Part shown: positions 1 through 64,000 of the stretch, piece after piece
Layout: every line of letters starts with the position of its first letter
How positions within the stretch are numbered: position 1 is the stretch's first letter
Assembly (NCBI GenBank): GCA_001563335.1
Contig: LRSL01000069.1
Span: forward strand, 62,001-126,000
Source of the DNA: Candidatus Thorarchaeota archaeon SMTZ1-45
GTDB lineage: Archaea > Asgardarchaeota > Thorarchaeia > Thorarchaeales > Thorarchaeaceae
Length of the DNA stretch: 64,000 nucleotides
Direction: 5' to 3'
Notes under the pieces: model-generated
Databases searched by the model: none
Told to the model about the DNA's origin: nothing
Seen by the model: the letters and a program-made list of their open reading frames with translations, nothing else
Program-made: the position numbers and the translations under genes

Positions 1-312
1 TGGGACCTCTAGCTTGAGCGATAGAGTTCTGGCAATTGTTGCGGTCGTTCTTAGACATGGGCCCAATCCTGGACCTCGAGAGAAAGCAATAAGACTTACT
101 TTTCCAAAGTCGATACCAGCTTTCTGAACAGCCTCTTTGATTATTTTTGGACCAAGTTCTGAGTGATGCCGACTTGCCTCACGCGGATGGATTCCACCTT
201 GTGTTGGTTTAAGCATATCCCATTCGTTTGATAGAACCTTGCCTTCACTTGTCACGACCCCAGCACCAAATGAGTGCGCAGTTCCTTCGATTCCTAGACA
301 GTATAGTGTCAT
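1..312 (-). CDS. kae1: Kae1 (KEOPS tRNA threonylcarbamoyltransferase), N-terminal part
   Basis: The reverse strand encodes about 104 residues beginning MTLYCLGIEGTAHSFGAG and running off the left edge. The opening 'LGIEGTAHSFG', the 'GGIHPREASRHH' segment that places a conserved metal-binding histidine pair, and 'SRGPGLGPCLR' are characteristic of the Kae1/TsaD ASKHA ATPase fold. Kae1 with Sua5 makes the t6A37 modification of ANN-decoding tRNAs and is the catalytic subunit of KEOPS. The ATG at 310-312 is the natural start for the family. It diverges from the LSm gene. Archaeal Kae1 is sometimes fused to the Bud32 kinase, but that end lies outside the window. Confidence 0.9.
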   Translation of the reverse strand, partial: MTLYCLGIEGTAHSFGAGVVTSEGKVLSNEWDMLKPTQGGIHPREASRHHSELGPKIIKEAVQKAGIDFGKVSLIAFSRGPGLGPCLRTTATIARTLSLKLEVP

Positions 313-413
313 TTTGTAATAACCTAAGATGTTGTTTTCTTAGAAAAAAGTGTATCCTTACAAGTTGACTCTTACGCTTGGGATATATCAAAGTTTGTTG
401 TCATCTAGCAAAG

Positions 414-425
414 GCTTTATAATAT
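414..425 (+). promoter_or_regulatory. TATA-box promoter of the LSm gene
   Basis: The sequence CTTTATAATATA ends about 32 bases before the GTG start of the LSm gene. Transcription should begin near 445, leaving a very short leader that still holds GAGGTG (445-450) as ribosome-binding site. This fits an archaeal TBP/TFB promoter. It is inferred by eye. Confidence 0.55.
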
Positions 426-457
426 ACTCATAAGGGCTCTCTAGAGAGGTGTCCTAA

Positions 458-685
458 GTGCCTGAAAAAATGCCAATAAAAGCCTTAGAACAACAACTCA
501 ATGACATTGTTTCAATAAAATTGAAGGATCAGAGAATTTTTCGAGGGCGCCTAACAAGATGCGACATGTATATGAATCTCACACTTGTAGATGCTGAGGA
601 ACTTGAGGAGGAAAACACCAAAGCCAAGTATGGTCAAGTTCTGATAAGAGGGAACAATATTCTATGGATTCAGATTCCTGAATAA
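458..685 (+). CDS. Archaeal Sm-like RNA-binding protein (LSm)
   Basis: This 75-residue protein has the bipartite Sm fold. The Sm1 motif runs through 'VSIKLKDQRIFRGRLTRCD' with the conserved 'MNLTLVDAEE' segment, and Sm2 is 'GQVLIRGNNILWI', matching the family's 'R(G/C)xxIxxI' signature. Archaeal LSm proteins form heptameric rings that bind U-rich RNA and take part in RNA processing and turnover. The GTG at 458 is chosen because GAGGTG lies just upstream. The length is normal for the family. The gene is monocistronic, facing away from kae1 and convergent with the DUF460 gene. Confidence 0.93.
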   Translation: MPEKMPIKALEQQLNDIVSIKLKDQRIFRGRLTRCDMYMNLTLVDAEELEEENTKAKYGQVLIRGNNILWIQIPE

Positions 686-728
686 TTAGGTTCTAGAGTT
701 TTCTGAGAGTATTCATCGCTGATAGATT

Positions 729-2762
729 CTATCGCTCAATCTCACGGCGATATCGCTCTACTAACTCTACTAGCTCTTCCTCTCCCTTCCGTCTGGCTTG
801 TTCACGTACATTTTGTATGAATGCCTGTAGCTGTTGGTTGAACTTGCCACGACTAATGAATGCAAATTCATCTACTCGTTGAAGCTCAACCTCTTTGGCA
901 CTGATAACTGGAATGAGTGCCTTAATCAGTTCATCTTGCGGAAGATGAGAGAGTGGTGTGTCCACAACTACAGCTTTTATTTCTCGGTCAATTAATATTC
1001 CCGCCGTTTGTGGACCTCCTCCTGACGCATCTTCGAAAAGAACAACATCACCACTTTTCAAACCAACTTTTTTGATGAATTCCTCGATGCTTTCGCGAGT
1101 AAAATGAGGAATTACTTTGACTGCTAGCATGTCTCCACGCATTTCTAGACGTTTTACTCCTTTTAGACGTTCAAGTCGTTTACTCAGAGTGTCAACTTGT
1201 TTTTTCAGTGACGCTGTTTCTCGTTGTGTCTTTCTTAGTGTTGATTTGATCTTCTCCACTTCACGATCTCGTTTAATTTTCCAATGGTTCTCACGGTTTA
1301 CAATCTCGAGACTCTCTGCAAGTTCGCTCTCCCTAAACTTCAGATATTCCACAAATCGCTTCAAGTCATCAATCTTCTCTACGAGCAGTCTGTTTTCAGA
1401 CTCCAAGTGTTCGGTCTTTGATTTTATTGCTTCAAAACGTTCTTGCGTCAAAGGTTCATCTTCAACGAGTGGTTTTTCTGGAACACTTTCTATGGGTTCG
1501 GATTCCTCACTCTCTATCTTAGCGAGAGCTTCATTTATTGAAGACCCTTTTATCACCAATGCTTTGAGATAATTACGATCAACCGATAGTTGTTCATCAT
1601 GAATCATTTTGTCAATTTGTTGAAATTTCGGAAGAAGACTATTGAATGCGAAAACCGCTGCTGTCAATGCATCTCGTTCGTGAGCATTACGAATTTTTAT
1701 GTCAGTGCCATATTCCCGAGCAAGTTCTTGTTTGTCTGCGACTGCAATAGGCTTCTTTGGAGTAAAGATAGTCGCATTCACTGTACGAGCTATCTTCTCA
1801 ACAAAATGGGGAGCTTGTGGTACATCTGAAGCCACCATTGCAGGGATACCATCTTCGTATACCTCTCTGATTAAATCTGCTCTTGTGAGTCCCTTCTTAC
1901 TTCTTAGAGCACGTACTTTCCCATCAAATGATAGAAGACAATAAGCTGCAGTTGTTCCCGGGTCTATACCTAGAATGAAGTATTTTGGTTTCAAATCCAT
2001 TACAGCAGGACGAGGTTCAAGGGAGAGAAATTCTACTCTTTTCCGAACAGGGGATATAATTACTTTGAAGTCTCCACCACGCTTTGTTTCAACAAGGCTA
2101 TGGATAGCTGGCAGAGGTGCGTATGTGACTAACCTTGCACTTGCATAGCCAAAATCAGATGCACGAATATCAAGATCATACTCGATTTCAGCGGCCTTCA
2201 ACTGCGACTCAATGAAACGGGTCATCTGTTGTATCTGTGAGTGGACTCTGCGGCGATATCTGTTGGCACTCTGTCCTCCACGTCCGGGTTTTCGTCCTCG
2301 AGTCACCTTGATTTCTGTCTGTTCGCCAAAACATTCTAGTGAGTGACCAACACCTTTAGAGGCTAGTTGCGCTGCAATGCGTGCAGATTCAAGAGGACTA
2401 AGCTTACCTCGAGATATAAGACCATGGCGTTTTGCTAATATTTTGAGAGGTGTTTGGTGAGGTGGAACTCCAGTCACTTGGACTATTTTAGTATCTGTAG
2501 GGATTCTATCGACAAGATGAAAGAGTGATTTTGTGTCTGGAACTATCTCAAAGATGTTGTCAGTACAAAGCCATTTAGGAACAACTTCACGAACCAGTTT
2601 TAGTAACGCGCCTCTGGATATTTCGGGATATTCATTTAAGACAACCTCGTTTCTAGTGATCACACAAGCAAATTTTGGAGCTTTTTTAGATGATGCACTA
2701 TGTGAGGGTAGAATGTCAAAGCCAATAATGAATACTCCATCTTCGCCCATTGGGCTCAGCAC
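729..2762 (-). CDS. DUF460 (COG2433) RNase H-like nuclease-domain protein
   Basis: A 677-residue protein of the archaeal DUF460/COG2433 family. Residues about 1-250 form an N-terminal domain containing a basic 'GRKPGRGGQSANRYRRR' patch. A RuvC/RNase H-like core follows near residue 265 ('FILGIDPGTTAAYCLLSFDG'), with a later 'HERDALTAAVFAF' acidic motif. A coiled coil spans about residues 440-560 and a globular C-terminal domain follows. RNase H-fold acidic residues are present, so it may be an active nuclease, but no function has been established for the family that I know of. Start is GTG at 2762; an in-frame ATG at 2750 is an alternative. Confidence 0.8.
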   Translation of the reverse strand: MLSPMGEDGVFIIGFDILPSHSASSKKAPKFACVITRNEVVLNEYPEISRGALLKLVREVVPKWLCTDNIFEIVPDTKSLFHLVDRIPTDTKIVQVTGVPPHQTPLKILAKRHGLISRGKLSPLESARIAAQLASKGVGHSLECFGEQTEIKVTRGRKPGRGGQSANRYRRRVHSQIQQMTRFIESQLKAAEIEYDLDIRASDFGYASARLVTYAPLPAIHSLVETKRGGDFKVIISPVRKRVEFLSLEPRPAVMDLKPKYFILGIDPGTTAAYCLLSFDGKVRALRSKKGLTRADLIREVYEDGIPAMVASDVPQAPHFVEKIARTVNATIFTPKKPIAVADKQELAREYGTDIKIRNAHERDALTAAVFAFNSLLPKFQQIDKMIHDEQLSVDRNYLKALVIKGSSINEALAKIESEESEPIESVPEKPLVEDEPLTQERFEAIKSKTEHLESENRLLVEKIDDLKRFVEYLKFRESELAESLEIVNRENHWKIKRDREVEKIKSTLRKTQRETASLKKQVDTLSKRLERLKGVKRLEMRGDMLAVKVIPHFTRESIEEFIKKVGLKSGDVVLFEDASGGGPQTAGILIDREIKAVVVDTPLSHLPQDELIKALIPVISAKEVELQRVDEFAFISRGKFNQQLQAFIQNVREQARRKGEEELVELVERYRREIER

Positions 2763-2895
2763 TCATTCTTATGAGATAGGGAGAGCTATTGAACCTATTT
2801 GTTGGTTCAATATCATACAATTAACTATTCTAACCATCCTCAAACAACAACTATAATAAAGCCATGCTTGAGCAATCAGGCAATACTCATTCGAG

Positions 2896-3186
2896 GTGTA
2901 TCAACTGTCCGAAACACTTGAAATCAATAACGACGACGCAATTTTGCGAATTGGACGCGCTCTTTCATCAGGAACTCGGTTAAAGATACTGAAGATCTTA
3001 CTTCAGGGAGAAAAAGACGTTACACGAGTGGCTAGACACCTCGGTGGAACCGAAGCCAATGCCAGCGCCCAGATTAAGATTCTAAAGGATGCTGAATTAC
3101 TGGATTGTAGATACGAACCAGGTCAGCATGGTCTCAAGAAAATCTCATGGACCAAAATCAAACGCATCATCATAGACCTAGAGTAA
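2896..3186 (+). CDS. Winged helix-turn-helix (ArsR-like) protein
   Basis: A 96-residue protein with an ArsR-type winged-helix fold. 'SSGTRLKILKILLQGEKDVTRVARHLGG' is the first half of the HTH, 'TEANASAQIKILKDAELLD' is the recognition helix, and 'RYEPGQHGLKKISWTKIKRII' forms the wing. It is likely a DNA-binding regulator. No cysteine metal-sensing motif is seen. The GTG at 2896 follows 'cgag'. It diverges from the DUF460 gene; the target is unknown. Confidence 0.7.
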   Translation: MYQLSETLEINNDDAILRIGRALSSGTRLKILKILLQGEKDVTRVARHLGGTEANASAQIKILKDAELLDCRYEPGQHGLKKISWTKIKRIIIDLE

Positions 3187-3237
3187 TTCTATTGGTCAAT
3201 TACAATAATTGACTGGTAAGTCTGTTGGAAAGCCAAA

Positions 3238-3801
3238 TCAAACAGCTAAGTGAGCTTTCCAACGACGTATTCTTTTCAGAATATTGTCACGTTCATCAGC
3301 ACGTATTGATCTCGAACCACGTGCTTTTAGGAAATTGAGAACTATATCCATGTCTCTAGCAACTTTCCCTTTTTGCACTTCGTCGTCATCATCAATCAGG
3401 TATTCTCTTGCAGCCTGTAGATATTCATAGATTATCTCTGCAGGAGCCTCTCCAGTGCGTAACTCGTGAGCAATTGGATCAAGAACCCTATTCACTTTTG
3501 CACTATTCCCAGTGTCTGAGTCTTCATCGATCGTCATATCAATTGGTGCATCATTTTCTATTGTGGAAATAGTGATTTCATTGTCTTTAGAGGAGGGGGA
3601 TGATTCCGATTCAACTGAATCTGAGCTGGGAATTTTAACTTCAGAGAAGAGAGGAAGAATTGATGGGGAAGTTTCTGATGCCGTATCGGAAACAAGGTTC
3701 AGACGACTACGTAGTTCATGTAGTTGGTCGAAAAGCTCCACAAGGCCTGATTGCATTGAATCGATAAGCTGTTTAATCTCGTATAGGTCTTCATCAGTCA
3801 A
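3238..3801 (-). CDS. Uncharacterised acidic protein, last gene of the pyrG-nurA-herA cluster
   Basis: A 187-residue protein that I do not recognise. The N-terminal about 40 residues are a predicted coiled coil ('LYEIKQLIDSMQSGLVELFDQLHELRSRL'). A serine/aspartate-rich low-complexity linker spans about 40-105. The C-terminal about 80 residues are helical and end in a basic patch 'ILKRIRRWKAHL'. TTG at 3801 follows a purine-rich 'GGGGGCTCC'. It lies about 80 bases downstream of herA on the same strand and could be an accessory of the HerA-NurA end-resection machine; this is inferred from position only. Confidence 0.6.
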   Translation of the reverse strand: MTDEDLYEIKQLIDSMQSGLVELFDQLHELRSRLNLVSDTASETSPSILPLFSEVKIPSSDSVESESSPSSKDNEITISTIENDAPIDMTIDEDSDTGNSAKVNRVLDPIAHELRTGEAPAEIIYEYLQAAREYLIDDDDEVQKGKVARDMDIVLNFLKARGSRSIRADERDNILKRIRRWKAHLAV

Positions 3802-3884
3802 CTATTGGAGCCCCCTAATTCAGTTCTTATCATATCCAATTGGAACATCATTCTTTCGTCTTATCAGGATTGCTAGGAGATACA

Positions 3885-5399
3885 TCATCTGTCAGATTTT
3901 CTCATTGCATCAGAAAGACTCTTGAGTACACCTGTTGGCTCAAATTTTCTTCCTCGTATCTTTACGAATGTAGGAACTGATACTGTTTCACCGACAAAGA
4001 GCGCTTCTCCGATTTCAAGGGTGGTGATTGCATCGAGTGATGGCCTGTCAATCCCCTCACTTGATTTCCCAATATGATCCAAATCGTAAGGGTTTGTACA
4101 TCTAAAGATAGCTTGATTGCTGCACTGGCTTAGAACTGTTGTGGAGAGTTTTACTGGTCTCTGTGATATCAGACAAAGTAGGGCATAGAATTTTCGTCCC
4201 TCGCGAGCAATTGTTTCAATGCGACTCTTTGGGAGAGCAAGCTCATGTCTGCTCTCGGGACAAAATTGGTGGGCTTCTTCAAGAACTAGTAAGAATGGAG
4301 GAATCATCTCGCGTCTTCTAAAATGCAGAAGTTCGTTCGTCAAGTGAGAAACAATGATTTGTTTCTTCTTGAGACTGATGAAATCGCTCAAATCAATCAA
4401 AGCAATTTTCCCAGGTCTTACAATAGTCTTGATATTTGGGACTGCTTCCTTCCCAAAGAGACCTGTTTCATCAAGATTAATCAACCAACTAGAGAGAGCT
4501 TCACGTGTGTTCTTGCTTATTTTTTCATCATTTTGTACATATTCGACAACATCAGCTAAGGTGTATCCTTCGTTTAATGTGTTCTTCAGTTCAGATATAG
4601 CTCGACGTAGGTCTCGAATTTGAATTGAACTCATATCTGAAACAAGTGCTCCTATTGCCTCTGCTGAGAGCATTTGAACAGGGATTTGAAAGTGTGATCC
4701 TCGAATGTGCTCTACTTCAAATTGACCTTTGGATAATCCGAGAGCTTCAGGAGTTATGTCTTTCAGATAAGAGTACTCTCCATGTACATCAATGACAACA
4801 ACAGAGAGGCGGCCTTTTTCCTTTGGTCGAGATAGTAACTCCTCTAAAAGGACAGATACAAAGTATGATTTTCCTGCACCACTCATAGCTAGAATTGCTA
4901 GATGTTTGGATAACAACCGATCAAGTGATGGGGCAAACTCAAGATTCTGGTATGATAATTGGCCAAGATGAAGACCCTTTTCTAAGTCAAGTTTCAGAAA
5001 AGAAGCAAGAATATTTTCATCGACTTTTCGAACAACAGCTCCCGGAGAAACTGCAAAATATGGTCGGATTGTGTGACCTTCGCTCCATAGTCCCAGAACA
5101 CGAGCCATGGCAACAGTGTATTGCCATCTGTCTGTAGGAAATATTGAACGTAATGGTTCGCCTCTTGATTGATATTCTCGTACTGCTTCTGCATGTTGAT
5201 AGTAACGGTTTGTACGTACAAGGTTTTGGACTCGCGCTATTACAGTCCCTACATCGGTAACAACTGATACGAATTCACCACGTCGTGCAATAATCTCCCG
5301 AGGACCACCCTCAAGTACAAATGAAAATTCTATAACATTAGGCCCTGAGTCAGTAGAAACAACAGTACCAAGTCTTGTATTTGCTGAGAATTCGGTCAT
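3885..5399 (-). CDS. herA: HerA DNA helicase/translocase
   Basis: A 504-residue HerA/FtsK-superfamily ATPase. An N-terminal HAS-barrel-like domain (about 1-110) precedes the RecA-like core with Walker A 'AMSGAGKSYFVSVLLEEL' (about residue 172), Walker B-like 'VVVIDVHGEYSYL', and the later 'LVLEEAHQFCP' and 'LISQRPVKLS' sensor motifs typical of HerA. HerA hexamers pump DNA and act with NurA, Mre11 and Rad50 in resection of double-strand breaks. The gene follows nurA by a few bases, the usual archaeal arrangement, so the two are probably co-expressed. Confidence 0.93.
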   Translation of the reverse strand: MTEFSANTRLGTVVSTDSGPNVIEFSFVLEGGPREIIARRGEFVSVVTDVGTVIARVQNLVRTNRYYQHAEAVREYQSRGEPLRSIFPTDRWQYTVAMARVLGLWSEGHTIRPYFAVSPGAVVRKVDENILASFLKLDLEKGLHLGQLSYQNLEFAPSLDRLLSKHLAILAMSGAGKSYFVSVLLEELLSRPKEKGRLSVVVIDVHGEYSYLKDITPEALGLSKGQFEVEHIRGSHFQIPVQMLSAEAIGALVSDMSSIQIRDLRRAISELKNTLNEGYTLADVVEYVQNDEKISKNTREALSSWLINLDETGLFGKEAVPNIKTIVRPGKIALIDLSDFISLKKKQIIVSHLTNELLHFRRREMIPPFLLVLEEAHQFCPESRHELALPKSRIETIAREGRKFYALLCLISQRPVKLSTTVLSQCSNQAIFRCTNPYDLDHIGKSSEGIDRPSLDAITTLEIGEALFVGETVSVPTFVKIRGRKFEPTGVLKSLSDAMRKSDR

Positions 5400-5402
5400 T
5401 AT

Positions 5403-6566
5403 TCAACCTCCAAACGGATTTCGTGAACGTCTTTTTTCAAGCGTCATATAAGTTAGTCCAGAAAGTGCCATCAGTCTGTCAATGATTAATCTTGTTTCAT
5501 TTGCAGTTATTTTTGCACGGGCATCAGCCTCAAGAATTGGTGTGGGAATGCCATATTCGGGATGTTGAGAAGAGAGTGGGAGTATTGCTGATAGTGCTTT
5601 ATCCAGTCTATCAGTAACTGTTTCATCATCCTCTGCTGAGAAAAATTCTACTCGTAATGGTAGATCATCCCTCGCTGTTTTTAGATAAGTAACCCAGATA
5701 GATGATGCCCAAGTAGAGGAATGATCACTAGTCGAATTTGGATTATGAAACAGTTCTGATGAATATCGGAATGCAAAAGATCGCTCTCCTTCCTCAAGAA
5801 AAGTGTCAAGTAAGTCACAATCACGAGATATCTTGAGTAACCATCTATAGTCAATACCTTGCATCATTTCAAAGATTGCAGGTTTGCGAACAATATGTGG
5901 AAGTATTTCACCCATTATTGTAGCTACTCGGGTTGATTTGCTATCTTTCACGATGCCCACTAATGTTGTTCCCTTTTTCCTAGCCTTGTTGTAGAGTTGT
6001 TTGTACAGAGATAAGATTTCTTGGAACTTTTCATAGACCATGGAGCCAGTTTGGGGACGGTCTCGAGGATGATAATATAAGGATCCATCAAGGAGAACTA
6101 AATCTGTATGGTATTCGTCAAGAACTGACAAGGCTACTCTTAGTTCAGCGGCAATACGTTCAAGTGAAGCAAGCTGGTCTAGCTCTACACTGGATAATGT
6201 GAGTAGTAACGGACTGACTTTTGGTTCAGGAAAAGCATCAGGATAGAAATCAACAGCCGGGCCTTCTTCCGCACCAAATTGGAATATTACTGCAATTCCT
6301 CTAGTCAAGACTAAATCCATAGATCTGAAATGTTTCCTGACTAGACCACCATCTATGCCTGCAATTCGGAGACCTGAGAGACTAGTAGGCTCTATCTTAG
6401 TATAGAGCTGTTTATCGATAATATTCGATGCAATTGCTGGGAATCTGCTCAAATCAATTTGGTTTCTAATAGTTCTAAGAACCTTTCCAAATCCTTCTTT
6501 TGTTACCTCGATTTGCTCAATTTCCTCAACTAATTTTGATAGTAACTTATCGAGGTTTCTTTCCAC
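5403..6566 (-). CDS. nurA: NurA 5'-3' nuclease
   Basis: A 387-residue NurA-domain nuclease. The RNase H-like catalytic acidic residues are in 'RIAGIDGGLVRKHFRSMD' (about residue 70) and 'TDLVLLDGSLYYHPRDRP' (about 155), with the later conserved 'GIVKDSKSTRVA' and 'DADARAKI'-like region near the C-terminus. NurA resects 5' ends of double-strand breaks inside the HerA hexamer. GTG start at 6566 overlaps the pyrG stop by one base (TAGTG), showing translational coupling. herA begins directly downstream. Confidence 0.92.
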   Translation of the reverse strand: MERNLDKLLSKLVEEIEQIEVTKEGFGKVLRTIRNQIDLSRFPAIASNIIDKQLYTKIEPTSLSGLRIAGIDGGLVRKHFRSMDLVLTRGIAVIFQFGAEEGPAVDFYPDAFPEPKVSPLLLTLSSVELDQLASLERIAAELRVALSVLDEYHTDLVLLDGSLYYHPRDRPQTGSMVYEKFQEILSLYKQLYNKARKKGTTLVGIVKDSKSTRVATIMGEILPHIVRKPAIFEMMQGIDYRWLLKISRDCDLLDTFLEEGERSFAFRYSSELFHNPNSTSDHSSTWASSIWVTYLKTARDDLPLRVEFFSAEDDETVTDRLDKALSAILPLSSQHPEYGIPTPILEADARAKITANETRLIIDRLMALSGLTYMTLEKRRSRNPFGG

Positions 6567-8248
6567 TATTTCTTCACTCTCGCCTTTTTGTATTCAAGTG
6601 CAGCCCTTATTAGACCCAAGTAGAGTGGATGAGGATTGTCAGGTCGGGACTTGAACTCTGGATGATATTGAACACCAATCCAAAATGGATGATTAGTGAG
6701 CTCAATCGCATTGATTATTTTTCCAGTCGAATCAAAAGCTGAAACCTTGAGTCCTTTTTCATGCATCTTGTTCAAGTAACGATCAATCAAATGATATCTA
6801 TGTCTGAATCTTTCGTGTGTCTTGTCAGTCCCGTAGATTCTATGCAATTTTGTATCTTCTGCAATATGAACATCATGTCCACCAAGACGCATAGTTCCAC
6901 CCTTGTCCTCTGTAAGCTTCTGATCATCCATTAAATCAACAACAGGATATAGACTATCAATGTCTACTTCTGTAGTATGGGCTCCTTTCCAACCCATGAC
7001 GTTTCTCGCAAAGGCGACAATTGAGAGTTGTGCACCATAACAGATGCCTAAGAGTGGTATTTTGGATTTCAAAGTCACTGTAGCGGCGCAGATCATTCCT
7101 TCAACACCACGTTCCCCAAAACCAGGTGTAAGAAGAACTCCATCCACATCAGATAAGTCGCTAGTGAGACACTCTTCAGTACTTCGCTCTTCTGTTTCAA
7201 TCCATTTTATTGTAACTTTTGTACTACAAACAGCTGCAGCATGTGCTAATGCTTGATTGATACTTTTGTAAGAGTCACCAAGTGTAGTATATTTACCAGG
7301 CATGGCAATTGTTATTGTATCTGATGCTTCATCAAAAGACCGTACCATTTTTGACCAAGAGTCCGTATCAGGTCTTCTTGGTTCCAAACCAAAGTGTTCA
7401 ACAAGAATATTTCCGAGACCTTCTTCCTCGAATGACAACGGAAGTTGATAAATCACAGGAATATCTGGATTCGAGATGACCCTTTCTTTAGGGATATTAC
7501 AGAATAAAGCAATCTTCTCCTTTGCGGCGGCGGGGAGTCTTTTCTCTGCCCTGCAGATAGTGATATCAGGTTGGAGACCTAGGCTTTGGAGTGTTCTAAC
7601 GCTGTGTTGTGTTGGTTTGGTCTTGAACTCTCCTACAGATTTTATATAGGGTACAAGGGTGACATGAACAACAGCAGTACGATTTCGACCTAGTTCGCGT
7701 ACAAGTTGTCTTACGGCCTCAAGGAATGGCATAGCCTCAATGTCACCAACAGTACCACCTATCTCTACTAAGAGAATATCTGGAATTGAATCCTTTTTCA
7801 CAACATCCCAGATTCTTTGTTTGATTCTGTCTGTTATGTGTGGTATGATTTGAACTGTCCTTCCAAGGAATCCACCTTTACGCTCTTCAAGAATGACTGA
7901 AAGGTAGATTTGTCCTGACGTGATATTCTGAGATGGATGTACATTCATTCCAGTGAATCGCTCGTATGTCCCAAAATCCAGATCAATCTCAGATATATTG
8001 AATTCAGAGTCATTAACTGGACGGAATGTCCAAGTCTGGTCTGTTACAAAGACTTCCCCATGTTCAATAGGGTTCAAAGTGCCAGGGTCAATATTCAGAT
8101 ACGGATCAATCTTGATTATTCTGATGTTGTATCCTCGAAATTGAAATAATTTTGCAATTGAAGCAGTAGTAACTCCTTTTCCAATACCAGAGAGAACTCC
8201 GCCCGTTATGAACACAAAATTCGGTTTTTCTTGCATAGAATTCAACAT
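6566..8248 (-). CDS. pyrG: CTP synthase
   Basis: Makes CTP from UTP, ATP and glutamine. The amidoligase domain opens with 'FVFITGGVLSGIGKGVTTAS' and 'KIDPYLNIDPGTL'. The C-terminal class I glutamine amidotransferase carries the nucleophile motif 'PLLGICYGAQLS' and the His/Glu motif 'GVQYHPEF'. An ATG exists further upstream at 8305, but GAGGT lies five bases before the ATG at 8248 and the family usually starts close to the synthase motif. This gives about 560 residues. Its neighbours are DNA-repair genes, an operon partnership without obvious metabolic logic. Confidence 0.95.
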   Translation of the reverse strand: MLNSMQEKPNFVFITGGVLSGIGKGVTTASIAKLFQFRGYNIRIIKIDPYLNIDPGTLNPIEHGEVFVTDQTWTFRPVNDSEFNISEIDLDFGTYERFTGMNVHPSQNITSGQIYLSVILEERKGGFLGRTVQIIPHITDRIKQRIWDVVKKDSIPDILLVEIGGTVGDIEAMPFLEAVRQLVRELGRNRTAVVHVTLVPYIKSVGEFKTKPTQHSVRTLQSLGLQPDITICRAEKRLPAAAKEKIALFCNIPKERVISNPDIPVIYQLPLSFEEEGLGNILVEHFGLEPRRPDTDSWSKMVRSFDEASDTITIAMPGKYTTLGDSYKSINQALAHAAAVCSTKVTIKWIETEERSTEECLTSDLSDVDGVLLTPGFGERGVEGMICAATVTLKSKIPLLGICYGAQLSIVAFARNVMGWKGAHTTEVDIDSLYPVVDLMDDQKLTEDKGGTMRLGGHDVHIAEDTKLHRIYGTDKTHERFRHRYHLIDRYLNKMHEKGLKVSAFDSTGKIINAIELTNHPFWIGVQYHPEFKSRPDNPHPLYLGLIRAALEYKKARVKK

Positions 8249-8364
8249 CAGTAACCTCAAAAATAGTTTTGGGAAAATGGAAATTCTCCAAGTTTGGAGC
8301 TGCAATTGTATCCTATCTATAAACTATTTGGTCAATATTTTCTAAGACTTGGATTTCTTGTTTG

Positions 8365-8943
8365 TCATACAGGTTGAGCAAGGACACTTACACGCATAGC
8401 ACTTTGAAAGAGGTATTGAAAAGCTTCCATTATGTTGTGACCTTCTCTCGCCACACTCCTGAAGACAGGCACAGATGATGGAATCTTCAAATGCATTCTA
8501 AGATGTTCCTCATGGATTGCACTGGGAAGATCTTGTTTGTTAAGGCACACGATTAATGGAAGAGGGCGTTCTTCTTCTTCAATCATCGATATCAGCTCAT
8601 TCCAGCTTGTTAGATTCTCATTTAGAAGATGTTCTTGAGAGTCTGCGACAAAAATTACTCCATCAGCTCCGACTAGTACCACTTCTCGTGTGGACCTGTA
8701 AAAATCTTGACCTGTGGCAGACCAAATATGAGCATTTATTGTCCAACTATTACTTAGTGAGAAAGGAATAGTGCCAAAATCACAAAACATTGTCCTTCCA
8801 ACAGTATTTTCTATTGAAGTTAGCTTTTCTGCATAGTCTAGTGTTGAAAACAACCATCGAATAGAAGTTGTCTTTCCACTCATTGCAGGTCCAAAGAAGA
8901 CTATTTTGAGTCCCACGGTACGATTCCCATAGTCAATTATCAT
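8365..8943 (-). CDS. MglA/Arf-like small GTPase
   Basis: A 192-residue Ras-superfamily GTPase closest to the MglA group. P-loop 'FFGPAMSGKTTSIRWL' (about 16-31), G3 region 'WSATGQDFYRSTREVVL' in which the usual DxxG is replaced by SATG, the MglA-like 'GADGVIFVADSQ', G4 'NKQDLP', and a G5-like 'SVAREG'. MglA GTPases control cell polarity in bacteria and are regulated by roadblock/LC7 proteins; a roadblock gene lies two genes upstream on the same strand. ATG at 8943 has a strong GGAGGT ribosome-binding site. Nucleotide binding is well supported; the role is inferred. Confidence 0.87.
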   Translation of the reverse strand: MIIDYGNRTVGLKIVFFGPAMSGKTTSIRWLFSTLDYAEKLTSIENTVGRTMFCDFGTIPFSLSNSWTINAHIWSATGQDFYRSTREVVLVGADGVIFVADSQEHLLNENLTSWNELISMIEEEERPLPLIVCLNKQDLPSAIHEEHLRMHLKIPSSVPVFRSVAREGHNIMEAFQYLFQSAMRVSVLAQPV

Positions 8944-8957
8944 TTCTTAACCTCCAG

Positions 8958-9878
8958 TCATGTTCCCCACATGCTGTCTACCCATGCTCCAAGTCCAGAC
9001 AATGCTCCACTCTTTACACAATCAGAGAAATCTTCATGCCATTCGGCTCTGATAAATTGAATCAGATCGGGTAGTTCTCCTCCATCCCATCCAATAGCTT
9101 CGTACAGATTCCTCTCAGTCAGAGTTGTGGATGCGCCAAGTTCTCTTGCCAACCGTATTCGTGACAATAGAGTGACTGCTCTACGAGCTGCATGGACATA
9201 GTTGTTGATCTCTTCCTCGAAAACATCTTGTGTCAGTTTCTCAGACTCGTCATCCAGTTTGAGGACTGCTGTTAGGATGTGATTCGATACATTAAGACCA
9301 CGAAGTGATTTCGTAAGAAGACGTCTTATCCGCTCTAGTGATTGTTTCTTCCGAACCAAGATTTTGTTCACAATTTTCTTCTCAACTTCAAGGCTACTAT
9401 TCGTAGATCTAACAAGTGAGAAAGTTATGGATGAGGGCGAACTTACCCTTAAGATTCCGCAATTGCTCGAGTTTTTCAGAATATGAGAAGTTACATCTTG
9501 AAGTGTGTTCTCAGTCACTTGAATACCTAGTACTGTAAAACCTAATGGTACACCAAGAATCCAACCCGCAAAGTGTGAAATTCTATCCATAGCAAGTCGA
9601 AGATTGCCGGATAAACCGCATACAATGGTTCTGCTAACTTCATAGTTGTGTTTTTCTTCTTCCCATACTCCCAGAATCTCTGATTCCGATGTGAAATCAC
9701 GCCAAAATACTAGTTTATGTCGGTGGGAACATAAAGTGGTTAGACTCTCTGTGATGTCATCCACTAATTCGATATCCTCGCCTGCAACAATCACTGGCAT
9801 CCTTTCTAGTAATGTGTTCAACAAGAGCGGAAATTGGTCATCCATTAACTCGATTAATTTCATGATTGAATATGTCAT
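8958..9878 (-). CDS. Uncharacterised protein between roadblock protein and GTPase
   Basis: A 306-residue protein with no family I recognise. An alpha/beta first half ('MPVIVAGEDIELVDDITESL', 'LVFWRDFTSESEI', 'RTIVCGLSGNLRLAMD') gives way to a helical, charged second half. The first part could be a degenerate nucleotide-binding or scaffold fold, but no P-loop is visible. It overlaps the roadblock stop by four bases (ATGA) and is followed within 15 bases by the GTPase. The tight operon suggests a partner, effector or regulator in the same signalling module. Confidence 0.65.
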   Translation of the reverse strand: MTYSIMKLIELMDDQFPLLLNTLLERMPVIVAGEDIELVDDITESLTTLCSHRHKLVFWRDFTSESEILGVWEEEKHNYEVSRTIVCGLSGNLRLAMDRISHFAGWILGVPLGFTVLGIQVTENTLQDVTSHILKNSSNCGILRVSSPSSITFSLVRSTNSSLEVEKKIVNKILVRKKQSLERIRRLLTKSLRGLNVSNHILTAVLKLDDESEKLTQDVFEEEINNYVHAARRAVTLLSRIRLARELGASTTLTERNLYEAIGWDGGELPDLIQFIRAEWHEDFSDCVKSGALSGLGAWVDSMWGT

Positions 9879-10822
9879 GGATCTCTCCTCGTTAGCATTA
9901 AGCCACCGTTGGTACCCCCTGACAATAACAGTTCTTTCAAATCATCTGGAACTGCAGGTTTTACAGCAGATACTGCAGCCAAGACTCGTCTTATTTCTTC
10001 AATGTAATGTTTCAATAGAAGCCTCATAAGACCAAGCTTTTGATTATCCTTTTCCACCCATAAACTGAACACTCCATTTGGAACTGCATAGATAAAATGA
10101 CGTGTTTCCTCTGTTTCGCACAAGACAGTTTGAAGGGAGCTGTTTCGGAGCGTTCGTACAACTCGTTCTGATGCGTCATGAAGTGCAAAGGACATTGCGG
10201 CTAGTCGGTCGTTTGTGAATCCTTCTAATGAAACACGGACACCACCACTTAGCGACAAAAATACTGACCCGATATTTGGTATGCAGTCATGCACTTGACG
10301 AAGGAGAGCTCTAAGACTAAGTGCTTGAGAGCGGTCAAGTGAAATCATTGATCTTGAAACACCATAACTCGTATCACGACCTTCAGCCACAGAAAATCCT
10401 TGTAGTACTTTTTGAGTTTCATCAAGACTATAAGATCGAAGAGGAGGAAGTCGCCCATCTACATGTTGTCTAAGAAGAAATGATAGTCTGGAAAGATTGT
10501 CTTTCATCTCAATGAATAATGCGGCAAGATTCACTCTAGGTGCAGTTGTCACTGTCAAGAAATAGTCTGGATCATTTGGTAACGAGGCAAGGAATACCTT
10601 GGAAGTATCAGACTCCATTAATAGATACTTGAAATAGCCATGTATGAGTTTAGCTACCCCAAAAATTGCGCAGGTTGAGGATGCCACTGCAAAAACTTCA
10701 TCCTTACTGAACCATACTCCTGCGCTTGCTACAGGGAGTCCGTCTTTTTGAATCAAAACGACATTCTCAACGCCAGTGATGGTCTTAATGTTCTGTAAGG
10801 TTTCAGTTAGTTCATCGCTCAA
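9875..10822 (-). CDS. Tandem roadblock/LC7-domain protein
   Basis: A 315-residue protein with two roadblock-like halves. Residues about 1-120 carry the typical 'LQNIKTITGVENVVLIQKDG' and 'PVASAG...VAASST'-type strand-helix pattern. Residues about 170-290 repeat it more loosely ('LRALLRQVHDCIPNIGSVFL' and 'LEGFTNDRLAAMSFALHDA'). Roadblock proteins (MglB and others) bind and regulate small GTPases, here plausibly the MglA-like protein encoded two genes downstream. TTG at 10822 is supported by GAGGA just upstream. The second domain is assigned with less certainty. Confidence 0.8.
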   Translation of the reverse strand: MSDELTETLQNIKTITGVENVVLIQKDGLPVASAGVWFSKDEVFAVASSTCAIFGVAKLIHGYFKYLLMESDTSKVFLASLPNDPDYFLTVTTAPRVNLAALFIEMKDNLSRLSFLLRQHVDGRLPPLRSYSLDETQKVLQGFSVAEGRDTSYGVSRSMISLDRSQALSLRALLRQVHDCIPNIGSVFLSLSGGVRVSLEGFTNDRLAAMSFALHDASERVVRTLRNSSLQTVLCETEETRHFIYAVPNGVFSLWVEKDNQKLGLMRLLLKHYIEEIRRVLAAVSAVKPAVPDDLKELLLSGGTNGGLMLTRRDP

Positions 10823-10960
10823 GTCCTCAACTCCGGACGGAAGGTTGGGTTCAATTTAGAATCCATATCGCAACTATATAACCACCACACAGAATTGAGG
10901 GTTTCAGAAACTTAGCTTGCAAGTCTATGATGCGATCAGACCATTTGTTCGAAAATATCC

Positions 10961-12259
10961 TCACATATGTATCAGAGCAGTATCAGGAACTTCTTGGAAG
11001 ACCTCCCGTGCAGCTCTCCCAACTTTTATGCGATTCTTATCGAATGTGTACACTCGAATTACATCAAGATACGTTTTCATCATTTCTGCAATATTAGAGT
11101 ACTCTGAGAGTTTATGCGGAACTCTCTTTCCATCAAATACCTCAAAAATCCCTATCTCCATTGGATCAAGTTGGTGAGGATTATATGGTACTGATGGTAA
11201 AGTGGGAACATCAACTATCACTTCGTCACAATTGACTCCAGCAATAGATGCAATTTCTTCTTGAATGCTCTCACGAACTTTTGTTTTAGTGAGAATCTTA
11301 GAAACAAATCGGTCTTCTGTATGAATGACCTTTTCGAAAGCTGACTTGTAAAGAATACGAGAGTCGAGAAGATTAACCATTTTTGATGCTTCTTTGGCAT
11401 CCTCTGATTCTGAAGTATTTATACTTCGAACTCTTGAAATGAGTGACATATCATCTAGTTCTAGGAACTCTTCAGGGGAGGAAAAACTAGTAAGATCTAA
11501 CACTTTGTCTGCAGCGTCTATTAGTTTGACCAACATGACTTCGACACTTCTAACTGTTTTGTGATAATATACATTGAGAAACATCTCATATCTTGCTACA
11601 AGAAACGATTCTAATGCACCTCTTGCTGCAATATCAAATTGCATCTGATAGTTCTTTGAGATTTCAATGCTATTGATCAGACGGTGAATGTCAACTAGTC
11701 CATAGTTTACCCCACAGTAGAATGAGTCTCGAATCAGGTAATCCATCTTATCAGAGTCTATTTGCCCAGCAACAATTCCAGCTAAAATAGCATCCTTCTT
11801 GGTCTTCTGACGACCTCGAACTAAGTCAGCTATTCTTTTCTTCGAGATTCCATCAGATTCTAGCAAATCGCTCAGTTCACTCTTGAGGATTATCCACTCT
11901 GTCACATCCTCGTGATTCATTCCACGTTTCTCTATGAGTACTTCCTCAAAGACATGACTAAAAGGACCATGACCAATATCATGGAGTAAGCCTGCTATTC
12001 TAACTTCTTGGAGTGTCTGGTTTCCAAGACCCATTCGGCTTAGAAGTCTTCTACCACTGAGGCCTGCAAGATACATAACACCGATACAGTGACCAAAACG
12101 TGTATGTTCTGCTGTTGGATAAACAAAATGGCCACCAGAAAGCTGTTTGATTCTTCTTAGTCTTTGATAGGGTAATGAATTGATGATTTTAGCCTCAGTT
12201 TCAGTAATACCTATGAAACCATGGATTGGGTCATTAATCTCCATAGCAAATTTCAACAT
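10961..12259 (-). CDS. HD-domain phosphohydrolase (dNTPase-like)
   Basis: A 432-residue metal-dependent HD hydrolase. 'INDPIHGFIGITETEAKIIN' followed by 'QRLRRIKQLSGGHFVYPTAEHTR' is the signature of the SAMHD1/YwfO-type dNTPase group. 'HTRFGHCIGV', 'LLHDIGHGPFSH' (the HD pair) and 'DSDKMDYLIRD' supply the metal ligands. These enzymes hydrolyse dNTPs or other phosphate esters; the exact substrate cannot be read from sequence. ATG at 12259 has AAGGTG upstream. Confidence 0.88.
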   Translation of the reverse strand: MLKFAMEINDPIHGFIGITETEAKIINSLPYQRLRRIKQLSGGHFVYPTAEHTRFGHCIGVMYLAGLSGRRLLSRMGLGNQTLQEVRIAGLLHDIGHGPFSHVFEEVLIEKRGMNHEDVTEWIILKSELSDLLESDGISKKRIADLVRGRQKTKKDAILAGIVAGQIDSDKMDYLIRDSFYCGVNYGLVDIHRLINSIEISKNYQMQFDIAARGALESFLVARYEMFLNVYYHKTVRSVEVMLVKLIDAADKVLDLTSFSSPEEFLELDDMSLISRVRSINTSESEDAKEASKMVNLLDSRILYKSAFEKVIHTEDRFVSKILTKTKVRESIQEEIASIAGVNCDEVIVDVPTLPSVPYNPHQLDPMEIGIFEVFDGKRVPHKLSEYSNIAEMMKTYLDVIRVYTFDKNRIKVGRAAREVFQEVPDTALIHM

Positions 12260-12281
12260 GTTTCACCTTCTTGAGTAAGTA

Positions 12282-13025
12282 TTACATCTGAGGGTCAAAA
12301 GACCGAATCTCACGTACCAATTCCTCAGCAGTATCTATTTCTGATATACATAAAGGTAGATGTATGCTGTCAGCTATTCGTATAGCAAGTGAATCCAATT
12401 CTTTTATTCCTTGAAGTATAACCACTGCGGGTTTTACTGCAGCAGAGGTCCCAATCTGACTAGCTTTGATGGCTACCATTGGGGAACGCCCTGTTGTAAC
12501 ATTTGTAAGAATGGCTCCCCGCTGAGTTGTTCCACCATATAGTCGGAGAAGCTGTTGGGGAGTTAGGCTAACAATGGCCTTTATGCTATCAAGAGCTGTA
12601 TAGCCATAGATGTCTCTATCGAGCAAATTTCGATGAGTAAGAACTTTGCAGTTAAGATGTTCTACAAGTAACCTTGCGGGTATTGGAAATCCGAATTCAC
12701 GACTATCAAGAATAGCATCCGAAGCGATTTCGGGGGCGATTAGTTTCTCAAGTGCCATAGCTACTCGCCCACCATCAGAAGCATCCATCTCAATTAACCC
12801 TTCGACAAACCGTTTAATGGTCTCAACTCGGGGTGATTTCCGTCTACCACTTTCATAATCACTTATGACTGAAGGCGATACATTGAGATACTTAGCGAGA
12901 TTCTTCTGAGAGATATGAAATCTTTCGCGCCATCGTCGCATAACAGCGCCAGGATCATTCTCAGCGAGGCATATCTCACCAGCCATTGCTTCTGCTAACC
13001 TCCGGAGAGCCTCACTACTGTCCAT
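12282..13025 (-). CDS. XRE-type transcriptional regulator (COG1709-like)
   Basis: The N-terminal half holds a helix-turn-helix of XRE type ('FHISQKNLAKYLNVSPSVIS' then 'DYESGRRKSPRVETIKRFV'). The C-terminal about 150 residues form a ligand-binding-like domain with 'HLNCKVLTHRNLLDRDIYGY', as in the archaeal COG1709 regulators. The frame stays open to 13142, but the ATG at 13025 gives the family's usual N-terminus; the extra 39 residues look non-native. It sits 22 bases upstream of the HD hydrolase on the same strand, so the two are probably co-transcribed. Confidence 0.8.
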   Translation of the reverse strand: MDSSEALRRLAEAMAGEICLAENDPGAVMRRWRERFHISQKNLAKYLNVSPSVISDYESGRRKSPRVETIKRFVEGLIEMDASDGGRVAMALEKLIAPEIASDAILDSREFGFPIPARLLVEHLNCKVLTHRNLLDRDIYGYTALDSIKAIVSLTPQQLLRLYGGTTQRGAILTNVTTGRSPMVAIKASQIGTSAAVKPAVVILQGIKELDSLAIRIADSIHLPLCISEIDTAEELVREIRSFDPQM

Positions 13026-13177
13026 AATATGTCTGCCCTTTGAAATCGCTATAAGAGTTGCGTAGACCCTAATTTGAGCCTTCTTCAATAAGGATAAAGA
13101 GGATAGATTTGTGTAAAATTGGAATCGTACCGAAGAACTCAAAGAGGTTGATTTGACACTTCTTGTTGGTACTATAG

Positions 13178-13942
13178 ATGTATTTCACATTCATTGTTGG
13201 TACAGCAGGCTCAGGTAAGTCCTTGCTAACTGCATCGCTTGAGAAATGGTTAGTTGGCTCGGATTTGAGTGTGACTGTAGTTAATCTCGATCCTGGTGTG
13301 GATTCTCCCCCCTATACAAGTGATGTTGATATTAGAGAATATGTCGATTATGGAGAAGTCATGAGCTCATTTGGATTAGGCCCAAATGGAGCTCTTGTAG
13401 CTTCGTTGGACATGGCTGTAAGTAAGGTCAATGATATTAGGGATGAGATTATCGATACTGACCGAGATTATGTACTTGTAGACTGCCCAGGTCAAATGGA
13501 GCTTTTTGCGTATCGTAACTCTGGACCTTTAATGGTATCAAGTTTGAGAGGTGATGATCCAGCACTTTCGCTATATTTACTCGATTCTAATATAGCCCGT
13601 ACTCCCACAGGTTATCTCTCATCAACACTCCTAGGGATTTCAATAAGTATTCGTTTTGACCTTCCACAATTGAATGTCTTAAGCAAACCAGATATTCTGA
13701 CTGAGAAGGAGGTAGAGGAAATTGTGGAATGGGGTTCGGAGTTCTATTTACTTGAAGAAGCTCTCGAATCATCATCGGAAGGATTGCGGAGAGAATACTC
13801 ACGGTCCGTTTTGGATATGCTTGAATCACTAGACACAGCTACCGCAAGTGTGCCTGTTTCAGCAAAAGAAATGACTGGAATCGATATATTGTATGGAGAG
13901 ATGCAACGCATCTTTGCAGGTGGCGATAATCTATACGAGTGA
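13178..13942 (+). CDS. GPN-loop GTPase (XAB1/Gpn family)
   Basis: A 254-residue SIMIBI-class GTPase. P-loop 'FIVGTAGSGKSLLTASLEKW' at residues 4-23; 'VNLDPGVDSPPY' switch region; the family-defining Gly-Pro-Asn loop in 'SFGLGPNGALVASLD' near residue 70; 'DYVLVDCPGQMELF' Walker B; and 'NVLSKPDIL' as G4. Eukaryotic Gpn1-3 assist RNA polymerase II assembly; archaeal homologues are homodimers of less certain function. ATG at 13178. The Trm-G10 gene starts just after it. Confidence 0.93.
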   Translation: MYFTFIVGTAGSGKSLLTASLEKWLVGSDLSVTVVNLDPGVDSPPYTSDVDIREYVDYGEVMSSFGLGPNGALVASLDMAVSKVNDIRDEIIDTDRDYVLVDCPGQMELFAYRNSGPLMVSSLRGDDPALSLYLLDSNIARTPTGYLSSTLLGISISIRFDLPQLNVLSKPDILTEKEVEEIVEWGSEFYLLEEALESSSEGLRREYSRSVLDMLESLDTATASVPVSAKEMTGIDILYGEMQRIFAGGDNLYE

Positions 13943-13949
13943 TGACTAT

Positions 13950-14975
13950 TTGAGTAAGTATTTTGTCTATATATCTGGTGAGTACATTAGCGCAGCCAAA
14001 GCAGAAATCGATACATTAACTCGTTTATCAGACTGTAATACTTCAGTTCATTGGGATGGACGAATTGGTCTTGTAGATTCTCAAAAAAATTTGACTCCAT
14101 TTTTCCTTGAGAGAGCGGCATTGGTTAAGGAGGCTGGAGTTCTACTTTCAGAAACAGATTTGCACGATGATTTGTTTGATCGTTTATCTGATGATATTTT
14201 GATAGATAATATCAGACCAGGTGAAACATTCTCAGTGAGAACTATCTCAGAGAATGGAGAGTTATCAATAAACGATCGGTTAGCTTTTGAAAGTAGTCTT
14301 GGTGAACATATCAAACAGGTTGCTGGTGCGAAAGTGCATCTAGACAACCCTCAGGCTCGTATTCTTGTTGTATTCACGCGAAAATGTATTCGAGTTTGCA
14401 AGTCTTATGCTTCAATTCTAAGACCTATGTTGAGAGATAGAGCACCAGGAAGAAAACCTTTCTTTCATCCTAGTATGATGAATGCCACTCTAGCTAGAGT
14501 GATGTGTAATCTTGCAGGTGTCATGCCGCAAGAGGTTGTGCTCGATCCATTTTGCGGAGGTGGTGGCATTCTATGCGAAGCGGCCTTTATAGGTGCGAGA
14601 ACTGTTGGCATCGATTTGAATTGGCGGTTGTTAAAAGGAAGTAAATTGAATCTTTCATCAGTTGGAAGTAGCTTTAATGTCATTCAAGGAGATGTTCGTG
14701 ATTTGCCAGTTAATGGATGTGATTGTATAGTAACTGATCCACCGTATGGAAGAGCAAGTTCAACGAGAGGTGCTCAGGCTATTTTGCTTGTCGAAGATCT
14801 TTTTGAAAAAGCTGATTCTATTCTTCGTCGCCGAGAAGGGAGTATATGTATTTGTGGGAGTAGTGACATGAAGCTTCAAAATTTAGCAGAGAGTAAAGGA
14901 CTTACGGTGAGTCAAGTTATTCGATTTAGAGTTCATAGAGGATTAGTAAGGGAAATCCTCACACTTGGAGTTTAA
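13950..14975 (+). CDS. tRNA (guanine10-N2)-dimethyltransferase, Trm-G10 family
   Basis: Methylates G10 of tRNA. An N-terminal THUMP-containing region precedes a Rossmann methyltransferase with motif I 'LDPFCGGGGILCEAAFIGA' and the catalytic motif IV 'TDPPYGRASS' that marks N-methylation of a base amino group. The frame is open to 13893, inside gpn. TTG at 13950 is preferred: it lies 8 bases after the gpn stop with GAGTGAT upstream, and gives 'SKYFVYISGEYISAAKAEI' as the N-terminus typical of the family. Length is about 341 residues. Confidence 0.9.
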   Translation: MSKYFVYISGEYISAAKAEIDTLTRLSDCNTSVHWDGRIGLVDSQKNLTPFFLERAALVKEAGVLLSETDLHDDLFDRLSDDILIDNIRPGETFSVRTISENGELSINDRLAFESSLGEHIKQVAGAKVHLDNPQARILVVFTRKCIRVCKSYASILRPMLRDRAPGRKPFFHPSMMNATLARVMCNLAGVMPQEVVLDPFCGGGGILCEAAFIGARTVGIDLNWRLLKGSKLNLSSVGSSFNVIQGDVRDLPVNGCDCIVTDPPYGRASSTRGAQAILLVEDLFEKADSILRRREGSICICGSSDMKLQNLAESKGLTVSQVIRFRVHRGLVREILTLGV

Positions 14976-15397
14976 TAGTTGATGATTTTGCCATTTTTTG
15001 TTAGAGGGGTGAACCAATTAATAAAATCATCAAATTCTGATTCGGAGTCAAAAGAAATTATAATTTCAATACTACCCAAGGGTGGCAATTCTTGATCGTC
15101 ATCAATAATCCGCGTTTTTCTAGCAAAGGCAGCTTGTTTATCAAAGTAGATTTTAGTGGAGGTTCCATTCCAGTTTAATCTCAATCGCTTTCGAGCGGCA
15201 TCAATAATTCTTGTTTCATGGATAGTCTGACGTACGAGATTTAGTATGTCTTGGTTCTTTGATGATAGGGATATCTCTTGGATATGATCACTATCCATAA
15301 TTGTCAAATCAGACCTACCTAGAAGATTCTCAAGACCTTTTGTAACTTTATTAGCATCTTCTGTAGGATTTACTGGACATATTATAAGAACTTCCAT
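14972..15397 (-). CDS. UPF0201 RNA-binding protein (COG1325)
   Basis: A 141-residue member of the UPF0201/COG1325 family, whose structure resembles ribosomal-protein L5-like RNA-binding folds. Typical features are 'ICPVNPTEDANKVTKGLENL' at the N-terminus, 'IIDAARKRLRLNWNGTSTKI' in the middle, and 'LPPLGSIEIII' near the end. The gene directly follows a UPF0200 kinase-like gene with one base between, and the two families are encoded as a fusion in some archaea. It converges with trm-G10, overlapping its last four bases. Confidence 0.85.
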   Translation of the reverse strand: MEVLIICPVNPTEDANKVTKGLENLLGRSDLTIMDSDHIQEISLSSKNQDILNLVRQTIHETRIIDAARKRLRLNWNGTSTKIYFDKQAAFARKTRIIDDDQELPPLGSIEIIISFDSESEFDDFINWFTPLTKNGKIINY

Positions 15398-15398
15398 C

Positions 15399-15938
15399 TC
15401 ATGTTAACCTCTTCACTAATTCTTTGGATTGTTCTTGGAATTCAAAGATTGTACCTTCATTCACAAGCATGATATCACTTAGTGCAATCACCCCTCCGAG
15501 ACCTACTGAAATTTCCCTGATATCACGTTCGCGGAATACTTCCCAACTAGGAGGCGCATCCTCACGATTCCTTTCACGGAGTCTTTTGTAACGCTCTTTT
15601 GGAGAAGCATGAACACAGACAATTACAACAGAGTCAGCACAATCATCGAATACATCGATTTCGGCGATGCTCCTGCATCCCTCTATAACGATTATCTCAG
15701 ATTCAAGTTTCTTTAATTCATTCATACAGAATAGAGCTATTGCACCAGCACCTTTTGTTTCCCGAAGTTCCAGCATGACCTTTTTGGTGTTTGCTGGATT
15801 TGGTTCAAGGCCACGTTTACGAGTTTCTTCACGAATCACATCACCCATCACGATTACTGGAATACCAGCATCATGGAATGCTTGAGCAACTCCACTTTTT
15901 CCTGCACCAGGCATACCAGTCACAATAACCAATTTCAT
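15399..15938 (-). CDS. UPF0200 P-loop nucleotide kinase-like protein
   Basis: A 179-residue P-loop NTPase related to dephospho-CoA and adenylate kinases (UPF0200). 'LVIVTGMPGAGKSGVAQAF' is the Walker A motif, 'MGDVIREETRKRG' the NMP-binding-like segment, 'EIIVIEGCRSIAEIDVF' the Walker B region, and 'RYKRLRERNREDAP' the lid. Substrate is unknown for the family. It is paired with UPF0201 immediately downstream, suggesting joint action on RNA or nucleotides. ATG at 15938. Confidence 0.87.
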   Translation of the reverse strand: MKLVIVTGMPGAGKSGVAQAFHDAGIPVIVMGDVIREETRKRGLEPNPANTKKVMLELRETKGAGAIALFCMNELKKLESEIIVIEGCRSIAEIDVFDDCADSVVIVCVHASPKERYKRLRERNREDAPPSWEVFRERDIREISVGLGGVIALSDIMLVNEGTIFEFQEQSKELVKRLT

Positions 15939-16111
15939 TTTTCACACCAAGAGTCTTATAGCTCTATCATGTAATTAGGAAACACCTTGATTTGATAGGT
16001 ATAATTATACCCTCGTTTCGTAATTGCCCTTTAAGAATTCACTTAGAACCGCCTAGCGTCATTGTAATATTGTGGATGTACTATTGTTATTCACCTCTGG
16101 AAGTGTTAAAC

Positions 16112-16672
16112 GTGAGTTCTGTTGTCCGAGCTTTCTTGAGTATCAATATAGAAGATCAGTTGTTGTTATCTAAAATTCAAAATATACAGGGAACACTAGA
16201 CTTGACAGCTGCTAAGATGAAGATTATAAAGAGTGAGGATATCCATTTTACCTTACGTTTTTTTGGTGATACTCCACTCTCAAGATTAAATCAGATTCAG
16301 GCATGTCTTGATAGAATCAAGATTGATCCCTTTGAGATTGAAGTTGCGGGGATTGGATCATTTCCCAACAATAGACGACCAAGAATCATTTGGATTGGAG
16401 TCACCAAAAACGCATCTGAGATTCTTAAGCTAAAGAATGAGATTGACTCTTCATTGATTGAGATTGGTTATCAGCCAGAGAAGAAAAAGTACACTCCTCA
16501 CGCGACCATTGCCAGAGTCCGTTATGTCAAAGATTCAAAACGAATTAATGAAAATTTGGAAAATCTAGCTGAGGAAGTACTAGGAGAAATGACTGTCATG
16601 AGAGTTAAAATGATGAAGAGCACTTTAGCGCCCTCAGGGCCCATTTACGAGTGTCTATGGGAAATTGGATGA
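16112..16672 (+). CDS. thpR: RNA 2',3'-cyclic phosphodiesterase / 2'-5' RNA ligase (ThpR)
   Basis: A 2H phosphoesterase of about 186 residues. The two catalytic H-x-T motifs are 'EDIHFTLRFFGD' and 'YTPHATIARVR', at the normal spacing. Such enzymes hydrolyse 2',3'-cyclic phosphates and can join tRNA halves by 2'-5' bonds. The reading frame extends upstream to 15992, but GTG at 16112 with GGAAGTG seven bases before it gives the usual start ('RAFLSINI'). The gene lies next to a tRNA gene with two introns, which may be chance. Confidence 0.9.
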   Translation: MSSVVRAFLSINIEDQLLLSKIQNIQGTLDLTAAKMKIIKSEDIHFTLRFFGDTPLSRLNQIQACLDRIKIDPFEIEVAGIGSFPNNRRPRIIWIGVTKNASEILKLKNEIDSSLIEIGYQPEKKKYTPHATIARVRYVKDSKRINENLENLAEEVLGEMTVMRVKMMKSTLAPSGPIYECLWEIG

Positions 16673-16704
16673 AAAATTTGAATATAATGGTGGGCCGGGG
16701 GAGA

Positions 16705-16734
16705 CTTGTTCCGGTTTGGGGAGATCCCAAATCG
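16705..16734 (-). other. tRNA-Pro intron 2 (T loop, position 59/60)
   Basis: A 30-base insert splits the T loop TTCAAA|T. Removing it restores a perfect five-base-pair T stem GGGAG/CTCCC. The insert folds as TTTGGG/CCCAAA with loop ATCTC. Non-canonical T-loop introns are known mainly from Thermoproteota and related archaea, and need a splicing endonuclease with relaxed bulge-helix-bulge specificity. Confidence 0.8.
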
Positions 16735-16756
16735 TTTGAACTCCCGATCTCTTGCA

Positions 16757-16789
16757 TTTTGTGACTTGAGGTTTGGGTTCCTCAAGTCG
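16757..16789 (-). other. tRNA-Pro intron 1 (canonical position 37/38)
   Basis: A 33-base insert after G37 and before T38. It contains a nine-base-pair hairpin GACTTGAGG/CCTCAAGTC with loop AACCCAAA. This is the common site for archaeal tRNA introns cut by the bulge-helix-bulge endonuclease. The exact boundaries are inferred from the restored seven-base anticodon loop. Confidence 0.82.
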
Positions 16790-16923
16790 CCCCAAGCAAG
16801 AATCATACCAAGCTAGACTACCGACCCTTGCAACATGAGATTGGGGTGACTCATGATTACGGATGCGATGTTTTGGACTAAAGATAAACATTACCACTAT
16901 TTGATAGATTTATGAAATATTTG

Positions 16924-16935
16924 GAACACGTGTTC
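16924..16935. promoter_or_regulatory. GAACACGTGTTC palindrome upstream of the deacetylase gene
   Basis: A perfect 12-base palindrome, 97 bases before the start of the deacetylase-like gene. The same or near-identical sequence occurs four times at 50.5-51.2 kb. It is probably an operator for a dimeric DNA-binding protein; the protein is unknown. Confidence 0.5.
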
Positions 16936-17031
16936 TGTTTCTTTTCAACTTCTTCTTATCAATGATTCAAACTTATCAATAGCTTCATAATTCTCGTATG
17001 TGTTGGAATTGAAAATGGGGATGACAGTATA

Positions 17032-18081
17032 ATGGTCACTGATCTGGTATACCACGATATTTTTGTTGAACATGTGATGTCTCCAGGTCATCCAGAGAGC
17101 CCAGAACGGCTGAGAAGTGCTTTGAATTCAATCAGATCTGCGGGTTTACTGGATAGTCAAAAAGTGAATCTCCTGACTCCAAATAGAGCCCCTCTAAGTG
17201 AGGTGTATCTTCTTCATGGTAAGGAGTATCTTGAGGGAATAAAAGAAAAGTCAGAGAAAGGTGGGGGGATTTACACAATGGATACTTCAGTCAATTCATA
17301 CACATATGATGCAGCATTATACGCTGCTGGTGGAGGAATAGATGCAGTTGATAGGGTAATGCATGGAGATGCTGAGAACGCATTTGTATTGTGCAGACCG
17401 CCTGGTCATCATGCTGAATATGAAAAGGCTTTTGGGTTTTGTTTTATCAATAATGTAGCTATAGCAGCCAAGCATCTTTTGGAAAAGCATGCAGTTGAAC
17501 GTGTATTGATAGTTGATTATGATGCCCACCATGGAAATGGCACACAACGCAGTTTTTACTCTTCTAAAGATGTGTTTTACGTGGGACTTCATCAGGATGG
17601 GAGAACCTTATTCCCGGGATCTGGTTTTCCAAATGAGATTGGAATGGGTGAAGGAGTAGGTTATACAATAAATTTGGCAATGTATCCAGGAGCAGGAGAT
17701 TATTCCTATAATCGGGCGTTTTCTCAGGTGGTTGAGCCTATAGCAGAGTCTTACAATCCAGATTTCATACTTGTGTCAGTTGGTTATGATGGGCATTTTA
17801 TGGATCCCTTGACTAATCTTGGGCTTACAACAGCTGGCTTTGCAATGATGAATACCAAGCTGAAGCAGATAGCTAACTCATATGCTGATGGAAGAATAGT
17901 ATGTTTTCTTGAGGGAGGTTATAATCTTGAAGTCATGGGTATGTGTTCGTTGAATCTTCTTCAGGAGCTGATGGGTATAGATGTCACTTCATTTGATGAT
18001 AAGTATAATGAGAGCAATATTGTAAGTGACTATACAGAGAAACTAATTGAGAAGATTATCACAGACTCGCCTCTGCTATAA
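17032..18081 (+). CDS. Class II-type histone deacetylase / acetoin utilisation family protein
   Basis: A 349-residue arginase-deacetylase fold protein. 'SPGHPESPERLRSALN' at the N-terminus, 'RPPGHHAEYEKAFGFCFINN' (catalytic tandem histidines), 'IVDYDAHHGNGTQRSFY' (zinc-binding Asp and His) and 'VSVGYDGHFMDPL' (second zinc Asp) are all intact, so it should be an active zinc-dependent deacylase. Targets could be lysine-acetylated chromatin proteins or small acetylated molecules. ATG at 17032 has GGGGATGA upstream. A GAACACGTGTTC palindrome lies in its promoter region. Confidence 0.93.
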   Translation: MVTDLVYHDIFVEHVMSPGHPESPERLRSALNSIRSAGLLDSQKVNLLTPNRAPLSEVYLLHGKEYLEGIKEKSEKGGGIYTMDTSVNSYTYDAALYAAGGGIDAVDRVMHGDAENAFVLCRPPGHHAEYEKAFGFCFINNVAIAAKHLLEKHAVERVLIVDYDAHHGNGTQRSFYSSKDVFYVGLHQDGRTLFPGSGFPNEIGMGEGVGYTINLAMYPGAGDYSYNRAFSQVVEPIAESYNPDFILVSVGYDGHFMDPLTNLGLTTAGFAMMNTKLKQIANSYADGRIVCFLEGGYNLEVMGMCSLNLLQELMGIDVTSFDDKYNESNIVSDYTEKLIEKIITDSPLL

Positions 18082-18084
18082 TGA

Positions 18085-20334
18085 TTACTCACCAAAATCT
18101 TCCAACAGTGTTTGAATTGAGTCTATGTCATCATCCTCAACTGAATCTTCAATATCAGTGGTTGTTAGTTTTATATCGATACCTAGCTGTTTCTTAATTG
18201 ACTCTGCTATTGAAGTGCCAATAGTAGGAATTCTTGCTAATTCTTCTATTGGAACTTGATATAGATCAGCCAAGTTGACCAATCTATGATTGTGAAGCAT
18301 TCTACCTCTTACTCGTCCAATTCCCTTGAGACTTACAAGTTCTAGAATATCTGAACGAACTCCATGACGAAGACGCAATCTAAGATTTCTGAGAAATGGA
18401 ATATGGCTGACTGCATTGGATATTCTGGAGATTTCTAATGCTGCATATGTCAACCATTCTGCAGATTGTACAAATCGATGAACATCACCCATACCAACAT
18501 TGTATTTTTCTGTAATATCTCTCTCAGTTTTTTCAGAGATCCAATCTTGAAGCAGCAAAGCAGTCTTTACCTGAGCTAGAAATTCTAAGTAAGTGCGAGG
18601 ACTTTCTTCGATAGGTGGTTCAATCATAAGTTCATCAAGATGATCATCTACGGTAATTTCATACTCTTCAGCTTCGGATCTTGTCACATATGATAATGGT
18701 TGGTCTGGAGTATGGCATAATAGATGTAGAATACCAATCATGCTATGGTGGTCTGTTTCAGACAACACATCACGAAATAATATTGCTGTATAGGGGTCAA
18801 TGTATAACTGGGAGGTTCTTCTTCCAATCAGTGTGGCTGTATAGGAACCATCAGAGCTTGTTTCGATTAGACCACCTTCCTCAAGAAAACCTAAAGCGGA
18901 TGAAACATGTTGATTAATCTCCCATTGGTCAAATTGATGTGAGAAGAACGTACCTCCTATTAGAGAGTCTATCTCTTCACGGTTTCTCGTCATTTCTGTG
19001 GCAATAGATGCTAGAAGATGAGCACGAACTGCACGCGGAGAGGCCAATTTAGAGGTGATTTCTTCAGGCTCTGATAGGGTGTAGTTGTCAATAAGAAAAT
19101 CATGTTCAGGTTCGGTCCGGGCTATTAGTACAGCTTCTCCATATTTATCATATTTCGGTCGACCAGCTCTTCCAGCCATCTGTTTGTATTCTAGAACTGG
19201 AATGGGATAGCTACCACGGTCCGTTTCAAAACGTCTGTAATCACGAACAATTACACGTCTTGAGGGAAGATTCACCCCAGCTGCTAAAGTTGGAGTCGCA
19301 ACAATCACTTTCAACATATTTTCTTTGAAGTAGTCCTCAACAAGTGTACGTTCTTGATTATCAAGACCTGCATGGTGAAAAGCAGCTCCATTCGCTATAA
19401 GTCGTGCAAGTATTTTAGAAGACTCTGGTGCTGATGGGGTCCTTCCAATTTTACTTGCCCCTTTAGATAGCTGTAATATTATATCATCAGGGATATATCT
19501 TCTGAGAAAGGGTGCGAGTTTCTTTGCAACAGTAACGGTTGATCGACGACTTGATACAAAGACAAGGACTTGACCATTTTCGTCAAGTGTGTCACAGACA
19601 ACATCAGCTAATTCATCTCTTCGGGTCCTATTGATATTTCGAAAGCTGTTCTTTCCGTCTTTAAAGAAATTAATTCGCCCATCCAAGTAAACCCCTTCAC
19701 TTAGAGGTACAGGTCTCCAAGTATCTCTAACAAGCTCAGCACCAAGCCACTCAGCAATCTGATTGGCATTTGAGATTGTTGCACTAAGAGCAATAATCTG
19801 AATGTGTTTTATGATTTGAATGAGCTTGGCTAATACCATCTCAAGTGTAGGGCCTCTTTTGGGGTCATTAATGAGATGAATCTCATCTGCAACAACAATT
19901 CCAATATCATTGATCCATTCAGCTTTATGACGGACCAACGAATCAGCCCGTTCAGTTGTCACTATCACAATGTCTGAATCATGTAGACGTCTTCCAGGGG
20001 AATCATAGTCACCTATCGACATTGAGGTTGTAATGCCTAGTGACTCGTATTTCTTAAACTCTATATATTTCTCACGAGCAAGAGATTTCAGCGGCACAAG
20101 ATAGAGCGCTTTCCCGCGGCCATCAAGTATTGTTTTGAGCATACAAATTTCGGCAACTAACGTTTTTCCTGAACTGGTGGGTATTGCAAGAACAAGGTTC
20201 TTTCCATCAAGGACTCCTGTTTTGAATGCAATGATTTGGGGTGGAAAAAGCTCTGATATTCCTTGGACCTGAAGATGTTTGATTATTTTGCTGTTGATAT
20301 CAAGCTTGTCAAGTCGAATATTACTCCACTCCAA
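18085..20334 (-). CDS. hel308: Hel308 (Hjm) superfamily 2 DNA helicase
   Basis: A 749-residue 3'-5' helicase that remodels stalled replication forks. Motif I 'AIPTSSGKTLVAEICML', motif II 'VVADEIHLIND', motif IV-VI with 'AAFHHAGLDNQERTLVEDYF', 'VIVATPTLAAGVNLPSRRV' and 'QMAGRAGRPKYD'. A winged helix, ratchet helical domain and C-terminal HhH region ('LVSLKGIGRVRGRMLHNHRL', 'LARIPTIGTSIAESIKKQLG') follow in the usual order. TTG start at 20334. It is the last of a minus-strand run gins23-mcm-hel308. Confidence 0.93.
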   Translation of the reverse strand: MEWSNIRLDKLDINSKIIKHLQVQGISELFPPQIIAFKTGVLDGKNLVLAIPTSSGKTLVAEICMLKTILDGRGKALYLVPLKSLAREKYIEFKKYESLGITTSMSIGDYDSPGRRLHDSDIVIVTTERADSLVRHKAEWINDIGIVVADEIHLINDPKRGPTLEMVLAKLIQIIKHIQIIALSATISNANQIAEWLGAELVRDTWRPVPLSEGVYLDGRINFFKDGKNSFRNINRTRRDELADVVCDTLDENGQVLVFVSSRRSTVTVAKKLAPFLRRYIPDDIILQLSKGASKIGRTPSAPESSKILARLIANGAAFHHAGLDNQERTLVEDYFKENMLKVIVATPTLAAGVNLPSRRVIVRDYRRFETDRGSYPIPVLEYKQMAGRAGRPKYDKYGEAVLIARTEPEHDFLIDNYTLSEPEEITSKLASPRAVRAHLLASIATEMTRNREEIDSLIGGTFFSHQFDQWEINQHVSSALGFLEEGGLIETSSDGSYTATLIGRRTSQLYIDPYTAILFRDVLSETDHHSMIGILHLLCHTPDQPLSYVTRSEAEEYEITVDDHLDELMIEPPIEESPRTYLEFLAQVKTALLLQDWISEKTERDITEKYNVGMGDVHRFVQSAEWLTYAALEISRISNAVSHIPFLRNLRLRLRHGVRSDILELVSLKGIGRVRGRMLHNHRLVNLADLYQVPIEELARIPTIGTSIAESIKKQLGIDIKLTTTDIEDSVEDDDIDSIQTLLEDFGE

Positions 20335-20364
20335 ATTTTACTGGCAATATTTGAGGGATCTAGA

Positions 20365-22431
20365 TCAGCTCTGAGAGTGTCTGATTTTGCCCTCGCGTGG
20401 ACTGTATAATATTCCTTCAGCCAACAGTTTCTCAATGACTTCTTCAGCTCTTTCACGAGGCAGTCCCATGGAAACTGCTCTCTGAATTAGGGCATCTTTA
20501 TTCACTGTCGAGGTTCCTTCAGACTCCATATCACGAATAGCTTTGATTATAATGTCTGAGGAACTTCGTTGTGATGCACTCATCTTAGAAACAAGACGGT
20601 CAATATCGATTTTTCCTGTTATTCGGTCAAGTGCCACCATACGAAGTGATTCTTCCATGAGTCGGACTGCTGATTGAGCATCCTCCTTAGTGACTTTGGA
20701 TTGCAACGCCATTCGAGCCCGAGCCTCTGATAAACGAACAAGTGATTCTAGCTGACGTGCTGTGATTGGAACTGGTGAAGCTCCACCTTCTGCACTCTTT
20801 CGTAGATCTACATAGAAATTCTCTATCACCTCTGCTGCCTCTGGTGATAGTTGTGGAATAACATAACGATTAGCATATCCAATATATTTCTTCAGAAAAT
20901 CAGGAGCGATAGGCGGCGTTGTGGTTTGATCTTGTGTCTTCTTCATCTGGTGCATATTAAGTATGAATTGTGCAAGCTCACGGTCTCTTGTGGCCTCTGG
21001 CGTATCAACTAATATCCAAATCAAATCAAACCTTGAGAGAATAGTGAATGGCAGTCTGATGTTATCTTGGACAGAGAGTGATGACTCATAACGTCCCAAA
21101 GTTGGGTTGGCGGCTGCAAGAATAGAGGTTCTTGCATTCAGAGTAGCGACAATTCCAGCTTTTGCAATACTCACTGTGTGTTGTTCCATGGCTTCGTGTA
21201 TTGCAGTTCGATCATTAGGGTCCATCTTGTCAAACTCGTCAATACATGTAATCCCTTGGTCAGACAAAACCAATGCTCCAGCCTCAAGGGTCATAGCACC
21301 AGATTCAGTATCATGAACTACAGCTGCTGTTAGCCCAGCTGCGGTGGTTCCCTTTCCGGAGGTGTAAAGTCCTCGTGCAGCAAGTCCCGCTACAAACTTT
21401 AGAATCTGACTTTTTCCTGTTCCGGGGTCTCCAACCATCAATATGTTTGATTTACCCCTAAGGCGAGTCCCATCAGGCAATGTCTTTCCAACGCCACCAA
21501 AAAGGAGGAGCGCAATTGATTCTTTGATGTGTTCATGACCGTGAATAGAAGGTGCTATTGATGCATTGATTCTTTCATGAACATATGGATCCTCAGCTAG
21601 CTCTTTGATTCGCTTCTCATCATCTTCTGATATCTCAAGTTGTTCATACTCTTTTTCTGATATCTCAATACCATTTGCTTCAATGAACACATTGAATGTG
21701 GCAAGCTTGCCTCCTCTTCTTGAGAAGTCAGGAGATGTTTGAAGTATACCAGTCACTTTGACCAATTCTCCAGGTCTGGAGATATCAACAATATCACCTT
21801 CAAGAATGACATCAACAGACCTAGGCATTTGTCCTGGAGGAAGTTCCTCGGGCGACTCTTGGATTCTAACTTTTTGCCAATCTTTGAATTGTGATTTCTG
21901 AGGAAGCAAACGCATGGGTGTTTTCTTTGTACAAACTGGGCACAACGCTGGTTCTGTATATCTTCCTTCTTCTTGGGGTTGTGGTATTTCTGCTTGACAA
22001 ATTCTACAGAGGAACATTGCTTGGACTAATAGTGGTTTGACCACACTTGCTCTCATCATGATTCCACTGATATGTATCAGCTTCCCGATATGACGCGACC
22101 TCAGAGCACGTAGTGCTATATGTTCAGGATAATTGACAAAGCGTGTTTTTATGAGGCTGACATCAAGACTAGCAACATAGTCCGGATCTTCGATACGCAG
22201 TACTGAAACTAGGGCATTATCTGTCATCTCCAAGAATTTCTGAGGATCTTCTGCTGCTAATGCCATGAACACATTATCGAAGCTGGTCAGGTCTTGAAAA
22301 TCGATGGTGAGGGATATTTCATCATTAATTGACATTTGTTGGATTCTCGACCAATAGGTCAAAGTTCCTTGTACATCTTTGTATGTTCTTAGGAACTCCT
22401 CGAATCTTTCCTGTTCATCATAACCGGACAT
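20365..22431 (-). CDS. mcm: MCM replicative helicase
   Basis: A 688-residue archaeal MCM. The N-terminal domain contains a zinc finger (CRIC...CPVC, about residues 140-170) and OB fold. The AAA+ core has Walker A 'VGDPGTGKSQILKFVAGLAA', Walker B 'QGITCIDEFDKMDPND', and an arginine finger in 'LSRFDLIWILVDTP'. A C-terminal winged helix ends the protein. It unwinds the chromosome at forks together with GINS and Cdc45/RecJ. It is encoded beside a GINS subunit and hel308 on the same strand. Confidence 0.97.
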   Translation of the reverse strand: MSGYDEQERFEEFLRTYKDVQGTLTYWSRIQQMSINDEISLTIDFQDLTSFDNVFMALAAEDPQKFLEMTDNALVSVLRIEDPDYVASLDVSLIKTRFVNYPEHIALRALRSRHIGKLIHISGIMMRASVVKPLLVQAMFLCRICQAEIPQPQEEGRYTEPALCPVCTKKTPMRLLPQKSQFKDWQKVRIQESPEELPPGQMPRSVDVILEGDIVDISRPGELVKVTGILQTSPDFSRRGGKLATFNVFIEANGIEISEKEYEQLEISEDDEKRIKELAEDPYVHERINASIAPSIHGHEHIKESIALLLFGGVGKTLPDGTRLRGKSNILMVGDPGTGKSQILKFVAGLAARGLYTSGKGTTAAGLTAAVVHDTESGAMTLEAGALVLSDQGITCIDEFDKMDPNDRTAIHEAMEQHTVSIAKAGIVATLNARTSILAAANPTLGRYESSLSVQDNIRLPFTILSRFDLIWILVDTPEATRDRELAQFILNMHQMKKTQDQTTTPPIAPDFLKKYIGYANRYVIPQLSPEAAEVIENFYVDLRKSAEGGASPVPITARQLESLVRLSEARARMALQSKVTKEDAQSAVRLMEESLRMVALDRITGKIDIDRLVSKMSASQRSSSDIIIKAIRDMESEGTSTVNKDALIQRAVSMGLPRERAEEVIEKLLAEGILYSPREGKIRHSQS

Positions 22432-22539
22432 TTCTGCTAGCCTCGATAATTATTAATTATTCATGAATACGTATTCTTCTATCAATATTCGATTTCTAGT
22501 TCTTCTTGATTTGTATTTAACGGCACTAATTCTAATTAC

Positions 22540-23109
22540 CTATTCCAGAATATTTTGGCGCCATCCGGAGAGCAAATCAATTAGCTCTTCACAGAGCCAT
22601 CTCTCTTCATAAGCCATTTGTTTTCTCTTCTCTTGATATGCTCCTGATTTAGCTACTCGAAGTATTTTTGATAATCGAGTTTCTACCAAAAAGGGAACCA
22701 TGCGTTGAAGTTTTTCGATTTCGTCATATTTTCTAGGGTCTATAGATGTTCTGTCACTCTGAAGTCGGAGTACTTTTCTGTTGAGAGCTGTGTAGAGATA
22801 TGGTTGAAATGTTTGTAGTTTATGAGGTTGTTTTTCTTCTTCTCGATAGAGGTTTTGAAGTCTTCTTAATGAGTCGTAGGCATCTTCAGGTACAATATCT
22901 ATGAAATCATATCTCATAAATCGCTCTATTGCCCAGTTAGGAAAACTTGCCCTGTCACCCTTCTTGAAAGGACCCATTTTATTTCCAGCCACAGTAACTT
23001 CAGGCATTGATTTTTGAAATATACATTCTCGGGTTTCATTGAGAAACATCATCTCAAAGCGATTCATCTCATCTTTTGCTTCACTACATATCTTCATGAG
23101 AAACCACAT
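22540..23109 (-). CDS. GINS complex subunit, GINS23 type
   Basis: A 189-residue protein. The small beta (B) domain near the N-terminus reads 'MPEVTVAGNKMGPFKKGDRA' then 'FPNWAIERFMRYDFIDIV', and a long helical A domain follows ('RRLQNLYREEEKQPHKLQ...'). B before A is the Psf2/Psf3-like order of archaeal Gins23, in contrast to Gins51. GINS bridges MCM and the RecJ/Cdc45 nuclease. The ATG at 23109 or 23097 could start it; neither has a clear ribosome-binding site. It precedes mcm by about 110 bases and diverges from rfcS. Confidence 0.82.
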   Translation of the reverse strand: MWFLMKICSEAKDEMNRFEMMFLNETRECIFQKSMPEVTVAGNKMGPFKKGDRASFPNWAIERFMRYDFIDIVPEDAYDSLRRLQNLYREEEKQPHKLQTFQPYLYTALNRKVLRLQSDRTSIDPRKYDEIEKLQRMVPFLVETRLSKILRVAKSGAYQEKRKQMAYEERWLCEELIDLLSGWRQNILE

Positions 23110-23204
23110 TCACTTTCTGATTAAGTTGAGATAAAGCCCTTACTCTGTATCAACGAGGCAGAATGATTAATCCTATGCTTCATTTGAGTGATATGATTCT
23201 GTTG

Positions 23205-23225
23205 CCAGAGAATCTTTTAAAGCGC
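23205..23225 (+). promoter_or_regulatory. Putative TATA promoter for the rfcS-rfcL operon
   Basis: The sequence 'aatcttttaaagcgccg' lies about 75 bases upstream of the rfcS start in the divergent gins23/rfcS spacer and resembles a BRE-TATA element. Assigned by eye only. Confidence 0.35.
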
Positions 23226-23296
23226 CGAAAAGGAATCATCACGAAACCTGTAGAATTGTAAGGTCATCATGACTACAATATTGGTGGGAACTACAA

Positions 23297-24241
23297 ATGG
23301 ATTTGGATCTATGGACTGAAAAATATCGACCTCCAACTTTAGGTGAGATTATTGGTCAGGTATCAGTGATTGAGAGCTTAAAGAAATTTGTAGAAACCAA
23401 GGCTGTACCTCACTGCTTGTTTGCAGGACCACCTGGGACAAGTAAAACTACTGCAGCAATGGCAATGGCTAGAGACCTCTTTGGAAACACATTTGGACGG
23501 AATTTTATGGAGCTAAATGCAAGTGATGAAAGAGGGATTGATGTTGTAAGAAATCAAATTAAGAATTTTGCAAGGACAATGCCATCAGGTGATGCACCGT
23601 TCAAAATTCTTGTTCTTGATGAGGCCGATCATCTTACTGCGGATGCTCAGCATGCTCTACGACGCACAATGGAATCTTATGCTGTTTCTTGTAGAATGAT
23701 TTTGATTTGTAATTATTCTAGTAGGATTATTCCACCTATTCAATCAAGATGTGCAATTTTTCGCTTTTCCAGACTTAGTAATGATGATATTGCAAGTAGA
23801 CTCAATTATATCGCCAAAGAGGAAGGAGTAAGACTTCTTTCTTCTGGCATTGAAGCTATTCTGTATCTTGCTGAGGGGGATATGAGAGCTGCCATCAATC
23901 TTCTTCAAGCTTCATCATCCACAGGTCAGAAAGTGACTGATGAGATTGTATATTCAATCTCTGGAAAAGCAAACCCAGAAACTGTAAGGAAGATGCTTAG
24001 CGATGCCAAAGAGGGAAAATATGATCAGTCTCTTGATAGTCTAAGGAGTCTAATCTATCAGCAGGGAGTTTCACCCGTGGACTTGGTGAAGCAGATGCAT
24101 CGTGAGATTGAGGATCTAAATCTTGATAGTCAAAAAAGATTGGATATACTGAACCAGACAGCTGAAATAGAGTTCCGCATGTCTGAAGGTGCAAATGGTG
24201 AGATTCAACTTTCCTCACTCTTAGCGCGTCTGGGATTGTGA
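23297..24241 (+). CDS. rfcS: Replication factor C small subunit
   Basis: A 314-residue AAA+ clamp-loader subunit that, with RfcL, loads PCNA. 'WTEKYRPPTLGEIIGQ' opens the protein, followed by Walker A 'FAGPPGTSKTTAAMAM', Walker B 'KILVLDEADHLT', and the arginine-finger SRC motif 'IQSRCAIFRFSRLS'. The Walker A glycine before lysine is replaced by serine (GTSKT rather than GTGKT), which is unusual. It precedes rfcL by 20 bases in the same operon. ATG at 23297. Confidence 0.95.
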   Translation: MDLDLWTEKYRPPTLGEIIGQVSVIESLKKFVETKAVPHCLFAGPPGTSKTTAAMAMARDLFGNTFGRNFMELNASDERGIDVVRNQIKNFARTMPSGDAPFKILVLDEADHLTADAQHALRRTMESYAVSCRMILICNYSSRIIPPIQSRCAIFRFSRLSNDDIASRLNYIAKEEGVRLLSSGIEAILYLAEGDMRAAINLLQASSSTGQKVTDEIVYSISGKANPETVRKMLSDAKEGKYDQSLDSLRSLIYQQGVSPVDLVKQMHREIEDLNLDSQKRLDILNQTAEIEFRMSEGANGEIQLSSLLARLGL

Positions 24242-24261
24242 GTAAATGGTAGTGATTCTAA

Positions 24262-25482
24262 ATGATTGATGAAAACCTACCTTGGCCAGAAAAACATCGT
24301 CCAAAAACACTTGAAAGAGTGGTTGGGAATCATGAAACAATCCAGTCATTGAAAAACTGGATTGAATCATGGATATCAAAAATTCCAAACAGAAGAGCAG
24401 CTCTCTTAATCGGACCACCTGGAATAGGAAAAACTGCATCAATTGGAGCTATGGCAAACGATTTGGATATGGAACTTGTAGAATTCAATTCAAGTGATAA
24501 AAGGAACAAGGATAATATAGAAACATTAGTTTGGAGAGCTGCATCACAACAAACTCTCGATGGTAGACCTAGGCTTATTTTGTTGGATGAGGTGGATGGT
24601 CTCTCAGGAACTAGTGATAGAGGTGGAGTGGGAGCGATCTTGAAAGTAATCAAGGACACGGTCCATCCAATTGTTATGACCGCAAATGATCCAAGTAGTC
24701 CTCGTCTTAAAGATCTCATGAAGGTATGTCAAGTCTTCAGCTTTGAGCTCATACAGAATAGTGATATCGAGAAGATATTGAAACATATACTGTTGGAAAA
24801 CAATGTGGAAGTATCTAATGAAGTACTCAACGAGATAGTTGAAGGTTCGGGAGGAGACCTTCGTGCTGCAATTTCTGATTTAGAGTCTCAGGTGAGGAGT
24901 GGTTTAACATCTGTAGTAATTGAATCAGTTATCAGAGACTCAAAACGTGGTGACGAAGAAACTCTACGGCATTTGTTTGCTTCAGCGAGTTCGAAGGCTG
25001 CCAGAAAGGCATTATCTGAATCAGAGCTAAATCATGATTCATTGGTATTATGGCTAGAAGAAAATCTACATCTTCATCTCATGACTCCAAATGAACTAGA
25101 TGATGGATTCGAACAACTTTCTCTTGCAGATTTAACACTTGGAAGAATCATGGTAAATCAAAATTGGAAGCTACTTGCATATGTTTACGACTTCTTATCC
25201 ATGGGAGTAGCTATGAGCCGATCTGAAACGCCGTTCAAGCGTGTTAAATATTCACAGCCTTCATGGCCACTTTTAGTTTGGCAAGGTGAAAGAAAACGAG
25301 ATAAACAGGCTGATGTCATCTCGTCTCTATCTGAGGTGACAAGAGTTTCAAAGAGAAGAGTACGTCAAACCCACCTTGATAGCATTCGCGAGATTCTGAA
25401 GATAAATCCTAAAAGTCTGGCTGATTTCGCGAGTTGGTTGAATGTTGATAAGTCATCATTGGCCTTGAAAAGTGGTCGATGA
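24262..25482 (+). CDS. rfcL: Replication factor C large subunit
   Basis: A 406-residue AAA+ clamp-loader large subunit. 'PWPEKHRPKTLERVVGNHE' is the typical start; Walker A 'LIGPPGIGKTASIGAMAND', Walker B 'LILLDEVDGLSG' and a sensor 1 'VMTANDPSSPRL' follow, then the helical collar domain. No clear PCNA-interacting QxxLxxFF box is visible at the C-terminus, and the protein is on the short side for the family. Its last 74 bases overlap the 3' end of truA on the other strand. Confidence 0.94.
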   Translation: MIDENLPWPEKHRPKTLERVVGNHETIQSLKNWIESWISKIPNRRAALLIGPPGIGKTASIGAMANDLDMELVEFNSSDKRNKDNIETLVWRAASQQTLDGRPRLILLDEVDGLSGTSDRGGVGAILKVIKDTVHPIVMTANDPSSPRLKDLMKVCQVFSFELIQNSDIEKILKHILLENNVEVSNEVLNEIVEGSGGDLRAAISDLESQVRSGLTSVVIESVIRDSKRGDEETLRHLFASASSKAARKALSESELNHDSLVLWLEENLHLHLMTPNELDDGFEQLSLADLTLGRIMVNQNWKLLAYVYDFLSMGVAMSRSETPFKRVKYSQPSWPLLVWQGERKRDKQADVISSLSEVTRVSKRRVRQTHLDSIREILKINPKSLADFASWLNVDKSSLALKSGR

Positions 25483-26272
25483 CATTACTTACTGTTCTAA
25501 TTGACCGTCTATATTGTTCGAGTTGATTGTATAGTTGTTTTTGGATTAGTCGAATTGCGTATTTGCTTGGCTTCATTTGGACTGGAACTATTGTTTCCAT
25601 AAGGACTAGGTTTTCTGGTGGAGCGGGTTGGATCCCACTTTTAAAGACTTGATGTCCTGAGAGAATATTCTCGATAGATTCAAGTTTGATTCTTTCAGCT
25701 CCAATTTCTGTGAGTAGTGTTACTATTTTACGTACTAGTTTCCAGAGAAATCGAGTTCCAAAGATATCCAAGAAATAACCATTGTTATGGAAACTAATTG
25801 ATATGTTCAGAATTGTTGTGGTAGTATTTCGACCACCATCAGGTTTTGCAAGTTCAAAGAAATCATTAGATCCGATTAATAGAGCTGCTGCTTTTTTGGA
25901 AATTTCAAGATTCAAATCAGTCCAAGATTTGTCAAGATAGTATCGATAGTGTCGCATCAATACACTGTGGCGTGGTGAAAAATTGGGAGGCGCTTTTGTA
26001 GATGCCCATAATATGATATCATCTGGAAGATAACGATTGATTTTGTCAATATTGAATTGATTCTCTGTAATGATCATAGCCAGTTGTCCAATACTATGAA
26101 CTCCTCTGTCAGTCCTTCCTGATAATTGGACTGTTTGAGTAGAGTGGGACTCTCTGCTCCAGCTTGTGAGAGCATCGATTAGTTCTCCTTGGACTGTCGC
26201 AAGACCTGGTTGATATTGCGAGCCATGATAATCGTCACCAAGATAAAACAAACGTGAGAGATAGTTCGTCAT
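25409..26272 (-). CDS. truA: tRNA pseudouridine synthase A (TruA)
   Basis: A 287-residue TruA-family pseudouridine synthase modifying positions 38-40 of tRNA anticodon arms. The catalytic aspartate is in 'LSGRTDRGVHSIGQLAMI' (about residue 52). 'RFLWKLVRKIVTLLTEIG' is the conserved RNA-binding helix. The ATG at 26272 gives 'LSRLFYLGDDYHGSQYQPG', a typical beginning. The 3' end overlaps rfcL by 74 bases in opposite orientation. Confidence 0.92.
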   Translation of the reverse strand: MTNYLSRLFYLGDDYHGSQYQPGLATVQGELIDALTSWSRESHSTQTVQLSGRTDRGVHSIGQLAMIITENQFNIDKINRYLPDDIILWASTKAPPNFSPRHSVLMRHYRYYLDKSWTDLNLEISKKAAALLIGSNDFFELAKPDGGRNTTTTILNISISFHNNGYFLDIFGTRFLWKLVRKIVTLLTEIGAERIKLESIENILSGHQVFKSGIQPAPPENLVLMETIVPVQMKPSKYAIRLIQKQLYNQLEQYRRSIRTVSNVIDHFSRPMMTYQHSTNSRNQPDF

Positions 26273-26287
26273 ATCGTAGATACCTCA

Positions 26288-26572
26288 TCATGACTCCCAG
26301 AGATTGAATAAACTTCTTAGTGAGCGTGCCCTAAGGTCTTCGATTTTGTATCGATATATTTTGATTCTACCAAATTTCTTCTCCTCTATGAGACCTGAGT
26401 TTAGTAACACTTCAAGATGTGATTTTGTAGAACTATGATTGAGGTCTACTCTTCTACAAAGCTCTGAGATATTTAACTCGTTAGAAACAGCAAGTTCCTT
26501 GAGTATCTTTATTCTTCCTCGTGATGAGAATATGTCTTCAATGGCAATTTTATGCGAATTTTCAGAATCCAT
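26288..26572 (-). CDS. Winged helix-turn-helix regulator coupled to orc1/cdc6
   Basis: A 94-residue winged-helix protein: 'SRGRIKILKELAVSNELNIS', 'ELCRRVDLNHSSTKSHLEVL' (recognition helix) and a wing 'GLIEEKKFGRIKIYRY'. Its ATG overlaps the orc1/cdc6 stop by one base (TAATG), so the two are translationally coupled. It may control this operon or act with Orc1 at DNA; both are inferences from position. Confidence 0.8.
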   Translation of the reverse strand: MDSENSHKIAIEDIFSSRGRIKILKELAVSNELNISELCRRVDLNHSSTKSHLEVLLNSGLIEEKKFGRIKIYRYKIEDLRARSLRSLFNLWES

Positions 26573-27789
26573 TATTTTCTCATAGCCTCCTTGGATGTAT
26601 CGAGCAATCCCGAGAGAAATTGTTCCAACATCTCAGCTGGAACCTCAGAGAACCCAATAAGAGTGGTCTGACCTCTCTGGCCTGTCCCGGATTTCTTCGT
26701 ATCTATGATACCATGTGAATGGAGATCTTGAACCCATTCCCAAATTTGGGTATGTGCCCGTGGTTCTTGGTAATATTCTTCACATATTGAACGATACATG
26801 TCTTCAACTTCACCAATTGTAACATACGCACCACGAATCTCTCTAAGTTGCCTTGCTGCGGCTAATAACAGAAGTTTATGTTGAATAGGTAGTGTAGCAA
26901 AAATTTCCTTTCTGAGCTCAGGATGAGTATCAGCTTTGGCACGACGTGCATAATCAGGTATTACAATATCTGTTTGGTCGCTATCAGCGCATTTACCTGC
27001 GCGCCATAGGAGCTCTATGGCATAGCGTGCATCACCGTGTTCAGAAGCAATATCACAGATGACTTGGATTGTTTCATCCATTACAGCTTTCTTCTCAAAG
27101 GCCATTTCTACACGATCTCGGAGTATATCATAAAGCGCATCACGATTATATCTTGAAAAACGAAGGATATTGCGCTGAAGTGTACTACGTGTGCTAGAAT
27201 CAAGAATATCATCATCAAGAGGGATTTTGCGACCAATTCCTATAATTGAGAGTCGCTGAGTCGCATTTAATCTGTCATCCATAAGACGTGTAAGATCATA
27301 TAAAATGTCAGCACCTCTTTGTCTGATGAAATAATCAAGTTCATCCAGAATTAGGAGAAGATAGCGGTCCTCTTCATCGAGAACTTCGACTAGCATTTGA
27401 AGCAGTTCATCAGGAGAATGTCCACGCCTAGGAAATTTTGGTTTAAACTCTCTCAGTACTCGAAGAAAGACCAAGTATGATGTCTTATTAACACGGCAAT
27501 TAATGTGAATGTTATGAAGTCTGATATTCCTTCTTTTTGCAGCTTGAATCATCTGTTCAGAGAATCTTTTAGCTACAGCTGTCTTTCCTGTACCTACTGG
27601 TCCTTCAATGATGAATCTATTACTCGTGCGACCTGGTGAACTGATTAGAGTCTTGAAACTTTGAACAAGTGTCCGAATTTCTGATTGACGATGAGGAAGG
27701 CTTTCTGGTACATAATCAATTGATAAGAACTGTTCTGATTTGAATACGCTACGTCTACTGAGTTCATCTTCAACATAATCATGAGGCAT
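26572..27789 (-). CDS. cdc6: Orc1/Cdc6 origin-recognition ATPase
   Basis: A 405-residue archaeal Orc1/Cdc6. Walker A 'IEGPVGTGKTAVAKRFSEQM' (about residue 64), Walker B 'RYLLLILDELDYFIRQ', sensor 1 'SIIGIGRKIP', sensor 2 region 'EHGDARYAIELLWRAGKCA', and a C-terminal winged helix after about 290. It should bind ORB repeats at replication origins and recruit MCM. ORB-like elements are visible 24 kb away at 50.96 and 51.11 kb, but none was seen next to this gene. It leads a two-gene operon with a small HTH protein. Confidence 0.95.
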   Translation of the reverse strand: MPHDYVEDELSRRSVFKSEQFLSIDYVPESLPHRQSEIRTLVQSFKTLISSPGRTSNRFIIEGPVGTGKTAVAKRFSEQMIQAAKRRNIRLHNIHINCRVNKTSYLVFLRVLREFKPKFPRRGHSPDELLQMLVEVLDEEDRYLLLILDELDYFIRQRGADILYDLTRLMDDRLNATQRLSIIGIGRKIPLDDDILDSSTRSTLQRNILRFSRYNRDALYDILRDRVEMAFEKKAVMDETIQVICDIASEHGDARYAIELLWRAGKCADSDQTDIVIPDYARRAKADTHPELRKEIFATLPIQHKLLLLAAARQLREIRGAYVTIGEVEDMYRSICEEYYQEPRAHTQIWEWVQDLHSHGIIDTKKSGTGQRGQTTLIGFSEVPAEMLEQFLSGLLDTSKEAMRK

Positions 27790-27881
27790 AACAGTCTAAA
27801 CGCCACTCTATTGATACACCTTAAAAGCGTTTGTAGAGCGTACGATTAAATGTATAGTAAAGGGGGAGGTTGCCGAAAGTA

Positions 27882-27958
27882 ATGGCGAGCTCCTAACTCA
27901 AGATCCATATCATTGTCATTTCTGACTCATAGGGGTCATAGCAATCATCGCTCGCCAT
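27882..27958. repeat. Inverted repeat in the trailer of the broken tRNA-Gly
   Basis: ATGGCGAGC at 27882-27890 and GCTCGCCAT at 27950-27958 form a perfect nine-base-pair stem around a 59-base loop. It begins two bases after the point where the tRNA-Gly T loop ends. It could be an intron hairpin, a split-tRNA trailer or the terminal stem of another small RNA. The remaining spacer to orc1 holds no gene I can see. Confidence 0.6.
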
Positions 27959-27961
27959 GGA

Positions 27962-28021
27962 TTTGAACCCGGCTTGGAAGCTTGGGAGGCTTCCGTCCTA
28001 ACCAGACTAGACCACGGTCGC
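27962..28021 (-). tRNA. tRNA-Gly(CCC), 5' portion only; 3' end not found
   Basis: From 28021 downward: acceptor GCGACCG, D arm GTCT-AGTCTGGTTA-GGAC, anticodon arm GAAGC-CTCCCAA-GCTTC (anticodon CCC), variable CAAG, T-stem 5' strand CCGGG and T loop TTCAAA. All are canonical up to position 59/60. Instead of the expected CCCGG then CGGTCGC, the sequence continues TCCATGGCGAGC. No match to the missing 3' exon was found in the following 170 bases. It could be a split tRNA, a gene with a distant 3' exon, or a pseudogene. Confidence 0.7.
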
Positions 28022-28123
28022 TTTGTGACTCACGAAATTAAATTTGATAAAAGAATATCGGAATTCTAATAGCTGTAAGAGTATACTTATCTTGAGTATA
28101 TTATTGAACGCTGATTGGGAATT

Positions 28124-29254
28124 ATGTCTATGTCCAACAGTAATGAAGAAGTTGAATTTTGGCAGGGGAATCAGGCTTGCGCAGAAGCTGCGATTTCTGC
28201 AGGTTGTAGGTTTTTTGCTGGATATCCTATAACACCTGCTTCTGAAATTGCTGAAATCATGTCAATTAAACTTCCGAAGATTGGAGGAGTATATCTTCAA
28301 ATGGAAGATGAGATTGCTGCGATTTCTGCAGTTATTGGTAGCTCATGGGGTGGTGTGTTATCAATGACTGCAACTTCAGGTCCTGGGTTTAGTCTAATGC
28401 AAGAAGGTATAGGATATGCCATTATGACAGAAACCCCTTGTGTTATAGTGGATGTTCAGAGAGCTGGTCCTAGTACAGGTCAAGCTACAAAAGCAGCACA
28501 AGGAGACTTTATGCAATCTCGATGGGGCACACATGGCGATTACGAAAGTATTGTACTTGCTCCTAATTCTGCACGAGAAACTTACGAACTCACATTAAAC
28601 TCGTTTAAACTATCTGAAAGATTACGGCATCCTGTAATTCTTTTATCAGACGAGATTGTGGCGCATTCGCGAGAAAGAGTTGTAATTGACAAGAGTGAGG
28701 ATAGTACGGTAAGAAGACGATATTCAAAGAGAGGAGATTTACCCTACGGAGTGGTTGATAGTGAGGGACATGCACTCATGCCAAGATTTGGTGATGGACA
28801 TGATTTACTCATAACTGGGTCTACTCATAATGAAAAGGGGTTACGAAAAACAGCAGACCCGGAGGTGCATGATAGATTAGTTCGCAGATTATCAACAAAG
28901 ATTCAGAACGCTCGTGGTTTATTGGAGGATTATCAAATTACAGGTCCTGCCAGAGCTAAATGGGGTGTTGTTTCATTTGGCTCTACATCTAGGGCAGTGA
29001 ATGAACTGATGGCAAATAACTCAGAGCCTACACTTCGATCTTTTCGACTTAGGACTTTGTGGCCCTTTCCGGACGATGCGATAAGAGAATTCGCCAAATC
29101 TGTTGATAAGCTAATGGTTCCAGAGCTGAGTCTTGGTCAATTATCAAGAGAAGTAGATCGGGTTGTGAAGGGAATGGTAGATGTTGTTCCATTGTACAAG
29201 ATTGGTGGAGGACTCATGATTGAACCAGATGAGATTCTTTCAGTGATATCATAG
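28124..29254 (+). CDS. korA: 2-oxoacid:ferredoxin oxidoreductase alpha subunit (KorA-like)
   Basis: About 376 residues of a pyruvate/2-oxoglutarate ferredoxin oxidoreductase alpha subunit. 'GNQACAEAAISAGCRFFAGY' and 'PITPASEIAEIM' mark the family; 'TATSGPGFSLMQEGIGYA' and 'DVQRAGPSTGQATKAAQGD' are conserved core motifs, the latter typical of the 2-oxoglutarate type. It needs a beta subunit for TPP and iron-sulfur binding, which is not adjacent here. The frame is open from TTG 28115; ATG 28124 is preferred. Its 3' end overlaps an antisense surface-protein gene by 118 bases. Confidence 0.88.
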   Translation: MSMSNSNEEVEFWQGNQACAEAAISAGCRFFAGYPITPASEIAEIMSIKLPKIGGVYLQMEDEIAAISAVIGSSWGGVLSMTATSGPGFSLMQEGIGYAIMTETPCVIVDVQRAGPSTGQATKAAQGDFMQSRWGTHGDYESIVLAPNSARETYELTLNSFKLSERLRHPVILLSDEIVAHSRERVVIDKSEDSTVRRRYSKRGDLPYGVVDSEGHALMPRFGDGHDLLITGSTHNEKGLRKTADPEVHDRLVRRLSTKIQNARGLLEDYQITGPARAKWGVVSFGSTSRAVNELMANNSEPTLRSFRLRTLWPFPDDAIREFAKSVDKLMVPELSLGQLSREVDRVVKGMVDVVPLYKIGGGLMIEPDEILSVIS

Positions 29255-30948
29255 TCTTGACTTTCTTCATTGATCGAGCATTTTGTAAATGAGTTGTTAT
29301 CACTTGTCGTAATCACGATTGTGATATTTGTGCGCATCCAGACTCTGATAGATATTGAAATATTAATGGTATTGAAAAATTGACTACTGATTATGAAAGT
29401 GATATTATGAAGACCTGGTGATATCCAAGGGGGAAGCAAAATCGCTTGAGGCGTACTTGAATTAATAATGTCAGTTATTGTAAAGGGGATAGATAAATTA
29501 TCACAGAATATTGTTACATTAGCCAAATATACTGTTTGATTATTATCATCCAAAAGTCCTAGATTGAATTCTAAAGTTTCGTCATAAAATGCGATTTCGT
29601 CTGATACGTTTGCAGTCATTGTTCCAGTAACAAGAATATTGATTTCAGGACTCACTACAAACTGATAGTATTCATTCAAATGAGATATGTATACAGTATG
29701 ATGTCCAACTGAAATACTGTGCCAGATTGGAATTGTGACAAAGCTGGGTACATTAGGTTGAACATCAAATCTTTGTTCAAATTGTAGTGATTCAGCAATG
29801 AATTGAAGTTCTATTGATTGGTTCCATTCAAGATATTGTTTAATTAGAAACTCTATCGTAATGTTCTGGCTTCTTATGACATTCCAATATGGCTGGATTG
29901 ATGAGAATTGTATTTGATTAGGTAGAACATCTATCACAGTTGTTGTATTTGCAGTTTGAAATTGAGAATTCATTGCTGTGAAATTAATATGATAAAGTCC
30001 TGGGCAGGTATTGAAAGGGATTGTACTTGAATATAGACCACTTCCTAGATTTGTCATTATTCCAGAACCGAATGTTGCAATCCATTGAATTGTACTATCA
30101 TTTATAGCTCTAGATTCTAGATCAGTATGTTCTACTATAATTTCAGCCTGTTCGAAATGTTCTCCGTCAGGTGATTGACAATATACCGAAGCTGGTGACG
30201 AAATTATTGTTAGATTAGATATTGAAGGAAGAACTGTGACTTGAAATAAGTCTGAAAAAGGAAGAAAGTCCTCAGTTCCGTAGCTGGAAACTGTTAGATT
30301 GTATAAACCAGGAGATCCTAGTGACTCACTCCAATTAAGTTGCAATATTCCTTCTGAGGTTGTGGTTGTGTTCTTTTGAAAAACAGTTTGAGAGTTTGAA
30401 TTCTTTACATGTAAGGTGACGGGTTCATTCGCGTAGAATATATTATTGCTGTATATACTTGTTATCTGTAGTGAGAGTGAAGTGTTCAGTCCATATTGAA
30501 CTGATAGGGGTGATAGTGGAATCGTGGTCAGATGACCTCTATTGATTATGATTTCGATATTATCACCAGCACTTTGATATACTGTGTCAAAGATTTCTAC
30601 AGAAAATAGAACAAAGGCCTGTACTCCAGTTTCGTTAGGAGAAGTATAATCTGGCATAATAGTATATGATGAATTTAGGTAACGGACTGTAGGAGATGGA
30701 GGAATGAAATACTCATCTGCAAAGGATGGTCCAGTATCAGTCACTATAGCAAATGAAGCATAGCACCATCCTTCATCGCTGAAATCAGCGGTAAGTTTTG
30801 CAACCATGTCAATTGTTTCTCCGACCTCGTAGACCAATTTATCTGTTTCAAAATATTGGAAATCAAAATAAAAAGCTGAAACTGGAATAGTAAAGCAAGT
30901 AAAAAAGAGGATAGAAATCGTGAGAAGTGCTGTTGGTTTTCGTGTCAT
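29137..30948 (-). CDS. Exported Ig-like repeat protein without C-terminal anchor
   Basis: About 600 residues. The start MTRKPTALLTISILFFTCFT (ATG 30948) is a signal peptide or signal anchor. It is followed by repeated beta-sandwich-like segments of about 90-110 residues, rich in Asn-x-Ser/Thr sites that may be glycosylated ('NETGVQAFVLFSVE', 'LGSPGLYNLTVSS', 'PGLYHINFTAMNSQ', 'PGLHNITFIISSQF'). The last 40 residues are antisense to korA and no closing membrane helix exists, in contrast to its sibling at 34905-36881. Likely a cell-surface or secreted protein, possibly truncated. The frame also extends upstream to 30996. Confidence 0.7.
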   Translation of the reverse strand: MTRKPTALLTISILFFTCFTIPVSAFYFDFQYFETDKLVYEVGETIDMVAKLTADFSDEGWCYASFAIVTDTGPSFADEYFIPPSPTVRYLNSSYTIMPDYTSPNETGVQAFVLFSVEIFDTVYQSAGDNIEIIINRGHLTTIPLSPLSVQYGLNTSLSLQITSIYSNNIFYANEPVTLHVKNSNSQTVFQKNTTTTSEGILQLNWSESLGSPGLYNLTVSSYGTEDFLPFSDLFQVTVLPSISNLTIISSPASVYCQSPDGEHFEQAEIIVEHTDLESRAINDSTIQWIATFGSGIMTNLGSGLYSSTIPFNTCPGLYHINFTAMNSQFQTANTTTVIDVLPNQIQFSSIQPYWNVIRSQNITIEFLIKQYLEWNQSIELQFIAESLQFEQRFDVQPNVPSFVTIPIWHSISVGHHTVYISHLNEYYQFVVSPEINILVTGTMTANVSDEIAFYDETLEFNLGLLDDNNQTVYLANVTIFCDNLSIPFTITDIINSSTPQAILLPPWISPGLHNITFIISSQFFNTINISISIRVWMRTNITIVITTSDNNSFTKCSINEESQDYDITERISSGSIMSPPPILYNGTTSTIPFTTRSTSLDN

Positions 30949-31070
30949 CCAATTACACCGAAAGAGTGTCATTATCTTTCTTAAAAAACAGCACATGGAT
31001 TCAACGGTAGGTTTAATTCACAATGGCATGCCGTCAATTGTAGGTTTTAGTGGATAAAGGTGTATCATCC

Positions 31071-31436
31071 ATGGCGATTACGCTCAGGACTGCTGTCATA
31101 GATTCTGTTGAGGAAACTGAAACTAGAAGATTAAAACTGCTAAAGGTGTCTTCGAAAAGTGATGGTGCGATGCTCACATTGGAACTACCTGATGCACTAT
31201 CAGACACACTAAACACAAGTGATTCAATCACAGTTGTTATTGATTCCAAACCTATTACGAAAGGTGAACAAGCAAAACTCTACATTGAAGGTAGTGTTTT
31301 CAAGAAATCAGAGAAAAATGGTCTAGAAGTCGTTGGATCAGTAGGTGGATTACGATTAGTCTTTTCACTTACAAAATCTACTCCAAGCCAAAGCAATGTT
31401 TTCAGCTCAGAGAAGTTCTTCCTTGCAATAATGTAG
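31071..31436 (+). CDS. rpoG: RNA polymerase subunit G (Rpo8/RpoG, Rpb8-like)
   Basis: A 121-residue protein resembling RpoG/Rpb8. The pattern 'RLKLLKVSSKSDGAMLTLEL', an acidic 'DALSDTLNTSDSITVVIDS', 'YIEGSVFKK', the 'GSVGGLRLVFSL' strand (compare the 'SYGGLLM' of Rpb8) and the closing 'VFSSEKFFLAI' fit that fold. RpoG is found in Thermoproteota, Korarchaeota and Asgard archaea but is absent from most Euryarchaeota. AAAGGTG before ATG 31071 decides the start; an in-frame GTG exists at 31050. The general transcription factor gene tfb follows, which supports the assignment. Confidence 0.68.
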   Translation: MAITLRTAVIDSVEETETRRLKLLKVSSKSDGAMLTLELPDALSDTLNTSDSITVVIDSKPITKGEQAKLYIEGSVFKKSEKNGLEVVGSVGGLRLVFSLTKSTPSQSNVFSSEKFFLAIM

Positions 31437-31609
31437 AACCTTAGTCAAGGAGCCTATACTTGATTACTTTCGGCCATCTCTCTTTCTGACCGGACTGTCA
31501 AAGACTGTTTAATGTCAGGCACAGTTTGCTTGGATAGACAAGTGTTCTCTGGGAGTATATGTTTAGTATCTGAAACCTAGTTAGGAGTAATTGTGCACAC
31601 TCTCAATGG

Positions 31610-32653
31610 GTGTGGTTTTTGACTGATGGAACATGTGAATCTCGTTTAACAGATTCGAAATCTTGTCCTGATTGTAGTGGTTTTCTAGTCACTAGTCATG
31701 GACATATAGTGTGTGCTGAATGTGGTTTAGTACTCTCAAGAGAGTATGTTTTACCTACATACCAGATGGGAGAAAGACCTAGTAGTGACACTCCTGATGC
31801 AAGTATGTATGTATCCTTGGGAAATCGAATGCATATTGTAGATGGTCTTGGTAGTTACATAGGCTTTCACAAAGACAAGTATTTTCAAGACGCTCAAGGA
31901 CAGGCATTGTCTGGAAGAATGCAAAAGAAGTTCAAGCGTTTGAAAACGATATATAGTACTAGAATAAGAATTGGTAAAAATGAGGCAAAGTATAGAGCTT
32001 TGCGAACCCTCAATCATGTATCGAAACTTCTTATGATTAATGAGCAAGTTCGTGATCGAACTGCATATCTATACAAGAAAGTAGTGAACGAAACCTCAGG
32101 GAATGTTAGTAATAACATTCTATTGGTAGCAGTCTGTCTTCTTATGGCTGTAAGGGAGTTTAAAGATGAAGCTCCAATAACACTTGATGAGATTGCTGAT
32201 GTATTTGAAAAATGTGGGCACCGAGTCAATGTAAGAGCAATTGTACGGGAAGCCCTTAGGCTCAAATCACTTACAGGTTACTCGCCTGAAATACGGAAGC
32301 CAGAAGACTATGTTCCGAGGGTTATTTCTATGTTGATGAATAATCCAAAAGTGGTCAATAAGGTCCAATCAAGAGGTTGGAAGATAAAGGACTATGAGAA
32401 TGCTCTCAGAAACAAAATACTAGACGTTCTCAAGATAATTCCTTCTTCAAAGCGAGGCGGAAGAAACCCCTTCATATTTACGGTTTCAGCAGCCTATGCT
32501 AGCGATCGGTTGATCGCTGTGGAGTATGGAAAACGAGCAGTTCTAACTCAGAAGCTTGCCTCGACTGCAACAGAGGTGGCTGAGTACAGTATTAGAGACC
32601 ATTTTGGTATGATGAAAAGAGTCATCGAGTTGTCGCATGCAAGTATCCATTGA
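31610..32653 (+). CDS. tfb: Transcription initiation factor TFB (TFIIB homologue)
   Basis: A 347-residue TFB. The N-terminal zinc ribbon 'SCPDCSGFLVTSHGHIVCAE' with CxxC...CxxC is followed by a B-reader/linker region. Two cyclin-like repeats follow ('RALRTLNHVSKLLMINEQVR...' and the second from about residue 215, 'PEDYVPRVISMLMNNPKVV'). TFB recruits RNA polymerase to TBP-bound promoters. The GTG at 31610 is preceded by 'aatggg'. The repeats look more diverged than in a housekeeping TFB, so this could be an alternative TFB paralogue. Confidence 0.87.
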   Translation: MWFLTDGTCESRLTDSKSCPDCSGFLVTSHGHIVCAECGLVLSREYVLPTYQMGERPSSDTPDASMYVSLGNRMHIVDGLGSYIGFHKDKYFQDAQGQALSGRMQKKFKRLKTIYSTRIRIGKNEAKYRALRTLNHVSKLLMINEQVRDRTAYLYKKVVNETSGNVSNNILLVAVCLLMAVREFKDEAPITLDEIADVFEKCGHRVNVRAIVREALRLKSLTGYSPEIRKPEDYVPRVISMLMNNPKVVNKVQSRGWKIKDYENALRNKILDVLKIIPSSKRGGRNPFIFTVSAAYASDRLIAVEYGKRAVLTQKLASTATEVAEYSIRDHFGMMKRVIELSHASIH

Positions 32654-32726
32654 TTAAATCTGCTAATCTAGGAGATTATTTGGAATTCTCTGTATAGATG
32701 ATTGTAACTATTAGGTGGATGATTAG

Positions 32727-34421
32727 TTGAGCTCAAACATCCAAGTGATTCATTGCCTGAACAGACGTTGTGAAACATGTCCCGAAAAAAGTGATTATGG
32801 CTGTTTGAAGCTTAGGAATATCAAAGAATCAGGAGGCAAAAAATCACAGGTAATGTTGGCTGAGGCTAAAAGAGGCTTAATTCATTTCTGTAAGTTATCT
32901 GAATTAAAAGAAACAGAACCTCCTTGGAGAAGTGAAGATTGGGAAACCGTTTTCATAGGTGTAAACAATCATCTGTTTGAGGTTTTAGAAGAAGTAATTT
33001 CAATATACACAGTTGGAGCTTATCTTTCTATATTTAAACGAGGTGAGTATAATCAAACGGAGTTCATTACAGTTCCACTGGTTAAAACCTCTCTGGAACA
33101 TTCTCTTATTGTAGATCTGAGTCATACATCAATTCCGATTGGAGATGGAATGTCTTCCTTTAGAGAGGGTATTACTCAAAAACTGAAACAGAGTACTGAA
33201 GATATTTCAAAATACATTATGAATCTAATACCTGAGATTAATTTTGTTAGAAGATTAGCACTTTCTGAAATTATTGCTCATCGTCGAAGCGTTCTTGGAC
33301 CAATAATACCAATCATTCTTGATGATTTGGTGGAGGAGATTTTTTTTGATAGTCCTGAAACTACAATATATTTTGACCATCAAAAATATGGTAGGTGTAT
33401 TACCAATATTACTTTTCAAGAACAGGAGATATCAAGGATTATCACGCTAATCCGTGCTGAGAGTAATCTTCACCTCGATAGAAGTAATCCTTCTCTAAAA
33501 ACTGATTTACAGATTTATAATGCCTCAATGCGTTTTTCTATGAGTGTGCCTCCACTTAGTCCTGATGGATTGCACCTTGAGATTCGTAGAGCCAAAAATA
33601 GTGCATTTTCGGTTCATGATTTGATTGAAAATGAAACGATGTCTCCAGAAGTTGCTGCGATTTTGCTTTTTGCTGTTTCATGTCGATTTAATATCACAAT
33701 AACAGGAGGTCCTGGAGCTGGAAAGACAACTCTTTTGAATGCATTGGATATGACAACTCCAAAGTGGTGGAGAAAAATTTACATTGAAGATGCTATTGAG
33801 AGCAGAAAACAAAAGGATACTCATCAGATTCGATTTAGAGTAAATCCTATTGATGAGCAATCGACGAAATTTAGTAAGAGTGATGAAATAGTAAAATGTC
33901 TTCATAGGTCACCAGATTATCTTATTCTTGGAGAAATCCAGACAGCAGAGCATAGCAAAGCTCTATTTCAGGCAATAACTGCAGGTCTTCGTACTATCCA
34001 AACCTGTCACGGTGAGTCTGCTTCAGGTCTTGTTTCTAGATGGAAACTCGGGCATGAAGTCCAAAATGATAATCTTGCGTTAATGGATATAATAGTCACA
34101 CTTGAAAGGCCAACACCGGGTAAGTCAAAACGTAGAGTAAGTGAAATTGTAGAAATAAAAAGAAGAGTAGTAAATGGCATATTGGAATTTTCTGGTTTGA
34201 ATAAAGTATATGATTATAATCAAGGAGTCAAAGATAACTGGTTTCATGATGGAGCATTTATGACCCGTGCAAGGGATCTCGGATTTGAGAGTCATATTCC
34301 AGCCTTGAATACGTTGATTGATATAATTCGTGATAATGAGTACCCTTCTAATCTTGAGATGCTGAGTGAAGAAATGTGGTCCTATGGACATCCCATGAGA
34401 TTTGCTGAACGTGAAATATGA
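32727..34421 (+). CDS. Type II/IV secretion system ATPase (GspE/TadA/PilT family)
   Basis: A 564-residue secretion ATPase. The N-terminus has four cysteines spaced C-x4-C-x2-C-x7-C (residues 10-26), probably binding a metal. The C-terminal RecA-like core has 'LHLEIRRAKNSAFSVHDLIE', Walker A 'TGGPGAGKTTLLNALD' (about residue 328), an Asp/Glu box 'IYIEDAIESR', Walker B 'PDYLILGEIQTAEH' and a His box 'TIQTCHGES'. Such ATPases power type IV pili, archaella and related secretion. A pilin-like gene starts three bases after it; the membrane platform gene is not adjacent. TTG start. Confidence 0.88.
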   Translation: MSSNIQVIHCLNRRCETCPEKSDYGCLKLRNIKESGGKKSQVMLAEAKRGLIHFCKLSELKETEPPWRSEDWETVFIGVNNHLFEVLEEVISIYTVGAYLSIFKRGEYNQTEFITVPLVKTSLEHSLIVDLSHTSIPIGDGMSSFREGITQKLKQSTEDISKYIMNLIPEINFVRRLALSEIIAHRRSVLGPIIPIILDDLVEEIFFDSPETTIYFDHQKYGRCITNITFQEQEISRIITLIRAESNLHLDRSNPSLKTDLQIYNASMRFSMSVPPLSPDGLHLEIRRAKNSAFSVHDLIENETMSPEVAAILLFAVSCRFNITITGGPGAGKTTLLNALDMTTPKWWRKIYIEDAIESRKQKDTHQIRFRVNPIDEQSTKFSKSDEIVKCLHRSPDYLILGEIQTAEHSKALFQAITAGLRTIQTCHGESASGLVSRWKLGHEVQNDNLALMDIIVTLERPTPGKSKRRVSEIVEIKRRVVNGILEFSGLNKVYDYNQGVKDNWFHDGAFMTRARDLGFESHIPALNTLIDIIRDNEYPSNLEMLSEEMWSYGHPMRFAEREI

Positions 34422-34424
34422 GAG

Positions 34425-34700
34425 ATGAATGTGGCTCTTTTTGAGGACCTTATAAGGAATAGACTATACTTGAGTTTAAGGTGGAATTCTTTGGTAAAGG
34501 ATGATAGTCTTCTTCGTAATGAGAAGGGAGGACCATTGGTTGAGGAGAGTCTACTTCTTGGTCTTGCAGTCGTTACGGTTTCCATTGTAATAGCAGTCAT
34601 CCTTCAGGCTACAGGTTGGGCACAAGATGTTGTTGAAGGATTATTGCAGCTTTTACAGGATAGCTGGAGTAGTCTGACTCAATTATTTGGTACACCATAG
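34425..34700 (+). CDS. Type IV pilin-like small protein
   Basis: A 91-residue protein. After a polar, charged leader of about 37 residues comes 'EKGGPLVEESLLLGLAVVTV', which fits a class III/type IV prepilin cleavage site (G before PLVEE, with glutamate at +5) followed by a hydrophobic helix of about 22 residues and an amphipathic tail ('VVEGLLQLLQDSWSSLTQLF'). It begins three bases after the stop of the secretion ATPase, so co-translation is likely. It may be a Flp/Tad-like pilin subunit. No homologue is recognised; confidence rests on motif plus context. Confidence 0.62.
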   Translation: MNVALFEDLIRNRLYLSLRWNSLVKDDSLLRNEKGGPLVEESLLLGLAVVTVSIVIAVILQATGWAQDVVEGLLQLLQDSWSSLTQLFGTP

Positions 34701-34785
34701 TGGCTGATCTGTCTTTGTGGGGAAAGGCTTATTTGTGGAGTTCAAAACGAGCCCCATCGCGCTCCGGACTGGCAGTTCATTAATG

Positions 34786-34894
34786 GCTCCGGTAGAACAT
34801 TGTAGACTACCTACAATGATACCGATTGTAGTCCGGCCCAGCATGGGGGACTCTCGATCCCCCGACCCGGGTTCAAATCCCGGCCGGAGCACCA
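34786..34894 (+). tRNA. tRNA-Glu(CTC) with a D-arm intron, CCA encoded
   Basis: Acceptor GCTCCGG (34786-34792) pairs with CCGGAGC, followed by A73 and an encoded CCA (34892-34894). The anticodon stem is GGGGA/TCCCC with loop CT-CTC-GA, giving anticodon CTC for glutamate. T arm CCGGG-TTCAAAT-CCCGG is perfect. The D arm becomes normal (TAGTGTAGTCCGGCCCAGCAT) only after removing a 31-base insert. A second copy of GCTCCGG lies 25 bases upstream at 34761-34767. Confidence 0.92.
34796..34826 (+). other. tRNA-Glu intron in the D arm (about position 10/11)
   Basis: A 31-base insert after G10 containing an eight-base-pair hairpin CATTGTAG/CTACAATG with loop ACTAC. Its removal joins TAG to TGTAG and restores the D stem of archaeal tRNA-Glu. 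D-arm introns are non-canonical. Boundaries could shift by one or two bases. Confidence 0.78.
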
Positions 34895-34904
34895 TGTTTC
34901 AATT

Positions 34905-36881
34905 TTAACCTAGGAGATATCTTCGTCGAATAATCGGTATGGATGAAACTCCAACAGAAACAATGATTGCAATTACTAAACCAATCATGCCAATACCTTC
35001 TAGCGATTCTATATCAGCTATGGTTATTTCAATTAAGAATGATCCGTTTGTCGAGAGAACTGATTTTGAAGTTTCAGATTCATAGAATAAATTATAGTGA
35101 CCACTTATGAATGGAACCCTAAGATGAAGTATAAACATACCTCCTTCAGTGCTCACAGAAGAGAAACTAAGGTCTAACCATATGAAGTTCATCTGGACAC
35201 CTTGAATTAGTGATCCATTGAAACCTCTTAGTGTGAGCTGTATAGATAATTCATGAAGAGGAGCAATAATCTCATAGAAGTTAAGCTCAAGTCGTATGGG
35301 CATTACTTTAGTAACTTGAAAACTATAATCGTATTGAGCTAATGATTCGAATAGAGTATTGTTTCCATTGTATAATATAGAAGCAATGTATTGGTCTTCA
35401 ATATACGGAACCGAAAAAGAAAACGTAGCTTGACCATTAGAATCAGTGATTACAGAGAATTGGATTTCATTATTAATCAGAAGCTGTAGATGTTTGAATG
35501 AGGCATTTCCAGTCCAGTCATTCATCTGGATCTCGAGATAAATCTCCTGTCCTGGAGACGCATAATGTTCGATATTGGAGTTGATAACTGATATGATTGA
35601 AACTGACCAAGCTATGAAATTACATTTTGAGCTGGTATTCATGATGAATGAGTTGTTTGTGATTTCTATGTTTAGAGTATGAATACCTGGAGGTCCTTGG
35701 AGTTCATATCGAAAGATTGTGGTTATTTCAATGGAGTTTGAAGTTAGTATGAATCTCTGATTAGATGTAGAGTCATATATTGAAATTAGTGATTTTGGAA
35801 TAGCTCGTTTGAATAAATCAAAAACAGTGATTTCAATTTGGATATTTGACCCAATATCAACTGAATCAGGTATGTTGGTCATGATTTGTACAGGGCTTAA
35901 CACAGAAAAAGGGATTTCAAAGGTAGACTCAAAAAACCGTTCTGTACCATTATACTCTATCTTCAATGTATGGAGTCCTAGTATGAAACTTTCGTCAATG
36001 TTCATTTGAATGTGAGCAATTCCTGAGTTGTTGGTTGCAGTAAGAAGTAAGAATGTTTCATCGAAGAATACTTTTAGAAACTCATTTGCAAGTGAACCGT
36101 TTTCTTGAGATAGCTCAATATACAAGTCTATGGATTCATTGAGAACAACTTCATTTGGAATTGGAGTTTGAGGTGTAAGTGAAGTAGGTATTTTTGCTAT
36201 CTCGATTATGAATGTGATTTCTGATGAGTCTAAGAAATTGTGAAAGTCTTGATCATAGACAACACGGATTTCATTATCTCCTAGTGTGATCCATGAACTA
36301 TTACATATTATTTCGAAGTGAATACTTCCTGAAGTGTTGGTTGTATTCACTGCAAGTGGCATACTATCCTTGAAAACTGTTATAGTTGCATTTGATATTG
36401 GGTTATTTGCATCATCAATCATGTGGATTAAAAAAGAAAGAGTATCTCCTGGAGCTAGCAAACTGGGGACTTGATTGATTTCAATATTTGTGGAAGATAA
36501 TATTGTTAATACTATCCATTGACAGGATGATAATAGTGAAAGGGACTCATTACCATAGAATGTTGCATTGATAATTGTTGGTCCAAGAGTGTGATTTGAA
36601 GGAATATTCCACTCAATGAATGCAATACCACTACTATTTGTCTTGTCTGAACCTAAGTAGGTATCATATGTCTGGTCAAAAAAGAATATTTTCTGATTTG
36701 GTATGGGATTGCCATATGTACCATTCTGAAGAAGCATTGCAGTTATTGTAATTGTTTCCCCTCTAATTACTACTATTTCGCCCTCTGCTACAGCAGACTC
36801 AGTATTGAATGTAGCTAACGAGAGCAATATTAAGACTATGAGTATGATTGGGAAACAGTATGATTTTTTGATAATGTACAC
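34905..36881 (-). CDS. Surface protein with Ig-like repeats and C-terminal membrane anchor
   Basis: A 658-residue protein. Signal peptide 'YCFPIILIVLILLSLATF' near the N-terminus, then five to six repeated beta-sandwich units of about 100 residues sharing motifs such as 'TNSSGIAFIEW', 'TNTSGSIHFEI', 'TNNSGIAHIQM' and 'TDSNGQATFSF'. A C-terminal transmembrane helix follows ('GMIGLVIAIIVSVGVSSIPI') with the stop-transfer sequence RRRYLLG. Many N-glycosylation sequons are present. It should face the cell exterior, perhaps as an S-layer-associated or adhesion protein. It is a paralogue-like sibling of the protein at 29137-30948. Confidence 0.8.
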   Translation of the reverse strand: MYIIKKSYCFPIILIVLILLSLATFNTESAVAEGEIVVIRGETITITAMLLQNGTYGNPIPNQKIFFFDQTYDTYLGSDKTNSSGIAFIEWNIPSNHTLGPTIINATFYGNESLSLLSSCQWIVLTILSSTNIEINQVPSLLAPGDTLSFLIHMIDDANNPISNATITVFKDSMPLAVNTTNTSGSIHFEIICNSSWITLGDNEIRVVYDQDFHNFLDSSEITFIIEIAKIPTSLTPQTPIPNEVVLNESIDLYIELSQENGSLANEFLKVFFDETFLLLTATNNSGIAHIQMNIDESFILGLHTLKIEYNGTERFFESTFEIPFSVLSPVQIMTNIPDSVDIGSNIQIEITVFDLFKRAIPKSLISIYDSTSNQRFILTSNSIEITTIFRYELQGPPGIHTLNIEITNNSFIMNTSSKCNFIAWSVSIISVINSNIEHYASPGQEIYLEIQMNDWTGNASFKHLQLLINNEIQFSVITDSNGQATFSFSVPYIEDQYIASILYNGNNTLFESLAQYDYSFQVTKVMPIRLELNFYEIIAPLHELSIQLTLRGFNGSLIQGVQMNFIWLDLSFSSVSTEGGMFILHLRVPFISGHYNLFYESETSKSVLSTNGSFLIEITIADIESLEGIGMIGLVIAIIVSVGVSSIPIIRRRYLLG

Positions 36882-37151
36882 CCCCTCAGGGATGGTATTA
36901 GTTTCGTTCTTGTAATAGAATAATAATTGGGAGTAGAGAGAACAGATATTGTGTTCAAATATGGATCATATGGGATTGTTCCTCTAATGCTGCATCACCA
37001 TTTCATCAGTCTGTTTCTAGGTTTTTATTCTCCTATATAGTGACAATCGCTATGTGATTGATTTGGGGGTGTTCTTATGCCTAGTAGATGTACGATGATT
37101 CGGTTCCTCAAACAGCTATTCATAGACTAAGATGAAGATGAGGATGAATAG

Positions 37152-40100
37152 ATGCCATTTCAAACAACCCAACTAGAAGAAACAGGACTAGTTCCTCATG
37201 ATTTATTCAGAAAACAAAAATCATGGTTGAGCATAATTTGGATCATTGGAACCTTTTTTTCTGGAATCTATTTGTTTTTTGTTTATATCCTACCATTGAG
37301 TGGACTGATTAATACTCCTTTTATTCCATTCAAGACATTGGTTGAAATGGCTATCTGCTTAATTCCTATTTTTTTTGGATTATCACTTGCTATGAGAAAG
37401 ATTCGTATTCAGATTCCTTTGGTTTATGTTGAGAATAATACATTACTAGTTCACCTGGATACCTATATGATTGGAACATGTTGTCTTGATGTTGTATCAG
37501 TATCTGGTTCAGTTTATCTTGATGATAATGGAAAACCGAGGTACATTGATAGTATGCTATTGGCTATGCGCGCAGGAATGAGTAAATCAGTTACTATGGC
37601 TTTTGAGGTAGGAGTATCAAATGGTGAACCATTCTTACGATTTTTCGTAACTACATCTGGCTATAACTCAGGAGAAATTCATGATATTCTAAGAAGAGAA
37701 GCTACTAGGATAGAAGCGATTCTTTTGTCATCTCTAAAAAATGTGGAGCTGAAACTTCTAGAGGGGGAGTCATTACGAGATTGTGCTTTGGTTCATATTG
37801 AGGAAGTAAATATTGAATCTGAAAAGTTAGTTATCAAAGATAATATTGGATTAGTAGGTTTAATGGGATTACAAGGTTTACCTCGAGTATTTCCTACTCA
37901 GGAAGCTACTCAAGTAGGGACTTTTATTTCAACAGCACTTAGACAAGGATATTCAACAAGTATGACCTGCGTGTTTTCTGCTGCTAAACCTGGAAAAGAA
38001 AAACGTTTGCTTGAGAATCAATGGAAAAATATTCAGACAAAAGAGAAACGAAAAGAGGAATCGCTTCAGGAGTTTGCAACGAAGAAGAAATTACTGGTGC
38101 GTTATGAAGAAATTCAGGATAAAGCAGGTTGGTTTGATGTTACTGTGTATTTTAAAATTCGAGCACCATCTAGAAATCAGATTAATGCTTATTTGGATAT
38201 AATTAGCGGTCTTGTTCATTCAATATGGGGTGGCGATGATTCTATCAAGCTTACTCGTCAAAGAATATCAAAGCGGACTATATTTAGGATATTAACTCGA
38301 CGACATTTGAAACGTCAACGTTTACATATAGCTCGATTATCATCTTTTATTAACACACCAATTCAACAGTTACCTGTCATCACTCCAAAACAGACTCCAA
38401 TATTTTCAGTTCCTCCAAGGAGATTGATAGATAATGAGCTCGTTATTGGTGAGACAGTCTTTGGTGGTCGACATTTATCTAAAGTGGGATTAGAAGTTAA
38501 TTGGTTAAGAGATCATGTTGCAATCTTAGGGGCAACTGGAACTGGAAAAACAACAGTTGTCAAGCATCTTATGAGTCAATTGAGTATGAAAACAGATGTA
38601 TCTTGGTGGATTTTTGATCTCAAGGGTTCTGAATACCTTGATCTTGCTGGTTATGATGAGTCGAATATTCTTGTTCTTAGACCAGGCTTTGATACTTCTT
38701 TTGTGATTAATCTCATTGATGATGAAATGGCAAATGATGAGAATTATGCACATTCTACATTTGTGATATTACGAGAACTATTGAATGAAAGAGGTGATTC
38801 ATCTGAACTTTCTCCAGCAATGGAAAAATTACTTTGGGATTCTATAATGAGAATGGTGGATTCACTCAATCAAGGGAATTCAGTTCAGTTTTTAGTTGAG
38901 ATAGTATCAGAACTGGCAGGTAATGATCGTATAGGAAATATGACTAGAGATGCTTTACTCAATCGTCTTGAAATACTAATTCGTGAACCGCTAGGTACCA
39001 TACTTGGAGGTGGATCTGCAACAGTTCGATTTTCAGACCTGTTAAATAAACGTGTCATCTTTGATCTTTCATACGTTGCACGAATAGGAGGAATGGATTC
39101 TGCTCGGCTCCTCTACAATCTTGTCGCTAAGCGTATTTTTGATAGCGCAATGAAACGAGGTATCACAGAGGGATTGCATCATGTTGTTGTGTTAGAAGAA
39201 GCGAGTAATCTTGTACCAGAGAGCTATACAAGACACTCTGCTGCAGATGTGACAACTGGAGAATCTATGGTTATGTTGCAACGGGCTACTGGACAAGGTG
39301 TTATTGTGATATCAACCAGGCCGAATATATCCTCTAATATTCTAGCAAATACTTCAACAAAGATTGTATTTCGTTTACCATATGACAGCCAAATTGGTGG
39401 AAGATTTCTCTCTTTAAATGATGATCAGGAGCAGTATCTTAAGATGTTGAAACGGGGAAGAGCATTGATGAGTGTCCCTCACACTGAAACTTTTGAGATT
39501 GTCACAGAGCCATTTCATGGGTCTTTGATACAAAAGGATGAAACTATTCTATCTGAAAAAGAGCTGATTCATAGTATTGCAAAATCTACATCGAAAAAGA
39601 AAGAGGATTTGGGTGTACAAGATATATCTGAACCAGACAAAGATGTTAAGGAGCAGACACTTGTCTTTAATAGGCTCGATAGACTTGGGAGTCATGTCGT
39701 TGCATTTTTGGCCTCTGAAGAATGGGCAACCGAGGAGGAAATTCGTAATCTTCTTGCAGTTTTAGATTCCAATGTTGTAGATGATGATATATCAGAAGTA
39801 ATTCGCAATCTTGTATCATTAGGCAGTATAGAAAGAGAAGCCTTATCACTAGTCGATGGAGGATTTGTGTTTGCTCTTCCAGGAAAAGCCTTGAATGCTG
39901 TTAAACATGTGATTATTGAATATATATCTAAAAGACTTGGAATGGAATTCAATCCTTCTGCTATTTCTGAAAATCCGAATTGGCCAGATATTGTTCTTGA
40001 AGATAGAGCTTTGGTAATAATTCCTGAGCATCTGAGAGTATCATCATTGGAATTAACATTAGAAAAAATACGAAAACAAATGGGCAAGCTTCAGAATGGT

Positions 40101-40940
40101 GTAAGTGAGCTCATTGTTGTTGTCAGAGGAAGTGTAGCTGCTGCAAAGTTGAGAGAATTAATGGATTCATCAGAGGAGTTTAATGATGTTTGCGTTGTTT
40201 CAGCGTTTCCGAGGTCACTTGATTCTGTGATTGAAGGGTTAACTCATGAAGTTGATTTATCTAAAGAACCTTCGATTCAAACAAAACTAACTGATGATGC
40301 AGATTTGAATGGAGAAGTTGGTTTGATTGGTGCTATACATGATGTAGGATCCGCAACAAATCGAGCTATTCAGATTCGATTATGGTTTGGGCTTATTCAG
40401 GATTTAGTGGACATATCTAATGGTCAAGTTAGATGGGAGGAATTGTTGGAGTTCATTGAAACTACAGCTTTGCAATCATTAAAAGGTAGAACAGCTCCAT
40501 TGAGTATTGAAGAGGGTAAACGGGCTCTAACAGAACTTCTAGCTGATGAAGTTCTAATTGCATTACGTGTTAATGAAGAGTCTGAATTTGTAGAGCTTTC
40601 AAAAGGTCTCTGGTTGGTAAATTCGTCAGTTCTAAAAAGTTTGAAAGAAAAGGCAATTGTGAGTCTAGAGGAAGATCTGAAGAAATACCACTCTGAGGTG
40701 AAAAGAAATCATGGATATTATGATCTTTGTGTTAGTAATGCATCTTATGTCATATTTCCGAATCAACAACAATTGAATACGCTTTTGCATCTACATAGTG
40801 ATATCGCATGTAGGATGTGTAAATCGACAAAAGTTGTGTGTGTTTTAACTGCAGCAGAATATTTGGAGGAAAGTGTGACAACACCAAGTAATCTGATTAT
40901 CAAGACCATTGATGATAGAATATCAGCTTTTGCGACTTAA
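37152..40940 (+). CDS. Large membrane-anchored VirB4/HerA-type ATPase
   Basis: A 1262-residue protein. Two transmembrane helices at about residues 24-46 and 60-80, a poorly recognised alpha/beta region to about 430, then a HerA/VirB4-like ATPase domain: Walker A 'ILGATGTGKTTVVKHLMSQL' (about 458) and Walker B 'HHVVVLEEASNLVPE' (about 677), with 'VISTRPNISSNILANTST' as the sensor segment. The C-terminal about 450 residues contain winged-helix-like and unknown segments. Architecture resembles the ATPases of conjugation and of the archaeal Ced DNA-import system, but is about twice their length. ATG has GAGGATG upstream. Confidence 0.8.
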   Translation: MPFQTTQLEETGLVPHDLFRKQKSWLSIIWIIGTFFSGIYLFFVYILPLSGLINTPFIPFKTLVEMAICLIPIFFGLSLAMRKIRIQIPLVYVENNTLLVHLDTYMIGTCCLDVVSVSGSVYLDDNGKPRYIDSMLLAMRAGMSKSVTMAFEVGVSNGEPFLRFFVTTSGYNSGEIHDILRREATRIEAILLSSLKNVELKLLEGESLRDCALVHIEEVNIESEKLVIKDNIGLVGLMGLQGLPRVFPTQEATQVGTFISTALRQGYSTSMTCVFSAAKPGKEKRLLENQWKNIQTKEKRKEESLQEFATKKKLLVRYEEIQDKAGWFDVTVYFKIRAPSRNQINAYLDIISGLVHSIWGGDDSIKLTRQRISKRTIFRILTRRHLKRQRLHIARLSSFINTPIQQLPVITPKQTPIFSVPPRRLIDNELVIGETVFGGRHLSKVGLEVNWLRDHVAILGATGTGKTTVVKHLMSQLSMKTDVSWWIFDLKGSEYLDLAGYDESNILVLRPGFDTSFVINLIDDEMANDENYAHSTFVILRELLNERGDSSELSPAMEKLLWDSIMRMVDSLNQGNSVQFLVEIVSELAGNDRIGNMTRDALLNRLEILIREPLGTILGGGSATVRFSDLLNKRVIFDLSYVARIGGMDSARLLYNLVAKRIFDSAMKRGITEGLHHVVVLEEASNLVPESYTRHSAADVTTGESMVMLQRATGQGVIVISTRPNISSNILANTSTKIVFRLPYDSQIGGRFLSLNDDQEQYLKMLKRGRALMSVPHTETFEIVTEPFHGSLIQKDETILSEKELIHSIAKSTSKKKEDLGVQDISEPDKDVKEQTLVFNRLDRLGSHVVAFLASEEWATEEEIRNLLAVLDSNVVDDDISEVIRNLVSLGSIEREALSLVDGGFVFALPGKALNAVKHVIIEYISKRLGMEFNPSAISENPNWPDIVLEDRALVIIPEHLRVSSLELTLEKIRKQMGKLQNGVSELIVVVRGSVAAAKLRELMDSSEEFNDVCVVSAFPRSLDSVIEGLTHEVDLSKEPSIQTKLTDDADLNGEVGLIGAIHDVGSATNRAIQIRLWFGLIQDLVDISNGQVRWEELLEFIETTALQSLKGRTAPLSIEEGKRALTELLADEVLIALRVNEESEFVELSKGLWLVNSSVLKSLKEKAIVSLEEDLKKYHSEVKRNHGYYDLCVSNASYVIFPNQQQLNTLLHLHSDIACRMCKSTKVVCVLTAAEYLEESVTTPSNLIIKTIDDRISAFAT

Positions 40941-40941
40941 A

Positions 40942-41766
40942 TTATGATTGGATTCTTGTGCAAGTAATTGGTTCACTTTGTAGTAATAGCTTCAAATGAT
41001 CAGGTATTGTCAAATTAAAAATGATGATCTCTCTATCTATTCCTGCAATCTCAAGAAGTTCATTTACTTTTTTCATCATGCCACCAGTAACGTCTGTATT
41101 AGTTGAAGGTCCTGTTTTGGAAAGAATGATTTCCTTGTTTTCTCGATTTATTATGGGAATATGTTTAGCTGCAGGATTCAATTTTGGATTATCGTCTAAG
41201 ACTCCATCAACATCAGTTCCAATGAATATTGATTTTGCATTCATCTGTTTAGCAAGAAACACTGCTATTGTATCGCCACTAAGAATAGATGCTGTTCTTT
41301 CTTCATCAAAACAAACATCACCATGTGTTATTACAACTAATCCATTATCCAATGACCTCTTAATCGTGTCAGTTGGAAAATCTTGTATTATACCATTTTT
41401 CAAAGTAACAAAACAGAAAGGAGGAATTACTATAGCAGGTATTCCTATTTTATTTAGGCTGGTTTCTACAGATAATGCAAGTTTTGACATATTATGGCGT
41501 ATGGGTGGAATGCCTCTCAAGAGAAGTTCTTTGGGACTATTTGAATCTGCATATCCATACAACTGAGCAGCTTGATGGCCATGAGCTCCACCACCAAGAA
41601 CGATAATAAGTTCACCTCTATATGTTTGTAGTTCTTTAGTAATTCGATTCAAGTTTGCTATATTGATTCTTGGAGGTGATGATTCTTTGTGTGTTATCAC
41701 TGATCCACCTAATTTTACGATTGTGAGGTGTGTCAATTGTATCACATATATCAAGACGTGAGGCAT
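40942..41766 (-). CDS. Isopentenyl phosphate kinase
   Basis: An amino-acid-kinase-fold enzyme that phosphorylates isopentenyl phosphate to IPP in the archaeal mevalonate route. 'LTIVKLGGSVITHKESSPP' at the start, 'GELIIVLGGGAHGHQAAQLYG' containing the catalytic histidine, 'VITHGDVCFDEERTASILSG' and 'FIGTDVDGVLDDNPKLNP' are diagnostic. The frame is open to 41853, but that would run nearly into the rpsJ promoter; ATG 41766 or TTG 41736 are more plausible starts. The 3' end is two bases from the large ATPase stop (convergent). Confidence 0.9.
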   Translation of the reverse strand: MPHVLIYVIQLTHLTIVKLGGSVITHKESSPPRINIANLNRITKELQTYRGELIIVLGGGAHGHQAAQLYGYADSNSPKELLLRGIPPIRHNMSKLALSVETSLNKIGIPAIVIPPFCFVTLKNGIIQDFPTDTIKRSLDNGLVVITHGDVCFDEERTASILSGDTIAVFLAKQMNAKSIFIGTDVDGVLDDNPKLNPAAKHIPIINRENKEIILSKTGPSTNTDVTGGMMKKVNELLEIAGIDREIIIFNLTIPDHLKLLLQSEPITCTRIQS

Positions 41767-41814
41767 GCTTATGGACGTTACTTTCTCAAGGTTATAGTGT
41801 GTCACACACAAGAC

Positions 41815-41827
41815 AAGCTTTTTATCC
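41815..41827 (+). promoter_or_regulatory. BRE/TATA promoter of rpsJ
   Basis: AAGCTTTTTATCC lies about 55 bases before the rpsJ ATG, consistent with an archaeal BRE-TATA element and a leader of about 30 bases. It also argues against the long upstream start of the divergent kinase gene. Confidence 0.5.
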
Positions 41828-41878
41828 AGTTCAGATTTGGAGGCATTTGACACCTCGCTAGCATTGAGGGATTCTTAA

Positions 41879-42190
41879 ATGACACAAAGAGCAAGAATCA
41901 GACTATCAAGCACAAGTACAGAACATCTTGATGGTGTTTGTAATCAAATTAAGAGGATTACTCGCAAGACAGGTGTCCGGATGGCTGGTCCTATCCCTCT
42001 ACCTACTCGTAGAATGGTTATACCTACAAGAAAAACTCCTTGTGGTCAAGGGTCTGAATCTTGGGACAAGTGGGAAATGAGAGTTCATAAACGATTGATT
42101 GATATTGATGCGGATGAAAGAGCTATCCGTCAAATAATGCGTGTAAGAATTCCGGACTCTGTATATATTGAGATTGAATTGACTGGATAA
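41879..42190 (+). CDS. rpsJ: Ribosomal protein uS10
   Basis: A 103-residue uS10 of the small-subunit head. '[20 protein letters not shown]', '[20 protein letters not shown]', '[20 protein letters not shown]' and the closing '[15 protein letters not shown]' are all characteristic. Normal length for Archaea. In many archaea rpsJ follows tufA; here it stands alone between the isopentenyl phosphate kinase and glmS. Confidence 0.97.
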
Positions 42191-42259
42191 TCTTCACTGA
42201 CACAAACTCTTTTTGCATAATATCACAAGAATTTCTACTGCTCATGAGGTATCTCGGAG

Positions 42260-44083
42260 ATGTGTGGAATAATTGCTGTAATTCAGGAACGTGGTGTTGT
42301 TGCTCCATTCCTTCATCAAGCCCTAAAACGACTTGAATATCGTGGTTATGATTCAGTTGGGGTGACTACCATTGCAAATAATACATTATACACCAAGAAA
42401 GACAAAGGAAAGATTGAGGAAGTTCACAAACGGCTCAATCTTGACGAGATGCCAGGACTAATCGGGATTGGACATACTCGATGGGCAACTCATGGAGCAC
42501 CATCTATGCTAAACGCACATCCACATTTTGATTGTGAAGATAAGATTGCAGTTGTTCATAATGGAGTAATTGATAATTTTATAGAATTGAGAAAAGAGCT
42601 AAGTGAAAAAGGACACAAGTTCAATTCTGAAACTGATACTGAGGTTATACCTCATATGATTGAGGATTTTGTAAAAGATGGGCTCGGTTTGATTGAAGCT
42701 ATCAAAGAAGTTACCAAGCGTATTGAAGGCACATATGCAATAGTAGCTATGTCAACTGAAGAAAGTGATAAAATTGTATGTACACGTGATGGTAATCCTT
42801 TAGTCATTGGAACAAAATCTGGAGCCTCATACGTTTCTTCAGATATTCCTGCTTTTTTACCTATGACTAATGATATGATTCTGCTTCTAGATGGAGAGAT
42901 TGCAAGTCTCACAACTGAAGGTATTCATATTGAGAAATTGTCAAATGGCGCAATAGTCGATCGAGAAACTATCAAGATTAGTTGGACTGCTGATCAAGCA
43001 AAGAAAAGTGGATATCCTCACTTTATGTTAAAAGAGATACATGAGCAACCTGATGCTATTAAAGAAACACTTAGGCTCCGACCAGAAATCGTAAAAGAAG
43101 CGGCAAGTATAATCAAAGAATCTGAAAATGTGTATATGATAGCAATGGGCACATCAGGACATGCAGCGCAAGCAGGACGCCATATGTTTGCATCATTGGC
43201 AGGTATACTTCCATCATTTGAATTGGCGAGTGATTTTCCAGATACAGTTTATGGATCATTATCGGAGAAGGACTGTATTATAGCTATTACACAATCGGGT
43301 GAAACCACAGATACGATTACTGCTGTTAAATATGCAAAACAACATGGTTCGAAGATTATAGCAATCACTAATGTTGTTGGAAGCTCGATAACGCGTCTTG
43401 CTAATCATACTATTATAACTCAAGCTGGACCCGAGATAGGTGTAGCTGCAACAAAGACTTTCATGGTTCAGCTTACTTCTCTTGCTTTAATTGCACTAGA
43501 ATTGGGAGAAATGACAGGTTTTAGGAATTCCAAGGAGATTGTAAAGAAACGGAATTCTTTAGAGAAATTACCTGAGCTTGTTTCAGAAGTCATATCAAGA
43601 AATGAAGAAAAAGCTAGAAGATTAGCTTCAATTCTTCATGAGAAACCGAGCCTTCTTTTCTTAGGAAGAGGTATTTCCATAGCAACTGCTGAAGAGGGGG
43701 CATTAAAACTCAAAGAAATTTCTTATAATCATGCAGAGGCATACTCTGCTGGTGAATCAAAACATGGACCTATTGCACTTGTTCAGAATGATTATCCTGT
43801 CATATTCATAGCTCCTTCTGATGATACTAGGAATCGAATTGTTGGTAATATAATGGAAATGAAAGCAAGAGGTGCAAAAATCATATCTGTAATCCAAAAA
43901 GATGATGATGAGATTAGGGATTTATCGGATTATGTGTTTACAATTCCTGAGATTGTAGAATCGGAATATTCTGTGATGCCATACATTGTTCCTTTGCAGT
44001 TGTTCAGCTATTATATGGCTTTGAGAAAAGGCTATGATCCTGATAAACCACGGAATCTAGCAAAATCAGTCACTGTTCTTTAG
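42260..44083 (+). CDS. glmS: Glutamine:fructose-6-phosphate aminotransferase
   Basis: A 607-residue GlmS making glucosamine-6-phosphate, precursor of UDP-GlcNAc and glycans. The N-terminal nucleophile Cys2 is in 'MCGIIAVIQERG', with 'RLEYRGYDSVG' and 'GHTRWATHGAPS' in the Ntn-hydrolase glutaminase. Two SIS isomerase domains follow ('MAMGTSGHAAQAGRHMF'-like, 'AITQSGETTDTITAVKYAK', 'FLGRGISIATAEEGALKLKE'). The terminal 'LAKSVTV' is the usual end. ATG at 42260. Confidence 0.97.
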   Translation: MCGIIAVIQERGVVAPFLHQALKRLEYRGYDSVGVTTIANNTLYTKKDKGKIEEVHKRLNLDEMPGLIGIGHTRWATHGAPSMLNAHPHFDCEDKIAVVHNGVIDNFIELRKELSEKGHKFNSETDTEVIPHMIEDFVKDGLGLIEAIKEVTKRIEGTYAIVAMSTEESDKIVCTRDGNPLVIGTKSGASYVSSDIPAFLPMTNDMILLLDGEIASLTTEGIHIEKLSNGAIVDRETIKISWTADQAKKSGYPHFMLKEIHEQPDAIKETLRLRPEIVKEAASIIKESENVYMIAMGTSGHAAQAGRHMFASLAGILPSFELASDFPDTVYGSLSEKDCIIAITQSGETTDTITAVKYAKQHGSKIIAITNVVGSSITRLANHTIITQAGPEIGVAATKTFMVQLTSLALIALELGEMTGFRNSKEIVKKRNSLEKLPELVSEVISRNEEKARRLASILHEKPSLLFLGRGISIATAEEGALKLKEISYNHAEAYSAGESKHGPIALVQNDYPVIFIAPSDDTRNRIVGNIMEMKARGAKIISVIQKDDDEIRDLSDYVFTIPEIVESEYSVMPYIVPLQLFSYYMALRKGYDPDKPRNLAKSVTVL

Positions 44084-44116
44084 GTCTTTAAATTATATGA
44101 ATCATTAGAGTATATT

Positions 44117-44374
44117 GTGAAACCAATGTGGCTGTTTTCGATTCTTAGTCCATTAACTGATTTCGCGAATTTGATAACGGATTATTTTATTGAAATCTGG
44201 GACTTCCTCATTTTCATAGGGAACATTTCAGCATTCATAGTTGTTTTAGTAGGTGCGATTCTGTGGTTTACAGGTATTAATGATAAGAGAGGAAAGGGAT
44301 TGATTTTTAGTGGTATTCTTCTAGCGATTATTATTCAATACTTTATGTTTTACCCACCTTCATTTGTGTTATAG
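44117..44374 (+). CDS. Small two-helix membrane protein
   Basis: An 85-residue hydrophobic protein of unknown family. Two likely transmembrane helices lie at about 30-52 ('FLIFIGNISAFIVVLVGAIL') and 62-78 ('GLIFSGILLAIIIQYFMF'), separated by a short basic turn 'NDKRGKG'. Size and topology resemble small two-helix subunits such as the VirB2/CedA1-type pilins, but there is no sequence match I can claim. GTG at 44117; ATG at 44126 is an alternative. It follows glmS by 33 bases and converges with the next gene. Confidence 0.55.
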   Translation: MKPMWLFSILSPLTDFANLITDYFIEIWDFLIFIGNISAFIVVLVGAILWFTGINDKRGKGLIFSGILLAIIIQYFMFYPPSFVL

Positions 44375-45583
44375 AAACTCTTTCGCAATAATTGTAATTG
44401 TTTCCACAAGACGATCTATGTCTTCTATCGAGTTATACGCATGAATTGATGCTTGAATCATTCCATCAGCTGATATTGATTGAATAAGAGAATGTGCACA
44501 GAGTACACCACTCCTTACAGCTATATGTGACTCATCAAGAAACAGTGCAACGTCATGGCAGTTAATTCCATCTTCAGATATGAGATTAAACCCGAAAATA
44601 GTATTATTCTCATCGGGTTCACCATAAATGATTAGACCATCTACCTCTGCAAGTCTTTTAACAAGATATTTCGATAGTTTGTTAATATGTTTTGTAAGTC
44701 CAATTGATTGAAGATTTGTAAGATATTCAAGAGACGCATCTAATCCAGCAATCGCAGGTATGTTAAGATAACCCGATTCAAATTTGTCTGGTTGCAATGC
44801 AATATCAAAAGATTTGTCTTCGACATTTGTGACAGAAGAGCTACCCAATATCCCTGGCTTGTGTGCTTCACCAATTGATTTGTCAATCCATTGAATTGCT
44901 AAACCTGGTGGTCCCATTAGGCCAATGTTAGCTGATAGAATTAAAATGTCGGATCCAAGCGTTGTTAGTGTTTCACTACTAAGCCCTGCTGAACGTGTAA
45001 CATCGGTCAATAAAAGTGCATTAGATTGATGAACGATTTTTGCAGCTTCATGAATTGGATTACGTGTTCCAGGACCAGGTGATACATGACCGACTGCCAC
45101 TAGACCTGTGTTATCATCTACCTTTCTTTCCAATTCATCAATACGCAGGTTTCCTTTGTTATCAGTTGGAACTATTTCTATATCCAGTCCTAATATCTTG
45201 GCCGATTGTAGAAGTGAAATGAAAATAGAATTTTCTTCTCCTTGTCCAATCACTATCTTGTTTTTTCTGTTAGTCTTCCAGTCATATCCATACACAAATG
45301 ATGCAACTGCAGTAGGAATTGATTGTTGAAAAGAAATCTGAGATTTATCGGTTTCAAAAAACATGCCTAATGATTTTCTTGTGTCTTCAACAATTGTACT
45401 ACCTTTCACTGCTAATCGATAAGCACCACGACGTGAAGAAGATATTACGGAATCAAGAAAACTGTTTACAGCAGTCACAGCCTTTCTTGGAACAAGAGTT
45501 GTACTTGCAGAATCAAAATATGCTAAATCTGGAATATGATCATAAACACCAAAATCAGACTTTATGTGAAATTCAGCAGACAT
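44369..45583 (-). CDS. Cysteine desulfurase-like protein lacking the PLP lysine
   Basis: About 404 residues with the fold signature of class V aminotransferases (SufS/CsdA group): 'LAYFDSASTTLVPRKAVTAV', 'GHVSPGPGTRNPIHEAAKIV', and near the end the active-site cysteine loop 'AVRSGVLCAHSL'. The segment that should read SGHK before the GPTG loop instead reads 'LILSANIGLMGPPGLAIQW', with no lysine, so the Schiff-base residue appears to be missing. It may be catalytically altered or a regulatory paralogue. ATG 45583 chosen; the frame is open to 45628. It is divergent from the nucleotidyltransferase gene. Confidence 0.82.
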   Translation of the reverse strand: MSAEFHIKSDFGVYDHIPDLAYFDSASTTLVPRKAVTAVNSFLDSVISSSRRGAYRLAVKGSTIVEDTRKSLGMFFETDKSQISFQQSIPTAVASFVYGYDWKTNRKNKIVIGQGEENSIFISLLQSAKILGLDIEIVPTDNKGNLRIDELERKVDDNTGLVAVGHVSPGPGTRNPIHEAAKIVHQSNALLLTDVTRSAGLSSETLTTLGSDILILSANIGLMGPPGLAIQWIDKSIGEAHKPGILGSSSVTNVEDKSFDIALQPDKFESGYLNIPAIAGLDASLEYLTNLQSIGLTKHINKLSKYLVKRLAEVDGLIIYGEPDENNTIFGFNLISEDGINCHDVALFLDESHIAVRSGVLCAHSLIQSISADGMIQASIHAYNSIEDIDRLVETITIIAKEFL

Positions 45584-45660
45584 GATTAGTATTTTTGAAA
45601 GAAGCGACTTTAATACAATGCTATACATTGACCAATTTGATTATAGTGAACAGGAATATT

Positions 45661-46644
45661 ATGGAAGGTTATTTCATTATTACCACAGAGAATCTTATCT
45701 TTGAAGTAAAGGGTGTAGTTCATCCCAGAAACCGTGTTATTGCATATCTTCGATATGTTCCGAGTGACAATGAGAGTTCTGAGTTAGTTACTAATTACAG
45801 GAAAATATATGCATTACATGAGAGAGAGAAGTATCTTCAGACTAATTATCCATCTTATCTCTGGTTCAGTAAATCACATGGAAGAGTAGTGCAATCAGTG
45901 CCTAATGATAGGATAAAATCTATTCTTAATCCCATGGATTGTTTGATAAATCTCAGGAGTCATATTGATGATGTGTCTAATTTGGGACAGGCATCTGTGA
46001 ATTTGTCTGAGAGATTGGTGGAATCTACAGGCATTGAACTGTCTAATATAGGAATTACGGGATCGCAACTTATTGGGATTTCCAGAGAAGATTCAGATAT
46101 TGACCTAGTAGTGTATGGTTCAGATGTCTGCCGAAGTTTCTATTCTAATATGTCTAAGAATATAGATTTGATTACAGGTATCAAGCGGTATACAGGAATT
46201 TTACTTGATGAGCATGTTTCTTTTAGATGGGGAGCTCATGAAAGTATGAGATTGATACTTCGAAAGATTGAGCAATCGAAGATATTGCAAGGTTTATTTG
46301 AAGAGTATCATTTCTTTGTGAGATTAGTCAAGATTCCGGATGATCTCAATTATGTCTATGGTGATATTTCATTCCAGATGAAAGGTCAACAGCTAGTCAC
46401 AGGAAAAATATTGAATGATAGTGATGCTATATTCACACCTTGTGAATATCTTGTGGAATGTTATGAGATACCAAATCTCAAGAAACTTGTTAGCTATAGA
46501 GGTCGGTTTACTGAACAGATTATACGCGATGAATTTTTTGAAGCACAAGGAAGACTCGAGATAGTTACTAATCATAAAAAGGAGGAGCAATATATGCAGC
46601 TTGTCTTAGGTGAGCTTCCTACTGATTATTTAATTCCAAAGTAG
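45661..46644 (+). CDS. Nucleotidyltransferase-domain protein (COG1665-like)
   Basis: About 327 residues. The central motif 'IGITGSQLIGISREDSDIDL' followed by VVYG is a polymerase-beta-type nucleotidyltransferase signature (GS...SDxD). The N-terminus 'GYFIITTENLIFEVKGVVHP' followed by 'RNRVIAYLRYVP' matches the archaeal COG1665 group of predicted nucleotidyltransferases, whose substrate is not known. ATG 45661 is preceded by CAGGA; the frame extends up to 45595. It diverges from the desulfurase-like gene. Confidence 0.78.
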   Translation: MEGYFIITTENLIFEVKGVVHPRNRVIAYLRYVPSDNESSELVTNYRKIYALHEREKYLQTNYPSYLWFSKSHGRVVQSVPNDRIKSILNPMDCLINLRSHIDDVSNLGQASVNLSERLVESTGIELSNIGITGSQLIGISREDSDIDLVVYGSDVCRSFYSNMSKNIDLITGIKRYTGILLDEHVSFRWGAHESMRLILRKIEQSKILQGLFEEYHFFVRLVKIPDDLNYVYGDISFQMKGQQLVTGKILNDSDAIFTPCEYLVECYEIPNLKKLVSYRGRFTEQIIRDEFFEAQGRLEIVTNHKKEEQYMQLVLGELPTDYLIPK

Positions 46645-46682
46645 TCGAGATTGTCTTTCACAGATTGTTCATATTTACATTA

Positions 46683-47160
46683 ATTCACACATCAATTGTG
46701 TGAATGGCGCCTTTATTGTGAATGGTCTGGGAGAAACAGACTTCTTATTGCTCTGATGAGGAAAAATAGATATTATATGTTTCATGATACCTGTGAATAG
46801 ACACACCCCTTCGTTTCCTGTGGAAATGGGTAAATAGACATATGGAATCCTTACATGTTCATTCACAAATAGGATAAATTAGTGAATGATAAAATGGCTG
46901 GAAAATATCTTTTATTTAATGAAAAAAGGGCTCATATTGCTTTTTTATGACAAAAAAGACTTTGAAGGACGTCAGCACAACAAAAACGAAACGGACGAAC
47001 TCTATATGTGTACAGACACACTATGTAGCTCTTATCTTGGTATACATAATTCACATACTCACACTTATTTGGGGTTGTAGTTATTTTGATTGTGAATACT
47101 AAAGAGGAGTAAATTTGTTTGAGCGGTGATGATAGAACTAACTATGTGTATGAATTCACA
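46683..47160. repeat. Cluster of ATTCACA/TGTGAAT repeats
   Basis: Between the nucleotidyltransferase gene and the gene at 47119 the heptamer ATTCACA or its complement occurs at 46683, 46699, 46717, 46792, 46861, 47049, 47091 and 47154. The first two form an inverted repeat ATTCACAC-n7-GTGTGAAT (46683-46705). The density is far above what base composition would give. Possible roles are iterons of an origin or an operator array controlling the downstream gene. The rest of this 470-base spacer is AT-rich with no convincing ORF. Confidence 0.65.
46802..46826 (-). other. ORB-like origin element
   Basis: The minus strand reads TTTCCACAGGAAACGAAGGG followed by GTGTG. It matches the archaeal origin-recognition-box pattern of a short dyad (TTTCC...GGAAA) followed by a G-string. 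It is embedded in the ATTCACA repeat cluster. No inverted partner was found nearby, so this may be a lone ORB or a secondary origin. Confidence 0.5.
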
Positions 47161-47748
47161 TACAGTTCAGCACCGGGTCTTCGTGAGATATTCCAATGTA
47201 AGTATGTCAAACCAAATGAAGCACTTAACAGGTTTAGAAAGATCTTGGCATTAACAGAGTCACCTTTTGATTTCAAGATAGTTGTATCTGATGAAACAAT
47301 GGGAGAAGAGTCTAGTTTTCAAGTGAAGGGTGGTAGTGTAGAAGAAATGTTTGTCAAATTCAAGGTCTTTCTCGAAACAAGCACTGGGTTCGTCTTTGAA
47401 CCAGTTAGTGAGGAAATTACAGAAGTTGGACTAGAGGATACTCGATTTGAATCAATGAGTAATTATGATAAAATGCAAGTGATAATATATGCATCGTTTA
47501 AACATGGCAAATTTTCTTCACTTGATGTTACTGAGATATATCAGGATTCATTCAATGAAGATCTTCCAAAAAGCACAGCATCTACATATCTTGCAAGAAT
47601 GTGGAATAATGGCAAGGGACATTTAGAGCGGTATGGAAATCGTTCAGGTTATACATATAGACTACGAACTGAAATTGCAGAGGTTCAAAAAGAAACTGAA
47701 AGAGCAGAGGAGCTTCTTGCTGCTATACAAATGCGTGTTCGTGATTAA
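47119..47748 (+). CDS. Uncharacterised protein with C-terminal winged-helix-like region
   Basis: A 209-residue protein of no recognised family. The N-terminal about 110 residues look alpha/beta ('TNYVYEFTYSSAPGLREIFQ', 'KILALTESPFDFKIVVSDE'). Residues about 115-185 resemble a winged helix ('MQVIIYASFKHGKFSSLDVT', 'PKSTASTYLARMWNNGKGHL', 'ERYGNRSGYTYRL'), suggesting DNA binding. A short charged coiled coil ends it. TTG start with GAGGAG eight bases upstream. The promoter region is full of ATTCACA repeats, the last one inside the gene, so it could be autoregulated or an iteron-binding initiator-like protein. Confidence 0.65.
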   Translation: MSGDDRTNYVYEFTYSSAPGLREIFQCKYVKPNEALNRFRKILALTESPFDFKIVVSDETMGEESSFQVKGGSVEEMFVKFKVFLETSTGFVFEPVSEEITEVGLEDTRFESMSNYDKMQVIIYASFKHGKFSSLDVTEIYQDSFNEDLPKSTASTYLARMWNNGKGHLERYGNRSGYTYRLRTEIAEVQKETERAEELLAAIQMRVRD

Positions 47749-47781
47749 GTTAAAACCATTGTAAGAATTTAATCTTCATCA

Positions 47782-49098
47782 TCACAAATCAAATGTTTTT
47801 TCATCCATTGTAATATTGAGTGTTTCCAATTCCTTGAGTATTGGTTCATAGATTTCTGGAATTATTGGTCTATGAACACCAGTTAGAGTAATCTTTTCAT
47901 TGAGAATCATTTTGCTTGCTATAGCAACTGGAAGAGCTACAGTTCTTGACATTGAGCTATCTCCATTTGGAATGCCATAGTCAATGAGTGTAGAAGTAAT
48001 TCTTTGTTGTTTGTCTGGGTATTGTACTAGAAATTCATGATGCATAACAATCATATCACGCTCTCCAGGTGAATATTGTAGTTTTTCTTCAAATAAATTA
48101 CAGAGAGCATCTAGAATTGTGTTAGTACCTGAAGGAATTTTTTCCTCTTTAAACAGTCCTAGCCATTCCAAGCGTCTAATAATTGGATCATTGGGTGCAA
48201 TGTTACAAATCTTTGCAATTGTAGATTTTATGTTGGAATCACTTGATGATGTTAATTCTTTCAAAAGGTCAGCATAAGTTAATCCTTCAAGAGACCGTTC
48301 TTCTAAATTTAGAAGACCCAAATCTGCTATTTTGTCTAATGTACTGCACCAACCAACGTTCCTAAATGTTCCACGAAGCATTGTTTTTGTTTCAGGAATA
48401 TTATAGATATCTATGTATGAAAGACTATCACGATTAGGATATCCTTCAAAAGTACCTATTCCAGGAACTTCCATAAGTTCACAATTTTCGAAAAGCTCAG
48501 GACCAGGAATGTTAATCTCTTTTCCATCACGCAGAAATTTTGCATCATTTCGTCCAGCGAGAAGCACTCCGCGTGGACTCCAAGACAATTTGTATCCATA
48601 AGGATTATTATTTGAATCTGGAGCTGGAAGTCCTCCAGTAAAAGAAGTAAAACTTACAATCTTTCCATTATTGTTATGAACTTCATCAATAATTTTCATA
48701 GCACTCATATGATCGATACCTGGGTCAACTCCACATTCGTTTAGAAGAAGAATTCCAGCTTTCCTTGCATTATCATCAAGAGCTTTCATCTCATTTGAAA
48801 TATATGATGTAGTACAGAAGTGTGTCTTGTGTCTTATCGCAACTTTAGCAGCCTTAACATGATATGTATATGGTAATAGAGAACAAACAAGGTCAGCTTT
48901 TTTGGTGAGCTCTTCTAAGAGATTGTCATCCTTTGCTATATTGAAAGTCACAGCCTCGGTATTTTTGCAACCTTCAATCAAATGTTCAGCTTTACTTATT
49001 GTACGACTTGCAACAATTATATTGAAGCCATTATCAGACAGATATTGTATATATGGTCGAGCTACTAATCCGGCACCCAAGCACACTATTTTCTTCAT
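47782..49098 (-). CDS. Saccharopine dehydrogenase (glutamate-forming) homologue
   Basis: A 438-residue enzyme corresponding to the C-terminal half of animal AASS. Rossmann start 'KKIVCLGAGLVARPYIQYLS', then 'ADLVCSLLPYTYHVKAAKVA', 'LLLNECGVDPGIDHMSAMKI' and 'GGLPAPDSNNNPYGYKLSWS' are typical of saccharopine reductase/dehydrogenases. It would convert saccharopine to aminoadipate semialdehyde and glutamate. ATG with GGAGGATAA, embedded in the end of the upstream gene, which encodes the partner enzyme. Together they form a two-gene lysine-catabolic operon. Confidence 0.9.
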   Translation of the reverse strand: MKKIVCLGAGLVARPYIQYLSDNGFNIIVASRTISKAEHLIEGCKNTEAVTFNIAKDDNLLEELTKKADLVCSLLPYTYHVKAAKVAIRHKTHFCTTSYISNEMKALDDNARKAGILLLNECGVDPGIDHMSAMKIIDEVHNNNGKIVSFTSFTGGLPAPDSNNNPYGYKLSWSPRGVLLAGRNDAKFLRDGKEINIPGPELFENCELMEVPGIGTFEGYPNRDSLSYIDIYNIPETKTMLRGTFRNVGWCSTLDKIADLGLLNLEERSLEGLTYADLLKELTSSSDSNIKSTIAKICNIAPNDPIIRRLEWLGLFKEEKIPSGTNTILDALCNLFEEKLQYSPGERDMIVMHHEFLVQYPDKQQRITSTLIDYGIPNGDSSMSRTVALPVAIASKMILNEKITLTGVHRPIIPEIYEPILKELETLNITMDEKTFDL

Positions 49099-49100
49099 TC

Positions 49101-50405
49101 TTAATTATCCTCCTTTGAAAGATATTGTTCAAGATATTGAAATTCTCTAGTTAGTTGTCCTCGATAGACTATCACAGCATCTTTGAGTTCACGAGGTAAA
49201 TCAAGTTTTGAATATGGTACTGTGAAATCTGTACTTGCTAGAGCTGGAATAAAATCAAGAAGTGTTTCGCTAAAGGATGTAGATGATTCACGTGGAAGTT
49301 CACATGGCAGATTGTCTACAGCCATGATTACAGGTCCTTCACCTTCTATACCTAGCTCTGCTCGATCTTCATCAATAATGTATGTGAATGCTGGTTTATC
49401 TGGACTTGTGCATTGAACAGTGAATTCTATTGCCCCTCTTATATCACAAGAAATGTCGCCTATTATTTGGAGCTTTCGATTATCATTGTGCCAATGATTA
49501 CGAATAAAATCAAGAGTCAATAATCTTGGATATTTGTCTGACCAGTATATGCAGTTCATCAATACTGTGAGATAAGGGACGTGTTTATGGAAAACACCGA
49601 TATACTTTGTTTTTCCATATTTGTAATAGTCTTGGAGATCAAACTTTGTTGATGGATCCTTGGGTTCAACCATGTGCTCTTCTTTGAATATGCATTTATA
49701 GATTAGATTTGGTTCAGGTGTTAGATGAGGTAATTCTTCTGGATTGATAGTCTTGTGAGGAAGAATATCAAAGATTTCTTGAGCACCTCTAGAAACATTT
49801 CCATAACCTGCAAATCCTATCACAAAGGGCATTAATTTGTCAGGAAGTCCTTGTTCCTTGATTCGGTTACCGAGAAGTCTAAACTCTTCTTTTAGTTCAT
49901 TAAGCTCTCTTATCTCAAGTGTTGGCTTCATTTTAGAAAATGGATTAGGCCTTATCCCCATTATTTCAAGACGCTTACCAAGTATACGAAATGTATTTGA
50001 AATCCCGGCCATACCAGCCCAGTTGCCAAAGAAAATGAGTCTTCGACCTTTTTCATTGACCACTTTTTCATAATCAATCAGTGTTGCTCCAACATCCATT
50101 ATTTTTTTGAGCATGGGCATATTTTTTGGTTGGCCCTTGACAGTATGACTAAAGAATATGTATACGACATCTTTCTCAAAGATATCAAGAGGCATCTCTT
50201 TTATTCCCATTACAATAGATACACCACTGCCTCTTAATGATTGAACATCAATATCATACTCGTCCTCTGAAAATGCACGTTGATCACTTGGTTCTAACAC
50301 AAAGTCAATATCATATTTACTCTGTAATAATTTAACATGGTCAGGCACCACTGGAACTCGAGTTTCAAATGCTTTCTCTTCTTTCCTAAGTCCAATTCGA
50401 TTCAT
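49101..50405 (-). CDS. Lysine-ketoglutarate reductase (saccharopine-forming) homologue
   Basis: A 434-residue protein corresponding to the N-terminal half of animal AASS, of the alanine dehydrogenase/PNT superfamily. 'IGLRKEEKAFETRVPVVPDH', 'VYIFFSHTVKGQPKNMPMLK', 'LIDYEKVVNEKGRRLIFFGN' followed by WAGMAG, and 'IGDISCDIRGAIEFT' are distinctive. It would condense lysine and 2-oxoglutarate to saccharopine. It directly precedes the second enzyme of the route (three bases apart), so the pair mirrors the bifunctional eukaryotic protein as two genes. A direction toward lysine synthesis cannot be excluded. Confidence 0.9.
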   Translation of the reverse strand: MNRIGLRKEEKAFETRVPVVPDHVKLLQSKYDIDFVLEPSDQRAFSEDEYDIDVQSLRGSGVSIVMGIKEMPLDIFEKDVVYIFFSHTVKGQPKNMPMLKKIMDVGATLIDYEKVVNEKGRRLIFFGNWAGMAGISNTFRILGKRLEIMGIRPNPFSKMKPTLEIRELNELKEEFRLLGNRIKEQGLPDKLMPFVIGFAGYGNVSRGAQEIFDILPHKTINPEELPHLTPEPNLIYKCIFKEEHMVEPKDPSTKFDLQDYYKYGKTKYIGVFHKHVPYLTVLMNCIYWSDKYPRLLTLDFIRNHWHNDNRKLQIIGDISCDIRGAIEFTVQCTSPDKPAFTYIIDEDRAELGIEGEGPVIMAVDNLPCELPRESSTSFSETLLDFIPALASTDFTVPYSKLDLPRELKDAVIVYRGQLTREFQYLEQYLSKEDN

Positions 50406-50522
50406 TGTTTGTCCTCTATATTCCAGCTCAATGTGGAGGTGGTGTTAATGCCGTGGGCCAAGTTACTTACGCTTTAACTTTTCCTTGCCGGCCAACTATT
50501 ATATTACTAGAATTAAAAATCA

Positions 50523-50534
50523 GAACACGTGTTC
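50523..50534. promoter_or_regulatory. GAACACGTGTTC palindrome, copy 1
   Basis: Perfect 12-base palindrome (14 with flanking A/T), 19 bases before the ATG of the 95-residue gene at 50553. In that place it overlaps where RNA polymerase would start, as a repressor operator would. Confidence 0.55.
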
Positions 50535-50552
50535 TCTAATTGGTTGTTTTAG

Positions 50553-50840
50553 ATGGCTTTGTATTTGTACTTGTATGACTGTCAGCATGCAAGAAGAACT
50601 AATGCTAGACGTGTTGCTTTCACTAAGGAGCTTTATGGATATTTTTACTCTTGGAAAACAAAATCAGGAATCAGGCAAAAAAGAAAACCAGGTCTTTTAG
50701 AAGAATGTCCTGGTGCAGAGGCTGTTGCAGATTCAGCTATTCTTGTTCCTTCTGAATATCGTTCTATTTTTGATATACTCTTTAAAATGTATGAGGATAT
50801 TCTCAAATTGAGGATCTATGAAGTTGTTCAAGAATTATAG
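50553..50840 (+). CDS. Uncharacterised small protein flanked by palindromic sites
   Basis: A 95-residue protein of unknown family. It is basic in the middle ('ARRTNARRVAFTKELYGYFY', 'KTKSGIRQKRKPGLLEECPG') and helical and acidic/hydrophobic at the end ('YRSIFDILFKMYEDILKLRI'). The composition has the look of a folded, conserved small protein with possible nucleic-acid contact. GAACAYGTGTTC sites lie 19 bases upstream of its start and 13 bases beyond its stop. It could be the regulator of these sites or a product controlled by them. An overlapping frame at 50485-50700 is less protein-like. Confidence 0.6.
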   Translation: MALYLYLYDCQHARRTNARRVAFTKELYGYFYSWKTKSGIRQKRKPGLLEECPGAEAVADSAILVPSEYRSIFDILFKMYEDILKLRIYEVVQEL

Positions 50841-50853
50841 GAATAAATATTTA

Positions 50854-50865
50854 GAACATGTGTTC
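50854..50865. promoter_or_regulatory. GAACATGTGTTC near-palindrome, copy 2
   Basis: Same motif with one central change, 13 bases after the stop codon of the small gene. It is the left-most copy of the group around the candidate origin. Confidence 0.5.
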
Positions 50866-50935
50866 TAATTTTATTACTTGTATTACAACACAGATAATAC
50901 AAATTCAATGTAAATTTGATCTATCATTTCTTATG

Positions 50936-50947
50936 GAACATGTGTTC
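50936..50947. promoter_or_regulatory. GAACATGTGTTC near-palindrome, copy 3
   Basis: Identical to copy 2 and only 12 bases from the left ORB-like element. This closeness suggests a protein bound here could touch or compete with Orc1/Cdc6. Confidence 0.5.
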
Positions 50948-50959
50948 TAAAATCAATTG

Positions 50960-51126
50960 GACCCCCTTGTTTCCACTAGAGATTATTACTAGCTATCTAA
51001 TCGTTTAAATATCAAAAAATATATATAATCGTTTTAGAAGCTGTTTTTATCTCCATTTTTTTAACATAAAATAATACCCGCTGAAACCATTCTCCATAAG
51101 ATCTTTCTAGTGGAAATGAAGGGGTC
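50960..51126. other. Candidate replication origin: inverted ORB-like pair with AT-rich centre
   Basis: On the minus strand at 50980-50960 and on the plus strand at 51106-51126 the same 21-base element occurs in opposite orientation (18 of 21 identical). Its core is AGTGGAAACAAGGGGG on the left and AGTGGAAATGAAGGGG on the right. This fits the archaeal ORB consensus, a dyad plus G-string, with G-strings pointing outward. Between them lie about 125 bases of very AT-rich DNA (long A/T runs around 51000-51075, direct repeat TAATCGTTT at about 51000 and 51028), a plausible unwinding element. Orc1/Cdc6 is encoded 24 kb away. Confidence 0.66.
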
Positions 51127-51181
51127 TTATCCAGATACATTACCAGATATTATTTACATAATCCGTGAATAATACATGCTA

Positions 51182-51193
51182 GAACACGTGTTC
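51182..51193. promoter_or_regulatory. GAACACGTGTTC palindrome, copy 4
   Basis: Perfect palindrome about 90 bases upstream of iorA and 56 bases beyond the right ORB-like element. Copies 3 and 4 therefore bracket the candidate origin. Confidence 0.55.
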
Positions 51194-51280
51194 TAACCTT
51201 CAAAATTCCTGTTCAATACCACAAAACTGATACAGTACTCACAATTTTCACCGAATAACTCATACATGGAGGATCAGCTA

Positions 51281-53182
51281 ATGACAAAATCCAAGGAACT
51301 TCTTGAAGATCAACCAGGAAAAGAAATTCTTCTCCTAGCAAATGAAGCAATTGCACGAGGTGTTTTAGAAGCTGGTGTTAGAATAGTAGCTCTTTATCCT
51401 GGTACACCAAGTAGTGAAATTGGAAATAACCTTACATTTATGGCACCGCATATTCCAAATTTCTATTTTGAATTCAGTACAAATGAAAAAGTTGCATTAG
51501 AAGTAGCTGGTGCAGCTGCTGTTGCTGGCGTAAGATCTATGATGGTATGCAAAGGTCCTGGTCTCAATGTAGCTGCTGATCCATTCTTTTCTTTATCATA
51601 TGTTGGTGTTCGAGGAGGATTGGTAGTTGTCGTAGCAGATGACCCAAGTATGTGGAGCTCACAAAATGAGAATGACAGTAGATACTATGCACTAATGGGA
51701 AACATGCCAATGATGGAACCTGCTGATCCAATAGAAGCAAAATCTATGTTGCTTGAGGCTTACAAGCTTTCTGAAAAATTAGAGCTCCCAGTACTCTTCC
51801 GAACAACAACAAGAGTGAATCATACTCGAGCTCCAGTGAAATTTGGGAAAATTCTTCAACGTCCGAATAAAATTGAATTTGAAAAAGAACCATTTCGATT
51901 TGTTCCCATTCCTTCTGTTGCTCGAAAAAGACATCCATGGCTTCTTGGACAAATAGATATTGCACGTGAATTATCAGAAAAAAGCAAACTAAACTTTACA
52001 GAGGGTAAAGGTGATCTTGGGATAATCACTTCTGGAGTTTCATATAACTATGTCATTGAAGCACTATTAATCATGAAAATAAAAGCAGAAGTCTTGAAAC
52101 TTGGAATCACACATCCAGTCCCTGAAAAAATGATTATAGATTTTCTTAGTCGTCATAAACAGGTTATGATTGTTGAAGAGTTGGAACCATTTTTAGAAAC
52201 ACATGCAAGACGTCTAGCACAACTGAACAAAGTCAATGTAGAAATCATCGGAAAGGAACAAGGAATATTCTCACGCACTTACGAGTATAGTCCTCGAATT
52301 GTCATGAATGCTTTAAATAAAATTACTACACGTAATACACCTATTAATTGGGAAGAAATCGATAAGAAAACCCAAGAATTACCAGAGCTACCTCCAAGAC
52401 CTCCACTTCTATGCGCTGGGTGTCCACATAGAGCAACTTACTATGCGATTAGAACTGCCACAAGAGGAAAAGCTATCTATCCTTCTGATATTGGCTGTTA
52501 CACATTAAGCATTTCTTCTCCACTAGAAACTGCAGACATACTATTTGACATGGGATCTTCAATAACTACTGCTTGTGGTCTTGCAGAGGTTACAGATCAA
52601 GATATAGTTGCTTCAATCGGTGATAGTACATTCTTTGCTTCTGGTCTACCAGGTATTACAAATGCAGTTTATAATCAGCATCGAATCTGTGTTGTTGTAC
52701 TTGATAACCGTACTACTGCAATGACTGGTCATCAACCTCACCCTGGTACTGGAGTGACTGGTATGCAAAAGGAAGTTCCACCATTGGATATCGAAGAAGT
52801 ATGTAAGGGGCTTGGTGTTAAGTATGTCAAGACAGTTGAACCATTTGAGTCAATGGCAAGTTTGGTTGCAGAGGTACGTGAGATGGTCAAATGGACCAGA
52901 GAGAATCATAGTCCTGCAGTCTTAATATCAAAAGAACCGTGTGCTCTTCTTACTGCTGCTGAACGCCAACGTGCAGGTGAATTTCCACCCAAGTACTATG
53001 TCGACTCAGAGATCTGTAATGCATGCAAGCGCTGCCTTAATCGCCTATCTTGTCCTGCTATGTATATGGATTCTGAAACAGAACAAGCAATAATTGATGA
53101 CACATTATGTAATCTTTGTGGAACTTGTGTTTCAGTATGTCCACAGGGAGCTATAAAACGGGAGGAAACCGTAAATGAATAG
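51281..53182 (+). CDS. iorA: Indolepyruvate:ferredoxin oxidoreductase alpha subunit
   Basis: About 633 residues. Oxidises aryl pyruvates from aromatic amino acids to aryl-acetyl-CoA with ferredoxin. 'VRIVALYPGTPSSEIG' opens the pyrimidine domain; 'LCAGCPHRATYYAIRTA' and 'GDSTFFASGLPGITNAVYNQ' carry TPP-binding residues; the C-terminus has two 4Fe-4S motifs ('CNACKRCLNRLSCP', 'CNLCGTCVSVCPQGAI'). An ATG occurs at 51266, but GGAGGATC lies seven bases before ATG 51281, which is preferred. It overlaps iorB by eight bases. Confidence 0.95.
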   Translation: MTKSKELLEDQPGKEILLLANEAIARGVLEAGVRIVALYPGTPSSEIGNNLTFMAPHIPNFYFEFSTNEKVALEVAGAAAVAGVRSMMVCKGPGLNVAADPFFSLSYVGVRGGLVVVVADDPSMWSSQNENDSRYYALMGNMPMMEPADPIEAKSMLLEAYKLSEKLELPVLFRTTTRVNHTRAPVKFGKILQRPNKIEFEKEPFRFVPIPSVARKRHPWLLGQIDIARELSEKSKLNFTEGKGDLGIITSGVSYNYVIEALLIMKIKAEVLKLGITHPVPEKMIIDFLSRHKQVMIVEELEPFLETHARRLAQLNKVNVEIIGKEQGIFSRTYEYSPRIVMNALNKITTRNTPINWEEIDKKTQELPELPPRPPLLCAGCPHRATYYAIRTATRGKAIYPSDIGCYTLSISSPLETADILFDMGSSITTACGLAEVTDQDIVASIGDSTFFASGLPGITNAVYNQHRICVVVLDNRTTAMTGHQPHPGTGVTGMQKEVPPLDIEEVCKGLGVKYVKTVEPFESMASLVAEVREMVKWTRENHSPAVLISKEPCALLTAAERQRAGEFPPKYYVDSEICNACKRCLNRLSCPAMYMDSETEQAIIDDTLCNLCGTCVSVCPQGAIKREETVNE

Positions 53183-53792
53183 TATTACTAGTAATACAGT
53201 GAATATTGCAATTACTGGAGTAGGAGGTCAAGGAGTTCTAACTCTTTCCGAGATTTTAGCAAGGGCTGCATTAGAATGTGGTTTCAATGTTCGTGTAGGA
53301 GAAATCCATGGAATGGCTCAGAGGGGGGGTCATGTCGTTTGTACAGTTCGAATAGGTAAGAATGCTAGAGGTCCAATTATTGATCCAGGTTTTGCTCATC
53401 TTCTTGTTGGATTCGAACCCCTTGAAACTCTAAGGGAAATTAATCTTGTCAAACAAGGCGGATGCATTCTCATGAGTTCTCATGTACAATACCCTGTTGC
53501 AGTTTCAATGGGTCACTCTAAATATCCTAGCCATGAAGAAATAATCAAGAACATGAAAAAATATACTGACAGAATAATCGAATTTGACGCTTTAGAGCTT
53601 GCAGTAAAAGCAGGAAGCACTCAAGCACTCAATATGGTTATGTTAGGAGCAATCATTGGTACTAACTTAGTACCAATCACAAAAGAAGTGGCACTCAATG
53701 TTGTTCGTACAGCATTCCCAAAGAAATTTGAGAAAATCAATGTTAATGCAACAAAATTGGGTTTTGAAATGGCACAAGCTTGCAAGAAGTAA
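53175..53792 (+). CDS. iorB: Indolepyruvate:ferredoxin oxidoreductase beta subunit
   Basis: A 205-residue gamma/POR-domain subunit. 'NIAITGVGGQGVLTLSEILA', 'VRVGEIHGMAQRGGHVVCTV' and 'LVGFEPLETLREINLVKQGG' are typical. It overlaps the iorA stop by eight bases with GGAGG upstream, a coupled two-gene operon. The complex produces reduced ferredoxin and an acyl-CoA, which the ADP-forming acyl-CoA synthetase encoded at 59.2 kb could turn into ATP. A 16-base palindrome GTATTACTAGTAATAC lies at its start (53182-53197). Confidence 0.94.
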   Translation: MNSITSNTVNIAITGVGGQGVLTLSEILARAALECGFNVRVGEIHGMAQRGGHVVCTVRIGKNARGPIIDPGFAHLLVGFEPLETLREINLVKQGGCILMSSHVQYPVAVSMGHSKYPSHEEIIKNMKKYTDRIIEFDALELAVKAGSTQALNMVMLGAIIGTNLVPITKEVALNVVRTAFPKKFEKINVNATKLGFEMAQACKK

Positions 53793-53797
53793 CTCTC

Positions 53798-53811
53798 TAA
53801 TACTAGTATTA
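53798..53811. repeat. Palindrome TAATACTAGTATTA between iorB and hypF 3' ends
   Basis: A perfect 14-base palindrome in the 25-base convergent spacer, followed by an AT-rich run. It could be a bidirectional terminator, though the stem would be weak, or a member of the TGTAWTACA-type motif set scattered through 50.8-63.2 kb. Confidence 0.4.
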
Positions 53812-53817
53812 CAATTA

Positions 53818-56175
53818 TTAACTAATTAATTTTGCACCTGCAACGACAACTTGTCCAATTGAAATTCCACCGTCACCTGGTGGTACATTGAGATGTATCA
53901 GTGGTTTAAGATTCTCTTTCTTTATTTGATCAATAACTGCCTTTGTGATAATCCGATTAAGAGCAACACCTCCAGAAAAACCAACATACTTTAGACTCTT
54001 CTCTTTAGCTACAGAACAAGCAATATCAGCCAATGAGTTCCCAAGATACCACTGTGCAGCATAAGCAATCTCTTCCTTATTGATACCTTTCTTTCTTAAT
54101 TCAAGAATTTTTATCAAGCCATCTACAATATCTAAATCCAATCCATTTTTCATCGATTTAAATTCAGGAGGGATTCGTAAGTCTGTTTTTCTTGCTACAG
54201 ATTCAAGTTTCATTGGACATTCACCATCGTATGAGTTTTTAGAACAAATACCAAGTATCATTGCCACTGCATCAAGGAATCTTCCAGCACTTGTACTATT
54301 TATTGTGTTTATTCGACGACTAATTGTGTCAAGGATAATATCCAGTGAATCTGTGTCCATATCAATTTCAGGTCCAATTGGTGCTGAACCAACAATTTTT
54401 AGAATCTCGTTTTTCTCTAAAGACTCACTTAGAATTCCTGTAACGGACCTTGCTGCATAAATTGCTGAGAGATCTCCACCAGGATAGTTCACATTTCTGA
54501 GACCGCCTGCTCTTTTGAATTCTCTAAGGTCACCTAGTAATATTTCTCCTCCCCACCCAGTATTATCCATGCTCAAACCATAGCCATCTGCTGTAATACA
54601 AACAATACTTGTATCAATTCCCAAATTATGATCTGCAATCATAGATGCAAGGTGCGCATGATGATGCTGTACTCGAAAGAGTGGAATATCTTGATCAATA
54701 CTCATTTGCTCTGCAAATTCAGTAGTCAAAAAATCAGGATGGTAATCACATGCAATCCCATCGAGCTCGTTTACATCAAGAAGATGAAGAAGATGCTTTA
54801 TAGCATCAGACAGAAATTCCAAACTTTCAACTCGATTAATATCACCAATATGCTGAGTTGGATAAATTCTTCCTGATTTCAAAACAGAAGCTGTTACCTT
54901 TTCCTCAGGACCAACACCAACTATTTCAATAGATTTCCAGAAATCCGTTAATTGAAGTGGATCTGGAACATATCCTCTTGCTCGTCGTAAAAAGACTGGT
55001 TTGTTGTTGTCCACAAATTTGACAACAGAATCATCAGCTCTTTGGTAAATTCTACGATTATGAATCAGAGAATAATCAACTATGTCCTTGAGCTCAGAAA
55101 CAATAACCTCAGGTTCAATATACATTGGTACACCCGTAGGGTTTGCACTTGTCATTATCAAAGCAGGCTCATTTGTATATTGAAATAAAAGATGATGAAT
55201 AGGTGCATAAGGTAGCATAACCCCAATAGTATCAAGACCTGGTGCGATAACATCTTGCACATCATCTGGAACCACCTCTGATTCTGTTTTCTTTTGTAAA
55301 AGGACTATAGGTCTTCGCCAAGATTCCAAGAGTTCTCGTTGCATATCAGTAAAATATACAAACTGTTCTAGGACTGAAAGATTTCTTACCATTATTGCAA
55401 AAGGGCGCTGGGATCTTTTTTTCCTTTGTCTTAAAGTTTCAATTGCTCTAGAACTGGATGTCTTTGTTGCAATATGAGTTCCTCCAATACCCTGTATCGC
55501 AATTACTCTATTCTTGTCAAGCATTTGCATAATATATTGTACAGGATTATCTGTTTCAATCTGAATTCCGTTTGCATTAACTACCCTATAGAGAGGTCCA
55601 CAATTTTTACAAGCAGTTGTTTGAGCATGATAACGTCTATCGATAGGATTTGTATAACCTGTATTACAAGTATCACAAAGAGGGAAATCAATCATAGTTG
55701 TGTTTGGTCGGTCATATGGAAGATTTGTTATAGTCGAGAATCTTGGTCCACAAGCTGCACATGATGTAAATGGATATCTATACCATCGAGATTCCTGAGA
55801 TAACAAATCTTCAATACAATTATCACATATCGCAATATCTGGCGGCAAAATAGGGATAGATCCTTCTGTTCGTGTTTCTAAGGATTTTCTTATTTCAAAT
55901 GATGTAAATGAATCAGTGCTATTAGTCCAATTAACAGAAATCGAATCAATACGCGAAATAGATGGAGGACTTTTCTTAATAGTATCAATCAATTTTTTGA
56001 TATCAGATTTTTGTCCTTCTACAACAATCTTTACTCCCGCATCACCCAAATTAAGAACAAATCCTGTGAGCAAGAGAGACTCAGCAATATTATACACAAA
56101 TGGTCTAAAGCCAACTCCCTGAACTATTCCTGTCACATGAATATCAGCTCTTTTCTTCACAGATGAAGACACCAT
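53818..56175 (-). CDS. hypF: HypF carbamoyltransferase, [NiFe]-hydrogenase maturation
   Basis: A 785-residue HypF. It supplies carbamoyl for the cyanide ligands of [NiFe] hydrogenase. In order: acylphosphatase domain ('HVTGIVQGVGFRPFVYNIAE'), two zinc fingers (CDNC...CAACG and CDTC...CKNCG), a YrdC-like domain ('VIAIQGIGGTHIATKTSSSR'), and a Kae1-like domain ('GIACDYHPDFLTTEFAEQ', 'QHHHAHLASMIADH', 'GFSGGVALNRIITKAVI'). Full length. No hydrogenase structural gene is in the window. TTGTATTACAA lies about 55 bases upstream of its start. Confidence 0.96.
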   Translation of the reverse strand: MVSSSVKKRADIHVTGIVQGVGFRPFVYNIAESLLLTGFVLNLGDAGVKIVVEGQKSDIKKLIDTIKKSPPSISRIDSISVNWTNSTDSFTSFEIRKSLETRTEGSIPILPPDIAICDNCIEDLLSQESRWYRYPFTSCAACGPRFSTITNLPYDRPNTTMIDFPLCDTCNTGYTNPIDRRYHAQTTACKNCGPLYRVVNANGIQIETDNPVQYIMQMLDKNRVIAIQGIGGTHIATKTSSSRAIETLRQRKKRSQRPFAIMVRNLSVLEQFVYFTDMQRELLESWRRPIVLLQKKTESEVVPDDVQDVIAPGLDTIGVMLPYAPIHHLLFQYTNEPALIMTSANPTGVPMYIEPEVIVSELKDIVDYSLIHNRRIYQRADDSVVKFVDNNKPVFLRRARGYVPDPLQLTDFWKSIEIVGVGPEEKVTASVLKSGRIYPTQHIGDINRVESLEFLSDAIKHLLHLLDVNELDGIACDYHPDFLTTEFAEQMSIDQDIPLFRVQHHHAHLASMIADHNLGIDTSIVCITADGYGLSMDNTGWGGEILLGDLREFKRAGGLRNVNYPGGDLSAIYAARSVTGILSESLEKNEILKIVGSAPIGPEIDMDTDSLDIILDTISRRINTINSTSAGRFLDAVAMILGICSKNSYDGECPMKLESVARKTDLRIPPEFKSMKNGLDLDIVDGLIKILELRKKGINKEEIAYAAQWYLGNSLADIACSVAKEKSLKYVGFSGGVALNRIITKAVIDQIKKENLKPLIHLNVPPGDGGISIGQVVVAGAKLIS

Positions 56176-56227
56176 GATGTTTCGTAACCAATCTCGATAT
56201 TAATCCAATGAAGTGACAAAATCAATA

Positions 56228-56238
56228 TTGTATTACAA
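56228..56238. promoter_or_regulatory. TTGTATTACAA element upstream of hypF
   Basis: Odd-centred palindrome, one of several TGTAWTACA motifs in intergenic DNA between 50.8 and 63.2 kb (50878, 56228, 56744, 57818, 61987, 63128). Role unknown; base composition makes single copies unremarkable. Confidence 0.35.
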
Positions 56239-56309
56239 GAAATACCAATTCTGTGTTAACTCTTTATAGGTCCTCTTAAGGTTCCTGTAGGAAAAAAGAT
56301 TGAGCTGCC

Positions 56310-56726
56310 TTGACAATCCGAACAGACCAATCCCGATCTCTGATGCAAGAACCTGATGTTACTCCTTCAATATTGGCATCTGTACCCGAGTGTCTGAGAG
56401 ATGTTCTCAAAGAATCAATTAGTCAAAAAGGAAGAGGAAGAAAATCTGTCTTAATCTCCAGTAATAATCTCACTAACAGATTCATCTTTTCAAGATGGGG
56501 CATACGACCTTCGCAACGAAGACGATACAAGAATCTCTTCGCTTCTGTAAGAAAACAAAGCCGAGTGGTATTTCAACATTTTCTCTTACGTGGTCGAATT
56601 GAGTGGATCGATGATTCTGGGAAAAATGTCTTTGGGATTTACAAATTTGATGAGATTAGAGGGAATTTGATTCTAGGATTTGTTATGATTACGCCTGAAT
56701 CAGAATGGACTCTCTCAAACAGATAG
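56310..56726 (+). CDS. Uncharacterised basic protein
   Basis: A 138-residue protein of no family I recognise. A helical N-terminal half is strongly basic ('SQKGRGRKSVLISSNNLTNR', 'RPSQRRRYKNLFASVRKQSR'), and a beta-rich C-terminal segment follows ('RIEWIDDSGKNVFGIYKFDE'). It may bind nucleic acid. TTG at 56310 is an uncertain start; ATG at 56343 is possible. It diverges from hypF and is followed by two further unknown genes on the same strand. Confidence 0.55.
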   Translation: MTIRTDQSRSLMQEPDVTPSILASVPECLRDVLKESISQKGRGRKSVLISSNNLTNRFIFSRWGIRPSQRRRYKNLFASVRKQSRVVFQHFLLRGRIEWIDDSGKNVFGIYKFDEIRGNLILGFVMITPESEWTLSNR

Positions 56727-56959
56727 TCATCATTTTTTCCACTTTGTAATACAAATATTCCATTATTGACTGACTGAAAATTACTTAAGACTCTAGATAC
56801 TCTATTGTATACAAAATTGTATCCACCCATTGGGACTTGTGAACTGTTCTAGAAAAAGACATTATAATGCTCTATTTGTAATTTAAAGAGCTCTAATGAC
56901 TGATACCAGACACATCTCTAACAAGCTCCAAACATGGATATCCAAAGTGGTAGTTAGAC

Positions 56960-57508
56960 TTGCAATTCAAAAATACTCGACAAACTTCTGATAAGAAAGT
57001 AATGAAACAATTGGCAATTGGAACACGACACGTACTAAAAGAGCCAATTCTAAAGAAGCTTCAAGAAGGATCTGTGCTAAGTGAAGTTCAATTAGAAACT
57101 CTCCTTATCGATTTGGTTTTAGAAGACAGTCTGGGATCACATATCACATATGAAGATAAAGCAACAATCCGAACAAAATATGGGACCAGGTCTCGTGGCG
57201 TTTCAAGAGGGGCATTCAATAGAACTTTGAATCAGGCTCGTCGAAACTTATCCCGTTGTTTTTACACTATGTTGTTACTAGCATACTTAGGTCTCTTTGA
57301 ATTAACAATATTTCGTCCTTTCGAAGAAGTTGCTGCTCGTATAGGTGATTACAGAAGAATCCGCGATATTCTCGCTGGAAAAGTTGAGCTAACAACAGAA
57401 GAACTCGAAAGCATTAGAGCTACTGAAAGAACAATCATGGCTGCACTTGACGAGCTTTCATCCTCACTAGCGCTTAAATCAGAGATATCCAAAAAGAAGT
57501 CTGATTAA
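56960..57508 (+). CDS. Uncharacterised helical protein
   Basis: A 182-residue, mostly helical and basic protein. 'GTRSRGVSRGAFNRTLNQAR' followed by RNLSRCFYTM looks like a DNA- or RNA-contacting helix-turn-helix, and 'YRRIRDILAGKVELTTEELE' like a coiled segment. I do not recognise a family. TTG at 56960 is a weak start; ATG at 57002 is an alternative. The preceding 230-base spacer holds a TTGTAATACAA element (56744) and no gene I can see. A structured RNA candidate begins just after it. Confidence 0.55.
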   Translation: MQFKNTRQTSDKKVMKQLAIGTRHVLKEPILKKLQEGSVLSEVQLETLLIDLVLEDSLGSHITYEDKATIRTKYGTRSRGVSRGAFNRTLNQARRNLSRCFYTMLLLAYLGLFELTIFRPFEEVAARIGDYRRIRDILAGKVELTTEELESIRATERTIMAALDELSSSLALKSEISKKKSD

Positions 57509-57531
57509 TCAACAAAGAAAGAAAGCGGCTC

Positions 57532-57715
57532 GAGCGTGTCGCACCAAGGAGCAATCCAACGTATTTGAGCACAGTCCTTCTCCAGCACTCAAGCAACCAT
57601 TTAGGTCATCCTGGAGGTTTGTTTGAGGAGATAGAGATGACAATGACGAGTGCCTGAAACGTCGGAAAGGTGTGTCCTATCCACGTCGGCTTACTTGCCA
57701 TTGCACGACACACTC
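57532..57715. ncRNA. Candidate structured RNA (RNase P RNA-like features)
   Basis: A GC-richer, non-coding stretch closed by a ten-pair terminal stem, GAGCGTGTCG (57532-57541) with CGACACACTC (57706-57715), one mismatch. Inside are a GCAA-looped hairpin GGA-GCAA-TCC and a long stem CTCAAGCAACC/GGTTTGTTTGAG. On the plus strand 'AGATGACAATGACGA' and 'CGGCTTACTTGCC' recall CR-IV and CR-V of RNase P RNA, and 'GAGCACAGTCC' recalls CR-I, but the P4 pairing is weak and ACAGAA is missing. On the minus strand a TATA-like ATGTATAATTG is well placed for a start near 57715, so orientation is open. Confidence 0.42.
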
Positions 57716-57914
57716 ATATTATACATGGTAACAATTATACATAGTTCTATTCTTAGAACGGGAATTTTCGTCATATTTTCATGTTCTATTTGGCGCTTAA
57801 TCAAACAAATTGATACATGTATTACAATTTATACAATTTTGAATACCCGAAGAAACCTTAATCGTAATCTCATGGTGACAATAGATTGTACACCATACCA
57901 GTAGTGATGACAAC

Positions 57915-59165
57915 TTGGTTGATGATAATAGTCGTGATAGAATCTTCAAAGCAGTCAGGCAACGTATCAAAGAAACTGACGAAATAGAAAGAATACAGGT
58001 CATGGCAAATGCAATTGGAGATCGTCGTTACAGAGACCTAGTAGATATAGTTTCTAGAATTGAAAGTGAAGAAGGCTGGTCCACAGCGCTTGAATACCTA
58101 CTGAAAGCACAACATCAAAAGTATTCATCACCATTTATCATTGGTCAAGACAAAACAAACCTGGAAGAGTTGAAGTATCGAGAGATGGTATTCGAACTAT
58201 TATCATGTAAAGGACTAGAACCAATCACCCCAGGAACAACTGATCTTCTGAAGAATCTGGACCAAGAATCCTCACTTATTGATGCTTCCCGTGTTTTTAT
58301 AGACATTGTAGAAAAGTTAGCTATTGAACAAATACATACTGATGACACACTATTCTTTGACTTCTCTTATAATATTTCAATCTCTAAAGAAACTGTGAAA
58401 ATCTTAGATCAAGTCAGAAACAAGAATATTCATACCATCTCTCTTGAAAGGAAGGAAGAACAATTCAATATCGAACCTCTATGGTACACTGAGTATGGTC
58501 GACTTGCCTTGTCAACACTCGGAATCAAAGGTTTTGTAGTGAACACTGACACATTTGATAGTATACTATCAATAATACAAGTGCCTAGTCTTATTAGAAC
58601 AAAGAATGTCAATAAATTCTCTTTCAAGAGTAAAAAGAGAGATTCGTGGACTCGCCCCACAAATCAAACATACAAAAATCTACTGGATTATCTTATTCAT
58701 CATGATGTGAATAACTTAGGCTTACTAGGAAGTAGACACTCTATACCACTACTAAATATTCTGCTTGATGGAGCTTCTTCCACATATGAAAATTTACAGT
58801 CTTCAAGTGGTTACAGAGAGATACTCAATTGTATGAATGCACATCTCTCTGTTCGTGATATTGAATCAATTCTTGTTTTAGAAAAATCATCACAAATGAA
58901 GAACACACGGATTGCGACAATGGCAATTCTAGCTATTGGTAGCTTTTATCATGAATCATCTGCTACGACACTTGTAGATTTGTTGTGTAAAAGTAAAAAC
59001 AATGAGATAGAGGAAGCTGCTACAAAGGCACTTGAAAGTGTCTACAAAAGATGTCCTGAGGCTGATTATATTATTACTACTTCATTAAACAATGAATGCA
59101 AAAATCGCAGAAAACTAACCAACCTATATCGGCGTCTAAGCAAAGAAAAACCATTGTATTATTAG
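57915..59165 (+). CDS. Uncharacterised protein with HEAT-like C-terminus
   Basis: A 416-residue protein not assigned to a family. It is largely helical; the C-terminal about 100 residues resemble HEAT/PBS-lyase repeats ('KNTRIATMAILAIGSFYHES', 'IEEAATKALESVYKRCPEAD'). The middle has some alpha/beta character with 'LALSTLGIKGFVVNTDTFDS'. TTG at 57915 follows GTGATG. The 400-base spacer before it holds the structured RNA candidate and a TGTATTACA motif. It may be a scaffold protein; nothing firmer can be said. Confidence 0.6.
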   Translation: MVDDNSRDRIFKAVRQRIKETDEIERIQVMANAIGDRRYRDLVDIVSRIESEEGWSTALEYLLKAQHQKYSSPFIIGQDKTNLEELKYREMVFELLSCKGLEPITPGTTDLLKNLDQESSLIDASRVFIDIVEKLAIEQIHTDDTLFFDFSYNISISKETVKILDQVRNKNIHTISLERKEEQFNIEPLWYTEYGRLALSTLGIKGFVVNTDTFDSILSIIQVPSLIRTKNVNKFSFKSKKRDSWTRPTNQTYKNLLDYLIHHDVNNLGLLGSRHSIPLLNILLDGASSTYENLQSSSGYREILNCMNAHLSVRDIESILVLEKSSQMKNTRIATMAILAIGSFYHESSATTLVDLLCKSKNNEIEEAATKALESVYKRCPEADYIITTSLNNECKNRRKLTNLYRRLSKEKPLYY

Positions 59166-59227
59166 TAATACATAAAATACTAACTCTGACGACAAACATA
59201 AATCACACTCAACTCTGGCGTGCAAGT

Positions 59228-60613
59228 ATGAAAAGTTTTGAAACTGAGCTATTCAAGAACATAGATCTATTCTTCAATCCAAAGAGAGTCGCTCTTGTTG
59301 GCGCGTCCACAGATTACAGAAAGCTTGGTAATTCAATACTTATGAATCTATTAACATCTGAAATTGAAGTCTTCCCAATAACACGTAATACAGAACGAGT
59401 CTTAGGTGTACAAGCCTACAAGAGTCTTAGTGATTTACCAAAACCTGTTGATTTAGTTATAGTCGCAGTTGCTGCTAAATACTGTTCATCACTTATGCCT
59501 GAAATAAGAAAAGCTGGTGCAAGAAACGCAGTAATAATTTCAGGTGGTTTCAGTGAAGCAGGTCCTGAAGGCGCAGAATTAGAAAAGAATCTTGTAAAAG
59601 CTGCTCGAGAAGCAGGAGTTCGTATACTTGGTCCAAATTGTGTTGGTATTTCTAATACTCGTTTGTTCAATGGTACATTCACGATGATGCCAGAACGTGG
59701 CAATATTGCATTTGTTTCTCAAAGCGGAGCTCTTGGAGGAATGATTATCTATACTACTAGAGCGAAGAGAATTGGGATGAGCAAGTTTGCCAGCATTGGT
59801 AATTCTGCAGATATTGGATTTGTTGAAATTCTTAATTACTTCAGAGAAGATTCAAAATCGTCAGTCATTGCCGCTTATATTGAGGGCATTAATGAAGGTC
59901 GAACTCTTTTCGAGTCACTGCAAAAAGCAGCCAAAGTAAAACCCGTAGTCATATTAAAAGGTGGGCGAAGTGAAGAAGGTGGTCGTGCCACTCAATCACA
60001 TACTGGATCCTTAGCTGGTTCTACCAAACTATTTGATGCAATGATACGCCAAGCTGGTTGTGTTACTGCACCAACATTGGATACCTTATTTGAAATTTGC
60101 AAACTCTTTGATTATCAACCCAAACCAAAAGGAAATCGTATTGGCATTATTAGTAATACAGGAGGTGCAGGAGTTCTTGCCACTGATGCCGCATCAAACT
60201 TAAACCTTCAAATTGCTCGTCTTGACGAAGAAACAAGAGAAGAGCTTAAACAAGTTCTTCCACCAATGGCTTCTACCAATAATCCAATTGATGTTGTGGC
60301 TAGTGGAGGTAGAAGAGAATATAGGATAGCTACTGAACTCCTGTTGAAAGACTCTAATGTCGACATACTACTTGTTATATGCGCAGTTCCAACTTTTGCA
60401 GGAATGACACAGACAGAACATGCAGCAGGAACTCTAGAAGGTGTCCGCTCTGTTTCAATAGATAAACCAATTATAGGAGTATGGTTAGCCGGAGATGTTG
60501 GCAAACCAGGAAAAGATCTTTTAGAAATGAATAAGATACCTTGCTACGATGACCCTGCGCAAGCCGCACTTTGTATTGCAAGAGTAGCTGAATATGCAAT
60601 CATGCATCGTTAA
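59228..60613 (+). CDS. Acyl-CoA synthetase (ADP-forming) alpha subunit
   Basis: About 461 residues of an NDP-forming acetate/aryl-acetate-CoA ligase. The CoA-binding Rossmann domain begins 'DLFFNPKRVALVGASTDYRK' and has 'ILGPNCVGISNTRLFNGTF'. The ligase-CoA domains follow with 'FVSQSGALGGMIIYTTRAKR' and the phosphohistidine region 'GRATQSHTGSLAGSTKLFDA'. It makes ATP from acyl-CoA in archaeal fermentation and would fit downstream of IorAB. The beta subunit is not adjacent. The frame is open from 59096 inside the previous gene; ATG 59228 matches the family. Confidence 0.93.
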   Translation: MKSFETELFKNIDLFFNPKRVALVGASTDYRKLGNSILMNLLTSEIEVFPITRNTERVLGVQAYKSLSDLPKPVDLVIVAVAAKYCSSLMPEIRKAGARNAVIISGGFSEAGPEGAELEKNLVKAAREAGVRILGPNCVGISNTRLFNGTFTMMPERGNIAFVSQSGALGGMIIYTTRAKRIGMSKFASIGNSADIGFVEILNYFREDSKSSVIAAYIEGINEGRTLFESLQKAAKVKPVVILKGGRSEEGGRATQSHTGSLAGSTKLFDAMIRQAGCVTAPTLDTLFEICKLFDYQPKPKGNRIGIISNTGGAGVLATDAASNLNLQIARLDEETREELKQVLPPMASTNNPIDVVASGGRREYRIATELLLKDSNVDILLVICAVPTFAGMTQTEHAAGTLEGVRSVSIDKPIIGVWLAGDVGKPGKDLLEMNKIPCYDDPAQAALCIARVAEYAIMHR

Positions 60614-60668
60614 CTCTTGAACTATCTATTCTTGAATCCTAATATCAATATTACAATTGATTTACTTT

Positions 60669-60971
60669 CTATGACTCAAGATATTCTTCAGCAATCTGTG
60701 GGAACTCCTGCACAACCGCTTCTCGGAGCTGTTTCTCTACCCACATACTCAAGTTAATTGCCTTTGATTTTCTGATCGCTTTCAAACAAGCTCTGAGATC
60801 AGTTGGAATAGAGAAAGAAACGATTGGACTTTTACGTTCTCTATTTGGAACAGAAGATATGAACTCACTCTGTTCTGCTACTGCTCTAGTTTCTCGAGCT
60901 ATCACCCTTGTTGGTTTTTCCTCTCCCTCTTCTTTTTCCGCTTCTTTTCTATACTTTCCAAGTAAACTCAT
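60669..60971 (-). CDS. Small ribbon-helix-helix-like protein, partner of the AAA ATPase
   Basis: A 100-residue protein. The N-terminal half is highly charged ('LGKYRKEAEKEEGEEKPTRV'). The C-terminal half reads 'SPIVSFSIPTDLRACLKAIR' then 'KSKAINLSMWVEKQLREAV', the strand-helix-helix pattern of ribbon-helix-helix DNA-binding proteins. ATG 60971 is two bases after the AAA ATPase stop, with GGAGG inside the end of that gene. Probably a DNA-binding adaptor for the ATPase, by position. Confidence 0.65.
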   Translation of the reverse strand: MSLLGKYRKEAEKEEGEEKPTRVIARETRAVAEQSEFISSVPNRERKSPIVSFSIPTDLRACLKAIRKSKAINLSMWVEKQLREAVVQEFPQIAEEYLES

Positions 60972-60972
60972 T

Positions 60973-61962
60973 CTATTGTACCTCCTTGAGTAATGTTGCA
61001 TATGCTTCAGAAACAAGCTCAGCAATTTCCCTAGTTACCCCTGGATTTCCAGAATTTCTAAAATTCTCAGCAGCTACTTGTTGACATCCACGTGCAAGCA
61101 TCCGTATATCACGTGGATTCCCCTTTGCTGCTACATTAATGACCTTCACTGCGTCTTCAGTGAAGGGATAAACACTGAAATTCTCTGAATCAAAGCTATC
61201 AATTTGTCCTTGTGCATAAGCAATTCGACGACCTATGAATTCCCTTGCTTTCGCATCATTGAGTGGGGGAACATCAAGAGGTTCTGTACGATCCGCGATT
61301 TGCGGCAAGAATGAAAGCATTGCATTCCAATATATCATAGTCCCAGACATAACCAAAGTAAAAATAGGTTCATCAAGAGCTCCTGCATATACATCAATCA
61401 TTTCTTCAGTAGGTAGGTCTGCAAGAAATCTCAGTTTATGAAATGCAGCTTCTTGATTGTCTGCAACATCCTCAATGAATAATGCTGTACGACTTTGTTC
61501 CTCAATATATCTTCGAAGACTTTCTTTCGCAACTGCATCAATAATTTGACTAGACTCCCATGATCTTCGATATTTTATTCTAAGAGAATCAGCTATTGCT
61601 GATGCCATCTGCTTCTCATAAAGACCAGTCATACCAACATAACCTGTTATGAATTTGTTACCCTTACGATCAGCCAATGTTGGTAAATCTCTCAATGCTA
61701 AAAGCATCAGTGTACTCTTACCTGAGCCTACAGGTCCACGAATGAAAACATGACGTTCATTTGTAATAATTAAATCAACAATGGAGTCCAAAAAGTCACT
61801 ATCTTCTATGTACAGACGACTGTCTGGCATTTTGAATCCACGAAATGGTGAGAATCTGGCACCAATCTTTTCCTCCCATGCACGAAGAACCTCTTTGCGT
61901 GTATTGAAGTGACGAATTAGCGCACTCTCATGAATTGCAATTGTCATTTTGTGGACCTCCAA
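60973..61962 (-). CDS. AAA+ ATPase of Orc/Cdc6-like type
   Basis: A 329-residue P-loop ATPase. Walker A 'VFIRGPVGSGKSTLMLLALR' (about residue 76), Walker B 'SRTALFIEDVADNQE', 'LVMSGTMIYWNAMLSFLPQI' as sensor, an arginine 'ADRTEPLDVPPLNDAKAREF', and a lid helix 'GNPRDIRMLARGCQQVA'. It resembles the Cdc6/KAP-STAND branch but has no C-terminal winged helix. With the RHH-like protein it forms a two-gene operon reminiscent of partition or transposition-target-selection pairs. A TGTAATACA motif lies about 25 bases upstream (61987). Confidence 0.78.
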   Translation of the reverse strand: MEVHKMTIAIHESALIRHFNTRKEVLRAWEEKIGARFSPFRGFKMPDSRLYIEDSDFLDSIVDLIITNERHVFIRGPVGSGKSTLMLLALRDLPTLADRKGNKFITGYVGMTGLYEKQMASAIADSLRIKYRRSWESSQIIDAVAKESLRRYIEEQSRTALFIEDVADNQEAAFHKLRFLADLPTEEMIDVYAGALDEPIFTLVMSGTMIYWNAMLSFLPQIADRTEPLDVPPLNDAKAREFIGRRIAYAQGQIDSFDSENFSVYPFTEDAVKVINVAAKGNPRDIRMLARGCQQVAAENFRNSGNPGVTREIAELVSEAYATLLKEVQ

Positions 61963-62128
61963 AGATATGGTATCACAAGTACTTCATGTAATACAATTTT
62001 GAAACAATAGTTTCAGATATAAAATGTATGGTAAACTGCGCCATTCAGACACAACCTTTTTGAAGAGAATGAATAGGCTGGAAGTTCAACTCAAGATTAA
62101 ATATCACAAGTTATAGGAGTAACTTAGT

Positions 62129-62407
62129 ATGGATGTAGATCGGATAAAGCACATCATGAACTCACTAATGATTCTCTCTTTCATGATTTTTGGAGTCTTA
62201 TCAGGAATAATTCTGATAACAGATGTTCCACTGACCAACACATCCGTTTCTTTACCTTTTGCATTTTTATATATCTCCACAGCTACCTTTGTGATTACAG
62301 CTCAAATTAATGAGCGTCCAAAATTAATTCAGAAATATCTTCGAGACTGGTTGATAATCTGTTTCATTGGAATTATCATCAGTGCATTAGCTTTCACATT
62401 TTATTGA
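62129..62407 (+). CDS. Small three-helix membrane protein
   Basis: A 92-residue hydrophobic protein with three predicted transmembrane helices (about 10-32, 40-58, 71-90) and a charged loop 'QINERPKLIQKYLRDW'. No family recognised. ATG at 62129 follows TAGGAGTAA, a good ribosome-binding site. It precedes atpD by 70 bases on the same strand; whether it belongs to the ATPase is unknown. Confidence 0.6.
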   Translation: MDVDRIKHIMNSLMILSFMIFGVLSGIILITDVPLTNTSVSLPFAFLYISTATFVITAQINERPKLIQKYLRDWLIICFIGIIISALAFTFY

Positions 62408-62476
62408 TACAAACACAAGAGTTTAGAACCACTATGATACACACCCTGCTACCGTACTCTCATAAAAGTGATAATG

Positions 62477-63112
62477 ATGAGTAAGATCCTGCCTGGCACA
62501 AAAACTACTCGCATGGAACTCCTTGCTCTAAAAAATAGAATGAGGTTGGCTGAAAGAGGGCACGATCTTCTCCGAGAGAAACGTGATTCGCTCATAATGG
62601 AATTCTTTAATGCCATAGCAGAGATTAAGGAAGCGAGAGTGAAAGTTGATGTTGCACTTTCAGAAGCTTTCTCAGCCCTTACTCAAGCAAAAATGGTAAT
62701 GGGTCCTGCAAGAGTTGTAGAATTCGCATATGCTAGTAAATTTGAAGCAAACCTTAGTATCTCAACAAGATCAATGATGGGGGTCAGAGTTCCAATCCTA
62801 TCAGTAGAACAACATACTCCTGATCTTCCATATTCTCTCTCAGATTCAAGTGCCAAATTTGATGTTATGAGTGAAAAATTCAAGGAAGCTCTAACCGCAA
62901 TTGTTCGGCTAGCTGAGATTGAATCAACAGTGAAACGACTTGCGCTTGAAATTGAGCGCACAAAACGACGAGTGTCAGCTCTTGAAACTGTTGTAATACC
63001 TCGTCTTGATGCAACAGCACGGTTCGTAAAACTCGCACTTGAAGAACGAGAACGTGAAGACTTTGTAAGGTTAAAGATGGTTCGTGATTGGATTACTCAA
63101 GAGGAAGAATAA
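62477..63112 (+). CDS. atpD: A-type ATP synthase subunit D
   Basis: A 211-residue coiled-coil central-stalk subunit of the archaeal A/V-type ATPase. 'PGTKTTRMELLALKNRMRLA' at the N-terminus, 'GHDLLREKRDSLIMEFF' and the C-terminal helix 'IERTKRRVSALETVVIPRLD' are diagnostic. ATG 62477 is chosen with AAGTGAT before it; ATG 62474 and GTG 62468 are in frame. No other ATPase subunits are adjacent, so the operon is split in this genome. Confidence 0.93.
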   Translation: MSKILPGTKTTRMELLALKNRMRLAERGHDLLREKRDSLIMEFFNAIAEIKEARVKVDVALSEAFSALTQAKMVMGPARVVEFAYASKFEANLSISTRSMMGVRVPILSVEQHTPDLPYSLSDSSAKFDVMSEKFKEALTAIVRLAEIESTVKRLALEIERTKRRVSALETVVIPRLDATARFVKLALEEREREDFVRLKMVRDWITQEEE

Positions 63113-63141
63113 ATAGAATGTATTATCTGTAATACAATATC

Positions 63142-63534
63142 CTAATGTCTTAACTTTAGAATAGCTGCCGCTAAATCTCCATCAGTTTCTTCCAAAGCCT
63201 GCTTTGCCACTTGAATGTCCACACCTGTTTGACTAGCTACCAATGCCGCATCCTCTATTGGTATCTCAACTTTCTTTTCAACAACATCTTCTGAAGTTGT
63301 TTCAATTTTACTTTCAATCTTTCCAGATATTTGTCTTTCATTTCTTGTACCTGTTACTTGAAAAGATTCACTACCAGCTTGCTTAATCATGGATAGTTGA
63401 ACATTAGAAATGACCCACTCCTTATCATCAAAACGAATTATTACTTCTTTTACACCGTCTATCTCCTTTTGTTCAATACCCATCTTCTTCATCATTCGCG
63501 CCATTTGTTTTGGTGACAGACCTCTAAATCCCAT
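63142..63534 (-). CDS. nac: Nascent polypeptide-associated complex protein (NAC)
   Basis: A 130-residue archaeal NAC alpha. 'LSPKQMARMMKKMGIEQKEI' is the N-terminal ribosome-binding region, 'EVIIRFDDKEWVISNVQLSM' the NAC beta-barrel half, and the C-terminal UBA domain is 'IEDAALVASQTGVDIQVAKQ' followed by 'ALEETDGDLAAAILKL'. It binds nascent chains at the ribosome exit. It is convergent with atpD; the 29-base spacer contains a TGTAATACA motif. Confidence 0.95.
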   Translation of the reverse strand: MGFRGLSPKQMARMMKKMGIEQKEIDGVKEVIIRFDDKEWVISNVQLSMIKQAGSESFQVTGTRNERQISGKIESKIETTSEDVVEKKVEIPIEDAALVASQTGVDIQVAKQALEETDGDLAAAILKLRH

Positions 63535-63622
63535 AGGATCATCTCCAATTCTTGATTGAAAGGTGCAGACAATAACCTGTACTTTCTCTCTGTAAATGCT
63601 GGTTTATGAGTCGATAAAACGA

Positions 63623-64000
63623 TTACGCTTCGGATGAGGTAGTTATATCAAATACATAGTGCCCTATTCTAGGTGAATAGTCCTTGACATAATGTGCGTT
63701 AATAGAAGAAGAATATCCATGTATTCTACACATTTGTTCAATCTTCATCATGATATCCTTAACCTCAGACTCAGGCATACTCATATGCATATGAATAAAG
63801 CCTCCATCTTCCACTAAAGTTTCAAGAGCAAATGGAAGATACTCTATAGTATTATGTAGATATCCCATCACTATTCGATTGGCTGTTCCTTTTGGATGCA
63901 CTTTGCGACAATCACCTAGTACTGCAACTACTCTATTACCTAACCCATTCAGCTTTATATTCTCAAGCAAAAACTGGAATGCATTTTCGTTAATCTCTAT
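63623..64000 (-). CDS. Taw2/Trm5-family tRNA wybutosine or m1G37 enzyme, C-terminal part
   Basis: The last about 125 residues of a Rossmann enzyme continuing past the right edge ('IEINENAFQFLLENIKLNGL' at the boundary). 'NRIVMGYLHNTIEYLPFALE' and 'EDGGFIHMHMSMPES' resemble Taw2 (the archaeal TYW2, which transfers the aminocarboxypropyl group onto the G37-derived base) more than Trm5, which usually has an NLP motif here. The ATG/TTG within this part is not a real start. Family is well supported; Taw2 versus Trm5 is less sure. Confidence 0.78.
   Translation of the reverse strand: MEINENAFQFLLENIKLNGLGNRVVAVLGDCRKVHPKGTANRIVMGYLHNTIEYLPFALETLVEDGGFIHMHMSMPESEVKDIMMKIEQMCRIHGYSSSINAHYVKDYSPRIGHYVFDITTSSEA

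Follow-up and report, generated by a model that had tools for sequence, protein, structure and literature searches.

A conserved array of TGTGAAT boxes and an ORB upstream of an origin-linked, putative winged-helix protein gene in Asgard archaea

Introduction

Of all known organisms, Asgard archaea are those most closely related to eukaryotes. The DNA analyzed here, termed the window, is a stretch of 64,000 nt (positions 62,001–126,000 of contig LRSL01000069.1) from Candidatus Thorarchaeota archaeon SMTZ1-45, whose genome assembly is incomplete and consists of 119 contigs. A preliminary description, made from the sequence alone, noted a cluster of ATTCACA/TGTGAAT heptamers with an embedded ORB-like element in front of a gene, 4 kb from an inverted pair of ORBs, and proposed an iteron-type origin or an autoregulated initiator. 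The question raised by this locus is whether the cluster is an origin in itself, an operator of the adjoining gene, or a control element tied to a nearby origin. No published description of Asgard origins or of the encoded protein was found in the open-access literature searched.

Repeat boxes and ORB upstream of the gene

The number of ATTCACA/TGTGAAT heptamers in the window, 20, is that expected by chance (20.3). However eight of the 20 are found within positions 46683–47160, i.e. at 46683(+), 46699(-), 46717(-), 46792(-), 46861(+), 47049(+), 47091(-) and 47154(+), with signs referring to ATTCACA. The densest 478-bp cluster in 300 Markov-simulated 64-kb sequences has four heptamers. The claim of at least seven in fewer than 500 bases is borne out. 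Two of them, 46683 and 46699, do form the inverted repeat that had been reported. The composition of the set upstream of the gene needs correction, however. The heptamer at 47154 is within the downstream gene, where it encodes a conserved E-F-T and where most orthologues have no heptamer, and an AGTGAAT box whose core begins at 46882 had been overlooked. The 474-bp intergenic region displays seven exact TGTGAAT sequences and one AGTGAAT (boxes 1–8, Table 1). Centre-to-centre spacings are 17, 18, 75, 68, 21, 167 and 43 and the orientation is mixed.

The ORB-like element among the heptamers proves to be an exact canonical ORB. Positions 46806–46826 on the minus strand match the sequence TTTCC-ACA-GGAAACGAAGGGG exactly, a pattern of 21 bases for which chance predicts 0.03 occurrences per window. 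An additional inverted heptamer pair, ATTCACACCTTGTGAAT, is present at window positions 46431–46447 inside the nucleotidyltransferase-like open reading frame upstream, and recurs in a few relatives.

Table 1. Features of the box array, the adjoining gene and the inverted ORB pair (window positions)
Feature	Position	Strand	Remarks
Box 1	46683..46689	- (TGTGAAT on minus strand)	Forms the inverted repeat with box 2; GTGAA core in 26/30 Thorarchaeota
Box 2, TGTGAAT fused to GGCGCC	46699..46705	+	Kept in 29/30 Thorarchaeota
GGCGCC motif	46706..46711		99–103 bp from ORB in five Asgard families
Box 3, TGTGAAT	46717..46723	+	Kept in 30/30 Thorarchaeota
Box 4, TGTGAAT	46792..46798	+	Kept in 29/30 Thorarchaeota
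Canonical ORB TTCCACAGGAAACGAAGGGG	46806..46825	- (opposite to gene)	Predicted Orc1/Cdc6 site; 34/34 Thorarchaeota loci
Box 5, ATTCACA on plus	46861..46867	-	Kept in 30/30 Thorarchaeota
Low-stability stretch, 80% AT	46867..46926		Lowest 0.18% of 60-bp windows; possible secondary unwinding element
Box 6, AGTGAAT	46881..46887 (GTGAAT core from 46882)	+	GTGAA core in 30/30 Thorarchaeota
Box 7	47049..47055	-	Embedded in conserved AATTCACATACTCACACTTATTTG
CTTATTTG, probable TATA element of gene	47064..47071	+	Conserved in alignment; putative promoter role
Box 8, TGTGAAT	47091..47097	+	30/30 Thorarchaeota; near putative transcription start
Gene of origin-linked, predicted winged-helix protein, 209 aa, TTG start	47119..47748	+	
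GAACANNTGTTC palindrome	50936..50947		One of four around ORB pair; others at 50523, 50854, 51182
ORB of inverted pair, candidate oriC core	50962..50981	-	
Least stable 60 bp of window, between ORBs	50976..51035		Probable duplex-unwinding element
ORB of inverted pair, candidate oriC core	51105..51124	+	

Conservation in Thorarchaeota

Orthologues of the 47119–47748 product are found in most genomes of the same genus and the same family. The preliminary description had made its proposal depend on the repeats recurring in front of homologues. At all 34 Thorarchaeota loci compared (the window and 33 named records) they do recur, with 4–9 GTGAAT boxes in the last 520 bp per locus against 0.1–0.7 expected, and the upstream ORB is present as well. 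Box positions are kept upstream of orthologues at about -457, -441, -423, -348, -279, -91 and -49 from the gene. A 30-sequence alignment shows conservation of the boxes, GGCGCC, the ORB, a TGGA and the sequence around box 7, while the spacers between them are variable.

Conservation in short fixed blocks with variable spacers is not that of a coding sequence, and a coding explanation of the intergenic region was rejected on this basis. A conserved structured RNA is extremely improbable. Although inverted boxes are able to pair as hairpins, covariation is absent from all 31 predicted pairs (with a covariation term close to zero), there is no Rfam match, and the boxes are invariant where the spacers vary freely.

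Within 14.5 kb, the top-conserved non-coding 11-mers are confined to the array and the intergenic region of the inverted ORB pair. The 11-mer positions common to at least half of 26 loci amount to 4.7% and 3.1% in these two regions, respectively, compared with 0.1% in other non-coding DNA; the 11-mers TGTGAATGGCG and GTGAATGGCGC, associated with box 2, are present in 25 of the 26. The signature TTCACATACTCACACTTATTTG, with up to three mismatches, is found in 36 of 46 Thorarchaeota genomes and is located at the promoter of the gene wherever the gene was also located. It is single-copy per genome in all carriers except G156, where it is on two contigs.

A second copy of the gene (L002, G000:C115:9181-9804), 93% identical, is present at a contig end in the same genome bin and probably derives from a mixed strain.

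The inverted ORB pair

The inverted ORB pair 4 kb from the array is real (Table 1) and is detected at 28 of 34 loci; for the other loci the available DNA does not exceed 9.5 kb. The pair is 3.7–4.3 kb downstream of the gene in most cases. In L084 this distance is 5.3 kb, and in L104 the pair is upstream. Inverted ORBs around an unwinding element are the textbook arrangement of an archaeal oriC. The 50962–51124 pair displays this arrangement, with a probable AT-rich unwinding element between its ORBs, whereas the array has one ORB only. The pair is probably the likelier unwinding site, since it has both the textbook layout and the least stable DNA of the window.

The palindrome GAACANNTGTTC also occurs at window position 16924, and Thorarchaeota relatives have palindromes near the ORB pair in comparable positions. 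Among non-coding words of the region GAACACGTGTTC is the best conserved, found at 26 of 26 loci. One Thorarchaeota genome has, at another locus (L049, G030:C1:185341 region), a perfect ORB about 130 bp from a GAACACGTGTTC palindrome; this may possibly be an Orc1-controlled promoter or a second origin. GC and AT skew in two single-contig genomes (G036 and G038) placed no origin at the locus. The profiles are uninformative, because of their noise and because the profile of G036 tracks the direction of the genes.

Initiation could instead take place at the array itself in an iteron-type manner, the winged-helix protein acting as a Rep-like or WhiP-like initiator together with Orc1/Cdc6, and the ORB pair being a second or auxiliary part. 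In bacterial plasmid iteron origins (Rep, DnaA box, iterons), repeats and an initiator box are found directly upstream of the gene for a winged-helix DNA-binding protein. The layout here is alike: multiple short repeats (eight conserved GTGAAT boxes), one host-initiator box and an AT-rich stretch that is among the least stable 0.2% of 60-bp windows, with a rep-like gene for a putative initiator directly downstream. In addition, the single ORB of the array usually outscores the ORBs of the pair and is better conserved, and the geometry of the array is conserved across families. However the boxes are irregular in spacing and occur in both orientations, not as regular tandem direct repeats, and the textbook ORB layout with the least stable DNA belongs to the pair. 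No similarity to Rep families was found in Pfam or NCBIfam and, unlike plasmid origins, the array is chromosomal. Homologues are absent from the plasmids and viral contigs searched, and a mobile or plasmid origin was rejected on the same result. Initiation at the array itself is considered unlikely. Of the original proposal, the autoregulatory part fits the data, as two conserved boxes flank the TATA-like element, while the array as an iteron origin, and the protein as an initiator, are hypothetical.

A simple autoregulatory operator, where boxes and ORB serve solely to control how the winged-helix gene is transcribed and do not act directly at the origin, accounts for these promoter-flanking boxes (7 and 8). 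It is also compatible with locus L104 (same genome as G019), where gene and array have the reverse orientation with respect to the ORB pair yet are within about 4 kb of it; the array therefore travels with the gene while staying near the pair. However six distal boxes, GGCGCC and the ORB are located roughly 230–440 bp upstream in a fixed geometry, which exceeds the needs of a minimal archaeal operator, and linkage to the origin and to orc1 persists across families (see below). An operator of this limited kind is distinctly improbable.

Occurrence in other Asgard families

Profile searches detect homologues of the protein in 118 of 195 Asgard genomes and in 40 of 57 genera. In the DNA fetched (20-kb and 15-kb stretches around homologues) the density of ORBs close to the gene is 7.5 times that found elsewhere, and in many families a single ORB precedes the gene by about 260–320 bp on the opposite strand. 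Where orc1/cdc6 is seen outside Thorarchaeota, it is within 0.3–3.3 kb of the homologue in most families, and most checkable homologues adjoin ORBs and/or orc1/cdc6. Some families with a homologue have no clear array or ORB. In Thorarchaeota orc1/cdc6 is not adjacent; copies are about 20 and 60 kb away and the best-matching one is not beside the origin. We infer that orc1 was lost from the Thorarchaeota neighbourhood rather than gained elsewhere.

The distance from GGCGC to the ORB is 99–103 bp in every motif-bearing locus of families f1, f6, f9, f11 and f12, where the chance of such a distance is about 0.003 per locus. A geometry of GGCGC, 100 bp, ORB, about 300 bp and gene is thus common to five Asgard families, and TGTGAA boxes are enriched upstream in many others. 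Because the geometry and boxes are common to families, the element is judged, from sequence comparison, to be older than the split of several of them. Linkage of the gene to an origin is strongly supported across the phylum by ORB density, orc1/cdc6 proximity and the GGCGC-ORB geometry.

In family f4 (L064 and L067) the boxes read GTTAACA; GTTAAC occurs eight times within the 480 bp preceding the gene in L064. The ORBs of this family also differ. These changes suggest co-divergence of sites and protein.

At Thorarchaeota orc1-1 (L034–L045), ORB-like half-sites are present beside a conserved GTAATACGT element about 80–160 bp before the orc1-1 match. A heptamer cluster was not found at the orc1-1 promoter in these loci. 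The half-sites are suggestive of Orc1 autoregulation.

Properties of the protein

No named family in Pfam or NCBIfam includes the protein; there are weak winged-helix matches only. An AlphaFold2 model of modest quality (pLDDT 63, pTM 0.41) displays an N-terminal beta-beta-alpha-beta-beta-alpha region followed by a linker, and a C-terminal region with a helix-helix-helix-strand-strand order and a long final helix. The C-terminal part of this modest model resembles the winged helices of PadR, MarR and the replication terminator protein RTP (best Foldseek E-value 0.019, with near-certain Foldseek probability; VIA-align Z 6.6). These scores are middling overall. The fold class of the protein is likely winged-helix as modelled, with a tentative family placement, in agreement with the earlier notion of a winged-helix-like C-terminus and of a DNA-binding fold. 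Hardly any variation is seen among Asgards in ST.STYL.R, the presumed recognition helix, which is in keeping with the conserved GTGAA/GTTAA core of the boxes.

The N-terminal domain shows only a low-confidence resemblance to p19. An N-terminal duplication in the Thorarchaeota protein was rejected, as the hhalign match is weak and its probability very low.

Comparison with known systems

Origins of the archaeal oriC1 type share with this locus the same canonical ORB, an inverted pair around a low-stability unwinding element and, in other Asgard families, a nearby orc1/cdc6. They differ in that here an extra ORB is located 4 kb off, inside a heptamer array preceding a winged-helix gene. Sulfolobus oriC3 is also beside a winged-helix initiator gene, however the published description relates WhiP to Cdt1 and gives its origin no ORB (PMC4010727); the Thorarchaeota locus has ORBs and is set apart by this description. 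In Haloarcula, the ORB cluster of oriC2D titrates the initiator and thereby reduces the activity of the origin (PMC3936714). The array here would likewise be a case of initiator sites away from the firing origin, although it has one ORB together with boxes of another sequence. UBP, which binds the ucm motif at Sulfolobus origins, is a non-Orc1 DNA-binding protein, a 111-aa saddle-shaped dimer that contacts DNA via beta-hairpins and has hundreds of sites (PMC12141716). In contrast, a winged-helix fold is predicted for the present protein, and genomes have a single occurrence of the array signature.

The locus is classed here among archaeal ORB-type origin regions, as a variant form that includes a hitherto undescribed, predicted winged-helix family linked to the origin.

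Possible function

Precisely spaced boxes and an ORB precede a gene that is usually beside a predicted chromosomal origin; the array therefore looks like an ancient, hitherto unstudied replication control element of Asgard archaea. The reading favoured, with moderate confidence, is that of an origin-tied control element, a putative site for the adjacent protein and, at the ORB, for Orc1/Cdc6, which would autoregulate the gene and modulate the origin.

The winged-helix protein, probably as a dimer, may bind the boxes, as linkage and co-conservation suggest. Through boxes 7 and 8 the protein would repress its own gene or adjust the expression of it. The distal boxes and Orc1/Cdc6 on the ORB may form a nucleoprotein complex, which would couple the level of the protein to initiator occupancy and could either promote or restrain firing of the nearby inverted-ORB origin. 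Comparison supports the fixed geometry of the eight boxes with GGCGCC and the ORB, the position of the gene beside the predicted oriC, and the promoter-flanking boxes.

A more far-reaching view is put forward only tentatively and is rather doubtful. Asgards might ancestrally have a two-part chromosomal origin, made of the ORB pair and an iteron-like array recognized by its own winged-helix co-initiator, a protein with no relationship to the initiators known so far, where box and protein co-diverge by family (TGTGAAT in Thorarchaeota, GTTAACA in one other).

The array makes the address of a candidate replication origin concrete, with a DNA signature conserved across several families and a candidate protein. 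Should the protein prove to act as a co-initiator, or to restrain Orc1/Cdc6, this would add a non-Orc1 replication regulator to the archaeal group nearest to eukaryotes.

Follow-up and report, generated by a model that had tools for sequence, protein, structure and literature searches.

A conserved inverted ORB pair as the very likely main replication origin of Thorarchaeota

The described origins that most resemble the locus reported here come from three groups of archaea. In S. islandicus an ORB3-DUE-ORB2 unit has been defined in which each origin recognition box (ORB) is required, and the core motif of Sulfolobus oriC1, the 11-bp ucm to which UBP binds, is likewise essential (PMC12141716). 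The Methanomassiliicoccales (M. luminyensis and its relatives) carry a form of the box, GTTCCAGTGGAAATGG-AGGGGTA, one base shorter than the archaeal consensus CTTCCAGTGGAAACGAAAGGGGT (PMC4153887, Table 2); and haloarchaeal oriC1 places an AT-rich core between inverted G-string ORBs, an arrangement conserved across genomes (PMC4010727). Adjacency of the initiator gene is typical of characterised archaeal origins (PMC4010727). In the open-access literature that we searched, no replication origin has been described for any Asgard archaeon.

Our analysis concerns Candidatus Thorarchaeota archaeon SMTZ1-45 (assembly GCA_001563335.1), a 3.54-Mb Thorarchaeota bin which, like all of the data used here, is a MAG. 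The window, by which we mean the whole 64,000-nt stretch of DNA analysed, covers positions 62,001–126,000 of the 179-kb contig C69 (LRSL01000069.1). Within it lie two 21-nt arms, 18/21 (86%) complementary and with 125 nt in between, which read outwards as TCTAGTGGAAACAAGGGGGTC and TCTAGTGGAAATGAAGGGGTC (Table 1); since they match both the archaeal consensus and the Methanomassiliicoccales form (PMC4153887), we regard them as ORBs that are one base shorter. The 127 nt separating their 18-nt cores are 76% A+T, against ~63–64% in the surrounding DNA. The gene downstream of the pair is one that we take to be iorA of iorAB, the domains having been found and the name being our own reading of them.

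Table 1. Coordinates of features at and around the ORB pair (window numbering, except where contig C69 is given)
Feature	Position	Strand	Remarks
Orc1/Cdc6 paralogue, 1FNN type	26572..27789	-	23.2 kb from pair; probably not this origin's initiator
Additional ATTCACA near ORB 3	46792-46798		conserved surroundings
ORB 3 (CCACAGGAAACGAAGGGG)	46806..46823	-	4.1 kb from pair; G-string outward
Inverted repeat ATTCAC...GTGAAT beside ORB 3	46861..46887	.	conserved (coordinates worked out by hand)
Palindrome copy	50523..50534	.	immediately ahead of smORF95 start
smORF95, 95-aa conserved protein	50553..50840	+	not assigned to any named family; ORB-linked in several Asgard families
Palindrome copy	50854..50865	.	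between smORF95 and ORB 1
Palindrome GAACATGTGTTC	50936..50947	.	edge 14 nt outside ORB 1
ORB 1	50960..50980 (18-nt core 50962-50979)	-	G-string directed away from core; fits published ORB consensus
AT-rich core, likely duplex-unwinding element	50981..51105	.	asymmetric, conserved (alignment of 31 loci)
TATA-like motif AAATATATATA	51017..51027	+	within core; family consensus AAgTATAaATA; left anchor of directional core
TATCTCCATTTT motif	51048..51059	+	single occurrence in 179-kb contig; sets core orientation
ORB 2	51106..51126 (18-nt core 51107-51124)	+	inverted vs ORB 1; fits published ORB consensus
Palindrome GAACACGTGTTC	51182..51193	.	edge 57 nt outside ORB 2
iorA (indolepyruvate:ferredoxin oxidoreductase alpha)	51281..53182	+	fixed flank of origin
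Orc1-1-type protein	C69:48847-49974		63 kb from pair, outside window

As in Sulfolobus/Saccharolobus oriC1, two inverted ORBs surround an AT-rich core of similar size that contains an asymmetric motif, and the genome encodes an Orc1-1-type initiator whose DNA-recognition residues match closely; unlike that origin, where the initiator gene is adjacent, the Thorarchaeota gene is 63 kb away, and GAACAYRTGTTC palindromes, a distal ORB at 4.1 kb and inversion of the core unit in some relatives also set the Thorarchaeota locus apart. With the Methanomassiliicoccales it shares the shorter box, inverted pairs and single unpaired ORBs elsewhere, but their pairs lie mostly beside orc1/cdc6, and palindromes and inversion go unreported in the relevant text of PMC4153887. 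Haloarchaeal oriC1 has the same general build but adjoins cdc6 and has other neighbouring elements (PMC4010727).

A search of the bin with CTAGTGGAAANNANGGGGTC, allowing ≤3 mismatches, returned seven matches. Four of these, with 0–1 mismatch, are the window pair and one equivalent pair on the 9,838-bp contig C115 (locus L008 of G000); the remaining single ORB-like matches have 3 mismatches and are unpaired. By a weight matrix trained on ORBs, these included, 0.0002 sites this good would be expected by chance per bin. The bin proves to be mixed: C115 belongs to a second Thorarchaeota species, grouping with another species, and has the same genes in the same order around the origin as C69, at 73–92% protein identity. 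As the only other good pair sits on this second-species contig, each genome in the bin has a single site of this kind. We considered the C115 pair as a second origin, and rejected this on account of its shared gene neighbourhood and different species.

Our comparison set comprises 31 Thorarchaeota loci, taken from relatives in which the site was present. In 31/31 a facing ORB pair, 141–150 nt from start to start, lies between smORF95 and iorA; pair, spacing and gene context are thus retained despite diverged intergenic DNA, and both the elements and their conservation are shown directly. An earlier note, made without database searches, had described an inverted ORB-like pair of 21-base elements (18 of 21 identical, G-strings outward, ~125 AT-rich nt between) in front of a metabolic operon, and both of these descriptions held, the operon being iorAB. 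Its claim that this is the layout of an archaeal replication origin is supported by the consensus match, by conservation and by the strand switch described below, firing not having been shown. The same note had suggested comparing the intergenic region in relatives, with the result just given, and allowed that the reading would fail were the 21-mer scattered at unrelated sites or the skew maximum to lie elsewhere: the bin has only this pair and its C115 homologue, and on C69 the switch falls on the pair.

Strand composition was followed through GC skew at the third positions of genes, with a correction for the coding strand, over the full 179 kb of C69, approximately half of genome G036 and a quarter of G038. 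On C69 the extremum lies at contig position 112,000 (bootstrap 95% range 109,000–113,000), within 1 kb of the ORB pair at 112,960–113,126; the skew difference between fork-codirectional and head-on genes is -0.267, the maximum of 300 permutations being 0.154 (Mann-Whitney p 1.5e-16). A strand switch at the pair is therefore shown for this contig. The same sign of skew is seen in 23 of the 25 relatives whose retrieved stretch contained enough genes; codirectional genes are C-rich at third positions, opposite to the usual bacterial sign. In G038, a single-contig genome from another Asgard family, no position in the genome is, at the sampling given, a better switch point than the ORB pair, which lies beside an Orc1-1 gene. 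In G036, the only single-contig Thorarchaeota genome sampled (2.58 Mb), skew is weak and the extremum is not at the ORB site, where the value is -0.023 within 300 kb, with 6% of positions more negative.

The core itself is directional, running AAgTATAaATAgcTGTTT ... TTTATCTCCATTTTT, with a conserved motif of the form AAgTATAaATA ... TTTATCTCCATTTT (no base-by-base comparison with the 11-bp ucm was made). Relative to iorA it points one way in 19 of the 31 loci and the other way in 12, and reversing these 12 brings all of the loci into one clean alignment. In the window's own genus one form has the 14-nt palindrome gap towards smORF95, the opposite form towards iorA; as the palindrome gaps turn with the core, the inverted unit must take in both ORBs and the palindromes, the leader adjoining iorA (CCAATACCACAARACTGATACA) keeping its place as the unit inverts. 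On a tree of four linked proteins orientation needs at least four changes, three of them forced by well supported branches, so that the palindrome-ORB-core-ORB-palindrome unit is shown from its sequence to have inverted repeatedly in evolution, through at least 3–4 flips. Facing ORBs or palindromes could be natural substrates for such inversion, a mechanism that we have not shown. Retention of the intact unit in either orientation separates parts intrinsic to the origin from those belonging to neighbouring genes, and the parts so retained therefore outline the likely functional origin.

Most Thorarchaeota genomes carry two Orc1 paralogues, and this paralogy is shown. The earlier note had placed orc1/cdc6 24 kb away; the distance held (23.2 kb) but refers to the wrong paralogue, the Orc1-1 type being the one at 63 kb. 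The protein encoded within the window is closest to P. aerophilum Cdc6 (1FNN, 8e-58), and was rejected as the partner initiator on phylogeny and PDB scores; the 63-kb protein matches Aeropyrum Orc1 (2V1U, 4e-97) and S. solfataricus Orc1-1 (2QBY_A, 7e-96), and in the recognition helix and wing its residues (LTQRRVSDLISELDMLG...SKGRYGRTKKI) agree closely with those of the latter (VTQRRVSDIINELDMVG...NRGRYGKTKEI). In seven genomes from six other Asgard families the ORB-bearing loci adjoin orc1, and all seven of the encoded proteins, orthologues of the Thorarchaeota protein at 63 kb, share one clade with it and with the Orc1-1 reference sequences (support 97/86). The separation of orc1-1 from the origin is 60–80 kb in Thorarchaeota, and greater in G019; this is most simply explained if orc1-1 adjoined the origin in the Asgard ancestor and the two moved apart in Thorarchaeota.

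Some further observations concern these genes. Half sites resembling ORBs occur a short way upstream of the Orc1-1 gene (near 6700–6750 of locus L009, or C69 ~48,700, and at 862–893 of L189), possibly reflecting autoregulation or a relic of the ancestral gene-adjacent origin. Near-complete genomes of Asgard family f2 (e.g. G037, G046 and G053) have few or no canonical ORBs, and in G037 the Orc1-1-type protein is divergent and long-branched; a changed origin code is possible in this family. Between the window orc1 and the origin, at 37152–40940, is a gene, syntenic in relatives, whose 1,262-aa product has a HerA-type (DUF87) ATPase domain.

A third ORB lies beyond the AlaDH and SDH genes, and recurs at 4.1–4.2 kb in nearly all loci that extend far enough; in L052 it is at 5.6 kb and in L065, where gene order differs, at ~3.1 kb. 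Together with its adjacent ATTCAC...GTGAAT repeat and ATTCACA motif it makes up a conserved module (46756–46913). Next to it is a gene (47119–47748) for a 209-aa protein with no Pfam family, the C-terminal part of which weakly matches the CopY repressor (NCBIfam), and partial homologues occur near ORBs in four other Asgard loci (L082, L083, L084 and L088); the palindromes or the ATTCAC repeats are possible binding sites for this protein.

Four copies of the 12-bp palindrome GAACAYRTGTTC fall within 680 bp at the window origin and four at the C115 homologue, these being among 21 near-matches across the bin. A copy is found ≤80 nt from at least one ORB in 29/31 loci, and in 22/31 exactly 13–14 nt separate its edge from the ORB at the TATA end of the core; at L087, from another Asgard family, tandem copies also adjoin an ORB. 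In the rest of the bin the palindrome is mostly upstream of assorted genes, and it is therefore likely to serve also as the operator of some regulator; a regulon sharing its site with the origin is a possibility. Copies of the GAACACGTGTTC form (window 16924–16935, loci L191–L200) are found near histone-deacetylase-like, ZIP transporter and GNAT acetyltransferase genes among others, again mostly upstream. A LexA-type repressor, suggested by a likeness to Gram-positive SOS boxes, was rejected as the binder, no LexA DNA-binding domain being present in the bin.

The neighbouring smORF95 matched no Pfam or NCBIfam family, and comparison with a viral library was uninformative. It is present in 49/148 of the phylum genomes searched, and its distance from an ORB is about 1 kb or less in seven genomes from other Asgard families; near other carriers, e.g. 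in family f13, no ORB was found. Its predicted model (pLDDT 93.8) has a ferredoxin-like fold with Cas2 the nearest among partial matches, these being weak by E-value (0.045–0.11) and high by probability.

Taken as a whole, we consider it very likely (probability roughly 0.88) that Thorarchaeota have their main chromosomal replication origin (oriC) at this site, one of the Orc1-1/ORB type; that it fires is inferred, without experimental proof, and the reading carries no marker-frequency, ChIP, footprint or plasmid-replication data. It meets the criteria of consensus ORBs, of inverted ORBs flanking an AT-rich region, of an Orc1-1-type initiator in the genome and of a strand switch (on C69 and G038, the site not being the extremum in G036). 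One criterion that is typical, but not strictly defining, remains unmet in Thorarchaeota, namely adjacency of the initiator gene (PMC4010727), and we therefore file the locus as a variant of the ORB-type origin. In the mechanism we propose, where binding and melting are again inferred, the distantly encoded Orc1-1-type initiator would bind the two facing ORBs, its directed binding helping to open the AT-rich core and to load MCM, with two forks then departing bidirectionally. The directional core motif may take the part of ucm in Sulfolobus, an equivalence that is inferred. The roles of the remaining elements are inferred also: ORB 3 may serve titration or timing by taking up additional Orc1-1, and the ORB-adjacent palindromes would probably bind a dimeric accessory protein.

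The ORBs might alternatively bind Orc1/Cdc6 as a transcription regulator of smORF95, iorAB and the AlaDH-SDH pair, with no active origin present. Some archaeal Orc1 proteins do so act, haloarchaeal Orc1-2 among them (PMC9738581); the core contains a TATA-like motif; and the palindrome, found near such unrelated genes as those for the histone-deacetylase-like protein and the ZIP transporter, could be an ordinary operator. Against this, the strand-composition switch is located on the pair, other Asgards have the same boxes beside orc1 with different neighbours, and in several lineages the intact unit inverts with respect to both flanking genes, which is not expected of one neighbour's promoter. 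We thus find a purely regulatory role very hard to credit.

We think it similarly improbable that the site, though a genuine Orc1-1 origin, is minor or dormant, with another, perhaps driven by the second Orc1, doing most of the work. The presence of two paralogues in most Thorarchaeota genomes, the weak skew of G036 and the dormant origins known in Haloferax mediterranei (PMC4595724) speak for it; the strong local skew switch on C69 and the conservation of the whole module across the family speak against. The idea that the pair betrays an integrated element, a plasmid or virus carrying its own origin, has precedent, in that archaeal chromosomes have captured extrachromosomal origins (PMC4010727), but is practically ruled out by family-wide synteny between core metabolic genes and by the related neighbours (HypF, smORF95) found in other Asgard families.

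Beyond the main reading of the site as oriC, a bolder version would see an elaborated Asgard ORB origin, its directional unit invertible over evolution, with a dimeric factor on GAACAYRTGTTC and with smORF95, of Cas2-like fold, as a hitherto undescribed protein associated with the origin; the inversion and the smORF95-ORB linkage are shown by the sequence, the functions are not, and on balance we lean slightly against this version in full. Asgard archaea are relatives of the lineage that gave rise to eukaryotes, and ideas on how eukaryotes arose draw centrally on their replication machinery. What our analysis provides is a precise, conserved and testable Asgard origin with its likely initiator named, at which the palindromes, the distal ORB and smORF95 could be accessory origin factors.
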